Counted from the first letter of the stretch, positions 1-64,000 are shown. The stretch is 64,000 bases of DNA from Candidatus Fermentithermobacillaceae bacterium (GCA_020725645.1 DYEQ01000031.1:62001-126000), one strand, 5' to 3'. The notes: generated from the sequence alone by a model not told the origin. Made by a program: numbers and translations.

Positions 1-422
1 CCCTCCTCCACTTCGTCCCGGCTGACGCTGACTTCCGGAAAGGGAATCGCTATGGATTCGTAGTCGCCCGGCTGCGCTTTCGGTCGTACGGGCACGACTG
101 CTTTAAAACGAAGGGGTTGGCCCGGTTCGACAGTTATGTCTTTGAACTCGGGTTCTCCGACCACATCGAGGGATAGCTCCTCCTTAGCTTTCTCGTAAAG
201 CTCCAGCACGGCATACCTCTCCGCTTCCTCGCACAGAGCACGCTTGCCCACGTGCCGTTCCAGGATGTGCCTTGGTGCCTTCCCCCTGCGCCACCCCGGT
301 ACATCCACTCGCTTTACAAGACGCCGGTAAGCTTTATCAAGAGCTTCGCTTACGAACTCCGGCGTTTCTTCCACCGTGATCTCCACAAGTGATCCTGGCA
401 GCTCTTGTTTTGAAACGTTCAC
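1..422 (-). CDS. tig: Trigger factor, N-terminal part (continues off the left edge); GTG start
   Basis: Reverse-strand translation from GTG at 422: VNVSKQELPGSLVEITVEETPEFVSEALDKAYRRLVKRVDVPGWRRGKAPRHILERHVGKRAL..., typical trigger-factor N-terminus (GWRRGKAP). Not in the ORF track because of GTG start/truncation. Confidence 0.9.
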   Translation of the reverse strand, partial: MNVSKQELPGSLVEITVEETPEFVSEALDKAYRRLVKRVDVPGWRRGKAPRHILERHVGKRALCEEAERYAVLELYEKAKEELSLDVVGEPEFKDITVEPGQPLRFKAVVPVRPKAQPGDYESIAIPFPEVSVSRDEVEE

Positions 423-687
423 GAAAACCCCTCCGTTCACGTACCGGCTTTCCCGTGACCGTTATCGTCATCGCTTTTCCAGTACTTTGAGAACAGCTGC
501 TTTCCTGCGAGTGTTTCAACCCAGGATATTCCAGGGTGCTACTTCCATGCTCGGCATCCCCGCTTCTTACCTGGAGTCCCGCACCGGGGCACACAAATGA
601 ACATACACCAAAACCCGCACTGCGTGAAATGCTCCCTCTATGAGATATGCCCCCAGACATACAAAAAAGCGGCTTGGCCGCTTTGAC

Positions 688-772
688 TGGTGCGAGGGAG
701 GGGATTTGAACCCCTACGCCTTGCGGCACTGGATCCTAAGTCCAGCTCGTCTGCCAGTTCCGACACCCTCGC
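688..772 (-). tRNA. tRNA-Leu(TAG), CCA encoded
   Basis: Cloverleaf with long variable arm; anticodon loop CTTAGGA; T-arm GGGGTTCAAATCCCC; 3' CCA. Confidence 0.93.
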
Positions 773-808
773 ATACACGCCAATTTGCGAAACGGCGAGA
801 CAAAGAAC

Positions 809-883
809 TGGTGGGCCATGATGGGATCGAACCATCGACTCCCCGCTTAAAAGGCGGGTGCTCTACCACTGAGCTAATGGCCC
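809..883 (-). tRNA. tRNA-Lys(TTT), CCA encoded
   Basis: Reverse complement GGGCCATTAGCTCAGTGGTAGAGC...CTTTTAA...GGTTCGATCC...CCA. Confidence 0.94.
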
Positions 884-887
884 ACAC

Positions 888-962
888 TGGCTGGGGCGGC
901 AGGATTCGAACCTGCGAATGTCAGCTCCAAAGGCTGATGCCTTTCCGCTTGGCGACGCCCCA
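888..962 (-). tRNA. tRNA-Gln(TTG), CCA encoded
   Basis: TGGGGCGTCGCCAAGCGG...CTTTGGA...GGTTCGAATCC...CCCCAGCCA. Confidence 0.94.
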
Positions 963-965
963 TCG

Positions 966-1043
966 TGGTGCGCCCGGCAGGACTCGAACCTGCAACCTTC
1001 AGATCCGAAGTCTGCAGCTCTGTCCAGATTGAGCTACGGGCGC
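966..1043 (-). tRNA. tRNA-Arg(TCG), CCA encoded
   Basis: GCGCCCGTAGCTCAATCTGGACAGAGC...CTTCGGA...GGTTCGAGTCC...GGGCGCACCA. Confidence 0.93.
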
Positions 1044-1103
1044 CTTCCAGACCAAGCAATGCGAGCTCCACAAGGGAGCTCTCACAAAGCTTATCAAAAA
1101 AGT

Positions 1104-1180
1104 TGGGGTGAATGAGGGGACTTGAACCCCCGACCTCCAGGGCCACAACCTGGCGCTCTAGCCGACTGAGCTACATCCAC
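1104..1180 (-). tRNA. tRNA-His(GTG), CCA encoded
   Basis: GTGGATGTAGCTCAGTCGGCTAGAGC...TTGTGGC...GGTTCAAGTCC...CATTCACCCCA. Confidence 0.93.
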
Positions 1181-1197
1181 CACTTTGTCCCGTTCAT

Positions 1198-1273
1198 TGG
1201 TGCGCCTGGCAGGATTCGAACCTGCGACTCCCTGCTTAGAAGGCAGGTGCTCTATCCCCTGAGCTACAGGCGC
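1198..1273 (-). tRNA. tRNA-Arg(TCT), CCA encoded
   Basis: GCGCCTGTAGCTCAGGGGATAGAGC...CTTCTAA...GGTTCGAATCC...GGCGCACCA. Confidence 0.94.
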
Positions 1274-1276
1274 ACA

Positions 1277-1350
<74 letters not shown>

Positions 1351-1670
1351 TCGCTGCCGTGCCCTCGGGTCTAGCTCGCTCCAAAAACACCACCGGGCGT
1401 GACCGGACCTGCGACCCTGTCAGGGCATTTCGATTCTACAAGAAACATCAGCGAAGGTCAAGAACGGGGACTTGCTGCGGACTTACTGCAGCTCGCTGTA
1501 TAAGGGACCTGTTACGAGCCCCTCGTCCGTGCCTTTTCGTCCGGTTCACCGGAATGAATAAGGGAACGAAGCTCAGGTTATACAACATGTGGACGAGCTT
1601 ATAAGAGTTCTCACTCGTCCACCTGAAATGAACAGGGCAACGAAGAAGAAGAAACGGGGGAGAACGGAGC

Positions 1671-2375
1671 ATGGTGGAAGACGCTCGGACCGGTACGGAG
1701 GAACAGCTTCACGGGGCAAACGTTCGACCGGACGATGCCTCAGGGTTCCGCCCGCATAACGTAAGCGGAGCCGGTAACGAAGTAGACCTCGTCGCCATAA
1801 TACAGACGCTGGTGAAAAGACGGAAGATCGCGCTTGCTATTATCATCACCACGGTCATCACCACCCTGTTTGCCAGCATAGTGGCACCCAAACGTTACGA
1901 GGCGGTCACCACCGTCTTTATTCGAGACCTGCCTCAGGCCCGGGCCGCCGGCGTCAGTCCACAGACGCTCGCTGCTTTTGCCGTGAGCGACCGGGTTCTC
2001 GTCACCGTGGGTCAAGATACCAAACCTGCTGTTTTGAGAAGCTCGTTTAATGTGAAATTAGATGCTGCATCGCGAGTACTGACGGTGACGGTGTGGGCTC
2101 CGAGCGCCGCTGAAGCTCGTACCAGAGCTGAGCGGTGGCTGGAAGGCTTCACCAGGGAAGCTTGCCGCATGATCGGAGTGGAACTTCAGGATACGCCGTT
2201 CGTGGAGGTATTCGCAGGTCCCGCCCTCCCGGGGCGCCCAGCTTCCCCGAGGATCGGGCTGAACCTCGCCGTCGGTACCGTCCTGGGCGCGTTCGCAGGC
2301 ATCGCCGCTGCATTCGTCCTGGAGGGTCTCGAGAAAACTCGTGAACGAGGCGGCGTTGCGCTGCCGTCCTCGTGA
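1671..2375 (+). CDS. Wzz/chain-length-determinant-like membrane protein
   Basis: EVDLVAIIQTLVKRRKIALAIIITTVITTLFASIVAPKRYEAVTTVFI resembles the Wzz N-terminal TM/PCP region; C-terminal TM. Confidence 0.65.
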   Translation: MVEDARTGTEEQLHGANVRPDDASGFRPHNVSGAGNEVDLVAIIQTLVKRRKIALAIIITTVITTLFASIVAPKRYEAVTTVFIRDLPQARAAGVSPQTLAAFAVSDRVLVTVGQDTKPAVLRSSFNVKLDAASRVLTVTVWAPSAAEARTRAERWLEGFTREACRMIGVELQDTPFVEVFAGPALPGRPASPRIGLNLAVGTVLGAFAGIAAAFVLEGLEKTRERGGVALPSS

Positions 2376-2417
2376 TCGAAGACCACAAGCCGGAAGCAGC
2401 ATCGTCTCGAACCGGCA

Positions 2418-3185
2418 TCAGGAGCTTGACGCTATTAGAGCTGCGCCGTAGGCACCCATGAAGACCGACATAGGAGGGACGATGATTTCGATGCCCAGAA
2501 TTCTCTCGAGGGATCTCCGCACTCCCCCGTTGAGGCTCACACCGCCAGTAAGAACTACGGGTCGCTCGATGCCGACTCTCCTTCCCATGCTAGCGATCCT
2601 GCTAGCTATGGCGTCGCACAGACCTCTGACCACCGAGCTTGCCGGTACCCCCTGAGAAATGAGGCTCACCACCTCGGACTCGGCAAAAACCGTGCAGATA
2701 CTGGAGATCTTCGAAGCGTCCCGCGCATCTTCCCATTCGCTTTCGAAATCTTTGAGATCCAGCTCGAGTCTCCTCGCCATAACTTCGAGAAACCGTCCGG
2801 TCCCCGCCGCGCACTTGTCGTTCATCACAAAGTCGATAACCAGACCGGTACCGTCGAGCCGGATTACCTTAGAATCCTGACCACCGATGTCTATCACCGT
2901 CTTCGCCCCGGGTACGATCTCAAACGCGCCTCGGGCATGGCACGTTATTTCGGTGACGCTTCTCTTCCTTCCGGGGATCAGGTCGCGCCCGTAGCCGGTG
3001 GTGATTATGGAAGACACATCTTGCCGCGAGAGGCCGCAGTTCCTCAACGCGTCGTCAAGGCAAAGCGAAGCAGTGAGGGCGGGCTCTCGACCTGTTTCGG
3101 CCTTAACGGCCGCCAGGATTCTCCCGTCGGATACTACCGCAACCTTGGTAGCTCGGGAACCCGAGTCAATTCCAACGGTGATCAT
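2418..3185 (-). CDS. CoA-substrate-specific enzyme activase (2-hydroxyacyl-CoA dehydratase component A-like, BadF/BadG/HgdC family)
   Basis: ASKHA-type MITVGIDSGSRATKVAVV, IDIGGQDSKVI, NDKCAAGTGRFLEVMARRL, VLTGGVSLN. Confidence 0.92.
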   Translation of the reverse strand: MITVGIDSGSRATKVAVVSDGRILAAVKAETGREPALTASLCLDDALRNCGLSRQDVSSIITTGYGRDLIPGRKRSVTEITCHARGAFEIVPGAKTVIDIGGQDSKVIRLDGTGLVIDFVMNDKCAAGTGRFLEVMARRLELDLKDFESEWEDARDASKISSICTVFAESEVVSLISQGVPASSVVRGLCDAIASRIASMGRRVGIERPVVLTGGVSLNGGVRRSLERILGIEIIVPPMSVFMGAYGAALIASSS

Positions 3186-4503
3186 CCTGTTGGTCTCTTC
3201 CCCTTTCCTGCGTAATCCTGGTCAGCGACGAAAGCAAATGTGCGCCACGTGCTTGCTGCCGTCTTGCATCCATTACCTCGACGAAGGCTTGAAGGCGAGT
3301 GAGTGCCTGAGCTAGAGAGCTGTTGCGGGGATCCACAGCGTCACCGTCCAGCTCCAAAAAAGGGATCCCTTTTTCCCGGAGAAAGTCGGCCAGCACGCGT
3401 CCGCCCCCATTTGATTGCCGGCAACCCCATTGATCGAACTGGACCACTCCATCCACCTGGTAGTCGCTCACCATCTTCCAAACAGCGTCGAGCCTTCGCT
3501 CGATAGGCCCCCATCCGAAATTGGTAAGCATCTTGATGGCGATTCCTTCAGCCCATCTCCGCTCGTCCATCTCAGGCCAGTAAACGTAACTGTACTCCTC
3601 AAAGGCTATGGAAACTCCCGAACGTTCCAGATACTCGAACAACGAGCTTTTGTAGTACGGTTTCAAGTTAAGCCATAAAAGCCTCAATCGCTCTTGAGGG
3701 ACGGGATATCTTGATTCCTCGATACGGTGTTTGAGCACGTTCGCCAGGCTTTCGTACAACTCGATCAGCCACTCGCTCCCCCAGCCTGATAAAAACGCGA
3801 AGACGTAGTTTAAAGCTTCGCTTCCGGACCAAGGCGCCGGTTCGTTTCTCCTCAGCTGGCACACGTCAAGGTAAATCTTCCTGGCGCGGTTCGAGTTTTC
3901 GATCGCGCGGCCCATCCGGTCAAGGCCGAGACCCGGCACCCGCCGGGAAATATCTTCGCAGATGCGCTCCACCTGGAGGGAAAGCCATCTGACGCTGGAG
4001 TCAGTCATCACGTAGGGAACATCTATAACGTAAAAAGGACATCCGGCGGAAACGCTGTGCGCGTAGAGGGAACGCCGCCCTCCGTCGCACAGGTGGGGGG
4101 AGACGATTATGGCCGAGGGCCTGGGGAGCAAGCTGAGTTCTTCGAGACCCAGGTGGCACCGATGGAAGCTGCAGAGATCCTGCGAATACCCCTTGGCCTC
4201 CGATTCGTCGATCCCTCGTTCCGACACACCAAAAGCTGCCGCAAACCCGCTCCACATCTCGGGCAGATAGGGCACGGCTCCCAGTCCGTAGACGATTTCC
4301 GTGGGGACAAAGGCGCTTGCGAATATAACCGGCTTTCTCGCAGAATAGGCATCACCGAGTTCCGATATAACGCCCTTGGCTGCCGCAAGCTGGTACGGAC
4401 ACATCCTTCCCCCGAAACACCGAAGTGCCAGGCTGGCTACCCGGTATGTAAGTTTGTTTTTCAGGATAGTGGAAAGGAACGCAGGAAATCTCCCCGACCT
4501 CAT
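3166..4503 (-). CDS. 2-hydroxyacyl-CoA dehydratase-like subunit (HgdB/FldC-type)
   Basis: CPYQLAAAKGVISELGDAYSARKPVIFASAFVPTEIVYGLGAVPYLPEMWSG; overlaps the activase gene, same strand. Confidence 0.82.
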   Translation of the reverse strand: MRSGRFPAFLSTILKNKLTYRVASLALRCFGGRMCPYQLAAAKGVISELGDAYSARKPVIFASAFVPTEIVYGLGAVPYLPEMWSGFAAAFGVSERGIDESEAKGYSQDLCSFHRCHLGLEELSLLPRPSAIIVSPHLCDGGRRSLYAHSVSAGCPFYVIDVPYVMTDSSVRWLSLQVERICEDISRRVPGLGLDRMGRAIENSNRARKIYLDVCQLRRNEPAPWSGSEALNYVFAFLSGWGSEWLIELYESLANVLKHRIEESRYPVPQERLRLLWLNLKPYYKSSLFEYLERSGVSIAFEEYSYVYWPEMDERRWAEGIAIKMLTNFGWGPIERRLDAVWKMVSDYQVDGVVQFDQWGCRQSNGGGRVLADFLREKGIPFLELDGDAVDPRNSSLAQALTRLQAFVEVMDARRQQARGAHLLSSLTRITQERGRDQQDDHRWN

Positions 4504-5735
4504 AGCGTTGATCGTACCGCCCGTCCCATTGCGTCCCGTCGCGGCGGACGGGAAATACGCGCTCTTCTCATTTCGAGCATCTCCCGGAAGGCTGCCAACC
4601 TCGTCTTCACCTGGGCCGAGTTACCCGCCCCGAACTCGCCCTCCAGTAAGAGCGCGGGTACGGGGGTTCCGGCCAAGTGCCGTTTCACTTCCACGTAATC
4701 ATAGTAACCCTGATCGCAAAACTTAGGAACAAAGTAGATTAACCCGCCCGGGACACCGTCATCCGTCGAGGGATCGATACCTCGAAGCATTTCATCGAGG
4801 TAAGCCATCCTCCTCCCGTAATCGAGCATCCTGGGACAAGGCGGCTTTCGCAGGTACCCTTCCGCGAGAGCGTGAAAACAATCGGGATCATTCTCATCGA
4901 TCTGAAAGTTAATGGACCTCTCTCCGAGACAGAAGTCCAAAGCTACGATTCTGAATCCGGCTTCCTCGGTAGTCGATATAAGGGTCCTATCCAAACACAT
5001 GCTCCCGGTTACGATAACAGATGGCCGCCATACCCGCTGAAACCCAGCTTCTTCCGAGCAGGGCATCTCTTCAACACTTCCGACTCTGGGTGAGTCCTTG
5101 CCGCCGGACCCGGTTTCTCCCGAACACGGCACCTGCTCACCAGCGACACACTGCGGATACTGTGGGAGAGCGCTTAATTCGAACGGTTTTGTAGAGTCGA
5201 AAACCGCATCTGACGCCAAAAAGTGGTTGGCGCTCAACAGGCAGTCAACCGCACGTGTCCACAGCTTTTCTGGGCAAAAGTCGCCGGCCTTAGGCAACTG
5301 GCCCCTTAGTTTGCCACGGAAACGGTTCATCATCCGGATCGTCTTGGCAAGAGTATTCACATTTCCTTTGGAAGCCTCGGAGGCAAGCTCGCAGGCAAAT
5401 TCTCTTAAGACCGACGCATAGTAGTCCACGGCGTAGTCATTCGACGTCCTGGGCACGTCGACATAGTAAACTTTCACGCCTTTCCAGTGTAACCTGACCA
5501 CGTCAGCAACCCGTCTCATTGCGTCGCATGAGCCTGCAAGGGCGAGAGAGACGGGCTTCCCTCTAACGGCATACTCGGAAACGTAGTTTAGCACCCCTTT
5601 CGCGTACGGACAGAAATCCCGGGGTACGTAAGACTCCGCTCCCGAAGGGGTGCCCTCCAAAAAGAGGCGTTTTACCGGAATTCCGAGGCTTAACGGGATT
5701 TCCAGCGGTATGTAGCTGCAAGTCGAAAGAACCAT
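4500..5735 (-). CDS. 2-hydroxyacyl-CoA dehydratase-like subunit (second component)
   Basis: STCSYIPLEIPLSLGIPVKRLFLEG, YFVPKFCDQGYYDYVEVKRHL...VPALLLEGEF; 4-nt stop/start overlap with the next gene. Confidence 0.8.
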   Translation of the reverse strand: MVLSTCSYIPLEIPLSLGIPVKRLFLEGTPSGAESYVPRDFCPYAKGVLNYVSEYAVRGKPVSLALAGSCDAMRRVADVVRLHWKGVKVYYVDVPRTSNDYAVDYYASVLREFACELASEASKGNVNTLAKTIRMMNRFRGKLRGQLPKAGDFCPEKLWTRAVDCLLSANHFLASDAVFDSTKPFELSALPQYPQCVAGEQVPCSGETGSGGKDSPRVGSVEEMPCSEEAGFQRVWRPSVIVTGSMCLDRTLISTTEEAGFRIVALDFCLGERSINFQIDENDPDCFHALAEGYLRKPPCPRMLDYGRRMAYLDEMLRGIDPSTDDGVPGGLIYFVPKFCDQGYYDYVEVKRHLAGTPVPALLLEGEFGAGNSAQVKTRLAAFREMLEMRRARISRPPRRDAMGRAVRSTL

Positions 5736-5801
5736 CCGGGGTCTCCCTGTGTACCAAAGTTCTGCCGCTTTTCCACCGGTCGTCGTTCGAGAAGTCCGTT
5801 T

Positions 5802-8393
5802 CTATCTAACTTTTGAGCGCTCCTCCTTACTCTGTCGCAGCTTGAGCCACTTCCCGGTCTCTACTATAATGAGCAATCCCAAGCTGATACCGAAAACCAG
5901 CACCCATTGACCCGCGCCCAGCGGCACCACTCCCAGCACCGTCCTCAACCTCGGGACGAGCACCGGAACCAGCGCCAGGATGAATCCCAGACTCACGAAT
6001 ACGAGAAGCGGCTTGTTCGCGGTTAAGTGACCTGTATGGAACAAGCTCCGCCGCATGCTTCTGTAGGCGAACACGTACACCAGAGAGATTACCGCCAGAG
6101 TCTCGAAGGCGATGGTCCTAGCCAGAGGTAGATCCCCATGAACACGCCAGTAGTGACCGAACATATAGAGGCATCCCGCAGCTGCCGATACGCTTATGGC
6201 TGCGATAAGCGACATCCCCAACCGGTCCAGGAACGGCTCGGACACAGGCCGCGGTTTCTCCTCCATGATGCCTTCTTCCTTGGGCTCAAACCCAAGGGCG
6301 ATATCGACCGGACCGTCGCATATCAGGTGGACCCACAGAATCTGAGCTACCACCAGAGGTGACGGCCACCCCAGGATCATGGCCACAAACATCAGAAGGA
6401 TTTCGGCGAAGGAGTTGGACAGGGTGTACGAAACGACTTTGCGTATGTTTTGAAAGATCACCCTTCCTTCTTCGATGGCATCTACGATGGTCTTGAAGTT
6501 CGAGTCGAGCAGGATAAGGTCGGAAGTCTCTTTGGCAACGTCCGTAGCATCCCCAACCACCACTCCAATATCGGCCTTCTTGAGGGCAGGGGCATCGTTC
6601 ACGCCGTCACCCACCATCGCCACGACTTCCCCACGAGATTGAAGGGCCTTAACGATCCTCAGCTTTTGATGGGGTGCGATGCGGGAGAATACCAGCGTAT
6701 CCGGCACTCTCCGCTCGAGCGTCGCATCGTCCATGGCGTCCAGGTCGCTTCCCTCGAGGACCGAGTCTTCCCCTGTATTCAGGCCGATGAAACTCGCCAC
6801 TTTCATGGCGGTCCGCTTGTGGTCTCCGGTTATCATCTTCACCTTAATTCCGGCCTTCCTGCAAACCTCTACGGCTCCGGGGACCTCCGACCGCACCGGG
6901 TCCTCTAAACCCACAAGACCTGCCCAGGTGTAGCCGCTCATATCCTCACCAGTGTTTGCGGCCTCGGTTGAACATTCTACGCCACCCGAGTTCGGTCCCG
7001 GATTGCCATCAGCACTAGCGCTCCGTTCTTCGCGGGAGTCCGCCGGCGCTTTATCATCCAATCCGGCCGCGGACTCGAGCTTATATCCCAGACCAAGGAG
7101 CTTCAGTCCCTCACCCGCCCACGAATCCCACTGTGCTCTAAGTTTTTGTTCTTCGAGTAAATCAACATCGCACATTGCGAGAACGACTTCGGGAGCTCCT
7201 TTAACCAGGGATATCCTGTTGCCGTTCACAAGATGTACGGTTTTCATGTACTTGGTCTCACTGGAAAAGGGGACTTCGTCCAGGCGCGGGTATTTGCCAG
7301 CGATCTCCTGAGGGTCCTCGCCCCAGTATTTTCCCGCGAATTCCCACAAAGAGGCTTCAAGGGAATCGCTCAGATTGTTGTCGAGCACCAGCACCAGTTT
7401 GGCCATATCGGGAGCGGAGAAATCCCAGCGTGTGACTTTCATCTGTCCTTCGGTCAGAGTACCCGTCTTGTCGGTGCAAACCGTCGTCACAGATCCAAGG
7501 GTCTCGACCGCCAGAAGTCTCTTCACCAGTCCGTTTCGCCGGAGGATGTTCTTCATCCCTATTACCAGTATCATGGTTACCGCAATCAGGAGCCCCTCCG
7601 GGATGGCCGCTATGGCCAGGATGATGGCGACTCTCACCATCTCCAGAACGGGCCTGCCCGTCGCCACGCCGATGACGAAAAGCAGCACCGTCACGCTGAT
7701 GACTATCTTCGTAAGCGTCCGGCTGAATCCTTCCAGTCGCCGTTGGAGCGGAGTCTCCTGCTCCGGAGTCTCGGCAAGAGTGGAAGCGATTTTGCCCAGT
7801 TCGGTACGGGCGCCTGTGGCGGTGACCGTCATCACGCCGCGTCCTGTGAGTACGATTGTACCCATGTAGACGGGATCCCCGGCCCTTTTCGCCACAGCCT
7901 CGCTCTCACCCGTCAGGATGCTCTCATTAAGGTTCAGAGCGTAAGCTTCCTCAAGTGTCCCGTCAGCTGGAACTCTCTCACCTGAGTCCACCAGCACCAC
8001 GTCACCGGGCACGAGTTCCTTTACTTCAACCTCTTTTCGTAGTCCACCCCGTATGACGGTGGCAACCGGTTTTACGAGGCCCTTGAGGCTTTCGTACGTC
8101 CTGTTCGCTTGATATTCCTGGATGAACCCGAGGATTACGTCGAACACAACCACAGCCATGATTATGAAGAAATCCATCGTCTCCCCCATAAAAAGGGACA
8201 CTAGCGCAGCTGCGAGTATCACGTAAACCAGAGGGCTTTTAACCTGCGATAACAAGATCGCCAGAGGAGAGACTTTTTTCCCTGACGGAAGCACGTTTTC
8301 CCCGTACTCTCGCCTTCGTTTTTGAACCTCGTCTTCGCCCAGTCCGTTGAACCTCCCGCCGTTAACGCTGGGCGCCTGTACCGCCGGTATCAT
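5802..8393 (-). CDS. Cation-translocating P-type ATPase (P2/Ca2+-ATPase-like)
   Basis: VCTDKTGTLTEGQ phosphorylation motif, LTGES, AAIPEGL (M4), MVGDGVNDAPALKKADIGV. Confidence 0.93.
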   Translation of the reverse strand: MIPAVQAPSVNGGRFNGLGEDEVQKRRREYGENVLPSGKKVSPLAILLSQVKSPLVYVILAAALVSLFMGETMDFFIIMAVVVFDVILGFIQEYQANRTYESLKGLVKPVATVIRGGLRKEVEVKELVPGDVVLVDSGERVPADGTLEEAYALNLNESILTGESEAVAKRAGDPVYMGTIVLTGRGVMTVTATGARTELGKIASTLAETPEQETPLQRRLEGFSRTLTKIVISVTVLLFVIGVATGRPVLEMVRVAIILAIAAIPEGLLIAVTMILVIGMKNILRRNGLVKRLLAVETLGSVTTVCTDKTGTLTEGQMKVTRWDFSAPDMAKLVLVLDNNLSDSLEASLWEFAGKYWGEDPQEIAGKYPRLDEVPFSSETKYMKTVHLVNGNRISLVKGAPEVVLAMCDVDLLEEQKLRAQWDSWAGEGLKLLGLGYKLESAAGLDDKAPADSREERSASADGNPGPNSGGVECSTEAANTGEDMSGYTWAGLVGLEDPVRSEVPGAVEVCRKAGIKVKMITGDHKRTAMKVASFIGLNTGEDSVLEGSDLDAMDDATLERRVPDTLVFSRIAPHQKLRIVKALQSRGEVVAMVGDGVNDAPALKKADIGVVVGDATDVAKETSDLILLDSNFKTIVDAIEEGRVIFQNIRKVVSYTLSNSFAEILLMFVAMILGWPSPLVVAQILWVHLICDGPVDIALGFEPKEEGIMEEKPRPVSEPFLDRLGMSLIAAISVSAAAGCLYMFGHYWRVHGDLPLARTIAFETLAVISLVYVFAYRSMRRSLFHTGHLTANKPLLVFVSLGFILALVPVLVPRLRTVLGVVPLGAGQWVLVFGISLGLLIIVETGKWLKLRQSKEERSKVR

Positions 8394-8432
8394 CTAGTCC
8401 ACCTCGTCTGGTCCGCCTTAGTCTTTTCGCAC

Positions 8433-9242
8433 TTAAACCTCGCCGATAATAGCTCTGCGCTCTTCCGGCGAGAGTATCGTCCAAATCTCCTTCTCCAAGC
8501 GCTTTAAAACCTTTTGGGTGAATATCTCCTGCCAGATATACTGCCGGGCCACAAACACGACGTGGGTATTACCGGTCCATATGGCCGTCCCGTTAATACC
8601 TGTTCCACCTACCAGGCACTGGCTGGAGTCGATGACGAGGACAAGCCCTTCCCCGGTTCGCTGAAGAGCGGTTTCCGCCTGCGGGTGTCTCGTCACTTCC
8701 CCGAACTTCACGTCGGCATCACCGGAGAGAAGCAGCCTGATCCTGACTCCACGAAAAGAAGCTTCTTCCAGGAATTGCATCAGCTCGAGAAGCGTGCGGT
8801 CGTCGACGGAGATGAGTATCTCCCGCTCCGATTGGCGGATCATTTCTCTGGCTCTGGCCAGCACAGCTTCGCGACCATCGATATTCCAGACCTGCTCCAA
8901 TGGCGTGCGGCTCTCGTGCTTGAAAAGCTCCAGGTGAGCTGCATCCAGCGCTTCCTCGTATTTGTGCCTGAGGTTATCGAGAACCGTGTTTATTGGAACG
9001 GGAGCATATCGCGTAGTATCTCCTGACGGCAACGACATGACTGCCCCTCTGTGAACCAGCCGCCCGAGAGCTTCGTACACCATTGACCTGGGGATGCCCG
9101 AATCTTTACTTATCTGATATCCCGTGGCCGGGTTGTTCTTGAGGAGCGCCAGATAAGTACGGGCTTCGTACTCGGTGAAGCCGAGAGCGACCAGGACGTC
9201 TATGGCTCGTTGAGTGCCGCGGTCTTCCCCGATGGTGAACAC
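8433..9242 (-). CDS. TrmB-family transcriptional regulator
   Basis: ALGFTEYEARTYLALLKNNPATGYQISKDSGIPRSMVYEALGRLVHRGAV winged-helix plus TrmB effector-domain-like C-terminus. Confidence 0.88.
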   Translation of the reverse strand: MFTIGEDRGTQRAIDVLVALGFTEYEARTYLALLKNNPATGYQISKDSGIPRSMVYEALGRLVHRGAVMSLPSGDTTRYAPVPINTVLDNLRHKYEEALDAAHLELFKHESRTPLEQVWNIDGREAVLARAREMIRQSEREILISVDDRTLLELMQFLEEASFRGVRIRLLLSGDADVKFGEVTRHPQAETALQRTGEGLVLVIDSSQCLVGGTGINGTAIWTGNTHVVFVARQYIWQEIFTQKVLKRLEKEIWTILSPEERRAIIGEV

Positions 9243-9469
9243 CTCCCGGATTACGTATTTCGGGTACGAAACACTACAATACTATGCCGGTAGGCACCAG
9301 GTGTCAACAGTGCCGGTGGGTTTCCGGCCACGAAATCAACTGCTTTTTGGGGGGTTTTACTTAGGGGATTTTACTTACGATAGCGTCTTTGACTCCGCCG
9401 GCGGTCGGGACTACGGGGTTGATCTCTACGTTTTCCGGCATCTCAAGGCCGCCGCCATGAATTGTTGAC

Positions 9470-9982
9470 TTAAGCAAAGACGTCGTTTCCATAAGCGTCC
9501 GTGGCGACTATTGCGGGAAACTCTTCGACGGTCAGTTTGTAGATGGCTTCAGGGCCGAGCTCGGGAAACGCTACCACTTCGGCCTTACGAATATGCCGTG
9601 AAAGAAGAGCAGCCGCTCCCCCGGTGGTCACCATATATACGGCACGATGCGTCGCTATGGCCTGTACTACCGGAGATGACCTCCGGCCTTTTCCAATCAT
9701 CCCTTTCAGACCGTGTTGTAGCAGGAGCGGCACATACGGATCCATTCGCCTTGACGTCGTGGGTCCGCAGGCGCCGACGGCACGTCCCGGTTTCGCAGGA
9801 GTTGGTCCCGCGTAATAGATTATCTGACCACGGATATCGAAGGGGAGTTCCTCCCCCTTAAGGATAAGACGCTTGAGTTTTTCGTGTGCCGCGTCGCGAG
9901 CCGTGTATAGGACTCCAGTTATCGCCACTTCGTCCCCGGCTTTGAATGCCAGAACAACATCATCCGAAAGAGGCGTCTTCAT
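9470..9982 (-). CDS. Fumarate hydratase/L(+)-tartrate dehydratase-type Fe-S hydro-lyase, beta subunit
   Basis: LSDDVVLAFKAGDEVAITGVLYTARDAAHEKL, GPTPAKPGRAVGACGPTTSRRMDPYVPLLL. Track ORF begins at 10117; MKTPLSDDVV at 9982 is the more plausible start. Confidence 0.9.
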   Translation of the reverse strand: MKTPLSDDVVLAFKAGDEVAITGVLYTARDAAHEKLKRLILKGEELPFDIRGQIIYYAGPTPAKPGRAVGACGPTTSRRMDPYVPLLLQHGLKGMIGKGRRSSPVVQAIATHRAVYMVTTGGAAALLSRHIRKAEVVAFPELGPEAIYKLTVEEFPAIVATDAYGNDVFA

Positions 9983-10129
9983 CTCTACGACCAAGCGCGA
10001 TACCCCCTCTCTGCGGCAAAGACGATAACCCCTCCGTCTGCGATAGTATCCCGCGGTTATTGGCCTTTTTCTTTTCGTCCACGGGTACGTCAGAGCAGTT
10101 ACCGGTACAGCTACCACAAAACTTCCCGG

Positions 10130-10990
10130 CTACAAAGTCGTCCTGGCCACGCGGTTGACATGGCAACCGAGATTAACGGCTACAGGCAGCGAAGCGATGT
10201 GACATGGGCCGGTCTCAATGTGAACGGCAAAAGCCGTCACCCGCCCTCCAAGACCCTGCGGACCTATGCCCAGCTGGTTTATCTCCTCCAGAAGTTCCTG
10301 CTCCAGTGCGGCGTAGCGCGGGTCGCCGTGGCGGGCCCCGAGCGGTCGTACGAGCGCCTTCTTTGCCAGCAGGGGTGCTCTGTCGAAGGTGCCCCCGATC
10401 CCGACACCTACGACGTAAGGTGGGCACGCGTCCGGTCCCGCCGCCTCGACGGTCTCAACGACGAATCGCTTGACCCCTTCCAGGCCCGCATGAGGTGGGA
10501 GCATGCGCAGGGCGCTCGCGTTTTCGGCCCCGGCGCCCTTTGGGACCACCGTAATTCTGATGTTGTTTCCCGGGACTATCTCTACGTATGTCACCGCGGG
10601 GGTGTTGTCGCCGGAGTTTTCCCGCCGGAAGAGGGGGTCTTTGACAACGGACTTGCGCAGGTAACCTTCAATATATCCTGCCCTTACACCCCGGTTCACA
10701 GCTTCGAAGAGGTCTCCCCCTGTTAGATGAACGTCCTGCCCGATTTCGAGGAATACGACAACTACTCCGGTGTCCTGACAGGCGGGAATGTCTTCTTCCG
10801 CGGCAATCCGGTGATTTTCCAGAATCTGCCGGAGAATGCTCCTGCCCGCAATCGACTCCTCGCGTACAAGCGCCTGTTCGAGGACGGCCGTAAGCTCGGG
10901 GGGCATAATCACGTTGGATTCTATGCATAACCGCTTTACCGCTTCGGCAACCCGATCTACGCTGATCTCCCTCAGACACCCGTATCCCAT
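10130..10990 (-). CDS. Fumarate hydratase/Fe-S hydro-lyase, alpha subunit
   Basis: PACQDTGVVVVFLEIGQ, GIGGTFDRAPLLAKKAL, GPCHIASLPVAVNLGCHVNRVARTTL. Confidence 0.93.
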   Translation of the reverse strand: MGYGCLREISVDRVAEAVKRLCIESNVIMPPELTAVLEQALVREESIAGRSILRQILENHRIAAEEDIPACQDTGVVVVFLEIGQDVHLTGGDLFEAVNRGVRAGYIEGYLRKSVVKDPLFRRENSGDNTPAVTYVEIVPGNNIRITVVPKGAGAENASALRMLPPHAGLEGVKRFVVETVEAAGPDACPPYVVGVGIGGTFDRAPLLAKKALVRPLGARHGDPRYAALEQELLEEINQLGIGPQGLGGRVTAFAVHIETGPCHIASLPVAVNLGCHVNRVARTTL

Positions 10991-11384
10991 CTTTCAGCCC
11001 CCCGGTTCGTCGCTCTCAGGATAACTCGATTTCGAACCCTGCGGCTATTCACGGGAAACCCGCCTGCCTGAAACGAGATTACCTTGCCGGAATAGAGCTA
11101 TCAAGTCATGCCAAAAAGGAGCTCCGTGGCGTCATTCTCTCAGGCAAATTCCGGTCTCGCCCTGAGGTTTCGTGTTCCCGGGAGGATTTGTCTTCAAAGT
11201 AGGGCCTTGAAGCCTGTCAGATTGTCGAACGATCCTCTTAACAGCAGAGAAGGAATCTCCTTATTTGGTCTAGAAAGGGTGGATCGTAACCCCTTTCCTC
11301 GGACGGAATACCGAATGTTACCAGGGAGGTGTGACGCTCCGGATGCAACTTTGAGAAGTCGAAGTCTACCTTTGTTGAGAAGGG

Positions 11385-12584
11385 GTGTCGCGCATGTTCC
11401 GGTTGGCACTCGCGACAGCACGAGGGAATCTAAAGAAATACCTCATACCGATTCTGAGTCTCACAGCTGCAGTGGTCATAAGCAATCTCGGGCTCTCCGG
11501 TGCAGCTCTATTATGGAGGTATTCGCAGTACCCCATCTATCAAGCTTACGGAGGCGAACTGATAGTGATTCATTCCGCCACGAGCCTGCGGAGTGAGAAA
11601 GGTGGAGTTTACTCAGACGAGTTTTTCACGCTTTTCCCCTCGCAAGAAGTCGGTCAGACGGTGGCGAAAACACTTCCCGGTGCTCAGGTCACGAAGACCC
11701 TGTTCACGGCGGGAATAGTGCCCTACGGGGTCGCCCGCGTTACCGTGTGGCCGCTGATGGGAAGACTCGATACCACCGGCAGATGGCTGTACAAACCGCG
11801 CGTCCTCCGGGGTAACGATATCTTCACCGGGCAGTCGGTCGAATCCCGGGCCTGGGGTCCCAGTACGAGCGACGGTAGATCGATGTTCGGCGAACCCGGT
11901 AGGGAGCTGCATCTCAGGGTCGCTCACTTCAAAGAGGGAGACCAGTGGGACCTTACGTCCGGCCAGAGACACCCGTATACCCTTGAAGGCGTGTATGGCC
12001 CGCCCTACGCTAACCCGGCCCTCTGGGCCCCCCTCGAGACGGTGCAGACGCATTGTGGTGCACCCGGTTTGGTGAGCTGGATGGGCGTCGCTTGCGCGAA
12101 TCCGCTGCAGGTCGAAGGCGACAGGGACAAGCTGGTTGCCGAACTGTCCGCGCGCTTTCCTGAACTGAAAGTGATTACCGCCGAGGAACTCGCCGGGATG
12201 CTAGTGGCAGACCTGTCCAAGCTGAGGGAAACCGCCCGTTATTACGTGCCTCTCATGGTGCTCGTCTCTTGCTTGACTATCGTAGCGACTACGATGGCCA
12301 TCTCCAGAAGCAGGCGACGGGAACTCGCGTTGCTCAGGGTTATAGGACTGAGCAACAACCAGGTCCGGTTCCTCTTCATTGCGGAGTGCAGTTTCATCGG
12401 ACTGCTCGGGGGCTTTCTCGGAACCGGTATCGCTTCGGCGGTGTCACTGTCGCTTTTCAAGGCGTCAACCCTGACCTACCAGCCCTTTGCCGTGTCTCTT
12501 CTCGTCAGTCTCATCACAGGAACCATTTTCTCGTATACGGCCATACGCGATGCGACCGTGACCGAATCGATGAGAAATCCTTAG
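11385..12584 (+). CDS. FtsX/MacB-type ABC transporter permease
   Basis: C-terminal SRSRRRELALLRVIGLSNNQVRFLFIAECSFIGLLGGFLGTGIA; N-terminal TM plus periplasmic domain. Confidence 0.82.
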   Translation: MSRMFRLALATARGNLKKYLIPILSLTAAVVISNLGLSGAALLWRYSQYPIYQAYGGELIVIHSATSLRSEKGGVYSDEFFTLFPSQEVGQTVAKTLPGAQVTKTLFTAGIVPYGVARVTVWPLMGRLDTTGRWLYKPRVLRGNDIFTGQSVESRAWGPSTSDGRSMFGEPGRELHLRVAHFKEGDQWDLTSGQRHPYTLEGVYGPPYANPALWAPLETVQTHCGAPGLVSWMGVACANPLQVEGDRDKLVAELSARFPELKVITAEELAGMLVADLSKLRETARYYVPLMVLVSCLTIVATTMAISRSRRRELALLRVIGLSNNQVRFLFIAECSFIGLLGGFLGTGIASAVSLSLFKASTLTYQPFAVSLLVSLITGTIFSYTAIRDATVTESMRNP

Positions 12585-12627
12585 CCGCTGATATCCTTCA
12601 ACTTTCTCATCGAAGGAGGAATCGAGC

Positions 12628-13311
12628 GTGGAGACGGGTTTCAAGTTGTCGGGAAAGGGCCTGGTCAAGACGTATAAGACCGGCGATGCCACCATACAGG
12701 TGCTGGCCGGAGCGACGATCGAAGTCTCCGCAGGCGAAATGGTTGTCCTGCTGGGACCATCGGGCTCTGGCAAGACCACTTTACTCCATCTCCTGGCGGG
12801 ACTCGAGAAGCCTGATTCAGGGTCGGTTTTCGTCAACGGCACGGACATATATTCGCTGTCGGATGCCAAACGCTCGAGGATGAGGCGGGAGCAGTTCGGG
12901 TTCGTTTTCCAATCGTTCAACCTTTTGAGCAGCATGTCCGCATTGGAGAACGTCCAGATTCCCCTCTGGACGCTGGGACGGAAAAACGCCAGGGTGCTGG
13001 CGGAGGAGATTCTCGAACGCGTCGGACTTGCCCACCGAATCCACCACCGGCCGGGCCAGCTGTCCGGCGGTGAGCAGCAGAGGGTTGCGATCGCCCGCGC
13101 TCTCGTCACTCAGCCCAAAATGGTGTTTGCCGATGAGCCCACGGGCAATCTGGACAGGTCCTCAGCTTCGAGCGTAATGGATTGCCTCGTATCGGCCGTC
13201 CGCGATTCGAACGCCGGTTGTCTCCTGGTAACCCACAACATGCAGTGGGCCGAAGTCGCCGACCGCGTTCTGTATCTGGTCGATGGCAGAGTGGAGGTCG
13301 AAAGGAAATGA
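12628..13311 (+). CDS. ABC transporter ATP-binding protein (LolD/MacB-type)
   Basis: Walker A GPSGSGKTT, signature LSGGEQQRVAIARAL, Walker B MVFADEPTGNLD; GTG start. Confidence 0.95.
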   Translation: METGFKLSGKGLVKTYKTGDATIQVLAGATIEVSAGEMVVLLGPSGSGKTTLLHLLAGLEKPDSGSVFVNGTDIYSLSDAKRSRMRREQFGFVFQSFNLLSSMSALENVQIPLWTLGRKNARVLAEEILERVGLAHRIHHRPGQLSGGEQQRVAIARALVTQPKMVFADEPTGNLDRSSASSVMDCLVSAVRDSNAGCLLVTHNMQWAEVADRVLYLVDGRVEVERK

Positions 13312-14411
13312 TTCGGATGATAGCTCGCCTCGCGTGGTGGGGTTTCACCAGGGACCGGTTGAAAGTGGCCTTTATGATTCTCGCGGTGGTCGGAGGTATG
13401 GCGGCGTATGCAGTCCTCGAACCGACCTTGAACCACGTCTCGGCCACATCCATGCAGATTTGGCGTACAGAAGCCCCCTGGGATATATCGGTCAAAGGAA
13501 CAGGAGTACATAGCCTGGTGAAGAGTCTTCGCTCTATAAGCGGAATTGCCGCCTATGAAGAGGCGTTCCTATTCGACGCTATCCTCCCCCGGGGACAAAT
13601 GACCCTGTTAGCTCTAAAAGGCCAGTGCGAACCCGGCGGTGGAGCCACGCCGATGTTATCGCTGGAGTGCGTCGAAGGGAGGGCGCCATCGGCACAAAAC
13701 GAAATAGCTCTCACCCAGGGCCTCGCGGAGACGCTCGGGCTTGCGGTCGGAGACACCGTTTCGCTACTCCCAATGGACGGCGAGGGAGAGCCCGTGCCTT
13801 TTACCGTGTCCGGCATCTTAGCTGCGAAGATCCGTGTACCGGTATTTCCGGTGGTTACCCGGGAAGGAGCATCGAGTGTCCAGCCAGATCTCGCGAAAAG
13901 CGAATGTCTTCTTGTAGCGCTCGACGGGCGGGTAGACATCGCGAAGGTGGCCTCCGCTCTGAGGAAGCTGGCTCCTGAGGCAGAGGTCGTCACCCTGGAA
14001 GAGCAGTACAAAGGTATTTCAACGGGGTTTAGCTATGCGGACGCCGTCGGGTCAGCTGCCCAGGTCGTTACGATGATCGTAGCAATTGCAGCTCTGACAA
14101 GCCTTTTCTTCCTCGGCGAGAGGACCAAGTCTTACCAGATAGGAGTCCTCAAAGCAGTCGGTGTACCTTCGAGCTGGCTGGTTCTTTCTTCTGCTGTCGA
14201 AGGAGTCATGACTCTATCTGCCGGGTGTGTTCTGGGATGGGTTCTCGTGACCCAGTTTTATAGTGTGGCCGTGCCATCGTCTCTACCCAGCGTAGTGCCG
14301 GGTCTCAAGGATATACTGCGGGTACTCGTTCCGGGGGGTGCAGCGGGCATCCTCACCGCTTCGGCGCTCGTCGTCTCAAGACCCGCGTCTTCCCTCCTGC
14401 GGGATTGGTGA
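13308..14411 (+). CDS. ABC transporter permease (FtsX-like)
   Basis: ATGA overlap with the ATPase gene gives start MIRMIARLAWWGFTRDRLKVAFMILAVVGG (track ORF starts upstream at 13182 inside the ATPase gene); C-terminal FtsX-like domain. Confidence 0.8.
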   Translation: MIRMIARLAWWGFTRDRLKVAFMILAVVGGMAAYAVLEPTLNHVSATSMQIWRTEAPWDISVKGTGVHSLVKSLRSISGIAAYEEAFLFDAILPRGQMTLLALKGQCEPGGGATPMLSLECVEGRAPSAQNEIALTQGLAETLGLAVGDTVSLLPMDGEGEPVPFTVSGILAAKIRVPVFPVVTREGASSVQPDLAKSECLLVALDGRVDIAKVASALRKLAPEAEVVTLEEQYKGISTGFSYADAVGSAAQVVTMIVAIAALTSLFFLGERTKSYQIGVLKAVGVPSSWLVLSSAVEGVMTLSAGCVLGWVLVTQFYSVAVPSSLPSVVPGLKDILRVLVPGGAAGILTASALVVSRPASSLLRDW

Positions 14412-14499
14412 GGTAAGGAGGTGCCGGTCGTTTTAGGCACAACGGCACATATGATGGAATGCATCCGGACCGTGGACTTGTGAAAGGAGGTTCGTCCAG

Positions 14500-14808
14500 A
14501 TGAACTCCGTAATCGTAAAGAAGGTTTCTCTAGGGTCTTATGTGTGGATGTTTACCGTCTCTTTCATTTTGGTCGGAGCAGTGTTAGGGGTGGTTGCGTT
14601 TCTGGCGAGCTTGTCCGGAGCACCGATTGAGAACGCGATCTTCGGGAGGAATTTCGCGGGCGTGCAAGCAGGCGCACTCTCCCTTGTTCTGAGTCCGGGA
14701 GTGTTTGGGATCCTGGGAGCGGTCACCGGTGCCCTGTCGTACCTTCCGTTTTCCGCGGCCCTCCGGGTCTTTCGCGGATTTCGCATTTACGGTCAATTCG
14801 ATCCGTAA
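14500..14808 (+). CDS. Small membrane protein, unknown function
   Basis: AAAGGAGG Shine-Dalgarno about 8 nt upstream; hydrophobic segments; follows the ABC exporter on the same strand. Confidence 0.6.
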   Translation: MNSVIVKKVSLGSYVWMFTVSFILVGAVLGVVAFLASLSGAPIENAIFGRNFAGVQAGALSLVLSPGVFGILGAVTGALSYLPFSAALRVFRGFRIYGQFDP

Positions 14809-14935
14809 GGTCGGAGCATCGCGGCAGCCGACATGCTCCACCTCAGCGGAACGGAAGGCGTGTCCGGGAGATGGTAGGAAGCCGCACGCGGGACACACCT
14901 TAGTGCGGTCGGGTAAGTCGGTGGGGAACGCTTTT

Positions 14936-15458
14936 CATCTCTTCCTCGCCAGGTAGTACAGGTATCCGTCTCCCAGTACCTTCTCGAGGATCTCGAAGCC
15001 GGCTCCGGATATCCACTCCTCCACCTGCTCTGGCTTCGGATAGTAATGGTAACCTCCGTGGTGAGCCTATTCGCCGAAGACCACAGGCAGCCCCATCTCC
15101 CGGGCCTTTCTGTAGGCCTCCTCGAGTTCGTCTTCGGCTATGACTTCTACGGTAAGGTAAAGATGGCCGTCTTTTTTCAACGCGGAAGCTAAGTTTCCGA
15201 GCACCAGAGGCCAGTCTTCGGGGCACACGTTTTCCATGGCATCCACGCACGTCGCAGCGGAAAACTCGGAGACATAGGTTATCTCTTGAAGACCTACCCT
15301 TTCCGTAGGCACTTCGGGGTGCTTCAAAGCTGCCAGCTTGAGCGTTTCCGATCACTGGTCTATCCCCACGACTGTCCTCCCCGCTTCGAGGGTCATCGTC
15401 CAGTATTTTCCTGTCCCGCAGGCAGCATCAAGGATTCGGGCGTTAATACATAACGGCA
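14936..15458 (-). pseudogene. Class I SAM-dependent methyltransferase pseudogene, N-terminus missing, two in-frame stops
   Basis: One frame reads ...ARILDAACGTGKYWTMTLEAGRTVVGIDQ(TGA)SETLKLAALKHPEV...SALKKDGHLYLTVEVIAEDELEEAYRKAREMGLPVVFGE(TAG)AHHGGYHYYPKPEQVEEWISGAGFEILEKVLGDGYLYYLARKR*; TGA at 15352-15354, TAG at 15067-15069. Confidence 0.82.
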
Positions 15459-15484
15459 GCCATAGAGGAAAACGGATTCTGGTA

Positions 15485-16705
15485 TCATCGCTCTCTTGTT
15501 GTCGCAGCTATAAACAGGCCCGCCGAAATGAAAGAGCAGACTCCTGCAGCAACGAACGATATCCGAAGGCCCACCGCTTCGATGAGCGCGCCCCATAAAA
15601 GCGGTCCCATGGCCCAAAAAGCACCTTCAAGCGTACCCAGAAACGATAAGGCGGTAGCTCTCTCTTCGACTATTTCACGGTTTCTCAGAAGAGTTACCCC
15701 GACGTTACGAAAGTACCTCGCCGCGATGGTGATCAGCACGAGCCCCACCAGGAAAACGGGGGAGGGAGCTACCGGCATGAGACAGAATGCGATTCCAGCG
15801 CCAAGCGCGGGGTACACCAGAAGAGCCCGGTACTTCGTGTATTTGGTTCTAGATAAGACCAGACCGGCTGCAGCCGAACCACAGGCGGTGACTCCAAAGG
15901 AGGCGGTGGCGCCCAGCACCCCGACGTCCCACCACTTGACCAGGTAAGTCAACCACCATGCGCTGTTCATCCACACGGGCAGGGTCATGAAAAAGCTCTC
16001 CACCGCCAGGAACTGAAGGATTCTGCTTCGCCGGAACTGCGTTAATCCCGACTTCAATACCTCAAGCCATCTGCGTTCCCGATGGCCGTAGTTTTCCGGA
16101 AAGGTGAGCACTCCGAAAGCGACTATGAGAAGTATAAGTCCGGTGATGGCTATGGGCAGTCTCACATCAGCCCAGGCTCCCAACCAGGTGGCAATGCCCA
16201 CGCCGATCACGATCATGGGGACGGAGGCCACATACAAGAGGGACATGGCCCTTTTCGTGCCCTCTTCCCCCACGTGGTCGTAAAGCCACGCCTCCCGTGA
16301 CCCACTCTGAAAAGCCCAGGAGATCCCCTGGAACACGGGGACCACCAAGCATTGGGCAAAAGTCCGCGCCTGGCTCAACCATAGTGCCCCTGCGGCATGG
16401 GAAAACAAGGCGATAGCCCAGCTCGACCGCCGACCCAGTTTATCCGCCACGGCTCCCGTCGGATAGTCCAGCATCATGCTTACCCATGATCCCAGCGAAA
16501 CGAAGAGGGCGAACTGAGACGGAGAAAGGTTCAAGCCCCGTTGGGTGGTCAGAAATTGCAGGTAGAACGGGTCCAGTATCTTCCAGGCGAAGAACTCGAC
16601 CGCTCCCACCGCCAGAACATATTTGGCTGCGAAGTAAACAGGACCGCGGTGCGACCGGATTTCGAGCGTACGTCCTGGACTTCCGCCTCCAACTGTCTTA
16701 CCCAT
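15485..16705 (-). CDS. Major facilitator superfamily transporter
   Basis: About 12 hydrophobic segments; SLGSWVSMMLDYPTGAVADKLGRRSS matches the MFS loop 2-3 motif. Confidence 0.88.
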   Translation of the reverse strand: MGKTVGGGSPGRTLEIRSHRGPVYFAAKYVLAVGAVEFFAWKILDPFYLQFLTTQRGLNLSPSQFALFVSLGSWVSMMLDYPTGAVADKLGRRSSWAIALFSHAAGALWLSQARTFAQCLVVPVFQGISWAFQSGSREAWLYDHVGEEGTKRAMSLLYVASVPMIVIGVGIATWLGAWADVRLPIAITGLILLIVAFGVLTFPENYGHRERRWLEVLKSGLTQFRRSRILQFLAVESFFMTLPVWMNSAWWLTYLVKWWDVGVLGATASFGVTACGSAAAGLVLSRTKYTKYRALLVYPALGAGIAFCLMPVAPSPVFLVGLVLITIAARYFRNVGVTLLRNREIVEERATALSFLGTLEGAFWAMGPLLWGALIEAVGLRISFVAAGVCSFISAGLFIAATTRER

Positions 16706-17002
16706 CCACCTTCGTCACCCCGTTTTAAGCACCGCACTCGATTATTCGTCCCCCTGTAACGGTGGTCCTGCCGTGTGCAAGGTGGAAGTTTGTGACGAAG
16801 CAAGCCCTTCAGGGTATGTGTAGTTAGGGCCGGAGAGGATAGCAAGGAAGACCTGCTTCACGCCGCGCGTTTACTGGTACAACGGGGAGTCTAACGTGTC
16901 GGCAGCCCACAACTAGCGGCGGCTTATGTACCTAGCCCATCGTCGGAGCTGCCCCTTTCACATCAGGTCAGCCAGTCGTGAAGGGTTGTTTCGCAAAAGC
17001 CG

Positions 17003-17413
17003 TCACGGCTGTAGGGGGAACTTCAGTGCAAAAAAGGCCTCGGTATCCTGCACGGTACGCGGCTTGAAGTCCAGCTGCTTCATGGGAATGCCGCTTCGCA
17101 GGCCGTGGTCAATCGCCGGCCTCCAGCTGGCCGGATCCGTGGTGACTCGGAAGGACGCGTCCCGGAAAACCACGATCAACTCTTCCCCGAGGAAGTAATG
17201 GGCGTACCAGTTGTCGTCGGTAACCATACCGGCCTGCAGCGCCCGGACCTGTTCGTCGATCTCGCTTTCCGGCACGCTCGTGAGCAGGAACCGCCAGGTC
17301 CCCACCTGCTTCCGGGCGATGATCTGCGCCTGGGGCAGTACGTCCGGGCTCCGCAGAGACTGCTCAATGACAATACCGAAGTAATGTTTCACGACCGCAC
17401 CTCCCGCTGGCAC
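17003..17413 (-). CDS. Hypothetical protein
   Basis: Coherent 136-aa ORF (VKHYFGIVIEQSLRSPDVLPQAQIIARKQVGTWRFLLTSVPESEIDEQV...); internal start near 17392 possible. Confidence 0.55.
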   Translation of the reverse strand: MPAGGAVVKHYFGIVIEQSLRSPDVLPQAQIIARKQVGTWRFLLTSVPESEIDEQVRALQAGMVTDDNWYAHYFLGEELIVVFRDASFRVTTDPASWRPAIDHGLRSGIPMKQLDFKPRTVQDTEAFFALKFPLQP

Positions 17414-17556
17414 TGGGCTCAGTATACGGCGCGCTTTTCAACTGACCATTCCCTTAATTTAGTAGGAAAGCTGATAAGTCCTTGCGCCTGGGACCGTCCC
17501 TACCAGACAGCGCCGTTTGTTTTAGGAGAGATTCCACATCTTCCGCTGAAAATCCT

Positions 17557-17632
17557 TTTACCTAGAAACAGGCAAGACCCGCCGGGCGCTGCCGGTGGGC
17601 CGCAAGGCACCCAGCCTAAGGGGTCAGGTGGC
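17557..17632 (+). ncRNA. Candidate structured RNA leader upstream of the QueG-like gene
   Basis: CCGCCGG-gcgctg-CCGGTGG hairpin, then GCC-GCAA-GGC, then ACCC...GGGT, just before a GGGAGGAG ribosome-binding site; no family match verified. Confidence 0.3.
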
Positions 17633-17679
17633 AGGATCTCTCGTCTCGATGGCGAACAAGTATTCCCCATAAGGGAGGA

Positions 17680-18552
17680 GTGATCGTGTTATTGGACGAA
17701 GTCAGACACATTGCTGAGTCCAGAGGAGCATTCAAGGTCGGCATTGCCAGCCCCGCTTTTCCAAAGGCCCTTCAGGGGTGCCAGCCGCACGACTTGATGC
17801 CCGACTGCCAATCGGTCATCTGCTTTGGCGTGGCAGTAGGTAGGGACGTTTATCAGCGTTTCGGGCTGGTCAGCCACTACGGAGGCGAACCCTTCACGCG
17901 ACCAGCAAGCTGGCTGATCGACTCGATCGCCCTAGCCGTATCTCAGTTCCTGTACCGCCGGGGAATCAAGTCATATGTGGTTCCGGATACGCTGGAGACG
18001 GTCGGAAGCGACGCGCAGGCCAGTTCTCCAGTTAAACTGGAAGAAGGCAGAATCGTTCCCTTCTCTATGAAGCTGGCAGCCTACGAAGCGGGCCTGGGGG
18101 TTTACGGCCGCAATAGCACCATTATTACGCCTGAGTACGGCTCTCAGGTGTACTTCAGGGCAATCCTGACCGACTACTCGTTCGACTGCGATGAACCCCT
18201 CGCGCAATTCGACCCGTGCCGCGGGTGCCAGCTTTGCGCGGACCTGTGCCCGGCAGGGGCGATAGACCCGTCTGTAGAACCTCCGCGAGGCCACGATCGG
18301 GTCCGCTGCAAGGCTTTCGTTTTCACCCTTCCCGCCTTCTCAGCAGACCCGACGGTATCCCGGTGCGGGTTGTGCAGCGAGCGCTGCCCGCAAGCAAAGC
18401 AGGCCGGCTTTACCTCGGGGAGGCATCACGCGCTTCTGGACCTCCCCGAGGAGAGGGCGCGGTCGATCAGCGCAGCGGTGCTGGGTTCTCGGGAGTTCCG
18501 ACAACGGCTGGAGCAGTTTGCGCGCTGGGAACTGTCCCGTACGGCTGGATGA
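17680..18552 (+). CDS. QueG-like (epoxyqueuosine reductase-related) 4Fe-4S protein
   Basis: FDPCRGCQLCADLCPAGAIDPS and CGLCSERCPQAKQAG cluster motifs; GTG start after AAGGGAGGAG. Confidence 0.72.
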   Translation: MIVLLDEVRHIAESRGAFKVGIASPAFPKALQGCQPHDLMPDCQSVICFGVAVGRDVYQRFGLVSHYGGEPFTRPASWLIDSIALAVSQFLYRRGIKSYVVPDTLETVGSDAQASSPVKLEEGRIVPFSMKLAAYEAGLGVYGRNSTIITPEYGSQVYFRAILTDYSFDCDEPLAQFDPCRGCQLCADLCPAGAIDPSVEPPRGHDRVRCKAFVFTLPAFSADPTVSRCGLCSERCPQAKQAGFTSGRHHALLDLPEERARSISAAVLGSREFRQRLEQFARWELSRTAG

Positions 18553-18881
18553 CGGGCGACTCCACCTCCGGGCCAGCTCATGCCGGGTGCCCAGGCACGC
18601 CCGCGGGTGACGCGGGGTAACGGCCGGCAGGGACGCAAAAGGGCGCGAAGGGGCCTGGGCATGGACCTCTTGGGTGACCAAGGCGTTCCGAGCGAGACTT
18701 GCAAGCCTGATTGACCAGGGAGACACCCTGCCCCTGGCGGGGATGAGCAAAGAGGTCCTTCCACTGGGTGGTGAGGTAGGGCTTTCTCACCGCCCGGTGG
18801 ATTCGTTCTGGAGCCAGGCATGGGTCGTCCAGTCCGGAATCATAGCTACAACCCCCATGGTAAGCCTACGTAGCGAAGACG

Positions 18882-21368
18882 TTATGAACACCGGGTCTCC
18901 ACGGTGAACCCGCCCTGCTTCTCCACTACTACCTTTAGTGTGCGCCTTGCGTCTGAAAGAACGTCAGCAGTAGGTATCGAGAGGAAATCACTCTTAAAAC
19001 GCTCCTGGGTCTTGACCAGCTCACCGTCTACGGAGATTATGTCCCCAAAGCCGTAGAGGAACATCTCCACCCGCCTCCAGAGCGCCCTATAGTCACCGCA
19101 GGGCGTTCCGACGGCAATTTGTTCCTTCGTCACGGTGATCCTCGTGCGGGCGAATGCTCCGTTCCTGTAGGCGTATCCGTCCCCTTCGTCTTCGTACAGT
19201 TCAAAGACGCCTTCCCCGGCGAACACGTGGAGCGTCAGCGTATCAAAGGGATCTTCGGCGGACTGCATCGTTCGCGTAGGAAATACACCGGCACCACGAT
19301 ACGCGCTCGTGTGTGAGATCTCGGGGCCCATCGGCACCACCCCGCCTGCCCGAACGAAAACCGGCACGATGTCGAGGGGCGCATTAGCTACGATATGCCT
19401 TCCGCCGCGGTAGCGGCGACCCGTCCAGAAATCGTACCATTCACCCCGCGGGAGATACACAAGCCTTTTGGTCTGTCCGGGAAGGTAGACCGGCGCGACC
19501 AGGATATCCCGTCCCAGCAGAAACTCGTCGCTCAGATTCTCTACCCGCTCGTCATGCTGTTCCTCGAGGATCAGGGGCCTCATAACAGGCAGTCCAGTGC
19601 GGGAAGCTTCTTCGAACAAGGTGTAAAAGAGCGGGAGCAGCCGGTAGCGAAGTTTGATGTAACAACGGCAGATATCTTCCACCTCCAGCCCGAACGACCA
19701 TGGTTCCTGGTCTCTGGTGCCGAAAGCGGTATGCCCCCGGAAGAATGGCATGAAAGCTCCCATTTCCATCCATCTAGCGTACAATTCCGCCGTGGCGTCA
19801 CCGCCGAAACCTCCGACATCGACACCGACAAAGGGAACGCCGGACAGCCCCATTCCCATGCAAAGGGGCATCGAGGCGAGAAGGTGCTCCCACCAGGAAT
19901 GGTTATCGCCCATCCATACGGCGGCGTATCGCTGAATACCTGCGTAACCCGAGCGCGTGAGGATGAAGGGTCTTTTCTCCGGCGCGTAGCGTCGCAGGGC
20001 GTCGTAAGTAGCTCGACTCATGGTGAAGCCGTAAAGGTTATGGACGTCCCTGTGCTGAACCCGCCTGCCATCCTCGCCTTGTAGCACATCGTGAGGGAGA
20101 GTGCGCTCACCCTGGAAGTTTTTCCTGAAGCTCGCGGGCTCGTTCATGTCGAGCCAGATCCCGGCAACCCCCTTATCAACGTAGGCTTCCTTCAGTTTCT
20201 TCCCCCACCACGACCTCGTTTTCTCCCGGAAGAAATCGGGGAAAGCTGACGGACCGGGCCATACTTCCCCCACATGAACGGTTCCGTCGGGGTTTGTGAT
20301 GAAGTGACGTTCCTCGAGCCCTTCGCGGTACACCTGAAACTCGGGGTCCACCTTGATGCCCGGGTCTACAATGGTCACCACCTTGAAACTGTCCCGTGCC
20401 AGATCGTCGATCAGACGCTCGGGGTCGGGAAACCGCTCTTTGTCCCACGTGAACACCCGGTATCCATCCATGTAATGAATGTCGAGCCAGATGGCATCGC
20501 AGGGTATGTTCTTCTCCCGAAAAGCTTTCGCCACCTCGCGGACTCGGGCTTCCGGATAGTAGCTGTACCGGCACTGGTGATATCCCAGGGCCCACAGGGG
20601 CGGAAGCTCCATTCTTCCCGTGAGCTCCGTGTACCGGACGACGATATCCGTGATGGTCGGACCCGCAAAGACGTACGCGTCGAGGATCGGGCTCAAGACC
20701 TCCACCGAGTATGTGCGTGCCGGCTCGCAAGAGCCCAGATCGAAGAAGCTCCGGGCGGCGCAATCCACGAAAAGTCCGTGAGCTTTCCCTTTGCGAAGAC
20801 CGATGAGAAACGGGATGCTCTGGTACATCGGGTCAGTTCCGGGAGTGTGAAGAGGGTCGTCTGTGGCCCACATCTCGTACTTCTTTCCCCGCCTGTCGAG
20901 GAAGCCCATCTTCTGCCCGAGACCGTAAAAGCGTTCGTCCGGCTCGAGAACCCGGTGAATCGTTATTCGGTCCCGGGAAACCTCAATCGCTTCGTCCGCG
21001 GCAAATAAGCGACCCCCACGGTACCATTTGACTTGAAGGGGAGAAAAGCCCACTTTCACCCGCACTCCGGAGCCAGAGTTCGCTTCGCCCGGCGCCTCCC
21101 GGGAGACAGAAAGAGAAACCCCCTGCCCGGTCCGGGTAACTGTTGCCCTGACCGGAGGCCAGGCCTTCTTCGCTATAGCTCCGGTGGGAATTACATCGCG
21201 GCCCCCCGCAGCGGAAATCGTCATCCTCACCAGGTCTTCCGCCAGGGGCGTTAGAACAACCCTGGCCGCAGCTGTGATTATGGTAAGCACACCGCCATCA
21301 AATTCCCAGTCCAACAGGGAATCCAGTGCGCGCACAGCATTCACTTCCTTCCTCGGGACCATCACCAC
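18882..21368 (-). CDS. Glycoside hydrolase family 31 alpha-glucosidase/xylosidase-like
   Basis: GIWLDMNEPASF catalytic motif, RPFILTRSGYAGIQRYAAVWMGDNHSWWEHL, GVDVGGFGGD. Confidence 0.95.
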   Translation of the reverse strand: MVMVPRKEVNAVRALDSLLDWEFDGGVLTIITAAARVVLTPLAEDLVRMTISAAGGRDVIPTGAIAKKAWPPVRATVTRTGQGVSLSVSREAPGEANSGSGVRVKVGFSPLQVKWYRGGRLFAADEAIEVSRDRITIHRVLEPDERFYGLGQKMGFLDRRGKKYEMWATDDPLHTPGTDPMYQSIPFLIGLRKGKAHGLFVDCAARSFFDLGSCEPARTYSVEVLSPILDAYVFAGPTITDIVVRYTELTGRMELPPLWALGYHQCRYSYYPEARVREVAKAFREKNIPCDAIWLDIHYMDGYRVFTWDKERFPDPERLIDDLARDSFKVVTIVDPGIKVDPEFQVYREGLEERHFITNPDGTVHVGEVWPGPSAFPDFFREKTRSWWGKKLKEAYVDKGVAGIWLDMNEPASFRKNFQGERTLPHDVLQGEDGRRVQHRDVHNLYGFTMSRATYDALRRYAPEKRPFILTRSGYAGIQRYAAVWMGDNHSWWEHLLASMPLCMGMGLSGVPFVGVDVGGFGGDATAELYARWMEMGAFMPFFRGHTAFGTRDQEPWSFGLEVEDICRCYIKLRYRLLPLFYTLFEEASRTGLPVMRPLILEEQHDERVENLSDEFLLGRDILVAPVYLPGQTKRLVYLPRGEWYDFWTGRRYRGGRHIVANAPLDIVPVFVRAGGVVPMGPEISHTSAYRGAGVFPTRTMQSAEDPFDTLTLHVFAGEGVFELYEDEGDGYAYRNGAFARTRITVTKEQIAVGTPCGDYRALWRRVEMFLYGFGDIISVDGELVKTQERFKSDFLSIPTADVLSDARRTLKVVVEKQGGFTVETRCS

Positions 21369-21473
21369 TAAAACGTATCATAGGCGCTTCATCGGCAACA
21401 GCGGGTATACCCGAATGGAAGCGAACTGATCTCTACTTACTCAACGAGTGATTTTGATGAAACCACGCGCACC

Positions 21474-21743
21474 CTACGGAAATCTAAGGCGGCCGTCAGG
21501 GACAAAAGGTGTGGACGAGACACAAATTGAATTCGGGAGTGTGAGCCTATAGCTTGCGCCGTCTTCTCCCTTTTCGGCGACGCGTTCCAGGGTATATTTC
21601 ACCAGGTACTCGCTATTCCCGGACGGCCTCGGACTGCCGCCGATGCCCAGAACCAGCACGTGCCCGGAAACGTTACGCCCATCTTCAGAAGTTCTTATTT
21701 GGTCCTTAACGGTTTTTTCGTCATCAAGCCCTGAAGCGTACAA
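21474..21743 (-). pseudogene. NADPH-dependent FMN reductase/flavodoxin-like fragment (N-terminal only)
   Basis: VLVLGIGGSPRPSGNSEYLVKYTLERVAEKGEDGASYRL (FMN-binding GSPR..GNS motif), then unrelated residues and a stop. Confidence 0.6.
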
Positions 21744-21965
21744 TGCTCCTCTCCCCCTTCTAGTTTGTCAGGTTCGTCAGAACTACTTGTAAGGCCCATC
21801 ATAGCTACAACCTATCACATGGGTTGTATGGCCGATAGCCCGACTGCGTCTTTAGAGCTATCGCAACTTTCAAGATTACCCCAATCAAGGAATACTTCGC
21901 CCCTGTGAAGAACTAGGAATATCGAGGTACTCCTCAACAGTACTAGCTGATTTGGAGGCGCAAAG

Positions 21966-23153
21966 ATGGACAAGGATCAGATGCATTTCGAAACCAAGGT
22001 CATGCACGTAGGCCACGAACCTGACCCCTGTACAGGATCGATTACCACCCCGATTTACCAGACTTCGACCTTTGTATTTCCCAACGTGGATGAGGGCGCA
22101 GCCCGTTTCAGGGGCGAGCGCGAAGGCTACATTTACACGAGGCTGGGCAACCCCACTGTGGCAGCCCTCGAAAGGTGCGTGAGCGCCCTGGAGGGCGCCG
22201 AGAAAGGGCTTGCCTTCGGTTCCGGCATGGCGGCGATTTCCGCATTGCTCCTGGCCATCGTTAAGTCAGGAGATCACGTCGTGGCCGATAAATGTATCTA
22301 TGGGTCCACTTACACTTTCCTGGCAGCCACACTCATGCGGTTTGGCGTAGAAGTGGACTTCGTCGACTGCTCCGACATCGGGCAGATCGCCGCATCTCTG
22401 AAGCCGAACACCCGGATCATCTACTTTGAGACCCCGGCCAACCCCATGATGAAGATGGTGGATATGGAAGCGGTGGCCCGGTTGGCCAAACCCCGTGGCA
22501 TAATCACCGTGGTAGACAACACTTTTATGAGCCCCTACTTCCAGAGGCCGCTGGAATGGGGCATCGACATCGTGATTCACAGCGCCACGAAATACCTGGG
22601 TGGCCATGGGGATGTCCTGGGTGGCCTCATAGTTGGCGCCGCCGAACTGATCGATCTCGTGAGGACCACTACCCAAAAGGATGTCGGCGGGATCATGTCG
22701 CCCTTCGACGCCTGGCTCATTTTAAGAGGAATCAAGACCCTCGCCGTGAGAATGGAGCGTCATGAGAGAAACGCCATGAAAGTAGCGGAGTTTCTCGAGA
22801 AGCATCCCGCCGTCGAACGCGTCTATTATCCGGGACTGCCGTCCCATCCCCAATACGCAATAGGAAAGAAGCAGATGACCGGATTCGGCGGGATGATGTC
22901 GTTCGAGTTGAAGGGCGGCTTCGAAGCTGGGCGCACCCTCATGGACTCGGTGAAGCTGTGCCATCTGGCAGTCAGTTTGGGTGAGACCAGCACTCTGATA
23001 GAACATCCGGCCTCCATGACCCATTCGGTCCTGACCCCGGAAGAACGTCAAGCTGCCGGGATATCGGAAGGTCTCGTCAGGCTGTCGGTAGGGCTCGAAC
23101 ATCCCGACGATATCATCGCCGATCTCGAACAGGGACTTGCCAAATTCCGATGA
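21966..23153 (+). CDS. Methionine gamma-lyase/cystathionine gamma-synthase family PLP enzyme
   Basis: TPIYQTSTFVFPNVDEGAARF, YTRLGNPT, HSATKYLGGHGDVLGG (PLP Lys), SLGETSTLIEHPASMTHS. Confidence 0.95.
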   Translation: MDKDQMHFETKVMHVGHEPDPCTGSITTPIYQTSTFVFPNVDEGAARFRGEREGYIYTRLGNPTVAALERCVSALEGAEKGLAFGSGMAAISALLLAIVKSGDHVVADKCIYGSTYTFLAATLMRFGVEVDFVDCSDIGQIAASLKPNTRIIYFETPANPMMKMVDMEAVARLAKPRGIITVVDNTFMSPYFQRPLEWGIDIVIHSATKYLGGHGDVLGGLIVGAAELIDLVRTTTQKDVGGIMSPFDAWLILRGIKTLAVRMERHERNAMKVAEFLEKHPAVERVYYPGLPSHPQYAIGKKQMTGFGGMMSFELKGGFEAGRTLMDSVKLCHLAVSLGETSTLIEHPASMTHSVLTPEERQAAGISEGLVRLSVGLEHPDDIIADLEQGLAKFR

Positions 23154-23287
23154 GTCGCCTGCATCTCGCGGGGCGGCGTGCAGGTTGCTTGGACGAGGGT
23201 GTGGCCGCGGTGTAAGCCGGTTGGATAGCGGCAAGTTGGTACCGGTACTCAGGTACCGTATATATACCGTAAAGGGAGGTTTTCGTG

Positions 23288-24193
23288 ATGTTTGTGCCGT
23301 ATGACCTAGGACTGGCAATTGTCGGCATCGGAGCCCTCATATGGCTGGTGGGAGTAGTCGTGGCCCTCAGCCGGAAGGAAACGGCGACGGCGGTCACCCA
23401 CGCCGTAATCGGCCTGCTTATTCTCGTGCCGTCGTATATCTTCGTCACCTCTGGCGGATTTATAGGCGCCGCCGTTCTCGCAGTGATAGTCTTGTCGTCT
23501 GTGAGAGTAGTGTCCGAGTACATGAGGGGGGTCGTGTTTCGCTTCGGCCGGATGCACGGGATTCTGAACCCGGGGATAAGCGTGATCATGCCCTTCGGAA
23601 TAGACCAGGTCAAGATGGTCGACATCCGGACATTCACGATCGATGTCCCCAAGCAGGAGATAATCACGAAGGACAACATCCCGGTCATGGTCGACGCCGT
23701 CGTGTATTTCAATGTCTTCGACCCGGTGCTGGCCGTAGTGAAGGTGGCCAATTACGTACACAGCACGAGCCTTCTGGGTCAGACCATCCTCCGCTCTATC
23801 CTGGGCCAGCACGAACTGGACGAGATCTTGAGCAAGCGACAGGAACTCAACTCCGTGCTCCGCACGCTTTTGGACGAGGCAACGGACCCGTGGGGTATCA
23901 AAGTATCCATGGTCGAGATAAAGTCCATTGAACTTCCGGACACCATGAAGCGAGCTATGGCGCGGCAAGCTGAGGCCGAGCGGGAACGCAGAGGCAAGAT
24001 CATAGCGGCGGAAGGAGAGCTCCAGGCTTCTCAGAAGCTGGCCGAAGCTGCCCAGATCATGAGTTCGCAGCCGCTCACCATGCAACTTCGTTTCCTTCAA
24101 ACGCTGACGGAGATAGCTGCGGAGCAGAACTCCACCGTGGTGTTCCCGATCCCCGTTGAGCTCCTTAAGTACTTCGGTGGTAGCGGCAAGTAG
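23288..24193 (+). CDS. SPFH/band 7 (slipin/stomatin-like) membrane protein
   Basis: SEYMRGVVFRFGRMHGILNPGISVIMPFGIDQVKMVDIRTFTIDVPKQEIITKDNIPVMVDAVVYFNV; KRAMARQAEAERERRGKIIAAEGELQAS. Confidence 0.93.
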   Translation: MFVPYDLGLAIVGIGALIWLVGVVVALSRKETATAVTHAVIGLLILVPSYIFVTSGGFIGAAVLAVIVLSSVRVVSEYMRGVVFRFGRMHGILNPGISVIMPFGIDQVKMVDIRTFTIDVPKQEIITKDNIPVMVDAVVYFNVFDPVLAVVKVANYVHSTSLLGQTILRSILGQHELDEILSKRQELNSVLRTLLDEATDPWGIKVSMVEIKSIELPDTMKRAMARQAEAERERRGKIIAAEGELQASQKLAEAAQIMSSQPLTMQLRFLQTLTEIAAEQNSTVVFPIPVELLKYFGGSGK

Positions 24194-24229
24194 CTTGAGG
24201 ACTCAAGGGATTTCGTGAGGGCTCGAAGA

Positions 24230-24274
24230 TGGTCGGGGAGCCGGGACTTGAACCCGGGGCCTCATGGTCCCAAA
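24230..24274 (-). repeat. tRNA-Pro 3'-end fragment; distal attachment-site repeat of an integrative element
   Basis: 45-bp perfect match (tggtcggggagccgggacttgaacccggggcctcatggtcccaaa) to 29189-29233 inside the intact tRNA-Pro; cloverleaf incomplete here. Confidence 0.9.
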
Positions 24275-24445
24275 TTATGTCCAGACCATCTACGTGTGTA
24301 TCGGATAGTCAATATGCTGCGGTTATGTTCCATGCAAGTCTGTGTTTTTGACCGTTTTCTACCCGCATTCCTATCAAGATTCCTATCAAACTCGGGAGCT
24401 ACCATCAAGGAAATGTGCTAGTTTGGTTGGCGGACATGCGTTACG

Positions 24446-24600
24446 TCATTCGCGCATCAGCGCGAAATTGATGAGCAGCCTCGCCGTCCGGCCGTTGCCA
24501 TCGGCAAACGGGTGGATGTGCGCGATCTTCCGGTGCTGCACCGCAGCCCGCTCAACCGGGTGCAGGGCTGCGCCGTGGTCCGGTACCACTCCACGCTCTC
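24446..24600 (-). pseudogene. Fic/DOC-family fragment
   Basis: Reverse-strand frame: [46 protein letters not shown], containing the Fic motif HPFxxGNGRxxR; upstream part lost. Confidence 0.85.
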
Positions 24601-24825
24601 GGCCATCCTGACCGGCACCTCTACCGCGGGAGGCGGACGGTGCCGGCTGCCTGCTATCAGGACATCACCCCGGCGGTAGCGTCCTGCTTCCCCCGGCCAC
24701 GAAATCCGCGACGCGCGCACCCACCCACACCGCACCCCGATCGAGCGGTATCGAAATCAGCGTTCCCAGCCTGTCACTCCCCACCCTGATTTCCGCCCCG
24801 CCATTCGGGGCATCCTAGTGTCGTT

Positions 24826-25323
24826 TTGCCTTCCCGAGAGGTTTTCATTAGAAACGTCAAAGATATGTTGTCCCGGAAGGGCCTCCGACTCAAGGATCTC
24901 TCCAAAGGGACCGGGATACCTTTATCTCATCTCTCACTGGCGCCCAACGGAACCCGGTCACTCGGCGACGATATGAAGGACAAGATCGCTCCATTTCTAG
25001 GAGTATCAGTGTCTCGCCTGTATTCGGAAGAACCCGTGCTACCAGAGGTTGAAGCCACTGGTCTTCTCATACACGACCCGGAACGGCGGGAGCTTCGGCA
25101 GGTTTTGGATACTTTTCTTACGGCCACACACATGGAAGAGCTACGCCGTTCGTTTTACGTAGCCCTTGGGACGCTAAACGATGCGGAGGCCCGTTCGGTC
25201 AAGCGTTTCCTCATAGAGGTGCTGAGGGACAAGACTGACCGGACGAAAGTGAGGCTGCGACATTCGAACGTCGGGCTGGACTATCTCGGGAAGAACAGAA
25301 GCTCCTTGCCCTCTGCCTCATAG
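24826..25323 (+). pseudogene. XRE-family HTH regulator, probably frameshifted remnant
   Basis: VFIRNVKDMLSRKGLRLKDLSKGTGIPLSHLS; another frame continues at about 25255 as ESEAATFERRAGLSREEQKLLALCLIAGSGARLEWVKAVSGLSDEAFGTLTEKLRSRSLI. Confidence 0.6.
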
Positions 25324-25599
25324 CTGGCTCTGGCGCCAGACTGGAATGGGTGAAGGCCGTCTCAGGCTTGAGCGACGAAGCATTCGGAACGTTGACGGAG
25401 AAGCTCCGCTCCCGCTCTCTCATCAGGCTGGTTGAAGGCGAGGGTGCGGTGCGGGCCAGTTTCCCCGCATCAGTCCCCATTCCGAGTCCTGGTTCGCTGT
25501 TTACCCAAGAGAGGCTCCGTGCGATATATCTCACCCTGGCGCGGGCAATGAAAACCGCGCCCGACGAGGGTCCGTTCTTCGAGAGCAAGCTTGCGGAGC

Positions 25600-25795
25600 T
25601 CCTGCTGAAAGCCGGCCCGCAAGGCATAAGTCTTGCCGCAGCCGGCTCGCCGAGGATCACGCCCATGCCTCTGGTCTCCACGAGGTACTTGATGCGGGCC
25701 AGGGCCTGTTTGAAGCGCTTCGAGGGGAAATGGTCCTGAGGCCTGATGTCCTTGGTGAACGGGTCCTGAGAAAGCGAGTAGAATGCCCTGTACAT
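25600..25795 (-). pseudogene. IS-associated ExeA-like AAA ATPase, 5' remnant with frameshift in the P-loop
   Basis: MYRAFYSLSQDPFTKDIRPQDHFPSKRFKQALARIKYLVETRGMGVILGEP then, in another frame, GCGKTYALRAGFQQEL. Confidence 0.75.
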
Positions 25796-25798
25796 GAT

Positions 25799-26464
25799 TC
25801 ATTCCTCCTCCGCATCCAGTTCAGACAGGCGAAGAGCCGGCTTTTCCCTTTTGACCCTGGCGTTTTCGTGGAGGTTTACGGGTTTCGTTCTGGCCACCTC
25901 CATCCCTCCGTCGTAGATCAGGACTTCGCTCAGATCGTCCGGGCCGAATCTGCCCTCGACCCTTTTGCGGATGAGCGCCGGAGGCAGTTCGAAGAGATGG
26001 TTTTGCACGGATATGGTGGAGTCGTGACGCACCTTGCGGATTTCCCTTCGGAGAAAAATAGGATCCAGGATCGACGGGTCGTCCAGCATCTTCAGGGAAC
26101 TGGACCGAGACATGTACATGTCAATGGGGGACATCCCGATGCCGCTGTGGGGCCGTGAGTTGTAATCCCTTTCGAGCCACGCGAGGAAAGACTGGTTGAG
26201 GGAATCGAGGGTCAGTCCTTCGTAATCGAGGGTTGAAAGAAACCTTTGCCTGACCGACAGGAAGAATCTCTCGATTTTGCCTTTGGCCGAGGGTCGTAGG
26301 GTTTTGTGTGGACGAGAGCGATACCCAAGGATTCCGCTGAAACCGGGGGACGATGGAAGAAGGCAGGAGCGAAATTGTCCTCCCGCACGCAGGGTACAGA
26401 AGCCTCGGAATCCAAACCTGTACTTCGAGGTCCTCCCTCGCTGCATACCGCAGGTACCATCCAT
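25799..26464 (-). pseudogene. DDE-type (rve-like) transposase, C-terminal remnant
   Basis: AKGKIERFFLSVRQRFLSTLDYEGLTLDSLNQSFLAWLERDYNSRPHSGIGMSPIDMYM; catalytic N-terminal part missing/frameshifted. Confidence 0.75.
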
Positions 26465-26591
26465 GGCGCTTCAGATTCACTTTCTTCTTGCAGGCAGGAC
26501 ATTCTCCTGGGACCGGAAACTCAACTGCCTTTGCCAGGGCGACATACTCCTCGAGCGACACGGGTGCTTTCCACAGAATCTGCAAAGTCAT
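26340..26591 (-). pseudogene. Zinc-ribbon (DUF6431-like) IS-accessory ORF, truncated
   Basis: MTLQILWKAPVSLEEYVALAKAVEFPVPGECPACKKKVNLKRHGWYLRYA...YPACGRTISLLPSSIVPRFQ, then junction with transposase sequence. Confidence 0.6.
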
Positions 26592-27087
26592 TCTCCTCCC
26601 ACAGGAAACTGAAAAGAAATCATCACTTTGCTTGAGGGAGGCATTGGCAAGATTCTAGAGGAATGTGACTGAGGAAACTGCTAAACCCGAACAACTAATG
26701 TGCAAAGTGACACCCATTAATGACTATGAACATCATCCCTAGAAGAGAATCCGGCTTCATCCCAAACAGTATAGGTGGGGTTACTTGATGCACCACCTTT
26801 ACGCTGCAATCGCGTCAGAAATTGATTCAGGGAAGGTAACTGTAGTTAACCCGACGCCTGACGACATCGAAGACGCCTGTCCAATACCGGAGCGCAGGTA
26901 CTACAGATGCTGGGTCGATACTTGGGTCTGCAGGAGTACTTGAGGATGTGCACTGGCCCTGCACCACTTCACTTCCCCACTCTGGGTTAGCATCCTGGCA
27001 GGCACGGACATCATCCCACCTTAGTGTTAGTTGTAGCAACAACCGTCAGCGTTCCCCGCAGAAGGCATGGCCCTATTTGCGCGTTTC

Positions 27088-28377
27088 CTATTCAAGCACG
27101 TCTCCTCCGACAAGCATGGTTAAACCGCGGTAAGCGGTACACGCTACCTCCGCCAGCAATGGCCACACACCCCAAAAAATGGTCGCAACAAGCCCCGCTG
27201 CAAAGCCATTATTGTACAGGTTGAGCCCTCCGTGGACCCCACCGACATTTAGTACAACGGCGACATGTAGGATCCCAGCGAGAATGCCTGCCACTGGGCC
27301 GAATAGGCCTGCTATTGGCGCCAGGGCTGTCCCAAACAGCGCTGCGAGTATCGGACCTGGTTCATTCGGGCTAATTCCGAAAAGCTTGCAGCCCAGGAAG
27401 ACACCGAACATGATGGGGATGATGTTCCGAGGGTGTTTTCCGAACGCCGCAAACCCTGCCATCGTGAATAAACCTCCTATCGTGGGCCCGTTGAACGGGC
27501 CGCCGGTGAGGAATACGTAGATACAGCCCACTGTGCCAACCAGCCCGATATTCAGTAACGTAGCAGGCCATCCCGCAACCTGGACAAAGTCACAGGGGGC
27601 TTTACCCGAGGATTTGAGGATCATGATATATTTCTTTAGATTTTGCCTTCCAATCATAACCGCTCCAAGGAGGGTTACAGCGGCGAAAAGCAGGGTAACT
27701 GATATCCCAAGGTGAGTTGACCATTCTGTCGACCATCTGGGAACGTGGTTATGTTTTCCAAACCATCTCACGATTATGGCGTAGACCACTGCGCCCAGTA
27801 TCCCTGCAGCAAATCCGACGTTGTATAGATTGGTTCCGTTGTGGCAGTGGTAGAGACTTGAAGCAATGCTGGGTATAATGAAACCAACCATGACCCCAAC
27901 CAGGATTCCAACATGCCATCCCAGTCCGACGTCGTGGACAATGTGGGTAATGGCCGGAGCCAGAGAGGTAGCGAACAGCGTCGTCACCACAACATCTTTC
28001 AGGGGTTTCCTCGACGCAGTCGCATTCAGAAGCCCGCCAAGGATGATTGGCGTTACGTTAAGTGGGTTCTTTCCGAACAGTGCGAAACCAGTCATAGTCA
28101 TGATTGCGGCCACATGAATGCCTGCAGGACGTATACCTAGGAAACAGAGGATAGCAACGCCGATGAGACCAGTAATCGCCGCATTAACCAGAGCTGCTCC
28201 GACGCCACCCACATCCATGTAGTCAGTAATTAGAACACCAGAGCTGTCCAGGATACGTTGAAGACCTGTAAAGACCTTGTGAGTTTCAACCCACATTCCA
28301 GCCAGGAGCAACAACAATTCGAAGCAAACAAGCGCCAAGGTTTCGGGTGCGAACGCAGCTTTACCCTCTAACTTCAT
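27088..28377 (-). CDS. DUF1576-type polytopic membrane protein
   Basis: Many hydrophobic segments; internally repeated patterns (GFALFGKNPLNVTPIILGG / GFAAFGKHPRNIIPIMFGV; HNGTNLYNVGFAAG / HGGLNLYNNGFAAG); GGAGGAG Shine-Dalgarno before ATG at 28377 (track ORF starts upstream at 28431). Confidence 0.78.
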   Translation of the reverse strand: MKLEGKAAFAPETLALVCFELLLLLAGMWVETHKVFTGLQRILDSSGVLITDYMDVGGVGAALVNAAITGLIGVAILCFLGIRPAGIHVAAIMTMTGFALFGKNPLNVTPIILGGLLNATASRKPLKDVVVTTLFATSLAPAITHIVHDVGLGWHVGILVGVMVGFIIPSIASSLYHCHNGTNLYNVGFAAGILGAVVYAIIVRWFGKHNHVPRWSTEWSTHLGISVTLLFAAVTLLGAVMIGRQNLKKYIMILKSSGKAPCDFVQVAGWPATLLNIGLVGTVGCIYVFLTGGPFNGPTIGGLFTMAGFAAFGKHPRNIIPIMFGVFLGCKLFGISPNEPGPILAALFGTALAPIAGLFGPVAGILAGILHVAVVLNVGGVHGGLNLYNNGFAAGLVATIFWGVWPLLAEVACTAYRGLTMLVGGDVLE

Positions 28378-28588
28378 AGACTCCTCCAATCTGTGTATTA
28401 AGCTTTGCGTACAAACGTGCGGAACTGACAAATTGGCTTACGCACTCGAATTGATAGCGACGAAGGACCCTGACGTTATAGAGCAAATATCCTGCAACAA
28501 TAATGCACGAATCCGGATGACTGGGCAAGATATCATCGCAATCAGACCGCATCTTACGCTCACGGAACAAGAATGCCCTCGGGTTTGG

Positions 28589-28612
28589 CACTTACAATCC
28601 CGAAAACGGGAA
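28589..28612. repeat. Palindrome-containing repeat copy 1 (CACTTACAATCCCGAAAACGGGAA)
   Basis: Near-identical to 28667-28691; core TCCCG-AAAA-CGGGA. Confidence 0.6.
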
Positions 28613-28666
28613 AGGTACTGTAGCTCGCGCACGCCAGGTGCTCACCCGCGTCAAAACGTCAAAAGC

Positions 28667-28691
28667 CACTTATAATCCCGAAAACCGGGAA
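28667..28691. repeat. Palindrome-containing repeat copy 2 (CACTTATAATCCCGAAAACCGGGAA)
   Basis: Second copy, 54 nt after copy 1. Confidence 0.6.
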
Positions 28692-28937
28692 GAAAGCAGT
28701 TGGCAGTGGCACAATGTGCGATAAGGGATGCTCTGATAATAAGACTGGACGAACTTGGGCTTCAGTCTAGACAGGAGATTGAGAGATATTTCGAGCAGCG
28801 TTGCGGTAAGGATCTCGCACCGACCGAGCACCCATGCACGAACGTGTACGAGGTCCGGATCGCTTCTCCGAGGGACACTGCCACCTGCAGCAAGAGCCAA
28901 AGCCGCTGCCAGTGACTCGTTGCGGTTCCTGCGGGGG

Positions 28938-29210
28938 ATGGGTATGGGTAGAAAGCGTCGGGGTCACGCAGAGGGATCCATCTATCGGCAGAAAGACGGC
29001 CGCTGGGTTGCCGAGCTCTTCCTTGGCAGAGATAAGAGAGGTAAGAAGAAGGTCTGGAAGTGCTACGGCAAAACCGCTGCTACCGGCGCACTGTACTGCG
29101 AGACAGGCCCGGAAGCCGCGTTCGGTAAGTTTTCCTATCAGATTCCTATCAAATCGGGGCTCGTTGCTTTCCGATTTTGGGGTTGTGCTGGTCGGGGAGC
29201 CGGGACTTGA
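28938..29210 (+). pseudogene. Tyrosine-type integrase, N-terminal arm-binding remnant (catalytic domain deleted)
   Basis: MGMGRKRRGHAEGSIYRQKDGRWVAELFLGRDKRGKKKVWKCYGKTAA resembles integrase AP2-like N-termini; only about 90 residues remain and the frame runs into tRNA-Pro. Confidence 0.75.
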
Positions 29211-29265
29211 ACCCGGGGCCTCATGGTCCCAAACCATGCGCGCTACCAAGCTGCGCCACTCCCCG
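29189..29265 (-). tRNA. tRNA-Pro(TGG), CCA encoded
   Basis: CGGGGAGTGGCGCAGCTTGGTAGCGCGCATGGTTTGGGACCATGAGGCCCCGGGTTCAAGTCCCGGCTCCCCGACCA. Confidence 0.95.
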
Positions 29266-29394
29266 ACGCATCATTTAGCACCGGTAACGTGCTATTCCGG
29301 GATTATCCCCCGGCTAGAATTATAAGGTCGCACCAGGCCAAAAGCAACGTGAACAGACGGGAAGTCGCCTACCAAGGACTTACACAACCCATGA

Positions 29395-29880
29395 TCACTT
29401 GTCTTCTTCGAGGTATACCGTCTTCGCTTTCAGCGAGAGCTGCGTGACATCCATCACCGCGCAGGCCCGCTTTGTGCCGGAACGAGGAGTGGATGGGCTT
29501 CCGGGATTTACCAGCAAAAGTCCATCCACCTGCGAGACCAGAGGCACATGCGTATGGCCGAATACCACACAGTGGGCACCCAGGCTCTTTGCCCGCTCAA
29601 CCAGGAGGACGAGATTCTTCTTCACTTGGTACAGATGACCATGGGTGAGATAAATCCGCCGCCCGCCCACGGCGATCATTTCCTCGGCCGGCCCTTTGAC
29701 CATATAGTCGCAGTTGCCCACCACCGAAACAACCCGAATATCCAGGGATTCCTGAATTCGTTGGGCGTCTTCGTAGAAGTCACCCGCGTGCAGCAAGAGA
29801 TCGATATCATCCAGGCGCTTCAAGGCCTCCCGGATAGCCCGGAAATCACCGTGAGTATCGGAAATCGCTCCTATCTTCAC
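29395..29880 (-). CDS. YfcE/MJ0936-type metallophosphoesterase
   Basis: MKIGAISDTHGD, LLLHAGD, VVGNCD, LTHGH, FGHTHVPL motifs. Confidence 0.93.
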   Translation of the reverse strand: MKIGAISDTHGDFRAIREALKRLDDIDLLLHAGDFYEDAQRIQESLDIRVVSVVGNCDYMVKGPAEEMIAVGGRRIYLTHGHLYQVKKNLVLLVERAKSLGAHCVVFGHTHVPLVSQVDGLLLVNPGSPSTPRSGTKRACAVMDVTQLSLKAKTVYLEEDK

Positions 29881-29990
29881 AGCCAGTCCTCACCTTAAAG
29901 GCGTCTCCAGTTCACGACCCCCATCAAGGATTTTCCTCGAAGGTCTTTCCAGGAAAACCTCGGTCCCGGCAAGGCAAACCCGACGCCGAC

Positions 29991-30626
29991 TCAAAGATTG
30001 TCGTGTTGCGTTTGGTAAGCCCGCCTGATCGCAGGAACAAGACCTGCTAGGGCCCTCGCCCTGTGGCTCACTTTGTCCTTTTCCTCACCGGAGCTCTCGC
30101 CAAACGCCTTACCCAGCTCGGGGCAGTAAAACAACGGATCGTATCCAAACCCGCCGGTGCCGCGAGGTGCCCTTAGAATGAACCCCTCGACAGTGCCCTC
30201 GGAACGGCCCACCACTCCCCCGGCACCCACGAGGACCATCGCACACCGGTACCTTGCAGTGCGTTTTTCCCATGAAACACCCTCCAGCGCTTTGAGGAGG
30301 GCGGCGTTATTCTCTTCGTCGGTAGCTTCGGGGCCGGAAAACCGGTGAGACAGCACCCCCGGCATTCCGTGAAGGTAATCCACCTCGAGCCCGGAGTCCT
30401 CCCCGAGCACCAATCCGCCGGAAGGGCCGCTCTTTTCCCAGGCGTACCTGGCCTTCATCTCGGCATTTTCGATGAAAGTCGAACCTGTCTCTTCGGGTGA
30501 CTCATAAGAACCACCGGCAGCTGTGAGGTCCACTACTTCGACGGGAACGTCCGGAAGAAGCGACTCCAGTATGCGGCGGATTTCCCGAGTCTTGCCGGGG
30601 TTCTTGGTAGCTACTGTGATCTTCAC
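29991..30626 (-). CDS. rdgB: XTP/dITP diphosphatase (RdgB/HAM1)
   Basis: [59 protein letters not shown]. Confidence 0.94.
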
Positions 30627-31426
30627 GAGTGTTCCAGGTCCTGCTCGTCGCCGGCGACCCTACCTTCGCCCTCTTGTGTGCTGGGCGCATACCGCCCGAT
30701 TTCGTCCGCGAGAGGACCCAGCACCTCCCTCTGGTGCTCCATCAGCTGTTTGATGCCCAACCGGGCCGTATCAAGGAGCACGTCAAGTTTCTCCTTGGAG
30801 AAGGGTGAATGCTCGCCCGTGCCCTGTACTTCGATGAACTCGCCCTTGCCGGTCATGACGACGTTCATGTCAACGTCCGCAACGGAATCCTCCTCGTAGC
30901 ATAAGTCGAGGTACACCGCACCGGATACGATCCCTACGCTGATAGCTGCTACGTAATCCACCACCGGAAAGCAGGTAATGACTCCCTGCTCCCTCATGCG
31001 GTTTATGGCGTTCACCAGGGCCACGAATCCCCCCGTAATGGATGCGGTTCGGGTCCCCCCGTCCGCCTGGATGACGTCACAGTCCACCCACAAAGTCCGC
31101 TCCCCGATGGCGCCCAGATCCACAGCTGCCCGCAAGCTGCGACCGATGAGCCGCTGGATTTCCATGGTCCGCCCGCCCGGCCTGCCTTTGGAGACTTCCC
31201 GGGGAGTCCTGGTTACCGTCGCGCGGGGGAGCATCGAGTATTCGGCGGTCAGCCACCCCTGGGAGGTTCCCTTTAGAAATTGGGGAACCTTGTCCTCCAC
31301 TGACACCGCCACCAGCACTTTCGTGTCACCCGTCTCGATGAGGCAGGATCCCTCGGCGTATTTTAAAACGCCCGGAGAGATCCTGACCGGGCGAATTTCC
31401 CGCTCACTTCTGCCGTCGCTTCTCAA
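30623..31426 (-). CDS. rph: Ribonuclease PH
   Basis: [71 protein letters not shown]. Confidence 0.96.
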
Positions 31427-31560
31427 TTTTCATCACATCCGGTATGTTCTGGTTGGCGCCTTTCCAGGTCCACCCTCGCTTCCACAGGGTCACCCCGATT
31501 TGTTGCGGGAAGCGACCTGCTTCGGAAACCAGCCACCGCCGGCCGTCAGGCGGCCTTCGC

Positions 31561-32085
31561 CTATTTTGCCTTCCGGTACGGGATTACCCCGCCCCGTATC
31601 CCCCTGGTCTCCAATATGGTGACGAAGGAATCGGGCGCCACACCCCTTATTATTTCATCGACTGAGGGAATGCTCTTTCTATCACACGATAGCATGAGCA
31701 CAGGGCGTTCTCCCCGGAGCCCTCTTCCGGCGAGGACCGTCACGCCGAACCCAGCTTCCCTCAACCGGGTTTCGAGCTCCGCCTCGCGACCGTCCTGCGG
31801 AACCACTTCAACCGTAGCTAGCCCGAGCGCGACTTTTTCCTCGAGCAAGCTCCCCAGGATAGTCCCGGTGGCAAAGCCCAGCCCGTACGCTAATATTTTA
31901 AAGGGATCATCCATGTTCCTGAGCACCCTGGTGAGCGCAGCGATATAGATGGAAGCTTCGAGAAACCCTATGCCCGCTGCGGGGTACTTTTTCCCTTTAA
32001 CCACCAGAAGCATCCTGAAGGTGGATAAGCTCACGTCCACCACTCTGGCCAGGAAAATAAGAAAATACTCTAAAACGAACGTCAC
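31561..32085 (-). CDS. DUF2179/UPF0316-type membrane protein
   Basis: VVDVSLSTFRMLLVVKGKKYPAAGIGFLEASIYIAAL plus soluble C-terminus (SCDRKSIPSVDEIIRGVAPDSFVTI). Confidence 0.8.
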   Translation of the reverse strand: MTFVLEYFLIFLARVVDVSLSTFRMLLVVKGKKYPAAGIGFLEASIYIAALTRVLRNMDDPFKILAYGLGFATGTILGSLLEEKVALGLATVEVVPQDGREAELETRLREAGFGVTVLAGRGLRGERPVLMLSCDRKSIPSVDEIIRGVAPDSFVTILETRGIRGGVIPYRKAK

Positions 32086-32117
32086 AAGGATCCCTTCTTC
32101 TCCTCGCCCGGCTGTTA

Positions 32118-32597
32118 CTACGAGGGCAGGTTTTCTTCGGTCATGAGAGAATGGAGCTGCTGGAGAGACCTGGCCAGGGTTTCGATGTCTTTCTTGTCGA
32201 GCTTGGCCAGGATGGACTTGACATACCTGCGTCGAGCTTGAATCACCTGATCGATGACTTCCTTCGCCTTCGGCAGGACGCGAAGACGGATTACGCGCCT
32301 GTCCTCGGGATCCCGCCTTCTCTCCAACAAGCCGTTCTTCTCCATTCTATCAATGAGATCGGTGGCAGTGGAACAGGCAAGATAAAGGCGGTCGCAAAGC
32401 TCGCCCATGGTGATGTCGGGGTGGTTATCGAGGACGAGAAGGGCATTGAACTGCGGGTTCGTTATGCCGAAATCGATTAAAATATCCCGGCCTCGCTTTT
32501 TAATGATGAAAGCGACATGTCTCAAAAGCTCCTCGATTTGCCTTACCTGCGCGTCGAACTCCTCGTTCATGGACACCACCCCTGAAAAGTGTAACAC
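32118..32597 (-). CDS. MarR-family transcriptional regulator
   Basis: ITNPQFNALLVLDNHPDITMGELCDRLYLACSTATDLIDRMEKNGLLERRRDPEDRRVIRLRVL. Confidence 0.92.
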   Translation of the reverse strand: MLHFSGVVSMNEEFDAQVRQIEELLRHVAFIIKKRGRDILIDFGITNPQFNALLVLDNHPDITMGELCDRLYLACSTATDLIDRMEKNGLLERRRDPEDRRVIRLRVLPKAKEVIDQVIQARRRYVKSILAKLDKKDIETLARSLQQLHSLMTEENLPS

Positions 32598-32657
32598 GAA
32601 AGCACGTCTAACTACGCCGGGCCATCCTGAATTCCGCCTACCGGTGGAACTCCCCGG

Positions 32658-32990
32658 TTACATGTCATAGTTTCCAGGCGGAATCCCATTAAAGTCTCCT
32701 GCGCATCGCCGCCCGCGCATCGATACTCCGTTCCCAGCACACATTTCGCCGCAAGCGGAACCCATTCCTTCCGGGGACGAAACGGTCTCGCCGGAGGTAA
32801 GCTGCAGGGTCCCAGCTGGAGTCCGCGGGGAACGGAGCCCGCAGGAACGGAGGCAAGGGGGCGCATGGCAGCTCGGGTACGGTTCTTCGTACATTCTCCA
32901 TACTGATTCCTCGTTTCTGTACGGTTTTTCGTACGCCGGAAGGAAAACGCCCGTCGAGACAAGATCCTTGAGTTTCGGGTTTTCCAGCAC
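32658..32990 (-). CDS. Small Cys-rich protein, unknown
   Basis: GTG-start ORF with a GGAG motif about 7 nt upstream and GC-rich third positions; MLENPKLKDLVSTGVFLPAYEKPYRNEESVWRMYEEPYPSCHAPPCLRSCGLRS... Confidence 0.4.
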   Translation of the reverse strand: MLENPKLKDLVSTGVFLPAYEKPYRNEESVWRMYEEPYPSCHAPPCLRSCGLRSPRTPAGTLQLTSGETVSSPEGMGSACGEMCAGNGVSMRGRRCAGDFNGIPPGNYDM

Positions 32991-33279
32991 ATCGAGACTC
33001 CAGCCATCAGTGGCATCGTTATTGCGTATCTGTCTCTCATGTGGCCTGGGTGCCAGGTATGTTGGAGGTCCTCGAAATGCGGAGGAGGTGAGGTCGCCCG
33101 GAGAGGTTTCACTTGAAAGCAGGGGGACACCGGTTAGCTGCTATCCGGCTTTCTCGAGCAAAGGAAGGACGTCCCCCAGTTCAGGACGGTTTAGGTTCCG
33201 AAGATGACGTCAACAGCCGGTTTTGTGGATCTTCCGGGTTTCGTCGCTTAGGTCTTGTCTAACCAGGAGGTGAAATCAC

Positions 33280-34092
33280 TTGGTACTCGCAGGGCAAGCA
33301 CCTGCCAAGGGGATACTGTTTTTCGCTCCGGAAATGTTTTGGGATTTCGTGCTGGTGGCGCTTCTTTTCATCCTGGTGTACGTCATGATTCGCAGGGCCA
33401 ATGCGGGGCTGCCCATCCCTCGCATTCGAAAGATCGCGGGTCTTGAGGCCATAGACGAAGCTATAGGCCGCGCCACGGAGATGGGTAGACCGGTCCACTT
33501 CACACCGGGGATGAGCGGTTTCGGACCTGAAACCTACGCGGCCCTGGCGACCCTGTCTTATGTCGCCAAGACTGCAGCTCAGTACGATACCAGGCTCATC
33601 GTCACAAACCGTCAGCCCACGGTGCACCCCGTTACTTCCGAAATTGTGAGGCAAGCTTACCTAGAAGCAGGTAGACCGGACGCTTTCAACCAGGACGACG
33701 TGAGGTACCTGTCGGACTGGCAGTTCGGCTACACTTCGGCTGTACTGGGTATATTCCGCCGGGAAAAACCCGCCGCCAACCTCATGTTCGGCTACTGGAT
33801 GGCGGAAGCGCTCATCCTGGGCGAAGCTGGCGCCGAGGCCGGGTGCATTCAGGTGGGCGCCAACACCAATGTATTCCAGATCCACTTCTTCATCGTGACC
33901 TGCGACTATACGCTCATCGGCGAGGAGCAATTCGCCGCCTCCGCTTACCTCTCCAAGGAGCCGATGTTGACTGGAACCGTCGTAGCTCAGGATATGGTGA
34001 AGATCTTAATTGGGCTGCTGGTTTTAGCGGGCTCGGTGTGGGCCACGGTCGCGGGTAACGCTGACAAACTGGTCAAGTTCCTGTCGCAGTAA
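33280..34092 (+). CDS. DUF6754-type membrane protein (operon gene 1)
   Basis: AGGAGG then TTG start; TM-soluble-TM layout; VHFTPGMSGFGPETYAALATLSYVAKTAAQYDTRLIVTN. Confidence 0.75.
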   Translation: MVLAGQAPAKGILFFAPEMFWDFVLVALLFILVYVMIRRANAGLPIPRIRKIAGLEAIDEAIGRATEMGRPVHFTPGMSGFGPETYAALATLSYVAKTAAQYDTRLIVTNRQPTVHPVTSEIVRQAYLEAGRPDAFNQDDVRYLSDWQFGYTSAVLGIFRREKPAANLMFGYWMAEALILGEAGAEAGCIQVGANTNVFQIHFFIVTCDYTLIGEEQFAASAYLSKEPMLTGTVVAQDMVKILIGLLVLAGSVWATVAGNADKLVKFLSQ

Positions 34093-34100
34093 AGGAGGGA

Positions 34101-34742
34101 TTGGGGGTGCAATTGAGAAGACAACTGCCGCTCATTGTCGTATTCGTCACCGCGGTGCTGGTCATGCTGTTCAAATTCGTAAACTTCGGTGAGACCGGCA
34201 AGAATGTCTTGTCTCAGATGGACAAATGGTCACAAGTGACGAGCATCGTGGCGTTTCTCTTGGGACCTATCAACTTGATCAGGCTTCACCTGGGTAACGT
34301 CACCAAAAGGAGGCCCAGGTGGGTACACAGTGCCTTGACCCTAGTTGTCACAGTCGTGTTCACGATCGTGTTCGCTTTGAACGGCTCCAACGGCGAAGTG
34401 ACGCTATGGATCATCAACAACATAGCGATCCAGATCTCCGGCGCGATTTACGCGATGCTGGGTTTCTATATCTGTTCCGCAGCTTACCGGAGCTTCAAGC
34501 TCAGGAACCTTGAGGCGACGGTCCTCCTGCTCTCGGCCGTCATCCTCATGCTGGCTCAGGCACCCATCGGCGAAGAGATCATCCCGGGTATCTCCAAATG
34601 GGGTGAGTGGATCCTGTCGGTTCCCAACTCCGCCGGCATGCGGGGGATACGCCTTGGCGCTGCCATAGGAGCTTTCGCAGCTAGCATCCGGGTAATCCTC
34701 GGTCTTGAGCGAAGCTGGGTCGGTGGAAGCACCGCGGAGTAA
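34101..34742 (+). CDS. Polytopic membrane protein, unknown (operon gene 2)
   Basis: Short intergenic gap after gene 1, Shine-Dalgarno AAAGGAGG, several hydrophobic segments. Confidence 0.75.
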   Translation: MGVQLRRQLPLIVVFVTAVLVMLFKFVNFGETGKNVLSQMDKWSQVTSIVAFLLGPINLIRLHLGNVTKRRPRWVHSALTLVVTVVFTIVFALNGSNGEVTLWIINNIAIQISGAIYAMLGFYICSAAYRSFKLRNLEATVLLLSAVILMLAQAPIGEEIIPGISKWGEWILSVPNSAGMRGIRLGAAIGAFAASIRVILGLERSWVGGSTAE

Positions 34743-34756
34743 GGGGGTGAGCTTAG

Positions 34757-35596
34757 ATGGATTGGGATAAACTCCAGCGTATAGACGTCAGGTGGATCTA
34801 TGCCCTCGTGATCGTCTGTCTCCTGGTGCCGATGTTCTGGCCCCTGGGATTGCCTATCACCATATCGGAGAATACGAGAAAGGTGTGGGAGGCCGTCGAC
34901 AAGCTGCCTCCGGGCTCGGTCATCCTGGTATCCCATGACACCGGTCCCGGAAACGCTCCCGAACTTAACCCCATGCTTTCGGCCCTCGCCAAGCAGGCAT
35001 TCGAGAAGAACTGCAAGATAGTAGGGGTGGCTTTCTTCGACCAGCTGGTGGGGCCGCCCATGTTTCAGGAATACGTGGGCTCGGTAGCTGAAAAGATGGG
35101 GAAGAAGTACGGCGTGGACTGGATCAACCTGGGCTTCAGGCTGAACGCAACGGCGACCATGCGACAAATGTGCGATGACATCCACGGCGCCATGCTCGGG
35201 GTCGACTGGGAGAATAAGTCCCTTTCAGACTTCCCCATCATGAACGAGGTCAAATCCATCAAGGACGATGTGGACCTCATTTTCGTCACAACGGTCGGAA
35301 CGCCCGGGTACGGGGACTGGATGACGTACGTGGCGGAGCCTTTGAAAAAGCCCCTCACGGGCGGCGCATCCCTCACCATGTATTCCGGACTTCAGCAGTA
35401 CATCCGCTCCGGACAGCTCCAGGGATTCCTGGGCGGCCTCAGAGGGGCGGCGGAATACGAGCAACTGGTGGGTGCTCCGGGTAAGGGGTGCTCCGGCATG
35501 GACGCTCAGTCCCTTGGCCACATGATGATCATCGCCTTCCTCATCTTAGGGAACATAGGTTACTTCGCTTCCGCCAGAAAGAAGTCTCGCGCTTGA
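34757..35596 (+). CDS. Membrane-anchored alpha/beta-domain protein, unknown (operon gene 3)
   Basis: N-terminal TM, soluble region SVILVSHDTGPGNAPELNPMLSALAKQAFEKNCKIVGVAFFDQL..., C-terminal TM. Confidence 0.75.
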   Translation: MDWDKLQRIDVRWIYALVIVCLLVPMFWPLGLPITISENTRKVWEAVDKLPPGSVILVSHDTGPGNAPELNPMLSALAKQAFEKNCKIVGVAFFDQLVGPPMFQEYVGSVAEKMGKKYGVDWINLGFRLNATATMRQMCDDIHGAMLGVDWENKSLSDFPIMNEVKSIKDDVDLIFVTTVGTPGYGDWMTYVAEPLKKPLTGGASLTMYSGLQQYIRSGQLQGFLGGLRGAAEYEQLVGAPGKGCSGMDAQSLGHMMIIAFLILGNIGYFASARKKSRA

Positions 35597-35610
35597 GGAG
35601 GTGAACGAGC

Positions 35611-36231
35611 ATGACAGCTGAACAGTGGGGTGCCATTGCGGGCAGCATCTGCATAATCATGGCCTGGTCCTACCTGTTTAAGGAAAGCGACATCTACTAC
35701 TTCGCGGAGCACCTGTTCGTCGGGTTGACCGTCGCCAGGGGGCTTACGTACACCTTCGAGAACCAGTTGAAGCCTCTAGTCCTGAAGGACATGGCGGAGA
35801 AAGGGCAGTGGACGCTCGTGATTCCGGTCGTCATCGGGCTTCTCATATACTGCTGGTTCTTTAAGGGGCTCCGGTGGGTGGCCAGGATCACGATGGGCTT
35901 CTGGATCGGTTATGGGGCCGGTTATAGTTTGGGCTTCAGCCCCCCGGTCTACTTGAAGCAGGTGTTCGATACGTTCACGCCTTTCATCAAGGACGGGCGG
36001 TTCAATTTCGGGGGCGTCCTCTACTTCCTCGTGGTGATCACGGCCCTCATGTACTTCCTGTTTACGGTGAAGAAGGAAAGCGGCGTCCTCAAGTACGGCT
36101 CGATGTTCGGAAGATACGCCTTGATGGTGGCTTTCGGCTCGGCGTACGGCTCCATCACCATGGCTTACCTGTCCTTGGTAATAGGCAAGCTTCAGGTCAT
36201 CTTCAAAGATGCTCTGCATCTGGTGAAATAG
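35611..36231 (+). CDS. Polytopic membrane protein, unknown (operon gene 4)
   Basis: 15-nt gap after gene 3, Shine-Dalgarno GAGGAGG, multiple hydrophobic segments. Confidence 0.75.
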   Translation: MTAEQWGAIAGSICIIMAWSYLFKESDIYYFAEHLFVGLTVARGLTYTFENQLKPLVLKDMAEKGQWTLVIPVVIGLLIYCWFFKGLRWVARITMGFWIGYGAGYSLGFSPPVYLKQVFDTFTPFIKDGRFNFGGVLYFLVVITALMYFLFTVKKESGVLKYGSMFGRYALMVAFGSAYGSITMAYLSLVIGKLQVIFKDALHLVK

Positions 36232-36254
36232 GGCAAACGCCGCGTAAAAGGCAA

Positions 36255-36294
36255 ACGGTCGAAGGGACGCCCTTCCGGGTACCCCTTCGACCGT
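36255..36294 (+). terminator. Terminator-like hairpin after the four-gene membrane operon
   Basis: ACGGTCGAAGGG ... CCCTTCGACCGT, perfect 12-bp stem about 25 nt after the last stop; weak T-tract. Confidence 0.65.
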
Positions 36295-36537
36295 ACTTTG
36301 CACCAGGTCGCTCAATGGTGCTGCCGGGTTATGTACGTTGGGCATTGATGCCGCGGCGTAGTAGCCGCATGTCCCGGTATTCGGCTTGTCGGTCTTCTTG
36401 ACCCCGCGCTTTCCGTATGGGCGGAGTACGAACCGATACTCTGCTAGGCCGGGGCACTCGCCATGCGATCTTGGCGGATGAGTGCTATCAGGAAGAACAT
36501 CGGCGAGTAATCCAAAGAGGTCACACGGCGGCAATAA

Positions 36538-36888
36538 TGGTGGAGGCGGAGGGAGTCGCACCCTCGTCCGACGATAACCCTGCCTGAGTCTCTACGAGCG
36601 TATCTCCGGCTTTCATCTCGCAACACCAGGCGCCCCGGAGCGGGCTCCTGACGTCGCCAGTCCGGAATCGCTTTCCCCGTCCGGTCCCGGACTACCCCGA
36701 ACAGGTATCCCTCTTGGTGACGGCGTCCCGGGAGCCGGAGGGCACGTCTCCCGGTGCCGTGACTGCTACCTTTTAAGCAGCCAGTGCGTACTGAGTGTTG
36801 GCAGTTATTGTTTTGCCGCTTTTTGATGGGTGCGGCGCCCATGCTCGCTGCTCAAACCCGACTATCGCCGTCGAACCTCGTCGCCCCC
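36538..36888 (-). ncRNA. ssrA: Transfer-messenger RNA (tmRNA)
   Basis: 5' GGGGGCGACGAGGTTCGACGGCG...; 3' GGGTGCGACTCCCTCCGCCTCCACCA; ends pair in an acceptor stem; tag ORF 36773-36817 encodes GKTITANTQYALAA*. Confidence 0.96.
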
Positions 36889-36941
36889 ACTCGGCAGTGA
36901 GATCCTAACACGTTTTCCTCGTCCCAACAAGGGATTGATCT

Positions 36942-37004
36942 ATGGTCGCAGGATTTGTTTCCGTTTGATGCACATGATCGCAGGACTTGTCTCACACTGA
37001 TGCA
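36942..37004. repeat. Tandem imperfect 31-bp repeat
   Basis: atggtcgcaggatttgtttccgtttgatgca (36942-36972) and atgatcgcaggacttgtctcacactgatgca (36974-37004). Confidence 0.7.
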
Positions 37005-37219
37005 TTGTTCTCTAGGTGAGAGATTGGCCGGATAACTTTCTCTAGTTGAGATGCGGTTGGCCGGACCGTTTCGCAGGGATACAAGTTCTCTCGAATCCTT
37101 TCACAGTCGGCGCACAGGTCTTTAAGATGTCTCAAACGCGGTCAAATGGCGAGGACACGCGAGGCGTTGTGAAGCTCCACATGTATCTGAACCCAGTCGG
37201 GGATCGGATGATGGAAAAC

Positions 37220-37693
37220 CTACTCGAATCGCCGTCTTCCTCGGGCCTCCCGTTCCATTTCCCTTCGGATGTCCCTTTCGCGAATAGCTTCCCGCTTATC
37301 GTGGGCTTTCTTGCCCTTACACAACCCCAGCTCTACCTTGGCCTTGCCATCCTTGAAGTAGATTGACAGGGGAATGAGAGTGTAACCACGCTGGTGGACT
37401 CTGGCAGCAAGTCTCCTGATTTCGTTTTTGTGCAGGAGCAGCCTCCGTGGTCTTAGCGGATCATGGTTAAACCGGGAAGCGGCCTCGTACTGGTCAATGT
37501 GGGCGTTCTTCAGGAAAACCTCGGTTCCTGAGACCTCGGCGTAACTATCTTGAAGGCTCGCCCGCCCCGCCCGCAGCGACTTGACTTCCGTACCGATGAG
37601 AGCTATCCCAGCTTCTATCGTTTCTTCGACGAAGTAATCGTGACGGGCTCTCCTGTTTTGAGCAACCACTCGAATACCTTTTTCACGGCCCAT
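37220..37693 (-). CDS. smpB: SsrA-binding protein SmpB
   Basis: [71 protein letters not shown]. Confidence 0.97.
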
Positions 37694-37736
37694 GAATTGT
37701 CACTCCTGCCTCTGTAAGTAGGCCGGTATTTCCCAA

Positions 37737-38288
37737 CTATAATCCCAGCTCCGTTGCGATCCCCTGCATCGCAGAAAGCGCGATGTCAATGAATTCGCGA
37801 AGGTCCAGTCCCAATTCGGAACAGGCCTTGATTGCATCCCGGTTCGCGCCTCTGGCGAAAGCTTTTTCGCCCATTCTGTGGAATACAAACTCGGTGTCGA
37901 TGGAAGCCAGCTTCTTTTCCGGAGATACCAGGGCAGAAGCCACTATCAAGCCGGTCAGCGGATCGACTGAGTAAAGCGCCTTGGCCATGGGCGTTTCCCT
38001 GGGCAAGCCGTGAGCTTCGTTATGAGCTTCCACGGCCTGGACGATCTCGCCGTCAAACCCCATCTCCCTCGCAATCTGTCCGGATCTCAGCGAGTGTTTC
38101 TGGGGATCATTCTTGGTCTCTTCGTAATCGATATCGTGGAGCAGGCCCGCGGCGCCCCACCTGTCCTCATCCTGCCTTAACCGCGCCGCGAGGGCCCTCA
38201 TAACCGCTTCTACCGCCAGGATGTGTTTGTACAGGTTCGGCGTCTTTACCATCTTCTTTACCTCAGCCAGAATCTCATCCCGAGTCAT
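37737..38288 (-). CDS. HD-domain (HDIG) phosphohydrolase
   Basis: HILAVEAVMRALAARLRQDEDRWGAAGLLHDIDYEETKNDPQKHS; MTRDEILAEVKK at 38288 is the likely start. Confidence 0.88.
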   Translation of the reverse strand: MTRDEILAEVKKMVKTPNLYKHILAVEAVMRALAARLRQDEDRWGAAGLLHDIDYEETKNDPQKHSLRSGQIAREMGFDGEIVQAVEAHNEAHGLPRETPMAKALYSVDPLTGLIVASALVSPEKKLASIDTEFVFHRMGEKAFARGANRDAIKACSELGLDLREFIDIALSAMQGIATELGL

Positions 38289-38444
38289 CAGCCAAAACCT
38301 CCAGTCAGAGAACATTAAAGGCGAACTCGTCGACCACCGAAGACTTGAGCCCGATAAGGATATCAGGCGGCGGTGGTACCTGACGCCCGCCACCGCCGCT
38401 CTGACTTAGGCACCTCAAGAATCTCCAACTCCGACGTCTGAGCT

Positions 38445-40478
38445 TCAGAGGAAAAGCGGAGCAAATATCAGCGAAACGATGCTCATGAGCTTTATGAGAA
38501 TATTAAGGGACGGACCCGCGGTATCTTTGCAGGGATCTCCAACCGTATCTCCCACAACCGCAGCCTGGTGTACCGGAGTTCCCTTGCCTCCAAGGTTGCC
38601 TGCTTCGATGTGCTTTTTGGCGTTGTCCCATGCGCCTCCCGCATTGGCCAGCATGATCGCAAGCAAAACTCCGGAAAGGAGCGCTCCGGCGAGAAGCCCC
38701 GCCAAAGCTTCCTTGCCCAGGACGAAACCGACGAAGACGGGGACGACCAGAGCCATGAGTCCGGGAACCATCATCTGACGAAGAGCGCCTTTCGTGGAGA
38801 TGTCAACGCATCTGGCGTAGTCAGGCCGAGCTTTCCCCTCCATCAAGCCGGTTATCTCCCGGAACTGCCTGCGTACTTCCTCTACCATGCTGGATGCGGC
38901 CTTGCCCACCGCTTCCATGGCCATGGAGGAAAACAGGAAGGGCAGCATACCGCCGATGAACAGGCCCCCGATGACGCGCGGGTCGAGAAGGTTGATGCCG
39001 GCAAGGCCGGCAGCCTGCGAATACGCCGAAAAGAGCGCCAGCGCCGTGAGGGCCGCCGAACCGATGGCGAATCCCTTGCCCAAAGCTGCCGTGGTGTTTC
39101 CCAGAGCGTCAAGAGTATTGGTGACGCTCCTCACATCCTCACCAAGGTGCGCCATCTCCGCAATACCCCCGGCGTTGTCCGCTATGGGTCCATACGCATC
39201 CACCGAGACCGTCATTCCGGTGGTAGAGAGCATCCCAACCGCAGCTAGAGCGATGCCGTAGAGCCCCCCGAAGCCCGATGCGTCGCCGAACCTATAAGCC
39301 ATGAGGCTAGCCAGCGCGATGATGATGAGGGGTACAGCTGTAGACTTCATCCCCACGGCGAGCCCGGCTATAACGTTGGTGGCCGGCCCGGTCTGGGATG
39401 CCTTCGCTATCCCCTTGACCGAACTGTAGTCCGCGGAAGTATATACCTCCGAAAGAAGCCCGATGAGCACACCGGCGAATACTCCGGAAAAAACGGACCA
39501 GAACAGGGTGTACTGCCCGGTGAGATAGCGGATTAAGAACAACGAACCCAAAAGTACCAGGACAGCTGCGGAGAAGGTACCGGCTCTCAGACTTGCAGCC
39601 GGATTTTTCCCCTCGCCGCGAACCATGAAGCTTCCCAGTATACATGCGACGATCCCAGCCGCCGCTATGACTAGGGGAAGAACTATCGCCGTAAGGGCGC
39701 TGGACTGGTCTCTCATCATGACGCCGATGGCCATCGCCGCCACTATCGAACCCACGTATGATTCGAACAAATCGGCGCCCATTCCGGCGACGTCGCCCAC
39801 GTTGTCCCCGACATTGTCAGCTATGACCGCCGGGTTCCTCGGGTCGTCTTCGGGGATCCCCGCTTCGACCTTGCCAACGAGATCGGCCCCTACATCGGCA
39901 GCTTTTGTGTAAATACCGCCACCCACTCTGGCGAACAAAGCTATCGAGCTTGCCCCCAGGGCAAAGCCGTTGACGATTCCAAAGGAAACGGGATCTGAAG
40001 GATCACCGAAGACGAGGTACGTAACCCCGAGACCGAACAGGCCGAGGCCCGCGACGGTCATTCCCATGACCGCACCGCCAGAAAAAGCTATCCTGAGGGC
40101 AGGACCCTGGCCTTTCCTGGCGGCTTCCGCGGTGCGAACGTTGGCCATGGTGGCCGTGCTCATCCCTATGTAGCCGGCGAGCGCCGACGCGATCGCCCCC
40201 CAAACAAAAGCAATGGCCGTTTCGGGGCGCATGATCTCAGGGGGAGTGAAGTAGCCCGCTATGAACACGACGATAGCTACGACGACGACGAAGTACACCA
40301 GTGAGCGGTACTCCCGGCCCAGGAAGGCCATGGCCCCTTCGTGGATGGCGCGGGCGATTTCCCGCATCTGGTTCGTACCTTCCGGGGATGCCTTGACCCT
40401 GCTACGAAGGAAAAGTGCGAACAAAAGCGACAGCGCTCCCGCCACGGGAGCGGCGAAAGTCCACGTGGAAAGAGACAC
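38445..40478 (-). CDS. hppA: Membrane-bound ion-pumping pyrophosphatase
   Basis: [95 protein letters not shown]. Confidence 0.97.
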
Positions 40479-40490
40479 ATGTATCCCTCC

Positions 40491-40715
40491 TCAGCGAACT
40501 ACCGTCAGCAGCACGGTCACGAGCATAAACAACCCTGCGAGGTAAGGAGTGATCTTTGCGAGGGTCGCACTGATTCCTTTGCCTCTCCTTCCGAAGAGAA
40601 ACTCCGTGCCGCCTCCTATCGCCCCAAGACCCGCGCTCCTACCCGGCTGCAAGATGATTACAGCTATGAGTCCGAGGGCCAGAATGAACTGGATAACCAC
40701 CAGTGCCAGGCGCAT
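40491..40715 (-). CDS. secG: Protein translocase subunit SecG
   Basis: LALVVIQFILALGLIAVIILQPGRSAGLGAIGGGTEFLFGRRGKGISATLAKIT. Confidence 0.92.
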   Translation of the reverse strand: MRLALVVIQFILALGLIAVIILQPGRSAGLGAIGGGTEFLFGRRGKGISATLAKITPYLAGLFMLVTVLLTVVR

Positions 40716-40853
40716 GTCATCACCTCCGTTAGCTACGCTAATGACTGCGCTAAATCGTCACAAACAAGCGTAAATAGTAAACACCGTTCTCCATTTTAGC
40801 ACCGAAAAAGAGCCCGTTCCACCCGCAATGACCTGCACCCACGAGTGACCCGG

Positions 40854-42131
40854 TCAGCGCAAGCCCAGAAGGGTCACCGCCGTCCCCAGCGTCGCGCCGG
40901 CAGACAGCTCCTCTTCTATCCTGAGGAGTTGGTTGTATTTAGCCACCCGCTCCGTTCTGGCCGGGGCACCCGACTTGATTTGTCCCGCCCCGGTCGCGAC
41001 GGCCAGGTCAGCTATAAAGGTATCCTCGGTTTCGCCGGATCGGTGCGATATCATCCACCTCATACCGTGTAACCTGGCCACTTCGATGGCCTCCAGGGTT
41101 TCCGTGACGGTTCCCACCTGATTGACTTTGATGAGGACGGAGTTCGCCGCCTTCCTGGCGATACCTTCCAGGATCCTTTCCTTTGAGGTCACGAAGAGGT
41201 CGTCCCCGATGACCTGTATTCTTGCGCCCAGTTCCTCGTTGAGATGCCGCCAGCCTTCCCAGTCGTCTTCGGAAAGCCCGTCCTCAATCGACACCACCGG
41301 GAACTTCGAAACCCAGCCGGCGTATTTACGCACGAGGTCCGCGGCGTCTCCTTCCCAGCCCTCACCCTCTAAGCGATATCCCCCGTCTTTGTAGAACTCC
41401 GACGCAGCAGCGTCGATGGCGAGGTAAACGTGCTCCCCAGGCCGGTACCCAGCTTCTTCGATAGCTTTGGTCAGAAGCTCCAGAGCCTCCTGGTTGGACC
41501 CGAGCCTCGGAGCGAAGCCGCCTTCGTCGCCCACGGCGGTGGAATACCCTTTTTCTTTCAGGACATTTTTCAAACTGTGGTACACTTCCGAGCCCATCCT
41601 GAGGGCCTCGGAAAACGAGGCGGCGCCCGCCGGGACTATCATGAATTCCTGGATGTCCAGGTTATTGTCCGCGTGTTTTCCGCCATTTAAGACGTTCATA
41701 AAGGGAACGGGAAGCATTCTCGCAATTCCACCCAGATATCTGTACAGGGAAAGGCCGTGAGATAGAGCTTCAGCTCGGGCCACCGCCATGGATACACCAA
41801 GCATCGCGTTAGCTCCCAGCCTGGACTTGTTTTTCGTTCCGTCCAGTTCAATGAGACGCTGATCTACTTCCGCCTGGTTCTCCCCGTCCATCCCCACGAT
41901 CGCGGGGGCGATGATTTCCTCGACGTTGTGCACCGCCTTTAGCACGCTCATCCCCCGGTATTCCTTCCCTTTGTCCCGGAGCTCCAGAGCTTCGTGGGCG
42001 CCAGTGCTCGCGCCCGACGGCACGGCGCTCCTTCCCACCGAACCGTCGGAAAGGTATACCTCCACCTCCAGGGTGGGATTGCCCCTGGAATCCAGGATCT
42101 GCCTGGCCTTTACGTTGACAATGGTGGACAT
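40854..42131 (-). CDS. eno: Enolase
   Basis: [53 protein letters not shown]. Confidence 0.98.
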
Positions 42132-42191
42132 GACCGTAACCTCCTTAATATGCTGGGATGCCGGGTTAGCATACTTCTCGTCCCATCCTAT

Positions 42192-43715
42192 CTAAACCTC
42201 AAGCAAAGATCGCCGGTCCATCTCCGGCGGGAGTCGAAGTCCCATGAGCTCGAGCACGGTTGGCGCCACATCCGACAGTATCCCTTCGCGCAACTTCCGG
42301 TCCTTATATTCGTCCCCCACCAGGATACACGGTACCGGATTATCCGTATGGTAGGTGTGGGCCCCGCCTTCCCGCAGTTCCTCGATGTTTCCGTGATCGG
42401 CCACGACCAGGGATATCCCTCCAACTTCCTTTACTTTGGCGACGAGCCGGCCAAGGCAGTCGTCCACCGCCCGGATGGCCTTGACAGCTGCGTCGAAAAC
42501 CCCCGTATGGCCCACCATGTCGGGATTGGCGTAGTTGAGGAGGATGAAGTCGTAAAGCCCTTGCCCCACCCTTTTCATCGCTTCGTCAGTGACCTCGTAC
42601 ACACTCATCTCCGGTTTCAAATCGTACGTAGCTACTTTGGGTGAGGGGATGAGGCACCTGTCCTCGCCGGGAAAAGCTTCCTCCTTCTTCCCGCTGAAGA
42701 AGAAGGTCACATGGGCGTACTTCTCCGTTTCCGCTATCCTGAGCTGTCTTTTCCCCGCTTTGGAGACCACTTCGCCGCAGGTGTTTTTCAGGATAAGGGG
42801 AGGAAAGGCGTATTTCATGTCCAGGTCTTCTTCGTAGCGCAGCATGGCCACGAACTCGACGTCAAGTCTTTTCCCTCGGGAAAAACCCCCGAAGGATTCG
42901 TCGCAAAAAGCGTGAGATATTTGTCGCGCCCTGTCCGCTCTGAAGTTGAAGAATATCACGGAGTGCCCGTCTTCGATCCTGGCCACGGGGTCGCCTTTCT
43001 TGTCTAAAATGACGGTGGGGCTGACGAATTCGTCCGTCTCATCCCGGCTGTATGCTATCTCCAAAGCTTCTTTCGCGCTCTTTGCCGTCCGGCCTTCTGC
43101 CCGGGTGAGCGCGCGGTACGCCTTTTCTGTCCTATCCCACCTCTTATCCCTGTCCATGGCCCAGTACCGGCCCATTATCGAAGCTACCTTGCCCATACCG
43201 GTCTCCTGGATTTTACGCTCAAGCCTATCCAGATAGACCTCGGCGCTTTTGGGCGGGACATCTCTTCCGTCCAGGAAAGCGTGGATGAAGACGTTCTTTT
43301 TTCCCCGCTCCTTGGCCATTTTCAAGAGCGCATACAGATGCTCCTCGTGACTGTGAACGCCACCGTCCGATACAAGACCCATCAGGTGAAGAGGTCTCTC
43401 CGGGCCGCCTTCCATGGCCGAGACCAAAGCTGGGTTGGAGAAGAAAGACCCGTCGTCGATGGCCCGGAATACCCTGACGAGGTCCTGGTATACTATGTGC
43501 CCGGCACCCATGTTGAGGTGACCGACGTTGGAGTCGCCCATTTGCCCCGGCATGAGGCCCACAGCTTCTCCTGAAGCTAAAAGGGTGGTGTAAGGATAGG
43601 TACGCTTCAACGCATTGAGGTTTTCGGGATTTGCCTTGGCTACGGCGGTCCCGGTTTCGTCCCTGGGTAATCCCCAGCCGTCCAGGACGATGAGAACCAC
43701 AGGTCTTTTGGGCAA
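42192..43715 (-). CDS. gpmI: 2,3-bisphosphoglycerate-independent phosphoglycerate mutase
   Basis: VVLIVLDGWGLPRDETGTAVAKANPENLNALKRTYPYTTLLASGEAVGLMPGQMGDSNVGHLNMGAG. Confidence 0.97.
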   Translation of the reverse strand: MPKRPVVLIVLDGWGLPRDETGTAVAKANPENLNALKRTYPYTTLLASGEAVGLMPGQMGDSNVGHLNMGAGHIVYQDLVRVFRAIDDGSFFSNPALVSAMEGGPERPLHLMGLVSDGGVHSHEEHLYALLKMAKERGKKNVFIHAFLDGRDVPPKSAEVYLDRLERKIQETGMGKVASIMGRYWAMDRDKRWDRTEKAYRALTRAEGRTAKSAKEALEIAYSRDETDEFVSPTVILDKKGDPVARIEDGHSVIFFNFRADRARQISHAFCDESFGGFSRGKRLDVEFVAMLRYEEDLDMKYAFPPLILKNTCGEVVSKAGKRQLRIAETEKYAHVTFFFSGKKEEAFPGEDRCLIPSPKVATYDLKPEMSVYEVTDEAMKRVGQGLYDFILLNYANPDMVGHTGVFDAAVKAIRAVDDCLGRLVAKVKEVGGISLVVADHGNIEELREGGAHTYHTDNPVPCILVGDEYKDRKLREGILSDVAPTVLELMGLRLPPEMDRRSLLEV

Positions 43716-43718
43716 CGC

Positions 43719-44540
43719 TTAGTCCTCCGTTTTCGGCAATGGTTTCTTCCTTATGGTTTCGCGGATGATGCGGGAGAACGCCGCAGGGTCCAAGCTTTTT
43801 CCGCCCACCAGCGTCCCGTCGATGGAGGGACGGGCCATGAAGCCGCCGACGTTTTCCGGGGTGACGCTCCCCCCGTATAGGACGCGGATCTTCGAACCGG
43901 CACCTTCGCCCATAACCTGGTCTACGACCGACCTAATGAGCAAGGAAACTTCCTCCGCGTCTTCGGGCTGGGCCTCCCTGCCCGTACCGATGGCCCACAC
44001 CGGCTCGTAAGCTACGACCAAGCGCCCGGCCTCTTCCGGAGAAACCAGAGCGAGACCCTGTCTCACCTGACGGGATACCCTTTCCGGCGTAGTCCCAGCT
44101 TCCCGCTCATCGAGAGTTTCCCCCACGCACACTATGGGCAACAGTCCTTGGTCCAAAGCAGCCCTGGTCTTCTTCGCAACGATTTCGTCGGTCTCACCCC
44201 AGCCGGTCCTGCGCTCGGAGTGGCCGAGTATCACATAGGTACCTCCCGCCGCCTTCACCATTTCTCCGGAGATCTCGCCGGTGAACGCACCTTTTCTTTC
44301 CCAGTGGATGTTCTGCGCCCCCGAGAGTATGCCCGTTCCGGCTAGGGCAGCGGACACCGCCGCGAGAGCGGGAGCTGGGGGAGCTATTACCACTTCCGGC
44401 CATGTCTGCGGAGGCACCGACCCTTTGACGGTTATTTCCTCCAGGATTTCGGCTACGAGCGCCCCTATGTAAAACAGCGCTTCATCGATGGTTTTATTCA
44501 TTTTCCAGTTAGCTACAATCAGAGGTCTCCGCATCCTCAC
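43719..44540 (-). CDS. tpiA: Triosephosphate isomerase
   Basis: MRRPLIVANWKMNKT, YVILGHSERR, VAYEPVWAIGTG, VLYGGSVTPEN. Confidence 0.97.
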   Translation of the reverse strand: MRMRRPLIVANWKMNKTIDEALFYIGALVAEILEEITVKGSVPPQTWPEVVIAPPAPALAAVSAALAGTGILSGAQNIHWERKGAFTGEISGEMVKAAGGTYVILGHSERRTGWGETDEIVAKKTRAALDQGLLPIVCVGETLDEREAGTTPERVSRQVRQGLALVSPEEAGRLVVAYEPVWAIGTGREAQPEDAEEVSLLIRSVVDQVMGEGAGSKIRVLYGGSVTPENVGGFMARPSIDGTLVGGKSLDPAAFSRIIRETIRKKPLPKTED

Positions 44541-44592
44541 CCTTCCCCTTTAGGGCCGGGGGCCACCCGGACGGTGCTCCCGAACCCTCTTT

Positions 44593-45771
44593 TCATCCTT
44601 CCAGTATCTTAACGCCCGGAAGCTCTTTACCTTCGAGAAACTCCAAGGATGCACCGCCTCCCGTCGATACGTGACCGATTTTCGAAGAGAGGCCCGCCAT
44701 TTCCAGCGCAGCTACCGAATCTCCGCCTCCCACGACGGTAAAACCGTTTACGTCCGCCACCGCCGCGGCGATCTCGAGCGTTCCTCCGCGGAACGGTTCT
44801 ACCTCGAACACTCCCATGGGCCCGTTCCAGAAAACGGTTCTGGCCTGCCCGATCTTGGTCGAGAAGAGCTTCCGCGTCCGGGGTCCGATGTCCAGAGCCA
44901 TCATATCGCCGGGGATCTGGTCTTTGGGGACCACGCGAGGAGGTTCGCCAACTTTAGGCGCGGCGGCGATTACGAGATCTTCCGGCAGCAGGAGATCCTT
45001 GCCCTTCTTCGCAGCTTCGGCCATTATCTCCCCGGCCACCGAAACGAAATCCGGCTCGCTGAGGGACTTACCCACCCCCAATCCCTGGGCCAGGAGAAAT
45101 GTGTTGGCCATGCCTCCCCCGATGAGGAGCGCGTCCACCCTGTCGAGGAAATTTCTGAGCACTCCGATCTTGTCCGAGACCTTGGCGCCTCCGATCACAG
45201 CTACGAACGGCCTTTCCGGGCTCTCCAGGAGCTTTTTCAGAGACTCGATCTCCTTTTTCATGAGAAAGCCGGCATAGGCGGGAATGTAGCGAGCTATCCC
45301 TTCGGTCGAGGCGTGCGCCCTGTGAGCTGTGCCGAACGCGTCGTTTACGTAAACATCGGCCAGGCCGGCGAGCTCCTTCGCAAACTCGGGGTCGTTCTCT
45401 TCTTCCTCGGAATGAAAGCGCAGGTTCTCGAGGAGAAGCACTTCACCCGGGCGAAGTGCCTTCGCCATGCTCTTGACCTCGTCGCCGGTGCAGTCCGGCG
45501 CCATCTTAACCGGTCGTGCTAGGAGATTCTCAAGGGTTCGAGCTACAGGCCTGAGGCTCATTTCCGGGACCACCTTGCCCTTGGGCCTGCCCAGATGAGA
45601 TGCGAGGATCAAAGCGGCGCCCCGGTCCAGGAGGTATCTCAGGGTGGGAAGGGAAGCCCGGATACGCGTATCGTCGCGGATGTTCCCGTTTTCATCCAGG
45701 GGTACGTTGTAATCCACCCTTACGAACACGCGCTTTCCTTTTACGTCCAAACCCTCAATGGTTCGCAACAT
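44593..45771 (-). CDS. pgk: Phosphoglycerate kinase
   Basis: KRVFVRVDYNVPLDENGNI, LILASHLGRPKG, AVIGGAKVSDKI, STGGGASLEFLEGKELPG. Confidence 0.98.
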   Translation of the reverse strand: MLRTIEGLDVKGKRVFVRVDYNVPLDENGNIRDDTRIRASLPTLRYLLDRGAALILASHLGRPKGKVVPEMSLRPVARTLENLLARPVKMAPDCTGDEVKSMAKALRPGEVLLLENLRFHSEEEENDPEFAKELAGLADVYVNDAFGTAHRAHASTEGIARYIPAYAGFLMKKEIESLKKLLESPERPFVAVIGGAKVSDKIGVLRNFLDRVDALLIGGGMANTFLLAQGLGVGKSLSEPDFVSVAGEIMAEAAKKGKDLLLPEDLVIAAAPKVGEPPRVVPKDQIPGDMMALDIGPRTRKLFSTKIGQARTVFWNGPMGVFEVEPFRGGTLEIAAAVADVNGFTVVGGGDSVAALEMAGLSSKIGHVSTGGGASLEFLEGKELPGVKILEG

Positions 45772-45809
45772 AACGGCCCCTCGCTTTCCGTGGAATGGGA
45801 TGGAACCTG

Positions 45810-46916
<1,107 letters not shown>

Positions 46917-48275
46917 TTACTCTTGCCTTCGCCGTCTGGCCGATGGGGGAATCCCAAGCATCTCGCGGTATTTCGCTACGGTTCTTCGGGAAACCTTGAT
47001 ACCCTTCCTTTTGAGGACGTCGGTAATCTCCATATCCGAGAGGGGCTTCTTCGGGTCTTCTTGTTTCACTAATACCTGAATCATACGCCTTACCGAATCG
47101 GACGACACCGGTACATCGGAACTAACCTTGTTTGCGAAAAACACCTTGGCAGGAACTACTCCGAACGGGGTGTCCACGTACTTCCCGGACACCGCCCGGC
47201 TCACGGTGGACTGGTGAATTCCGAGTTCCTCCGCTATATCCTTGAGGGTCATCGGCTTTATCTGTCCGAAACCTCGCTCGAAGAATTCCCGCTGGAGCCT
47301 GACGATGGTTTCCATCACCCTGATCACCGTTCTCCTGCGCTGCTCGATGCTGCGTAGGAGGTTGAGAGCTTCTTTGAGCTTACGCCTGAGAAAAGCGTGG
47401 GTTTCGGGGCAATCCCGGTACTTAAGTAGTCTCCTGTACACCGGGTTCCAGAAGACCCTGGGCAGGTCCTGATCGTTGACGATGACCACGAAGTCGGCAC
47501 CGACTTTTCTTACGGTGATGTCCGGACGGATGTAGGTAATCTCTCCGCCAGAAACCCTTGCGCCGGGCTTGGGGTCCAGACCGGATATGATCTCTCTGGC
47601 TCGGTCCACTTCTTCAAGGCAAACCCCGAGCTTTTTCGCGATCTTCTGCCGCCTACCGGCGGCCAGATCCTCGAGATGAAACTGGACGATGGCCCGGACC
47701 ACACGATCTTGAATGCCCATGGCATCCAGCTGGAGCGCAAGACACTCCCTCAGGTCCCTGGCACCTACCCCGGGAGGATCAAACGTCTGCACCGCTCGAA
47801 GAACCCGTTGCACCATCTTGATCCCGGCACCGGTGGCCCGGGCGAGTTCCTCGAGATCCGCTCTGAGATAGCCGTTATTGTCGATGTTGCCTATGATGTA
47901 TTCGCCGACAGCCCTTTCGCGGGGAGATAAATCCGAAAGACCCAGTTGAACCGCAAGGTGATCTCTGAGAGTTATCTCGTTTGGAGCGTAAGTCTCATAC
48001 GCTCGGGACTCCCTTTCCTCCCGAACCTCGAATGCCGGTTCGTTGAAACCCAGATATTCCGCCCATTCTTCCAGCTCGTCCTTTTCCCGCTCACCGGGCA
48101 GTTCCTCGGGGAGCTCTTCAACTATTTCCAGCAGCGGGTTTTCCTCAACTTGCTGGCGTATGAGGGACGCGAGCTCCTGAGTGTTCATCTGCAGGATAGC
48201 TATAGCTTGCCTGAGCTCGGGCGTCATAACCAGTTTCTGAGTTTGAGTGAACTCCAAACTGTATCCGGCCTTCAT
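46917..48275 (-). CDS. rpoN: RNA polymerase sigma-54 factor
   Basis: N-terminal Q/L-rich activator region (QKLVMTPELRQAIAILQMNTQELASLI), HTH ...IAEELGIHQSTVSRAVSGKYV, near-canonical RpoN box SRRTVAKYREMLGIP. Confidence 0.96.
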   Translation of the reverse strand: MKAGYSLEFTQTQKLVMTPELRQAIAILQMNTQELASLIRQQVEENPLLEIVEELPEELPGEREKDELEEWAEYLGFNEPAFEVREERESRAYETYAPNEITLRDHLAVQLGLSDLSPRERAVGEYIIGNIDNNGYLRADLEELARATGAGIKMVQRVLRAVQTFDPPGVGARDLRECLALQLDAMGIQDRVVRAIVQFHLEDLAAGRRQKIAKKLGVCLEEVDRAREIISGLDPKPGARVSGGEITYIRPDITVRKVGADFVVIVNDQDLPRVFWNPVYRRLLKYRDCPETHAFLRRKLKEALNLLRSIEQRRRTVIRVMETIVRLQREFFERGFGQIKPMTLKDIAEELGIHQSTVSRAVSGKYVDTPFGVVPAKVFFANKVSSDVPVSSDSVRRMIQVLVKQEDPKKPLSDMEITDVLKRKGIKVSRRTVAKYREMLGIPPSARRRRQE

Positions 48276-48336
48276 ACTCCTCTCCCCATAGATACTATTT
48301 AGAGAGGCATGGACCGTTTTCCTATCGGGCCAAGCG

Positions 48337-49317
48337 TCACAAGCTCATTTTTCTGGTGGTAATATCTACCCTGTGAACGAGTATCCCTGTCAGATACTCG
48401 AGACCCTCCTTTATCCGCTTTTGCACCGCGGCCATGACTTCAAAAGGCCGGTAAGGATAGGCGACCACGATTTCCACGTCGACTATTGCCCCCTCCGGCG
48501 TCGGGAGAACCAGTACCCTCGGCTGCCTCACCACGCCTTCCACTTCCCGGCAGATTCTTGCCGCTATGGCCATCAAAACCGAGTCGGAGATAAAGAACTT
48601 TCCATAGGAGCTCCAGGTGGGCCTCACCACCGATTTCTCTACGTAAACCGGCTTTTTCCCTCGAGAAAGGATGAACATTTCGACGGGATCCACCAGATAC
48701 CCTGAAAAGGTTTTCTTCACCTCAAAAGTAGGCGCCGGGATTACATGTTTTCCCTCAGTTCTTCTGGTGAGAAGTGCTCTCGTGATCTCCTCGGGAGTGG
48801 AAAGCTCGGCGATGTCCAGGTACTCAGAGGGCATCGGAAGGCTGAGCCGCTTACAGATCCGCTCAACCATAGCTTTGGACGTTCCCAGCACCAGGATGCG
48901 CTTGGGCTCGAGCTCGGAAAGAGCTTGCTTGACCTCGAGCGCATGCACGGGGTCGGAGAAAATCGCCCTTCTTACGGCTGCAGGTCTGTTCTCCTCTCTT
49001 TTTGAAGAGTGACCGGCCACGATTCTCGACCCGGATATCAGAAGTCCGTCGTCGATCACGGCGTCGATCTCGAGCTCTTGGGCTATAGCTTGAGCTTTAT
49101 GGGATTTCCCCGTACCGGCCGGACCCACCAGCGCTACAACGCTGGTTGCCCCGTTGCCCGGCCCGGGGTCTAACCGTTCTTCGGTTTCAACCAAGGCGCC
49201 CGGAACCCCCTTTTCTCGCTGGTCTCGGGAAGTCGAATCCCCTCGGGCGGCTTGGTTTCCTCCCGTACTAAAGAAGAAACCAAGTTCACGCAAGATCTTT
49301 CCTCCTCGGTCCTGCAC
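48337..49317 (-). CDS. P-loop ATPase fused to an Asp23/Gls24-like C-terminal domain
   Basis: VVALVGPAGTGKSHKAQAIA Walker A; C-terminus VSDSVLMAIAARICREVEGVV...PYRPFEVMAAVQKRIKEGLEYLTGILVHRVDITTR. First ~50 codons overlap the upstream TPR gene, so the true start may be downstream. Confidence 0.75.
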   Translation of the reverse strand: MQDRGGKILRELGFFFSTGGNQAARGDSTSRDQREKGVPGALVETEERLDPGPGNGATSVVALVGPAGTGKSHKAQAIAQELEIDAVIDDGLLISGSRIVAGHSSKREENRPAAVRRAIFSDPVHALEVKQALSELEPKRILVLGTSKAMVERICKRLSLPMPSEYLDIAELSTPEEITRALLTRRTEGKHVIPAPTFEVKKTFSGYLVDPVEMFILSRGKKPVYVEKSVVRPTWSSYGKFFISDSVLMAIAARICREVEGVVRQPRVLVLPTPEGAIVDVEIVVAYPYRPFEVMAAVQKRIKEGLEYLTGILVHRVDITTRKMSL

Positions 49318-50594
49318 GATTTCAGCGCTTTATCCACAAGATCCGGCCATATTACGCGGCTAATGAAAGCGGAGTTAGCAAGGGCAAAGTTAGGATCGAG
49401 TTCCTTGGCCTTCACCCACTCTTCAAGACCCTCCCTGAACTCGCCCCGGCACATCAGAACTGTTCCGCGTAAGAGCCGCCCGGCCGCGAGCTTGGGAAAC
49501 TTCGATACGAATTCATCCGCGTACCTGAGCGAGTCCTCGAGCTTTCCGATCCTGAAACTGAGGTCTCCCAAAGCTAGCAGGGGTTCGGGGGAAGAATGGA
49601 TTTGCTCCCGGATCTTTTTCCACTCCTCCAACGCAGCTTCGAGGTCGCCCGCTTGGATGAAGTGGATGGCGATGTTCTTCCTGGCGGGAATGTAAGAGGG
49701 ATCTCTTTCCAGCACTTCCCTCCATATGGACACCGCTTCTTCCTTGCGACCCTGCTGGTAACGGGCCAACCCCACATTGTACCTGGCCGCCAGGTTTTCG
49801 GGTCTTTTTTCCAGAACTTTCTCCCACAAACTCACTGCCCGGTCCAAATCTCCCTTAAGGGCGTAGACTTCCCCAAGCGTGATAGCGCTGGTGACGGAGT
49901 TGGGTTCAACCTTCAAAGCTTGCTGTAGCGCCTCTACGGCCCTGTCCAGTTTCCTCTGACCGAGATACGCAAGCCCGAGGTTGTAATACAGGCCCGGATT
50001 GGTAGAACCGAGCGCCCGAGCCTTCTCCAGGTAGGCAAGGGCTTTTTCGTACTCTTTCTTGTCAAGGTAGTAAGCCCCGATGTTGTGCAACGCCTGTACG
50101 TTATCCTTCTGGATTTTGAGGAGGTCCTCCCACTCGTGAAGAGCTTCATCCGCCTTGCCCGCGGCCAGGTAAAGTTCGGCTAACTGGGTTCTCACCATAG
50201 GATTGCCCGGCTGGATCTCTTTCGCACGTCTCGTATATTCTAGAGCTTTTTCGAGCTTGCCTTGAGCTGCCAGAACTTTGCCTAAAAAGTACCTGGATTC
50301 GGCGTGGTCCTTATCGAGCTCCGCAGCTTTCTCCCACTGGCGCACCGCTTCGTCCAACTTACCGCTGTCGGCGTATCCGACTCCCAGATAGTACCTGGCC
50401 GTCACGTTCTTGGGGTCTAAAGACACCACCTTCTCCAGAGACGCCAGTCCTTCTTCCAGCCGTCCCCTCTCGAGATACGCAAGGCCGAGCTGGGTGAGCT
50501 TGAGCGTATCCTCCGGCTTTAACCGGACCTCCGCTTGGAGCCTGGAGATGACTTCGTCCAGAGCTTTCTCATCGATTTGTGTATCCTTTCTCAT
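49170..50594 (-). CDS. Tetratricopeptide-repeat protein
   Basis: Serial TPR units (VTARYYLGVGYADSGKLDEAVRQWEKAAELDKDHAESRYFLGKVLAAQGKLEKAL...); MRKDTQIDEKALDEV at 50594 is the more likely start. Confidence 0.92.
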   Translation of the reverse strand: MRKDTQIDEKALDEVISRLQAEVRLKPEDTLKLTQLGLAYLERGRLEEGLASLEKVVSLDPKNVTARYYLGVGYADSGKLDEAVRQWEKAAELDKDHAESRYFLGKVLAAQGKLEKALEYTRRAKEIQPGNPMVRTQLAELYLAAGKADEALHEWEDLLKIQKDNVQALHNIGAYYLDKKEYEKALAYLEKARALGSTNPGLYYNLGLAYLGQRKLDRAVEALQQALKVEPNSVTSAITLGEVYALKGDLDRAVSLWEKVLEKRPENLAARYNVGLARYQQGRKEEAVSIWREVLERDPSYIPARKNIAIHFIQAGDLEAALEEWKKIREQIHSSPEPLLALGDLSFRIGKLEDSLRYADEFVSKFPKLAAGRLLRGTVLMCRGEFREGLEEWVKAKELDPNFALANSAFISRVIWPDLVDKALKSCRTEEERSCVNLVSSLVREETKPPEGIRLPETSEKRGFRAPWLKPKNG

Positions 50595-50857
50595 GGCGCC
50601 CCGGCGGCGACGGCCGGCGCGATGCGTCCGGGACCGCCGCCATACCTCCCTTCCGCTATTGGTGGTCTTGACAGACCCCTCTAGAACCATGGTCTAGTTT
50701 CTCGAAAAGACTCCCGGTGACCTTCTTTCGGACCGCACTTATTTTTCGCGCTGGACGGAACAGAGAAACCAGGAAATGCGTCGAAACGTGCGAATATGTA
50801 GTCTAAAGGGAAACGCAGGGGATATCTTATGTATTTCCAGTAATCCGCATATCCGGG

Positions 50858-53056
50858 GTGAATAAGTTGGTTCCTTCGCCGCAGAAACGAGGGGTACGCT
50901 TACATATCTGCATAAAGAGAGTCGTAATCTGTCTTATCCTGTCAGCCTATGTATGGGCCGTGTTTCCGTTCCCTCGAAGTCGCTCCGCCTATGCTCAAGG
51001 TACGGCCTTTCAGGGCTGCCGCGCGATGGTGACAGGAGACGTCGTGAACTTAAGGTCCGGACCCGGGCTCAACTACCAAGTCCTGGGCCAGGTGACTCAG
51101 GGAACTTGGGTGGAGCTAAGGGAAGAAAGAGGCGGTTGGGCGCGGATCGCCTACAGGTCGAAGGAATACTGGATCGCCGGATGGCTCATAGAAACAGACC
51201 TCCAACCGAAGAACCTGGTTGCGGTCGTCGATGCGTCCGTCGTTAATTTGAGAGGGGGTCCGGGAACCGAGTACAGCGTACTTTCCACCGTTAAGAAGGG
51301 CGAACGGTTAAAGGCCCTGGCCAAAAGGGGTGAATGGATAAGGGTCGAACGGTCCGACGGCGTAAAGTGCTGGATTCACTCCGACCTCGTCCGCCTGGAA
51401 TCTGGGGCGACGCCGAGAAAACCGCTACCTCCAATTGATCCCTCGAAAATGCTTGTATATCCCATCGGTAGCCGCGTCACCGTTTGGCAGACGGCCATCA
51501 GGAACGGCGACGTCGTGTCCTATCTCACCTCTTCCAGCCCCGGGCGGTACCTCAGCACGAAAGGCGGCTGGATATGGGTGATGACCGAGTCGGGTGAAAA
51601 GGGCTGGGTACCGGGTTCCGAGGTCCGGCTGGTATCTCCTGAGGACGGTGACGTCTTCTACAAGGTGTCCGACGGCCTTTGGTGTATGGGAAAGTATCAA
51701 AAGTCGGCCATCACGGCGAGCGCGGTTAACGTACGCTCAGGACCCGGAACCAGCTATGCCGTTATCGATCTGGTCCGCAAAGGCGACGTCCTGCTGGTGC
51801 TAGGAAGATCCGGTGACTGGCTCAACGTCATATCCCCCGAAGGAAAAGTGGGGTGGGTAGCTTCATGGCTGACGGGGGGTGTGGAACCTACTTCATGCCC
51901 GTTTTCCGTTACGGTCGAGGCCGGCGAAGCTGTTAGGAGGGTCACGGTGACGGGCGCATTCGATTCCGCCGCAATCCTTCCCGGCCCCGTTGAAAACTCC
52001 ATCTTGGTGAGCACCTCGATCTTCTTCGAAAACAGAGGCACTCTCGGGATAGGTGCTTATGAATTCGACCACATCGAGCTCGCAACATCCGACTTCAAGA
52101 TCGTGTTCAATGAAAAGCCCAGCTATCGCATCACCGAACTCGGGCCAGGCAGGGTCGTACTGGATTTCTCGCCGTCTTTGACTCAGGTAGCTGCCGAACA
52201 AAGGGACGGAAGGGATGTCCTGATCGTTAAGACCCTGGGATATGCCTGGCCCGAGGTAAAGCAACAGGGGGACACGGTGGAGTTCTTCATTCCGGGAGCT
52301 TCTTTCAGCGGCACACCCCCACGGGCATCCGGGCGATTTCTCAAGTCCATCGACATCCGGTCGTCATCGCAGGGAGTTCGCATGATCATGACAAGACAAC
52401 CTGGAACCTCGTTTATCCTGCGAAAGGCTGATAATACACTCGAAGCTCACTTTCTATCCCCCGGACTCAGGGGTAAGGTGATAACGATAGACCCCGGTCA
52501 CGGGGAGACGGACTCGGGCGCGGTCGGTCGCACCGGTCTCAAGGAAGAGACGGTGAACCTGGAGGTCGCCATCAGGCTGAAGAAGCTCCTGGAGGAAGCA
52601 GGTGCCGTGGTTCACATGACGAGGGAAAGGGGAACCGCCGTCACGCCTCCCCATAATTGGAACCCAACTCAGGAGGAGTATGAGGGGGAACTCGCCAAAC
52701 GGGCCGCGTGGAGCCGGTCCAGCGACGCCTTCGTATCCCTTCACTGTGATGCCCACTGGATTTCTGCAGTTAAGGGAACCTCAACTTACTACTCCACCCG
52801 TCCGCTAAATTCATCGAGCTCAGAAAAGCTGTCCGGCGCGATCCAGCGGGAGCTCACGTCGGCATTAGGCAGCGTGGACCGGGGTGTAATGGAGGCGGAT
52901 TTCTTTGTCCTTCGCCATTCCCACTGCCCCGCAGCTCTCGTGGAAATCGGGTTCCTCACCAACCCCGAGGAAGAGGCGCGCCTCAGAGACCCGGCGGTGC
53001 TGGATCGAGCAGCTTTTGGCATATTCCGGGGGCTTGAAGCTTATTTCGGCCGGTGA
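50858..53056 (+). CDS. N-acetylmuramoyl-L-alanine amidase with repeated SH3b domains and AMIN-like region
   Basis: Three clear SH3b units (VNLRSGPGLNYQVLGQV, VNLRGGPGTEYSVLSTV, VNVRSGPGTSYAVIDLV); amidase_3 motifs TIDPGHGETDSGAVGRTGLKEETVNLEVA, HCDAHW, ALVEIGFLTNPEEE. Confidence 0.95.
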   Translation: MNKLVPSPQKRGVRLHICIKRVVICLILSAYVWAVFPFPRSRSAYAQGTAFQGCRAMVTGDVVNLRSGPGLNYQVLGQVTQGTWVELREERGGWARIAYRSKEYWIAGWLIETDLQPKNLVAVVDASVVNLRGGPGTEYSVLSTVKKGERLKALAKRGEWIRVERSDGVKCWIHSDLVRLESGATPRKPLPPIDPSKMLVYPIGSRVTVWQTAIRNGDVVSYLTSSSPGRYLSTKGGWIWVMTESGEKGWVPGSEVRLVSPEDGDVFYKVSDGLWCMGKYQKSAITASAVNVRSGPGTSYAVIDLVRKGDVLLVLGRSGDWLNVISPEGKVGWVASWLTGGVEPTSCPFSVTVEAGEAVRRVTVTGAFDSAAILPGPVENSILVSTSIFFENRGTLGIGAYEFDHIELATSDFKIVFNEKPSYRITELGPGRVVLDFSPSLTQVAAEQRDGRDVLIVKTLGYAWPEVKQQGDTVEFFIPGASFSGTPPRASGRFLKSIDIRSSSQGVRMIMTRQPGTSFILRKADNTLEAHFLSPGLRGKVITIDPGHGETDSGAVGRTGLKEETVNLEVAIRLKKLLEEAGAVVHMTRERGTAVTPPHNWNPTQEEYEGELAKRAAWSRSSDAFVSLHCDAHWISAVKGTSTYYSTRPLNSSSSEKLSGAIQRELTSALGSVDRGVMEADFFVLRHSHCPAALVEIGFLTNPEEEARLRDPAVLDRAAFGIFRGLEAYFGR

Positions 53057-53071
53057 GCAGGAACCAGCCTG

Positions 53072-54763
53072 TCAACGGACGAACGGCTCGATTACTTTAT
53101 ATATCGAAGGCCTCTCGAAGCCTCTGCGCCAGGCAGCTACTCCTGCAAGACCGTATTTTTCCATAAGGTTCATCCGCATCGTCATGGACTCTTCGTCTTC
53201 CAACCAAAGCTTGTAGGTGACGTCCCCTTCCGTCCTTTGCACGTACCTGAGGCCTGTTTCCGGGTCTCGCTCGGCCTTTATGCCCTTACCGGCAAGCCAC
53301 TGTTCCGCAGCTTCCATACCCAGAGCTTTCGATGAGACCTCGAGCTTGTCACCGGTGCGTCTTTCGATCCAGAGGCGCGTATAAAATGGCACCCCCAAAA
53401 CCATCTTTTCCCGGGGGACTTCTTCCAGGGTCTTCCTTATGCACTCTTCGGTCCAGGGGATGGTGGACACAGGGCCGGCCACCGGCGATCCCCAGGGATA
53501 CTGGTCATAAGCCATGAGGATTACGTAATCGAGAACCTCTGCCAGCTTTTGCCTTTCGTAACATAAGGACCAGTTAGGGCTTTCGGATTTCACCGTCACA
53601 TCCATGCTCACCACAAGCCCTTGTTGGCGCGCCATGGGCACAAGTTCCCTGACAAACTGGGTGAGGTAGCTTGCGTCGGCGTGATAAACGTTTTCAAAAT
53701 CGATGTTTATACCGTCCAGCGAGTAAGCCTTGGCGTACAGAAGGATCTGAGCTATCACCTGGTCCCTGAAGTCGGAATCCCGGATTACGGTTCTTGTCCT
53801 TACCGGGTCGAACCCGTTGGAAAACAACCCCCAAACATGGTACCCGCGGGAGTGCGCCCATCTCACGTAACGGGCATCTGCGGTGTTCCGGACTTCCCCG
53901 GGTGTCTCGGACAGGGAAAACCACGTAGGTGAAACTACGTTGATGCCGGGCATTTCTCCTATGCGCGACGGGTCGGGCGTCCTCCCGTCCACCTGTTCCC
54001 ACACGAGGAAAACCCGGCGCCCCGGTAGCTTGGGCGGTACGTAAGGGGGAATCCCTTCTTTCGCCGGGGGCTCCGCTTCTATTTCTCTCACTCTATCTTC
54101 TTTGAGGTAACCGCAATTGCCCGATGAAGTCTCCACGAGGAGCCAGCCCCCCTTTTTCCCATATATGCTCACGAGATCGCCCAGTCTCATCACTTGCACT
54201 CGTCTCGATAAAAGACTCGGCGCCTGCCGGAGGAAGAAATCTTCTTTGACTTCTCCCCGTCTGGTCCAGACATCCAGGCGCTTCACCAGCACCGTGCGGG
54301 CATCGGTAAAGTAGTGCGCCGTTACCGGGTATATCTCCTGTAATACGCAGGCGGGAATATAAGGCATGGAACCTTCCATGATGACGGGGAATTTCAAATT
54401 CACGGGGTGCTGGTTGACGTAAGCGGTAAGCTCTTCCGTCCGCAGCTTTATGACTTTATCCCTGGTGGTTATAACGAGGACTTCGTTGTCCCAAAACACG
54501 TCAGGGTCGATCTTCTCCCGTATGAAGTCAAAAGGAACGTATACCTCGTCTCTGGATATCACCCCGGGCGTCCTGTACACAATCCCCTCGTAGACAAGCC
54601 AGGGTCTCTCCGGAGCAGATCTTTCCACCCACAGAAACGAAGGAAGCACCACGAGAACGGTCGCGGAAACGCACAGAAGCGCGAGGAGAATTCCAGCCAA
54701 CGGGTCGAGGCGCCTGGACGGGCGGGATCTCAGCGGGAGTCGCGTTCGGATTTCGGGCGACAT
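53072..54763 (-). CDS. GH18-family glycosidase with copper-amine-oxidase-like N-domain and SH3b (spore/cell-wall hydrolase type)
   Basis: YSLDGINIDFENVYHADASYLTQFVRELV catalytic region; SRRVQVMRLGDLVSIYGKKGGWLLVETSSGNCGYLKEDRV SH3-like. Confidence 0.9.
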   Translation of the reverse strand: MSPEIRTRLPLRSRPSRRLDPLAGILLALLCVSATVLVVLPSFLWVERSAPERPWLVYEGIVYRTPGVISRDEVYVPFDFIREKIDPDVFWDNEVLVITTRDKVIKLRTEELTAYVNQHPVNLKFPVIMEGSMPYIPACVLQEIYPVTAHYFTDARTVLVKRLDVWTRRGEVKEDFFLRQAPSLLSRRVQVMRLGDLVSIYGKKGGWLLVETSSGNCGYLKEDRVREIEAEPPAKEGIPPYVPPKLPGRRVFLVWEQVDGRTPDPSRIGEMPGINVVSPTWFSLSETPGEVRNTADARYVRWAHSRGYHVWGLFSNGFDPVRTRTVIRDSDFRDQVIAQILLYAKAYSLDGINIDFENVYHADASYLTQFVRELVPMARQQGLVVSMDVTVKSESPNWSLCYERQKLAEVLDYVILMAYDQYPWGSPVAGPVSTIPWTEECIRKTLEEVPREKMVLGVPFYTRLWIERRTGDKLEVSSKALGMEAAEQWLAGKGIKAERDPETGLRYVQRTEGDVTYKLWLEDEESMTMRMNLMEKYGLAGVAAWRRGFERPSIYKVIEPFVR

Positions 54764-54903
54764 GGAACACCAGCCTTTCGGTGCGTCTTGGAAGTCGAAC
54801 CGTCCGAGGAAATCAGCTCAGGGTAACGGACCTTTTTACTCTTCGAGATGCCCGAGGCCACTACCTGCGTAGACCCGCAGGAAATTGGCGCCAGGAAATA
54901 GAA

Positions 54904-54922
54904 GCCCCGGCTTTCGCCGGGG
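54904..54922 (-). terminator. Terminator-like hairpin after dipeptidase gene
   Basis: GCCCCGG-ctttcg-CCGGGG stem-loop downstream of 54999; precise termination not testable here. Confidence 0.5.
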
Positions 54923-54998
54923 TCCGTTGGTGAGTTGGCTTCTTGTATTTTCTTCGTGCGCCTTCAAACCCGCCCGGGGTCCGTTAAGGGAGCCCGGT

Positions 54999-56003
54999 TT
55001 ACCCTATCACTTCTTCGTAAACCCTGAGCCAGTTCTTGCCCAGGATTTTCTCGATATCCTCCTTGCCGTATCCTCGACGGACCAGTTCCTGAGTCAAAAG
55101 AGGGAGCTCCGATACATCCTTCATGACCACGGGCGTACCTTCCCTCACGCCGAATCCATCGAAGTCCGAGCCGAGCCCCACGTGATCGATTCCCGCAACC
55201 TTCACGATGTGATCGATGTGATCTACGAGGGCCTGCAGGGAGACCTGGTCCGGGTCGTCGGAAACGAAGCCGGGGGCGAACACAACGCCGATCACCCCGC
55301 CCTTCGCAGCCAGAGCTTCAATCTGACGGTCGTCCAGGTTTCTCGGGTGAGAGCATAAAGCTCTTGCGTTGGAGTGGGATGCGATGTACGGACGCTCCGC
55401 GACCTTGTCCAAGGCCCAGAAACTGGATTCGGACAGGTGGGAGACGTCCACGAGCATACCGAGACGTTCCATCTCTTTCACCAGGGAGATCCCGAACTCC
55501 GTGAGGGACGATCCAGATTTCTCCCCCACACCGTCGGCGATGTCATTCCGCTGGTTCCACGTGAGCCCCATGGCCCTTACTCCCAAACGGTAAAAGGAGC
55601 GAAGTAGCGGCAAGCTGCCCTCCACAGCTTCGCCCCCTTCGATGCTGAGAAGGGCCGATACTTTCCGGTTCTGCTTGGCCTCGACGATGTGTTTCGATTT
55701 CGTAGCTAGGACGAACCCGTAGTTCTCTTCAAACAGGCGGTATGCCGCGTCGAGGAGCTCGAGGGCTCTTCTCGCGGAGATGGCCGGTTTGTACTGGGGC
55801 TCTATGTACAAGGCCATGACCTGGCAGGTCACACCGCCCTTCACGAGCCGGGGGAAATCTATGTGTCCCGACGAACTTTCCTCCCAGAAACTCCTCGCCG
55901 GTCTCGGATGATAGCGGTGAAGTCCCTCGCCAACCTGGAGCAAAGTGTCGCAGTGACTGTCGATGACTATGGCTTCCTCGTGGACCCTTTGGGGATCGAG
56001 CAA
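54999..56003 (-). CDS. Membrane-type (renal) dipeptidase family protein
   Basis: AIVIDSHCDTLLQVGEG, HIDFPRLVKGGVTCQVMALYIEP, LVDVSHLSESSFWAL, ASHSNARALCSHPRNLDDRQI, VGLGSDFDGF. Confidence 0.95.
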   Translation of the reverse strand: MLDPQRVHEEAIVIDSHCDTLLQVGEGLHRYHPRPARSFWEESSSGHIDFPRLVKGGVTCQVMALYIEPQYKPAISARRALELLDAAYRLFEENYGFVLATKSKHIVEAKQNRKVSALLSIEGGEAVEGSLPLLRSFYRLGVRAMGLTWNQRNDIADGVGEKSGSSLTEFGISLVKEMERLGMLVDVSHLSESSFWALDKVAERPYIASHSNARALCSHPRNLDDRQIEALAAKGGVIGVVFAPGFVSDDPDQVSLQALVDHIDHIVKVAGIDHVGLGSDFDGFGVREGTPVVMKDVSELPLLTQELVRRGYGKEDIEKILGKNWLRVYEEVIG

Positions 56004-56053
56004 CAGTTACACCTCACTCCCTGCGAACCTCGGCACCCGGAACGCTTTCTTCC

Positions 56054-57164
<1,111 letters not shown>

Positions 57165-57211
57165 CCAGGGCGCTTTTTCCCGCGGGAATCAGCCTGTATT
57201 TCGACGTCAAA

Positions 57212-57240
57212 GGGGAGGGGTCCTGTGAGAACCCCTCCCC
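57212..57240 (-). terminator. Terminator-like hairpin downstream of the FMN-binding protein gene
   Basis: GGGGAGGGGT ... ACCCCTCCCC inverted repeat; TTTG follows on the minus strand. Confidence 0.65.
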
Positions 57241-57295
57241 CCGACTGACCCTCACCTGAGTTTTTGGAACCTGACCTGCGCAAAAAAGCTGGTCG

Positions 57296-58054
57296 CTACC
57301 GGATTTGGGCGTTAGCCAGAGCGTTGGACACAGCATCGATCCATTTCCTTGAGCTTCCGGTTGCCCCGGAGAACGTATCTACGTTGGGACCATTGGCCTC
57401 TACGAACCGTTCCCGCATAGCATCCCTGGCTTCCAGTACCATCGGATAAGTGTATGCTTCACCGATGTCCTTAAACTTGAATTTGCCCTCGGGGGTGACG
57501 TCTTCCAGCTCTACCTTGACGATTTTGTCGTTTTCGATGGTAACCCATGCTATTCCGCGACCAAATTCATCCTTTTCGGAGGCGCCCATGAAGGTGCCAT
57601 TGAAATACCTCGTCTTGACGGTGGGCTGTTTCCTGGCCTTTTCAAGCGCGAATTTCACAGCTTCGATGTACTTCCGGGAAGAGTTCGTGACTTTGGCCAC
57701 GGTGTCCACGTCAGCGGAGTTTTTCTCCACAAAGCGTTTGGCCATGGTCTCGTTGGCCGTTTTAGCTTCGGGGTAGGGATACGTATTGTAGTCCTTGACT
57801 TCACCCTTCTCGGTGATTTCGGAGAGTTTGACTGCGGTAATCTTATCCCTCTTAATGGTAACCTCGGCGATGGCGTAGCCGTGGATGTCTCCGGTAGAGA
57901 ATCCCTTATAGGTGCCGTCGTTGTAAACTCTGGGTCTACACCCCGAAAGAAGCACTAGAAGAAGGCCTACGAGACTCAAGACCGCGATAAGACGTCTCGA
58001 CAAAGACGGAAGCCTCCTTGTTGCGACTAATATGGGTCGCTTACTCGATTTCAT
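57296..58054 (-). CDS. Lipoprotein with two FMN-binding-domain-like repeats
   Basis: Lipobox-like LVLLSGC; duplicated DGTYKGFSTGDIHGYAIAEVTIKRDKITAVKL / NGTFMGASEKDEFGRGIAWVTIENDKIVKVEL, each followed by DVDT..T.SSRKYIEAV / NVDTFSGATGSSRKWIDAV. Confidence 0.88.
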   Translation of the reverse strand: MKSSKRPILVATRRLPSLSRRLIAVLSLVGLLLVLLSGCRPRVYNDGTYKGFSTGDIHGYAIAEVTIKRDKITAVKLSEITEKGEVKDYNTYPYPEAKTANETMAKRFVEKNSADVDTVAKVTNSSRKYIEAVKFALEKARKQPTVKTRYFNGTFMGASEKDEFGRGIAWVTIENDKIVKVELEDVTPEGKFKFKDIGEAYTYPMVLEARDAMRERFVEANGPNVDTFSGATGSSRKWIDAVSNALANAQIR

Positions 58055-58409
58055 CCCTGGTTAACCAGTGTGATCCGGATCGACTACTTTAATGCCTCCA
58101 ATGCCTGTTACTCAATGTAAGGCCAGCATGTCCCCGAGTCAAGAGTGCCACCTTGCTGTCACAAATGTAACGCAATTGGAACTTATCGTCAGAAACCGTC
58201 AGGACTCGACGCACGACAAGAGTGTCGCCTTCCTCCACATAGACAACGTCCTCGGGTTTTACATGATTCCGGTACTTATATGGATTTTTCCAAACTTGTC
58301 GTCTTTCGTCACAAGTTGTCGAATGTTTCTAAGATGTCCACAAGGGTATCCACACCGTCGGCAGCGAAGTCGCCCACCCCAGGAAATTCCGATGCCAAGG
58401 AGGAGAACC

Positions 58410-58781
58410 ATGGAAAGAGAGGTACTGGTAAAAGAGTTGACCCGGTCGGTCAAGGAAAGCTCCCGGGAGTTCATCCTTCGCTACGAGCTCGCCGTGAGAG
58501 ACAGACTTGATGGACCTCACGACAGACGGTACATCCTCAGAGCCAGGGTTACGGAAGCTACCTCGGAACACCCGTCGGAAAGCGGGTGCGAACTCGTACT
58601 TCCCGCCTCTTCAGAGGGGAAAGGCGAGGAATTGTTCGACATGATCGCCGGCGCCGAAAGCCCCGTTTTCCCCATCCATGTGCCTGAAATCGTAAGGGAT
58701 GAGCTGGCCGCTACCGCAATGGACGAAGCTGTCACTCTTCTTCCTTCAGCTTCTGAGTCTGAACAGAAGGTGTCCGCGTAA
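58410..58781 (+). CDS. Small DUF6514-like protein
   Basis: AAGGAGGAG Shine-Dalgarno before ATG at 58410; MEREVLVKELTRSVKESSREFILRYELAVRDRLDGPHDRRYILRARVTE. Track ORF starting at 58092 is an upstream extension. Confidence 0.65.
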   Translation: MEREVLVKELTRSVKESSREFILRYELAVRDRLDGPHDRRYILRARVTEATSEHPSESGCELVLPASSEGKGEELFDMIAGAESPVFPIHVPEIVRDELAATAMDEAVTLLPSASESEQKVSA

Positions 58782-59379
58782 TGTAGGGGAGGATGTCGCA
58801 AAGCTCGATGAACTCGTCGGCAGAGTCAACGAGTTCGTCTGCCGCCTTGTAATTACAGCGAATATACGCTTCAGGATGCTGAGTTGACAGCACCTGGATT
58901 CTAACGCCCCTGGCTGCGACAGCTCGCACCAGGGGCACGAAATCTCCGTCTCCCGAAGCCAGCACGTACCTGTCGCATCTGTCGGCGAGGCTCAGCATAT
59001 CGATGGCGAGCTCTAGGTCGAGGTCAGCTTTGGTCACTCCGCCGGCGAAGACTTTAAGAGGCTTTTTAACAACCATGTATCCATTACGGTTCAGGAAACG
59101 CATGAACGACTGGGAGCGCCTGCGCTGCCCTTCAAGTTCTTCCCTCATGGCCTGCGGGTCGGCAGGGGCCATGATTCTGATGTACTGCTCAATTGTATCG
59201 GTAGTCCATTCGCCAGTATAGTAGTAAGCTCTTATGAGAAAGGAGTCTTTGGAGAGATATTCGAGGAGTTTTACGAAATCGATGTTGACCCCGAAAGCGT
59301 CGTGTGTGGCGTATTTGAAGTTCCATCCGTCAACGAAGATGGCCAACCGCGGCAAACTTGAACCTATAGTATGTTTCAT
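58732..59379 (-). CDS. NYN-domain (LabA/DUF88-like) putative ribonuclease
   Basis: LAIFVDGWNFKYA, KADLDLELAIDMLSLADRCDRYVLASGDGDFVPLVRAVAARGVRIQVL (acidic NYN motifs). Confidence 0.92.
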   Translation of the reverse strand: MKHTIGSSLPRLAIFVDGWNFKYATHDAFGVNIDFVKLLEYLSKDSFLIRAYYYTGEWTTDTIEQYIRIMAPADPQAMREELEGQRRRSQSFMRFLNRNGYMVVKKPLKVFAGGVTKADLDLELAIDMLSLADRCDRYVLASGDGDFVPLVRAVAARGVRIQVLSTQHPEAYIRCNYKAADELVDSADEFIELCDILPYITRTPSVQTQKLKEEE

Positions 59380-59429
59380 GGTGATATTTTACCCTCCGGT
59401 GGAATTTACCGTGAGAAGACATTTTAACG

Positions 59430-59506
59430 TGGTGCGCCCGGCGCGAATCGAACGCGCAGCCTCTGGCTCCGGAGGCCAACGCTCTATCCAATTGAGCTAC
59501 GGGCGC
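59430..59506 (-). tRNA. tRNA-Arg(CCG), CCA encoded
   Basis: GCGCCCGTAGCTCAATTGGATAGAGC...CTCCGGA...GCGTTCGATTCGCGCCGGGCGCACCA. Confidence 0.94.
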
Positions 59507-59558
59507 ACTCCACACAGATTATACATCCAAAACGCCCCGGTCACAAGTTGCCGAAATG

Positions 59559-59816
59559 TCAGAGTTTTCCTAACAAGACCAGAAGTCCGACCAGGATGAA
59601 CCCTGCTCCTGCGACCCCCCGGATTACCGCGGGAGGCACCAGCCGGTATAGGGAATCACCGACCAGCACTCCGATGAGGGAAGTAACGCAGAGGGCGAGA
59701 GAAGCTCCGGCGAAAACGCTCCACATCGACCTCTTTTGCGCAGCGAGCATCATCGTGGATAGCTGCGTTTTATCCCCTAGCTCCGCCAGGAACACCATGG
59801 CAAACGTAGATATCAT
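59559..59816 (-). CDS. GDT1/TMEM165 (UPF0016) family membrane protein, single-domain form
   Basis: MISTFAMVFLAELGDKTQLSTMMLAAQKRSMWSVFAGASLAL (E-x-G-D-K-T/S signature); start at 59816 more likely than track start 60005. Confidence 0.9.
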   Translation of the reverse strand: MISTFAMVFLAELGDKTQLSTMMLAAQKRSMWSVFAGASLALCVTSLIGVLVGDSLYRLVPPAVIRGVAGAGFILVGLLVLLGKL

Positions 59817-60026
59817 GGTATGCCAGTCCAAAGCTCTCGGGCCCGGGCTAGATACCGCCGGTGCCCCATCCTCCCTTCCCTCTACCGGTTCGCCGCCGTT
59901 CCGGACCACTCCTCGAGGTGGCGGCGAAACTCCGGGCGCTGATGGACGCGCCCGTCGCGGACATCCTCTAAAGTCTAGCATAACTGCTGCGGAGGCTGAA
60001 GACACCCTTCCGGGAGGGTTTGGACT

Positions 60027-62066
60027 CTACGCCACCGCTTCCTTCGTTCGGGGGGTTTTTTCCCAAAGGCGGGGCTCCCGCCCGATAGCCCGGAGAACCA
60101 TTGCGGTGGTGTAGGGTATTGGAAACATGAAAGCGGCCATGGGAAGAATGAAGAGCCCCAGGAATACACCGGCATTGGCCAGAAAACTCGAGGGTTTGAA
60201 ACTCAGGTCGAAGTAACGGCGATATCGCCTGTACGCGTAAAGGGTAAATCCGAGGTAGACAAAGGAGAACACGTTTAAAGCCCATTGTCCTTCAGCTGGA
60301 ATCACCGATGGATCCAGCAGGTTCCTCGCGTAAAGACCCATGGCGATCGGAGGAACAAACGTGGCGCACTGGTACAAAACCCACTCCAGCTGCCCTTTTG
60401 TTATGAGCGCCTTGAGCAACCCTCTACGTTTGACGGGGTCGTCGTAGAACCTCGACACCTTTGATACCACCTGTATGTGCCCGGTACCCCAACGCAGTCG
60501 CTGCCTGAAAAAACTCTTGAAGGTAGGCGGCGTTTGTTCGCTAGAAAAGTAGGGGAGATACTCCGGCCACGCGTTTTCTAAGAGGTAAGCTCTGGTCCCG
60601 AGCTCGAGGTCCTCCGTAAGGACCTGATGGTCCCATCCGCCTATGGCTTTCAGCAGGTCATACGATACGAACAAGTTGGTTCCGCCCACGAACGGCAGGG
60701 TCCGGAACAGCCACGAGAGATACCATTCATGGGCGATGGCCTGGTAAAGGGAGGCGATGCGGCAAAAGGCTGTCATCTGGTAGAAGTTCCTCACCTGGAA
60801 CACGGGCCCCTGAAGTATCCTGCACCGGTCAGGAGCAACGAGCCTCCGGTAAGCTACGTAAAGTAGCACGCATTTTTCGGGGCGGGACTCGGCGTCATAG
60901 AAGCCGCACACCTCTGTCGCGGGGTTAACAAAGCGCAGCGCCCAGTTCAATGCACGACCTTTTGTGGAAGGGCACGAGACGCCGGTACGTCTCCCCGGAA
61001 ACTCGCCGTCGAAGTCATCGGGCACGACGACGTGTTTAACGCAGCGGGCAACCTCGGGCAAAAGACCCTTTCTGACTCTCTCTACCACTTCCTGGGTAGT
61101 TGGAAATAGATCCCTTTGTACTTGCCTGACACGGAGACCGAGCTTTCCCGTTTTGAGATCAACCAGGAGTTCGCTCACCGCAGAACGAGCTATGTGATTT
61201 GTCATGCGCCTTATGATATCCTGGGTAACCCCCTGGTTGGCCCGGGCAGCGCGGCTTATAGCCTTCCGCAAAATGGCATCATCCTCGCCGGCGATGTGGA
61301 TGTAAGCAGCAAGCGCAGGCATGGCGACGACGAGACAGACGGGATACAGTCTTTCCAGGTCAAGCTCGGATAGCCACGGGCAGGTCCGCTTCACACACTG
61401 AATTATCTTGTCCGACGAAGCGCGTCCCCCTGAGGCGTATAGGGTAACCGACACTTCCCTAATCATGGTCTCCCTGGTGGTAGCCGGCAAACTCTGGAGC
61501 TCCGGAACCCCTACGACCGAACCCTCGTGAAAATCTCTGCGCAGGTACTCCTGGAGGGCATAGGAGGCGAGCACCGCCACCATTAGCTCGCGAGCTTTGG
61601 CCTCCTCCTCGGGGGGAATTGGGAACTTTCCCTTTCCGTCTTCGAGACCTCTTGCCATTTCGAGGACTCTTTTAGCTATCCTGGGCCTTGACTTCTTCGC
61701 GGCGATGAGCTCCTTTTCGTCCGTAGCTACTATCACTTCGTACCTGTCCCGCGGATAGGTCAGGGAAAGCATGTGGAGGATGGTGTTCTCGATGACGTCG
61801 GACTCGTTTCGGGCGGGGATTAACAAGCTTATCGTAGGGGTCTCTTTCCCAAGGCGTCGGGCCGTATCACGCAGGTTTTCTTCAGACAGTGCCGGTCGCC
61901 GGCCCCAGTATAATTTGTCGCTATAGTGCTTCCAGAAGAAGAATCTGGCAAAGAGGATGAAGAATATGAGGTAAACAGAGAAGGCACCAAGGTATAGTAT
62001 TTGGGGCAGATCCATTAACAAAAAGGCCTCCTCACTAAACGTTCGTATGACAAAATCGCTAGTCAA
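60027..62066 (-). CDS. Membrane family-2 glycosyltransferase with large insertion in the catalytic domain
   Basis: TISLLIPARNESDVIENTI, EVIVATDE, KGRALNWALRF, FYDAESRP, LTEDLELGTRAYL, RQRLRWGTGHIQ; flanking TM helices. Confidence 0.9.
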   Translation of the reverse strand: MTSDFVIRTFSEEAFLLMDLPQILYLGAFSVYLIFFILFARFFFWKHYSDKLYWGRRPALSEENLRDTARRLGKETPTISLLIPARNESDVIENTILHMLSLTYPRDRYEVIVATDEKELIAAKKSRPRIAKRVLEMARGLEDGKGKFPIPPEEEAKARELMVAVLASYALQEYLRRDFHEGSVVGVPELQSLPATTRETMIREVSVTLYASGGRASSDKIIQCVKRTCPWLSELDLERLYPVCLVVAMPALAAYIHIAGEDDAILRKAISRAARANQGVTQDIIRRMTNHIARSAVSELLVDLKTGKLGLRVRQVQRDLFPTTQEVVERVRKGLLPEVARCVKHVVVPDDFDGEFPGRRTGVSCPSTKGRALNWALRFVNPATEVCGFYDAESRPEKCVLLYVAYRRLVAPDRCRILQGPVFQVRNFYQMTAFCRIASLYQAIAHEWYLSWLFRTLPFVGGTNLFVSYDLLKAIGGWDHQVLTEDLELGTRAYLLENAWPEYLPYFSSEQTPPTFKSFFRQRLRWGTGHIQVVSKVSRFYDDPVKRRGLLKALITKGQLEWVLYQCATFVPPIAMGLYARNLLDPSVIPAEGQWALNVFSFVYLGFTLYAYRRYRRYFDLSFKPSSFLANAGVFLGLFILPMAAFMFPIPYTTAMVLRAIGREPRLWEKTPRTKEAVA

Positions 62067-62150
62067 CCCCGGAATCTGTCCGGTCTCATCGAAGGGTAGT
62101 TTTTCGTTACGACCGGGAGCGCATTCGCAGGGGAAGACAAAGGAAAGAAG

Positions 62151-62175
62151 AGGAGGGGACCGGTCGTCCCCTCCT
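62151..62175 (-). terminator. Rho-independent terminator of the cDPGS-like gene
   Basis: AGGAGGGGAC-cggtc-GTCCCCTCCT hairpin followed on the minus strand by CTTCTTTCCTTTG. Confidence 0.75.
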
Positions 62176-62202
62176 TGAGGCCTTTCGATTGGTCCTTCGA
62201 GG

Positions 62203-63519
62203 CTAAATCGCCCCCGCCATCTTCATGGCGGAGACCAGGTCGGGCGCACCCACTTCCTGAAGCTCATACCTTATCCGCATGGAGGGTTTGTTCATCTTCA
62301 TCACCCTCCTCAGGTCTATGGGGGTGGCGATCAGGACGATATCGCACGGGGTTTTCTCGACGGTCTCCTGAAGCTCCGCTATCTGCTTGGGCGAGTAACC
62401 CATGGCGGGCAGGAGGGGTCCGATCTGCTGGTATTTGGAAAACGCCGCTTTTATGGAACCCGCCGCCCATGGCCTTGGATCGACGAGTTCGCTTGCACCC
62501 CAGCGCCGGGCCGCGACCACGCCGGCGCCATAAGACATTTCTCCATGCGTGAGCGTCGGACCATCTTCGATAACCAGCACCTTCTTGCCCCGGATTTCCT
62601 CGGGGTGCTCGGCGAAAATGGGGGAAGCTGCCTCCACCACGATGGCATCGGTGTTCACCTTCCGGACGTTGTCTCTTACGCGCTCGAGGTTCTCGGGGCT
62701 CGCAGTGTCGATCTTGTTTATCACCACTATCCTGGCCATCCTGAGGTTGGTCTCGCCCGGATGGTAGGACAGTTCGTGACCGGGACGGTGGGGATCGACC
62801 ACGACGATGTGGCAGTCGGACTTGTAGAACGGTATGTCGTTGTTGCCTCCGTCCCAAAGGATGACGTCAGCTTCGGATTCAGCTTGCTTCAGTATCTCAC
62901 CGTAATCCACCCCGGCGAATACGACGTTTCCGCGGTCGATATGGGGTTCGTACTCCTCCCGCTCCTCGATGGTGCACTTGTGTTTGTCGAGGTCATCGTA
63001 GGAGGCGAATCTCTGAACCACTTGCTCGTCGAGCTTTCCGTAGGGCATGGGGTGCCGGATGACCGCCACCTTTTTTCCATGCTCTTTGAGGATTTGGGCG
63101 ACTTTTCTCGTGGTCTGGCTCTTCCCTGCACCCGTTCTGACCGCGCAGACGGATACCACCGGTTTCTTCGACCGCAGCATGGTGCTCTTTAAGCCCAGGA
63201 GCTTAAAATCAGCTCCGGATGCCAGGACCAAGCTCGCCTTATGCATTACGTACTCGTGGGACACGTCACTATAAGCGAAGACGACCTCGTCCACGTCAAA
63301 CTTCTTGATGAGCTCGGGAAGCTCGGATTCCGGATAAATGGGGATCCCCTGAGGATACAAAGGTCCGGACAGCTTGGGAGGATACGTCCTTCCCTCGATG
63401 TCGGGAATCTGCGTCGCGGTAAAGCAGACCACCTGACTTGTCTCGTCGTTCCGGTAGACGGTGTTGAAATTGTGGAAGTCCCGTCCCGCGGCACCCATTA
63501 TGATGACTCTTCTTTTCAC
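62203..63519 (-). CDS. Cyclic 2,3-diphosphoglycerate synthetase-like P-loop protein
   Basis: RVIIMGAAGRDFHNFNTVYRND, VSVCAVRTGAGKSQTTRKVAQIL, DVILWDGGNNDIPFYKSDCHIVVVDPHRPGHEL, VVINKIDTASPEN. Confidence 0.88.
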   Translation of the reverse strand: MKRRVIIMGAAGRDFHNFNTVYRNDETSQVVCFTATQIPDIEGRTYPPKLSGPLYPQGIPIYPESELPELIKKFDVDEVVFAYSDVSHEYVMHKASLVLASGADFKLLGLKSTMLRSKKPVVSVCAVRTGAGKSQTTRKVAQILKEHGKKVAVIRHPMPYGKLDEQVVQRFASYDDLDKHKCTIEEREEYEPHIDRGNVVFAGVDYGEILKQAESEADVILWDGGNNDIPFYKSDCHIVVVDPHRPGHELSYHPGETNLRMARIVVINKIDTASPENLERVRDNVRKVNTDAIVVEAASPIFAEHPEEIRGKKVLVIEDGPTLTHGEMSYGAGVVAARRWGASELVDPRPWAAGSIKAAFSKYQQIGPLLPAMGYSPKQIAELQETVEKTPCDIVLIATPIDLRRVMKMNKPSMRIRYELQEVGAPDLVSAMKMAGAI

Positions 63520-63563
63520 GAGTTCAGCATCTCCCTTCCTCCCGTCCGCTACTGGACTATCTC

Positions 63564-64000
63564 TTACATGACCAAAGCCAGCAGCGCTTTCTGCACGTGG
63601 AGCCTGTTTTCCGCCTCGTCGAAGATGACCGACATGGGACCGTCAGCTATCTCGTCGGTCACTTCTTCGCCGCGGTGAGCGGGCAGGCAGTGCATGAAAA
63701 TGGCGTTCTTGTCGGCACCGGAGAAGAGCTTGGCATTAACTTGATACGGTTGCATAGCCTTCAGGCGCTGCTCCCGCTCTTTTTCCTGACCCATGCTGGT
63801 CCAAACGTCCGTGTAGACCACATCAGCATCTCTCACGGCGTGAGCTGGATCCGTCGTCAAGACAAGATTCCCACCGTAGCGTTCAGCTGATTCCCGACCC
63901 ATCTCCACGATGTCGCGATTGGGCTCGTATCCTTCGGGCGTGGCGACCCTTATCTCCATCCCCATTTTGGTCCCGCCGAGTATCCACGAATGGCACACGT
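63564..64000 (-). CDS. Ornithine carbamoyltransferase family, C-terminal part (continues off the right edge)
   Basis: VCHSWILGGTKMGMEIRVATPEGYEP, DADVVYTDVWTSMGQE, FMHCLPAHRGEEVTDEI. Confidence 0.9.
   Translation of the reverse strand, partial: VCHSWILGGTKMGMEIRVATPEGYEPNRDIVEMGRESAERYGGNLVLTTDPAHAVRDADVVYTDVWTSMGQEKEREQRLKAMQPYQVNAKLFSGADKNAIFMHCLPAHRGEEVTDEIADGPMSVIFDEAENRLHVQKALLALVM

Follow-up and report, generated by a model that had tools for sequence, protein, structure and literature searches.

A DUF6754 membrane operon and its MutL-type partner set look like a widespread, undescribed cell-envelope machine

The DNA analysed here is a stretch of 64,000 nucleotides (the window; G000:C100:62001-126000, where G000 is the window's own genome, a 2.1-Mb assembly). 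It contains four co-directional genes, A to D, and a downstream inverted repeat, at these positions counted from the window's first letter:

33280..34092, plus strand: gene A, TTG start, 270 aa; DUF6754, predicted as transmembrane segment - cytoplasmic alpha/beta domain - transmembrane segment
33406..33486, plus strand: residues 43-69 of A (G..RKIAGLEAIDEAIGRATEMG); putative site of contact with the ATPase module
34107..34742, plus strand: gene B, GTG start, 211 aa; integral membrane protein, ~6 transmembrane segments, without a named family
34757..35596, plus strand: gene C, ATG start, 279 aa; predicted as transmembrane segment - extracytoplasmic Rossmann-like domain - transmembrane segment, without a named family
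35611..36231, plus strand: gene D, ATG start, 206 aa; integral membrane protein, without a named family
36255-36266 / 36283-36294, no strand: perfect 12-bp inverted repeat, arms 16 nt apart

Exactly 14 nt separate each gene from the next, and all four have a Shine-Dalgarno sequence upstream (CCAGGAGGTG, AAAGGAGGG, AAGGGGGTG and TGAGGAGGTG for A, B, C and D, respectively). This agrees with an earlier note, made from the window alone, which had described a tightly spaced four-gene operon closed by a 12-bp hairpin. Gene B has an alternative in-frame TTG start at 34101. Because homologous A-B-C-D sets occur in many phyla, the four are true genes and not chance ORFs. Folding the hairpin 3' of D gives a minimum free energy of -37.4 kcal/mol (z = -5.0 relative to shuffled sequences); it lacks a T-run, and terminator prediction did not call it. 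Since it lies between the operon and a convergent tmRNA gene on the minus strand (36538-36888, tag ANTQYALAA), it could belong to either, and may be a transcript end common to both.

Gene A matches DUF6754 (PF20539) at E 3.7e-88 and 295.4 bits against a cut-off of 27, over profile positions 6-250 of 257, which bears out its initial assignment to this type. For B, C and D no Pfam or NCBIfam family scored above cut-off, and a sequence-profile search returned no solved relative of any of the four proteins. Hydropathy divides A and C each into two transmembrane segments flanking a soluble region of ~200 aa, and gives B six transmembrane segments and D at least three, so that B and D are indeed the integral-membrane partners they had been taken for. 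AlphaFold2 monomer models of C (pLDDT 95.8) and A (pLDDT 91.9) both place a Rossmann-like alpha/beta domain between two transmembrane helices, in keeping with the common layout noticed in both. Positive-inside bias was calculated for 63 homologues of A (K/R 5.0 after the first transmembrane segment vs 1.6 before it) and for 71 homologues of C (K/R 3.4 at the N-terminus and 3.3 at the C-terminus). The soluble domain of A is predicted to be cytoplasmic and that of C extracytoplasmic. The idea of two membrane-tethered Rossmann-like modules is supported, with the addition that they are predicted to lie on opposite sides of the membrane.

Foldseek searches of the A and C domains against the PDB gave nothing at E 1e-3 or better, only generic Rossmann-like matches; MurQ, MurR and GmhA (SIS) were among the best of the weak matches of A (E 5e-3 or worse, TM 0.30-0.36). 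When A and C were compared with each other by hhalign, the alignment was not significant (E 0.046, probability 1%), with the aligned stretch in register with predicted strands and helices. The two proteins have the same types of elements in the same order; their likeness is one of layout and apparent topology, and homology is not established by profile comparison. The Rossmann-like domain of A contains conserved acidic and polar residues (E176, E182, Q191, D209, E215, E216). The 90%-conserved lists hold a single cysteine, C208 of A, and none from B, C or D, so A to D carry no conserved FeS motif. In double-membraned phyla the N-terminal extension of A is FN3 (profile matches to solved FN3 domains, e.g. 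titin, at E 3e-10 and better; Pfam fn3 in 5 of 15), in agreement with an outside N-terminus. The length of this ectodomain varies across homologues from absent to ~700 aa.

Scanning 84,980 species genomes yielded at least 581 relatives of A. The 80 that we kept come from Bacillota, Planctomycetota (including anammox lineages), WOR-3/Stahlbacteria, Cloacimonadota, Zixiibacteriota, Latescibacterota, Gemmatimonadota, Armatimonadota, Edwardsbacteria and others (phyla as labelled in the records). Among the A matches listed, the closest named record is a Candidatus Fermentithermobacillaceae assembly whose gene A is 73% identical; records of Symbiobacterium thermophilum, a cultivable carrier, also occur among the matches. 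Where A genes had enough flanking sequence, we counted 109 complete A-B-C-D runs with median gaps of 11-17 nt, and B is second and D fourth in every one of them. Exceptions to this order are mostly contig ends or gene-calling; one locus reads A-B-D-C. Pairwise distance matrices of the four proteins across the 109 units correlate with r 0.80-0.85, a level reached in none of 500 permutations. To judge from these sequences, A-B-C-D are inherited as one unit and the proteins are evolving together. The earlier note had proposed a syntenic, dedicated membrane complex and had named scattering of the genes in relatives as the contrary outcome; the 109 complete runs are what was found instead. It had suggested comparing gene order across Firmicutes, Chloroflexi and archaea; the order is conserved in many bacterial phyla, far beyond Firmicutes. 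The window's genome itself has two more DUF6754 units, a full A-B-C-D on contig C70 and one on contig C77 that ends within C at the contig end.

ABCD also has a partner set, c7 + c6 + c5, which the first reading of the locus overlooked. In the window's genome these genes lie on another contig (C108, ~61.5-65.0 kb), adjoining tsaE/tsaB/rimI/tsaD-like housekeeping genes:

C108, about 61475-62596, minus strand: c5
C108, about 62612-64474, minus strand: c6
C108, about 64604-65029, minus strand: c7

The small protein c7 (~115 aa) has no Pfam or NCBIfam family above cut-off. c6 (~610 aa) is a MutL/GlmL-family ASKHA ATPase, with invariant ASKHA phosphate motifs (TDxGSTTTK and VDxGGATTD) and an extra C-terminus of ~115 aa. 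It matches PF13941 at E 2.1e-126 (422.8 bits vs a cut-off of 27), GlmL NF040745 at E 5.6e-70 (236.4 bits, under the equivalog cut-off of 475) and TIGR01319 at 163 bits (under the cut-off of 204), and by these scores we classify it as a member of the MutL superfamily (PF13941), not as a GlmL equivalog. c5 (~375 aa) appears to combine an RnfC_N/biotinyl-like barrel-sandwich with a KOW-like C-terminus, all sub-threshold; the barrel-sandwich segment is RnfC_N/NqrA-like at E 2.4e-4 and 0.007, below the cut-offs.

All seven genes form a single run, c7-A-B-C-D-c6-c5, in three Bacillota genomes (G130, G235 and G160), and c7-c6-c5 lie directly upstream of A in several Planctomycetota and FCB-type genomes. 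At most loci seen, c6 adjoins c5, and two lineages have fused c6-c5 ORFs (L216:2021-4945, 974 aa; L217:3800-6694, 964 aa), one of which matches MutL at E 1.5e-93. Many Bacillota have extra, longer c5 paralogues, each with its own c6. A third c6-c5 pair in the window's genome (C108 ~32.4-38.5 kb; L151:10449-16516), found also at L156, in G234 of the same taxonomic order, shares a strand run with a MacB/FtsX-like ABC transporter (ATPase plus two FtsX-like proteins), so membrane systems of more than one kind may be served by the c6-c5 module. On the window's own contig, ~4.8 kb beyond the window's end, lies a fourth and distant gene of the MutL family (G000:C100:130759-131640, E 2.9e-48); it is possibly a true mutase accessory gene. 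Separately, a weakly conserved small membrane protein adjoins c7 or A at many loci (L152:14432-15190, with homologues in L154, L157, L159, L160, L168, L040, L044, L103, L080 and L112). Its W80 and W156 (alignment numbering) are invariant, and it is a possible eighth member of the system.

We followed the two parts through 300 genomes of the window's phylum; most data in the analysis as a whole come from metagenome assemblies. DUF6754 occurs in 25 of these genomes, and the co-occurrence of the partners with it is near-perfect: c7 is present in 24 of the 25 and in 0 of the other 275, and c5, at E below 1e-100, is present in 24 of the 300, namely 23 of the 25 DUF6754 genomes and one other (a 25th c5 match, at E 9e-4, was left out of this count). 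Fisher p values for association with DUF6754 are 1e-34 for c7 and 5e-31 for c5, with genomes treated as independent and phylogeny ignored. Among 38 genomes of other phyla, picked for carrying DUF6754, c5 occurs in 38 and c7 in 37. The four-subunit envelope complex first proposed is therefore upheld in its synteny and not in being self-contained, since c5 and c7 nearly always accompany it. Copy numbers differ between the two parts: the 38 genomes have 1-7 DUF6754 matches each and never more than one c7, and the same-phylum sample reaches 8 DUF6754 matches (G110) vs one or two c7. As ABCD copies are many and c7 copies one or two, one module appears to serve several ABCD units.

Three genomes depart from this pattern. 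G019, which is 78% complete, has A and c7, with c5 and c6 absent. G095 has a diverged ABCD and lacks c5 and c7, and its c6 relatives are distant GlmL-type only. Its A protein has lost 33 of 59 conserved columns, and the losses are uneven: in residues 43-69, all 14 columns conserved at ≥90% are gone, vs 19 of 45 elsewhere in the protein. Conserved columns were kept at 13 of 18 positions in C, 10 of 17 in D and only 5 of 20 in B, so the losses in G095 are not confined to A. Residues 43-69 are a candidate contact site for the c5/c6/c7 module, an assignment that comes from one lineage, G095. In G009, c5 is present, DUF6754 and c7 are absent, and c6 has an internal gap at model positions 99-225. 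Decay of ABCD or c6 goes with partner loss in both genomes, A having diverged in G095 and c6 having its gap in G009.

The explanation that we favour, and hold to be somewhat probable, is that ABCD forms one membrane complex and serves as the client-specific part of an ATP-driven envelope machine whose other part is a common energising module. B and D would form its membrane core, and the cytoplasmic Rossmann-like domain of A would take up the c5/c6/c7 module, probably via residues 43-69, with c5 (as a soluble adaptor) and c7 joining c6 to this domain. c6 would hydrolyse ATP, as its invariant phosphate motifs suggest, and its ATP-driven hinge motion would travel via A, B and D to C, which lies outside the membrane; in double-membraned bacteria this motion would also reach A's FN3 ectodomain. 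A single energising module could in this way be common to several ABCD units that differ in their ectodomains. We infer physical contact, ATP coupling and the job of the machine, starting from a computed operon with its gene order and co-evolution, the co-occurrence and copy ratio, the c6-c5 fusions and the predicted topologies. As for that job, the likeliest, possible rather than probable, is that a solute or peptide is moved or loaded across the envelope or into it.

The 122 operon-like neighbour genes are functionally mixed, with no dominant pathway or substrate and at most 4 genes per family (amidohydrolases, 4; methyltransferases, 4; ABC ATPases, 3; oligopeptide-transporter C-termini, 3; others). 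A function based on peptidase, OppDF, GcvP or AccAD neighbours was considered and set aside: each is suggestive singly, but lineage-local. Genes for OppD/OppF-type peptide-transporter ATPases lie 3' of D in two Anammoxibacter records and one Gemmatimonadota record (L078:13170-15635, L091:9486-10484 and L093). A gcvPA/gcvPB-type glycine-cleavage P-protein gene lies upstream of c7 in L072:4792-6673, L218:12443-14222, L083, L106, L205 and L206, overlapping c7 in L072 and 2 nt from it in L218; a lipoate-protein ligase gene is nearby in L083, L106, L111 and L206. In the WOR-3-type loci L208, L211 and L213, a ~277-aa gene and an AccA-like gene come after c5, which pair we read as putative acetyl-CoA carboxylase subunits.

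The likeliest rival to an energised machine starts from the family of its ATPase. GlmL-type and diol-dehydratase-reactivase ASKHA proteins maintain or reactivate B12 or radical enzymes, and the known relatives of GlmL are soluble accessory proteins of B12 mutases. They are not transporters, which counts against our reading. ABCD could then be an enzyme bound to the membrane, with c6/c5/c7 as the ATP-dependent chaperone that maintains or reactivates it, one set for all copies. The placement of c6 in the MutL/GlmL family by its PF13941 score and its below-cut-off GlmL score would fit, as would the many conserved acidic and polar residues in the Rossmann-like domain of A and the many ABCD copies per single partner set. 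However, A to D show no catalytic or cofactor-binding motif and no conserved FeS motif, their structural neighbours are generic and weak, and the neighbour genes indicate no single pathway. We consider this enzyme with its chaperone unlikely.

The variable ectodomain of A, absent in some homologues and up to ~700 aa long in others, and its FN3 matches also bring to mind a sensor or adhesion receptor, in which variable FN3 or C-domain ectodomains would detect external cues and relay them by way of A's cytoplasmic domain to the c5/c6 ATPase, one cytoplasmic module being common to multiple paralogues. A receptor would not need two polytopic subunits, though, and no output domain or regulator is conserved alongside (response regulators or kinases are near few loci), so we regard such a role as quite improbable. 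That ABCD is complete and self-sufficient, with c5/c6/c7 merely in the same lineages, is hardly credible: many genomes, the window's included, have ABCD apart from the three genes and G095 keeps it without them, but the c7 distribution, the one-run arrangement in Bacillota, the adjacency in several phyla and the loss of a conserved segment from A of G095 all speak against it.

Other candidates were rejected. A defence or phage origin found no PADLOC match for A-D, c5, c6 or c7; PHROGs gave just two marginal matches, both to c6, and a plasmid search with A gave none. A vWA/BatA reading of A had a BatA N-terminal match at E 0.02, below cut-off, and no MIDAS DxSxS among the conserved columns. A redox (Rnf/NQR) reading was dropped because A to D lack conserved cysteine motifs.

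Returning to the ATP-driven envelope machine, we propose tentatively, on a nearly balanced judgement, that it would form a new class in which a MutL-type ASKHA ATPase, a barrel/KOW adaptor and a small protein energise a modular B-C-D membrane complex by way of the cytoplasmic domain of DUF6754. Equally tentatively, this complex would occur in many bacterial phyla, each genome having 1-8 client-specific copies. A system of seven genes kept together across many phyla, of which one 1.9-Mb genome has as many as eight membrane units, is not likely to be a trivial accessory. Within it, only the MutL-type core of c6, the FN3 segments and the barrel segments have an annotated function; for B, C, D and c7, four of the seven proteins, no Pfam or NCBIfam model scores above cut-off. 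The view that the four genes belong to no known characterised complex still stands: profile searches with A to D and fold searches with A and C gave no solved relative, and in the open-access journal literature no paper naming DUF6754, PF20539 or PF13941 was found, a GlmL search there returning unrelated papers only. Taken together, ABCD and c5/c6/c7 look like a widespread, undescribed cell-envelope machine. We rate it as a categorically new kind of system, which a function found later may place within a known kind. If c6 powers ABCD, an ASKHA-type ATPase would join the known engines that drive membrane machines, and the partner set gives something concrete and testable both to DUF6754 and to a MutL/GlmL branch without a stated role.

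How does this system compare with known ones? Gene A is a full-length, high-scoring member of DUF6754 (PF20539), whereas the Pfam entry has no function and B, C, D and the partner module fall outside it. c6 has the ASKHA core and invariant phosphate motifs of GlmL/MutL (PF13941; NF040745, TIGR01319), and differs in scoring under the NCBIfam cut-offs, in its ~115-aa C-terminal extension and, at the loci examined, in being paired with c5 and a membrane complex. The sub-threshold RnfC_N/NqrA-like barrel-sandwich of c5 beside a multi-subunit membrane complex recalls Rnf/Na+-NQR, but A to D lack a conserved FeS-type cysteine motif, and against Pfam and NCBIfam they gave no NqrB/RnfD/E/A match, B having one sub-threshold NuoJ match (E 0.028). 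ECF (group II) transporters have one energising module in common to several dispersed membrane units and are built from ABC-type A, T and S subunits. The gene layout of ABCD and c5/c6/c7, many units and one module, resembles theirs by analogy, not homology: the partner ATPase is MutL/ASKHA and not ABC, the membrane unit has four genes, and A to D have no Pfam match to ECF S or T components up to E 1. MacB/FtsX mechanotransmission differs in the family of its ATPase, and ABCD has no Pfam ABC permease match. It is nevertheless like our system in that energy from cytoplasmic ATP is proposed to reach a module on the extracytoplasmic side, and a paralogous c6-c5 pair shares a strand run with a MacB/FtsX-like transporter in two genomes.
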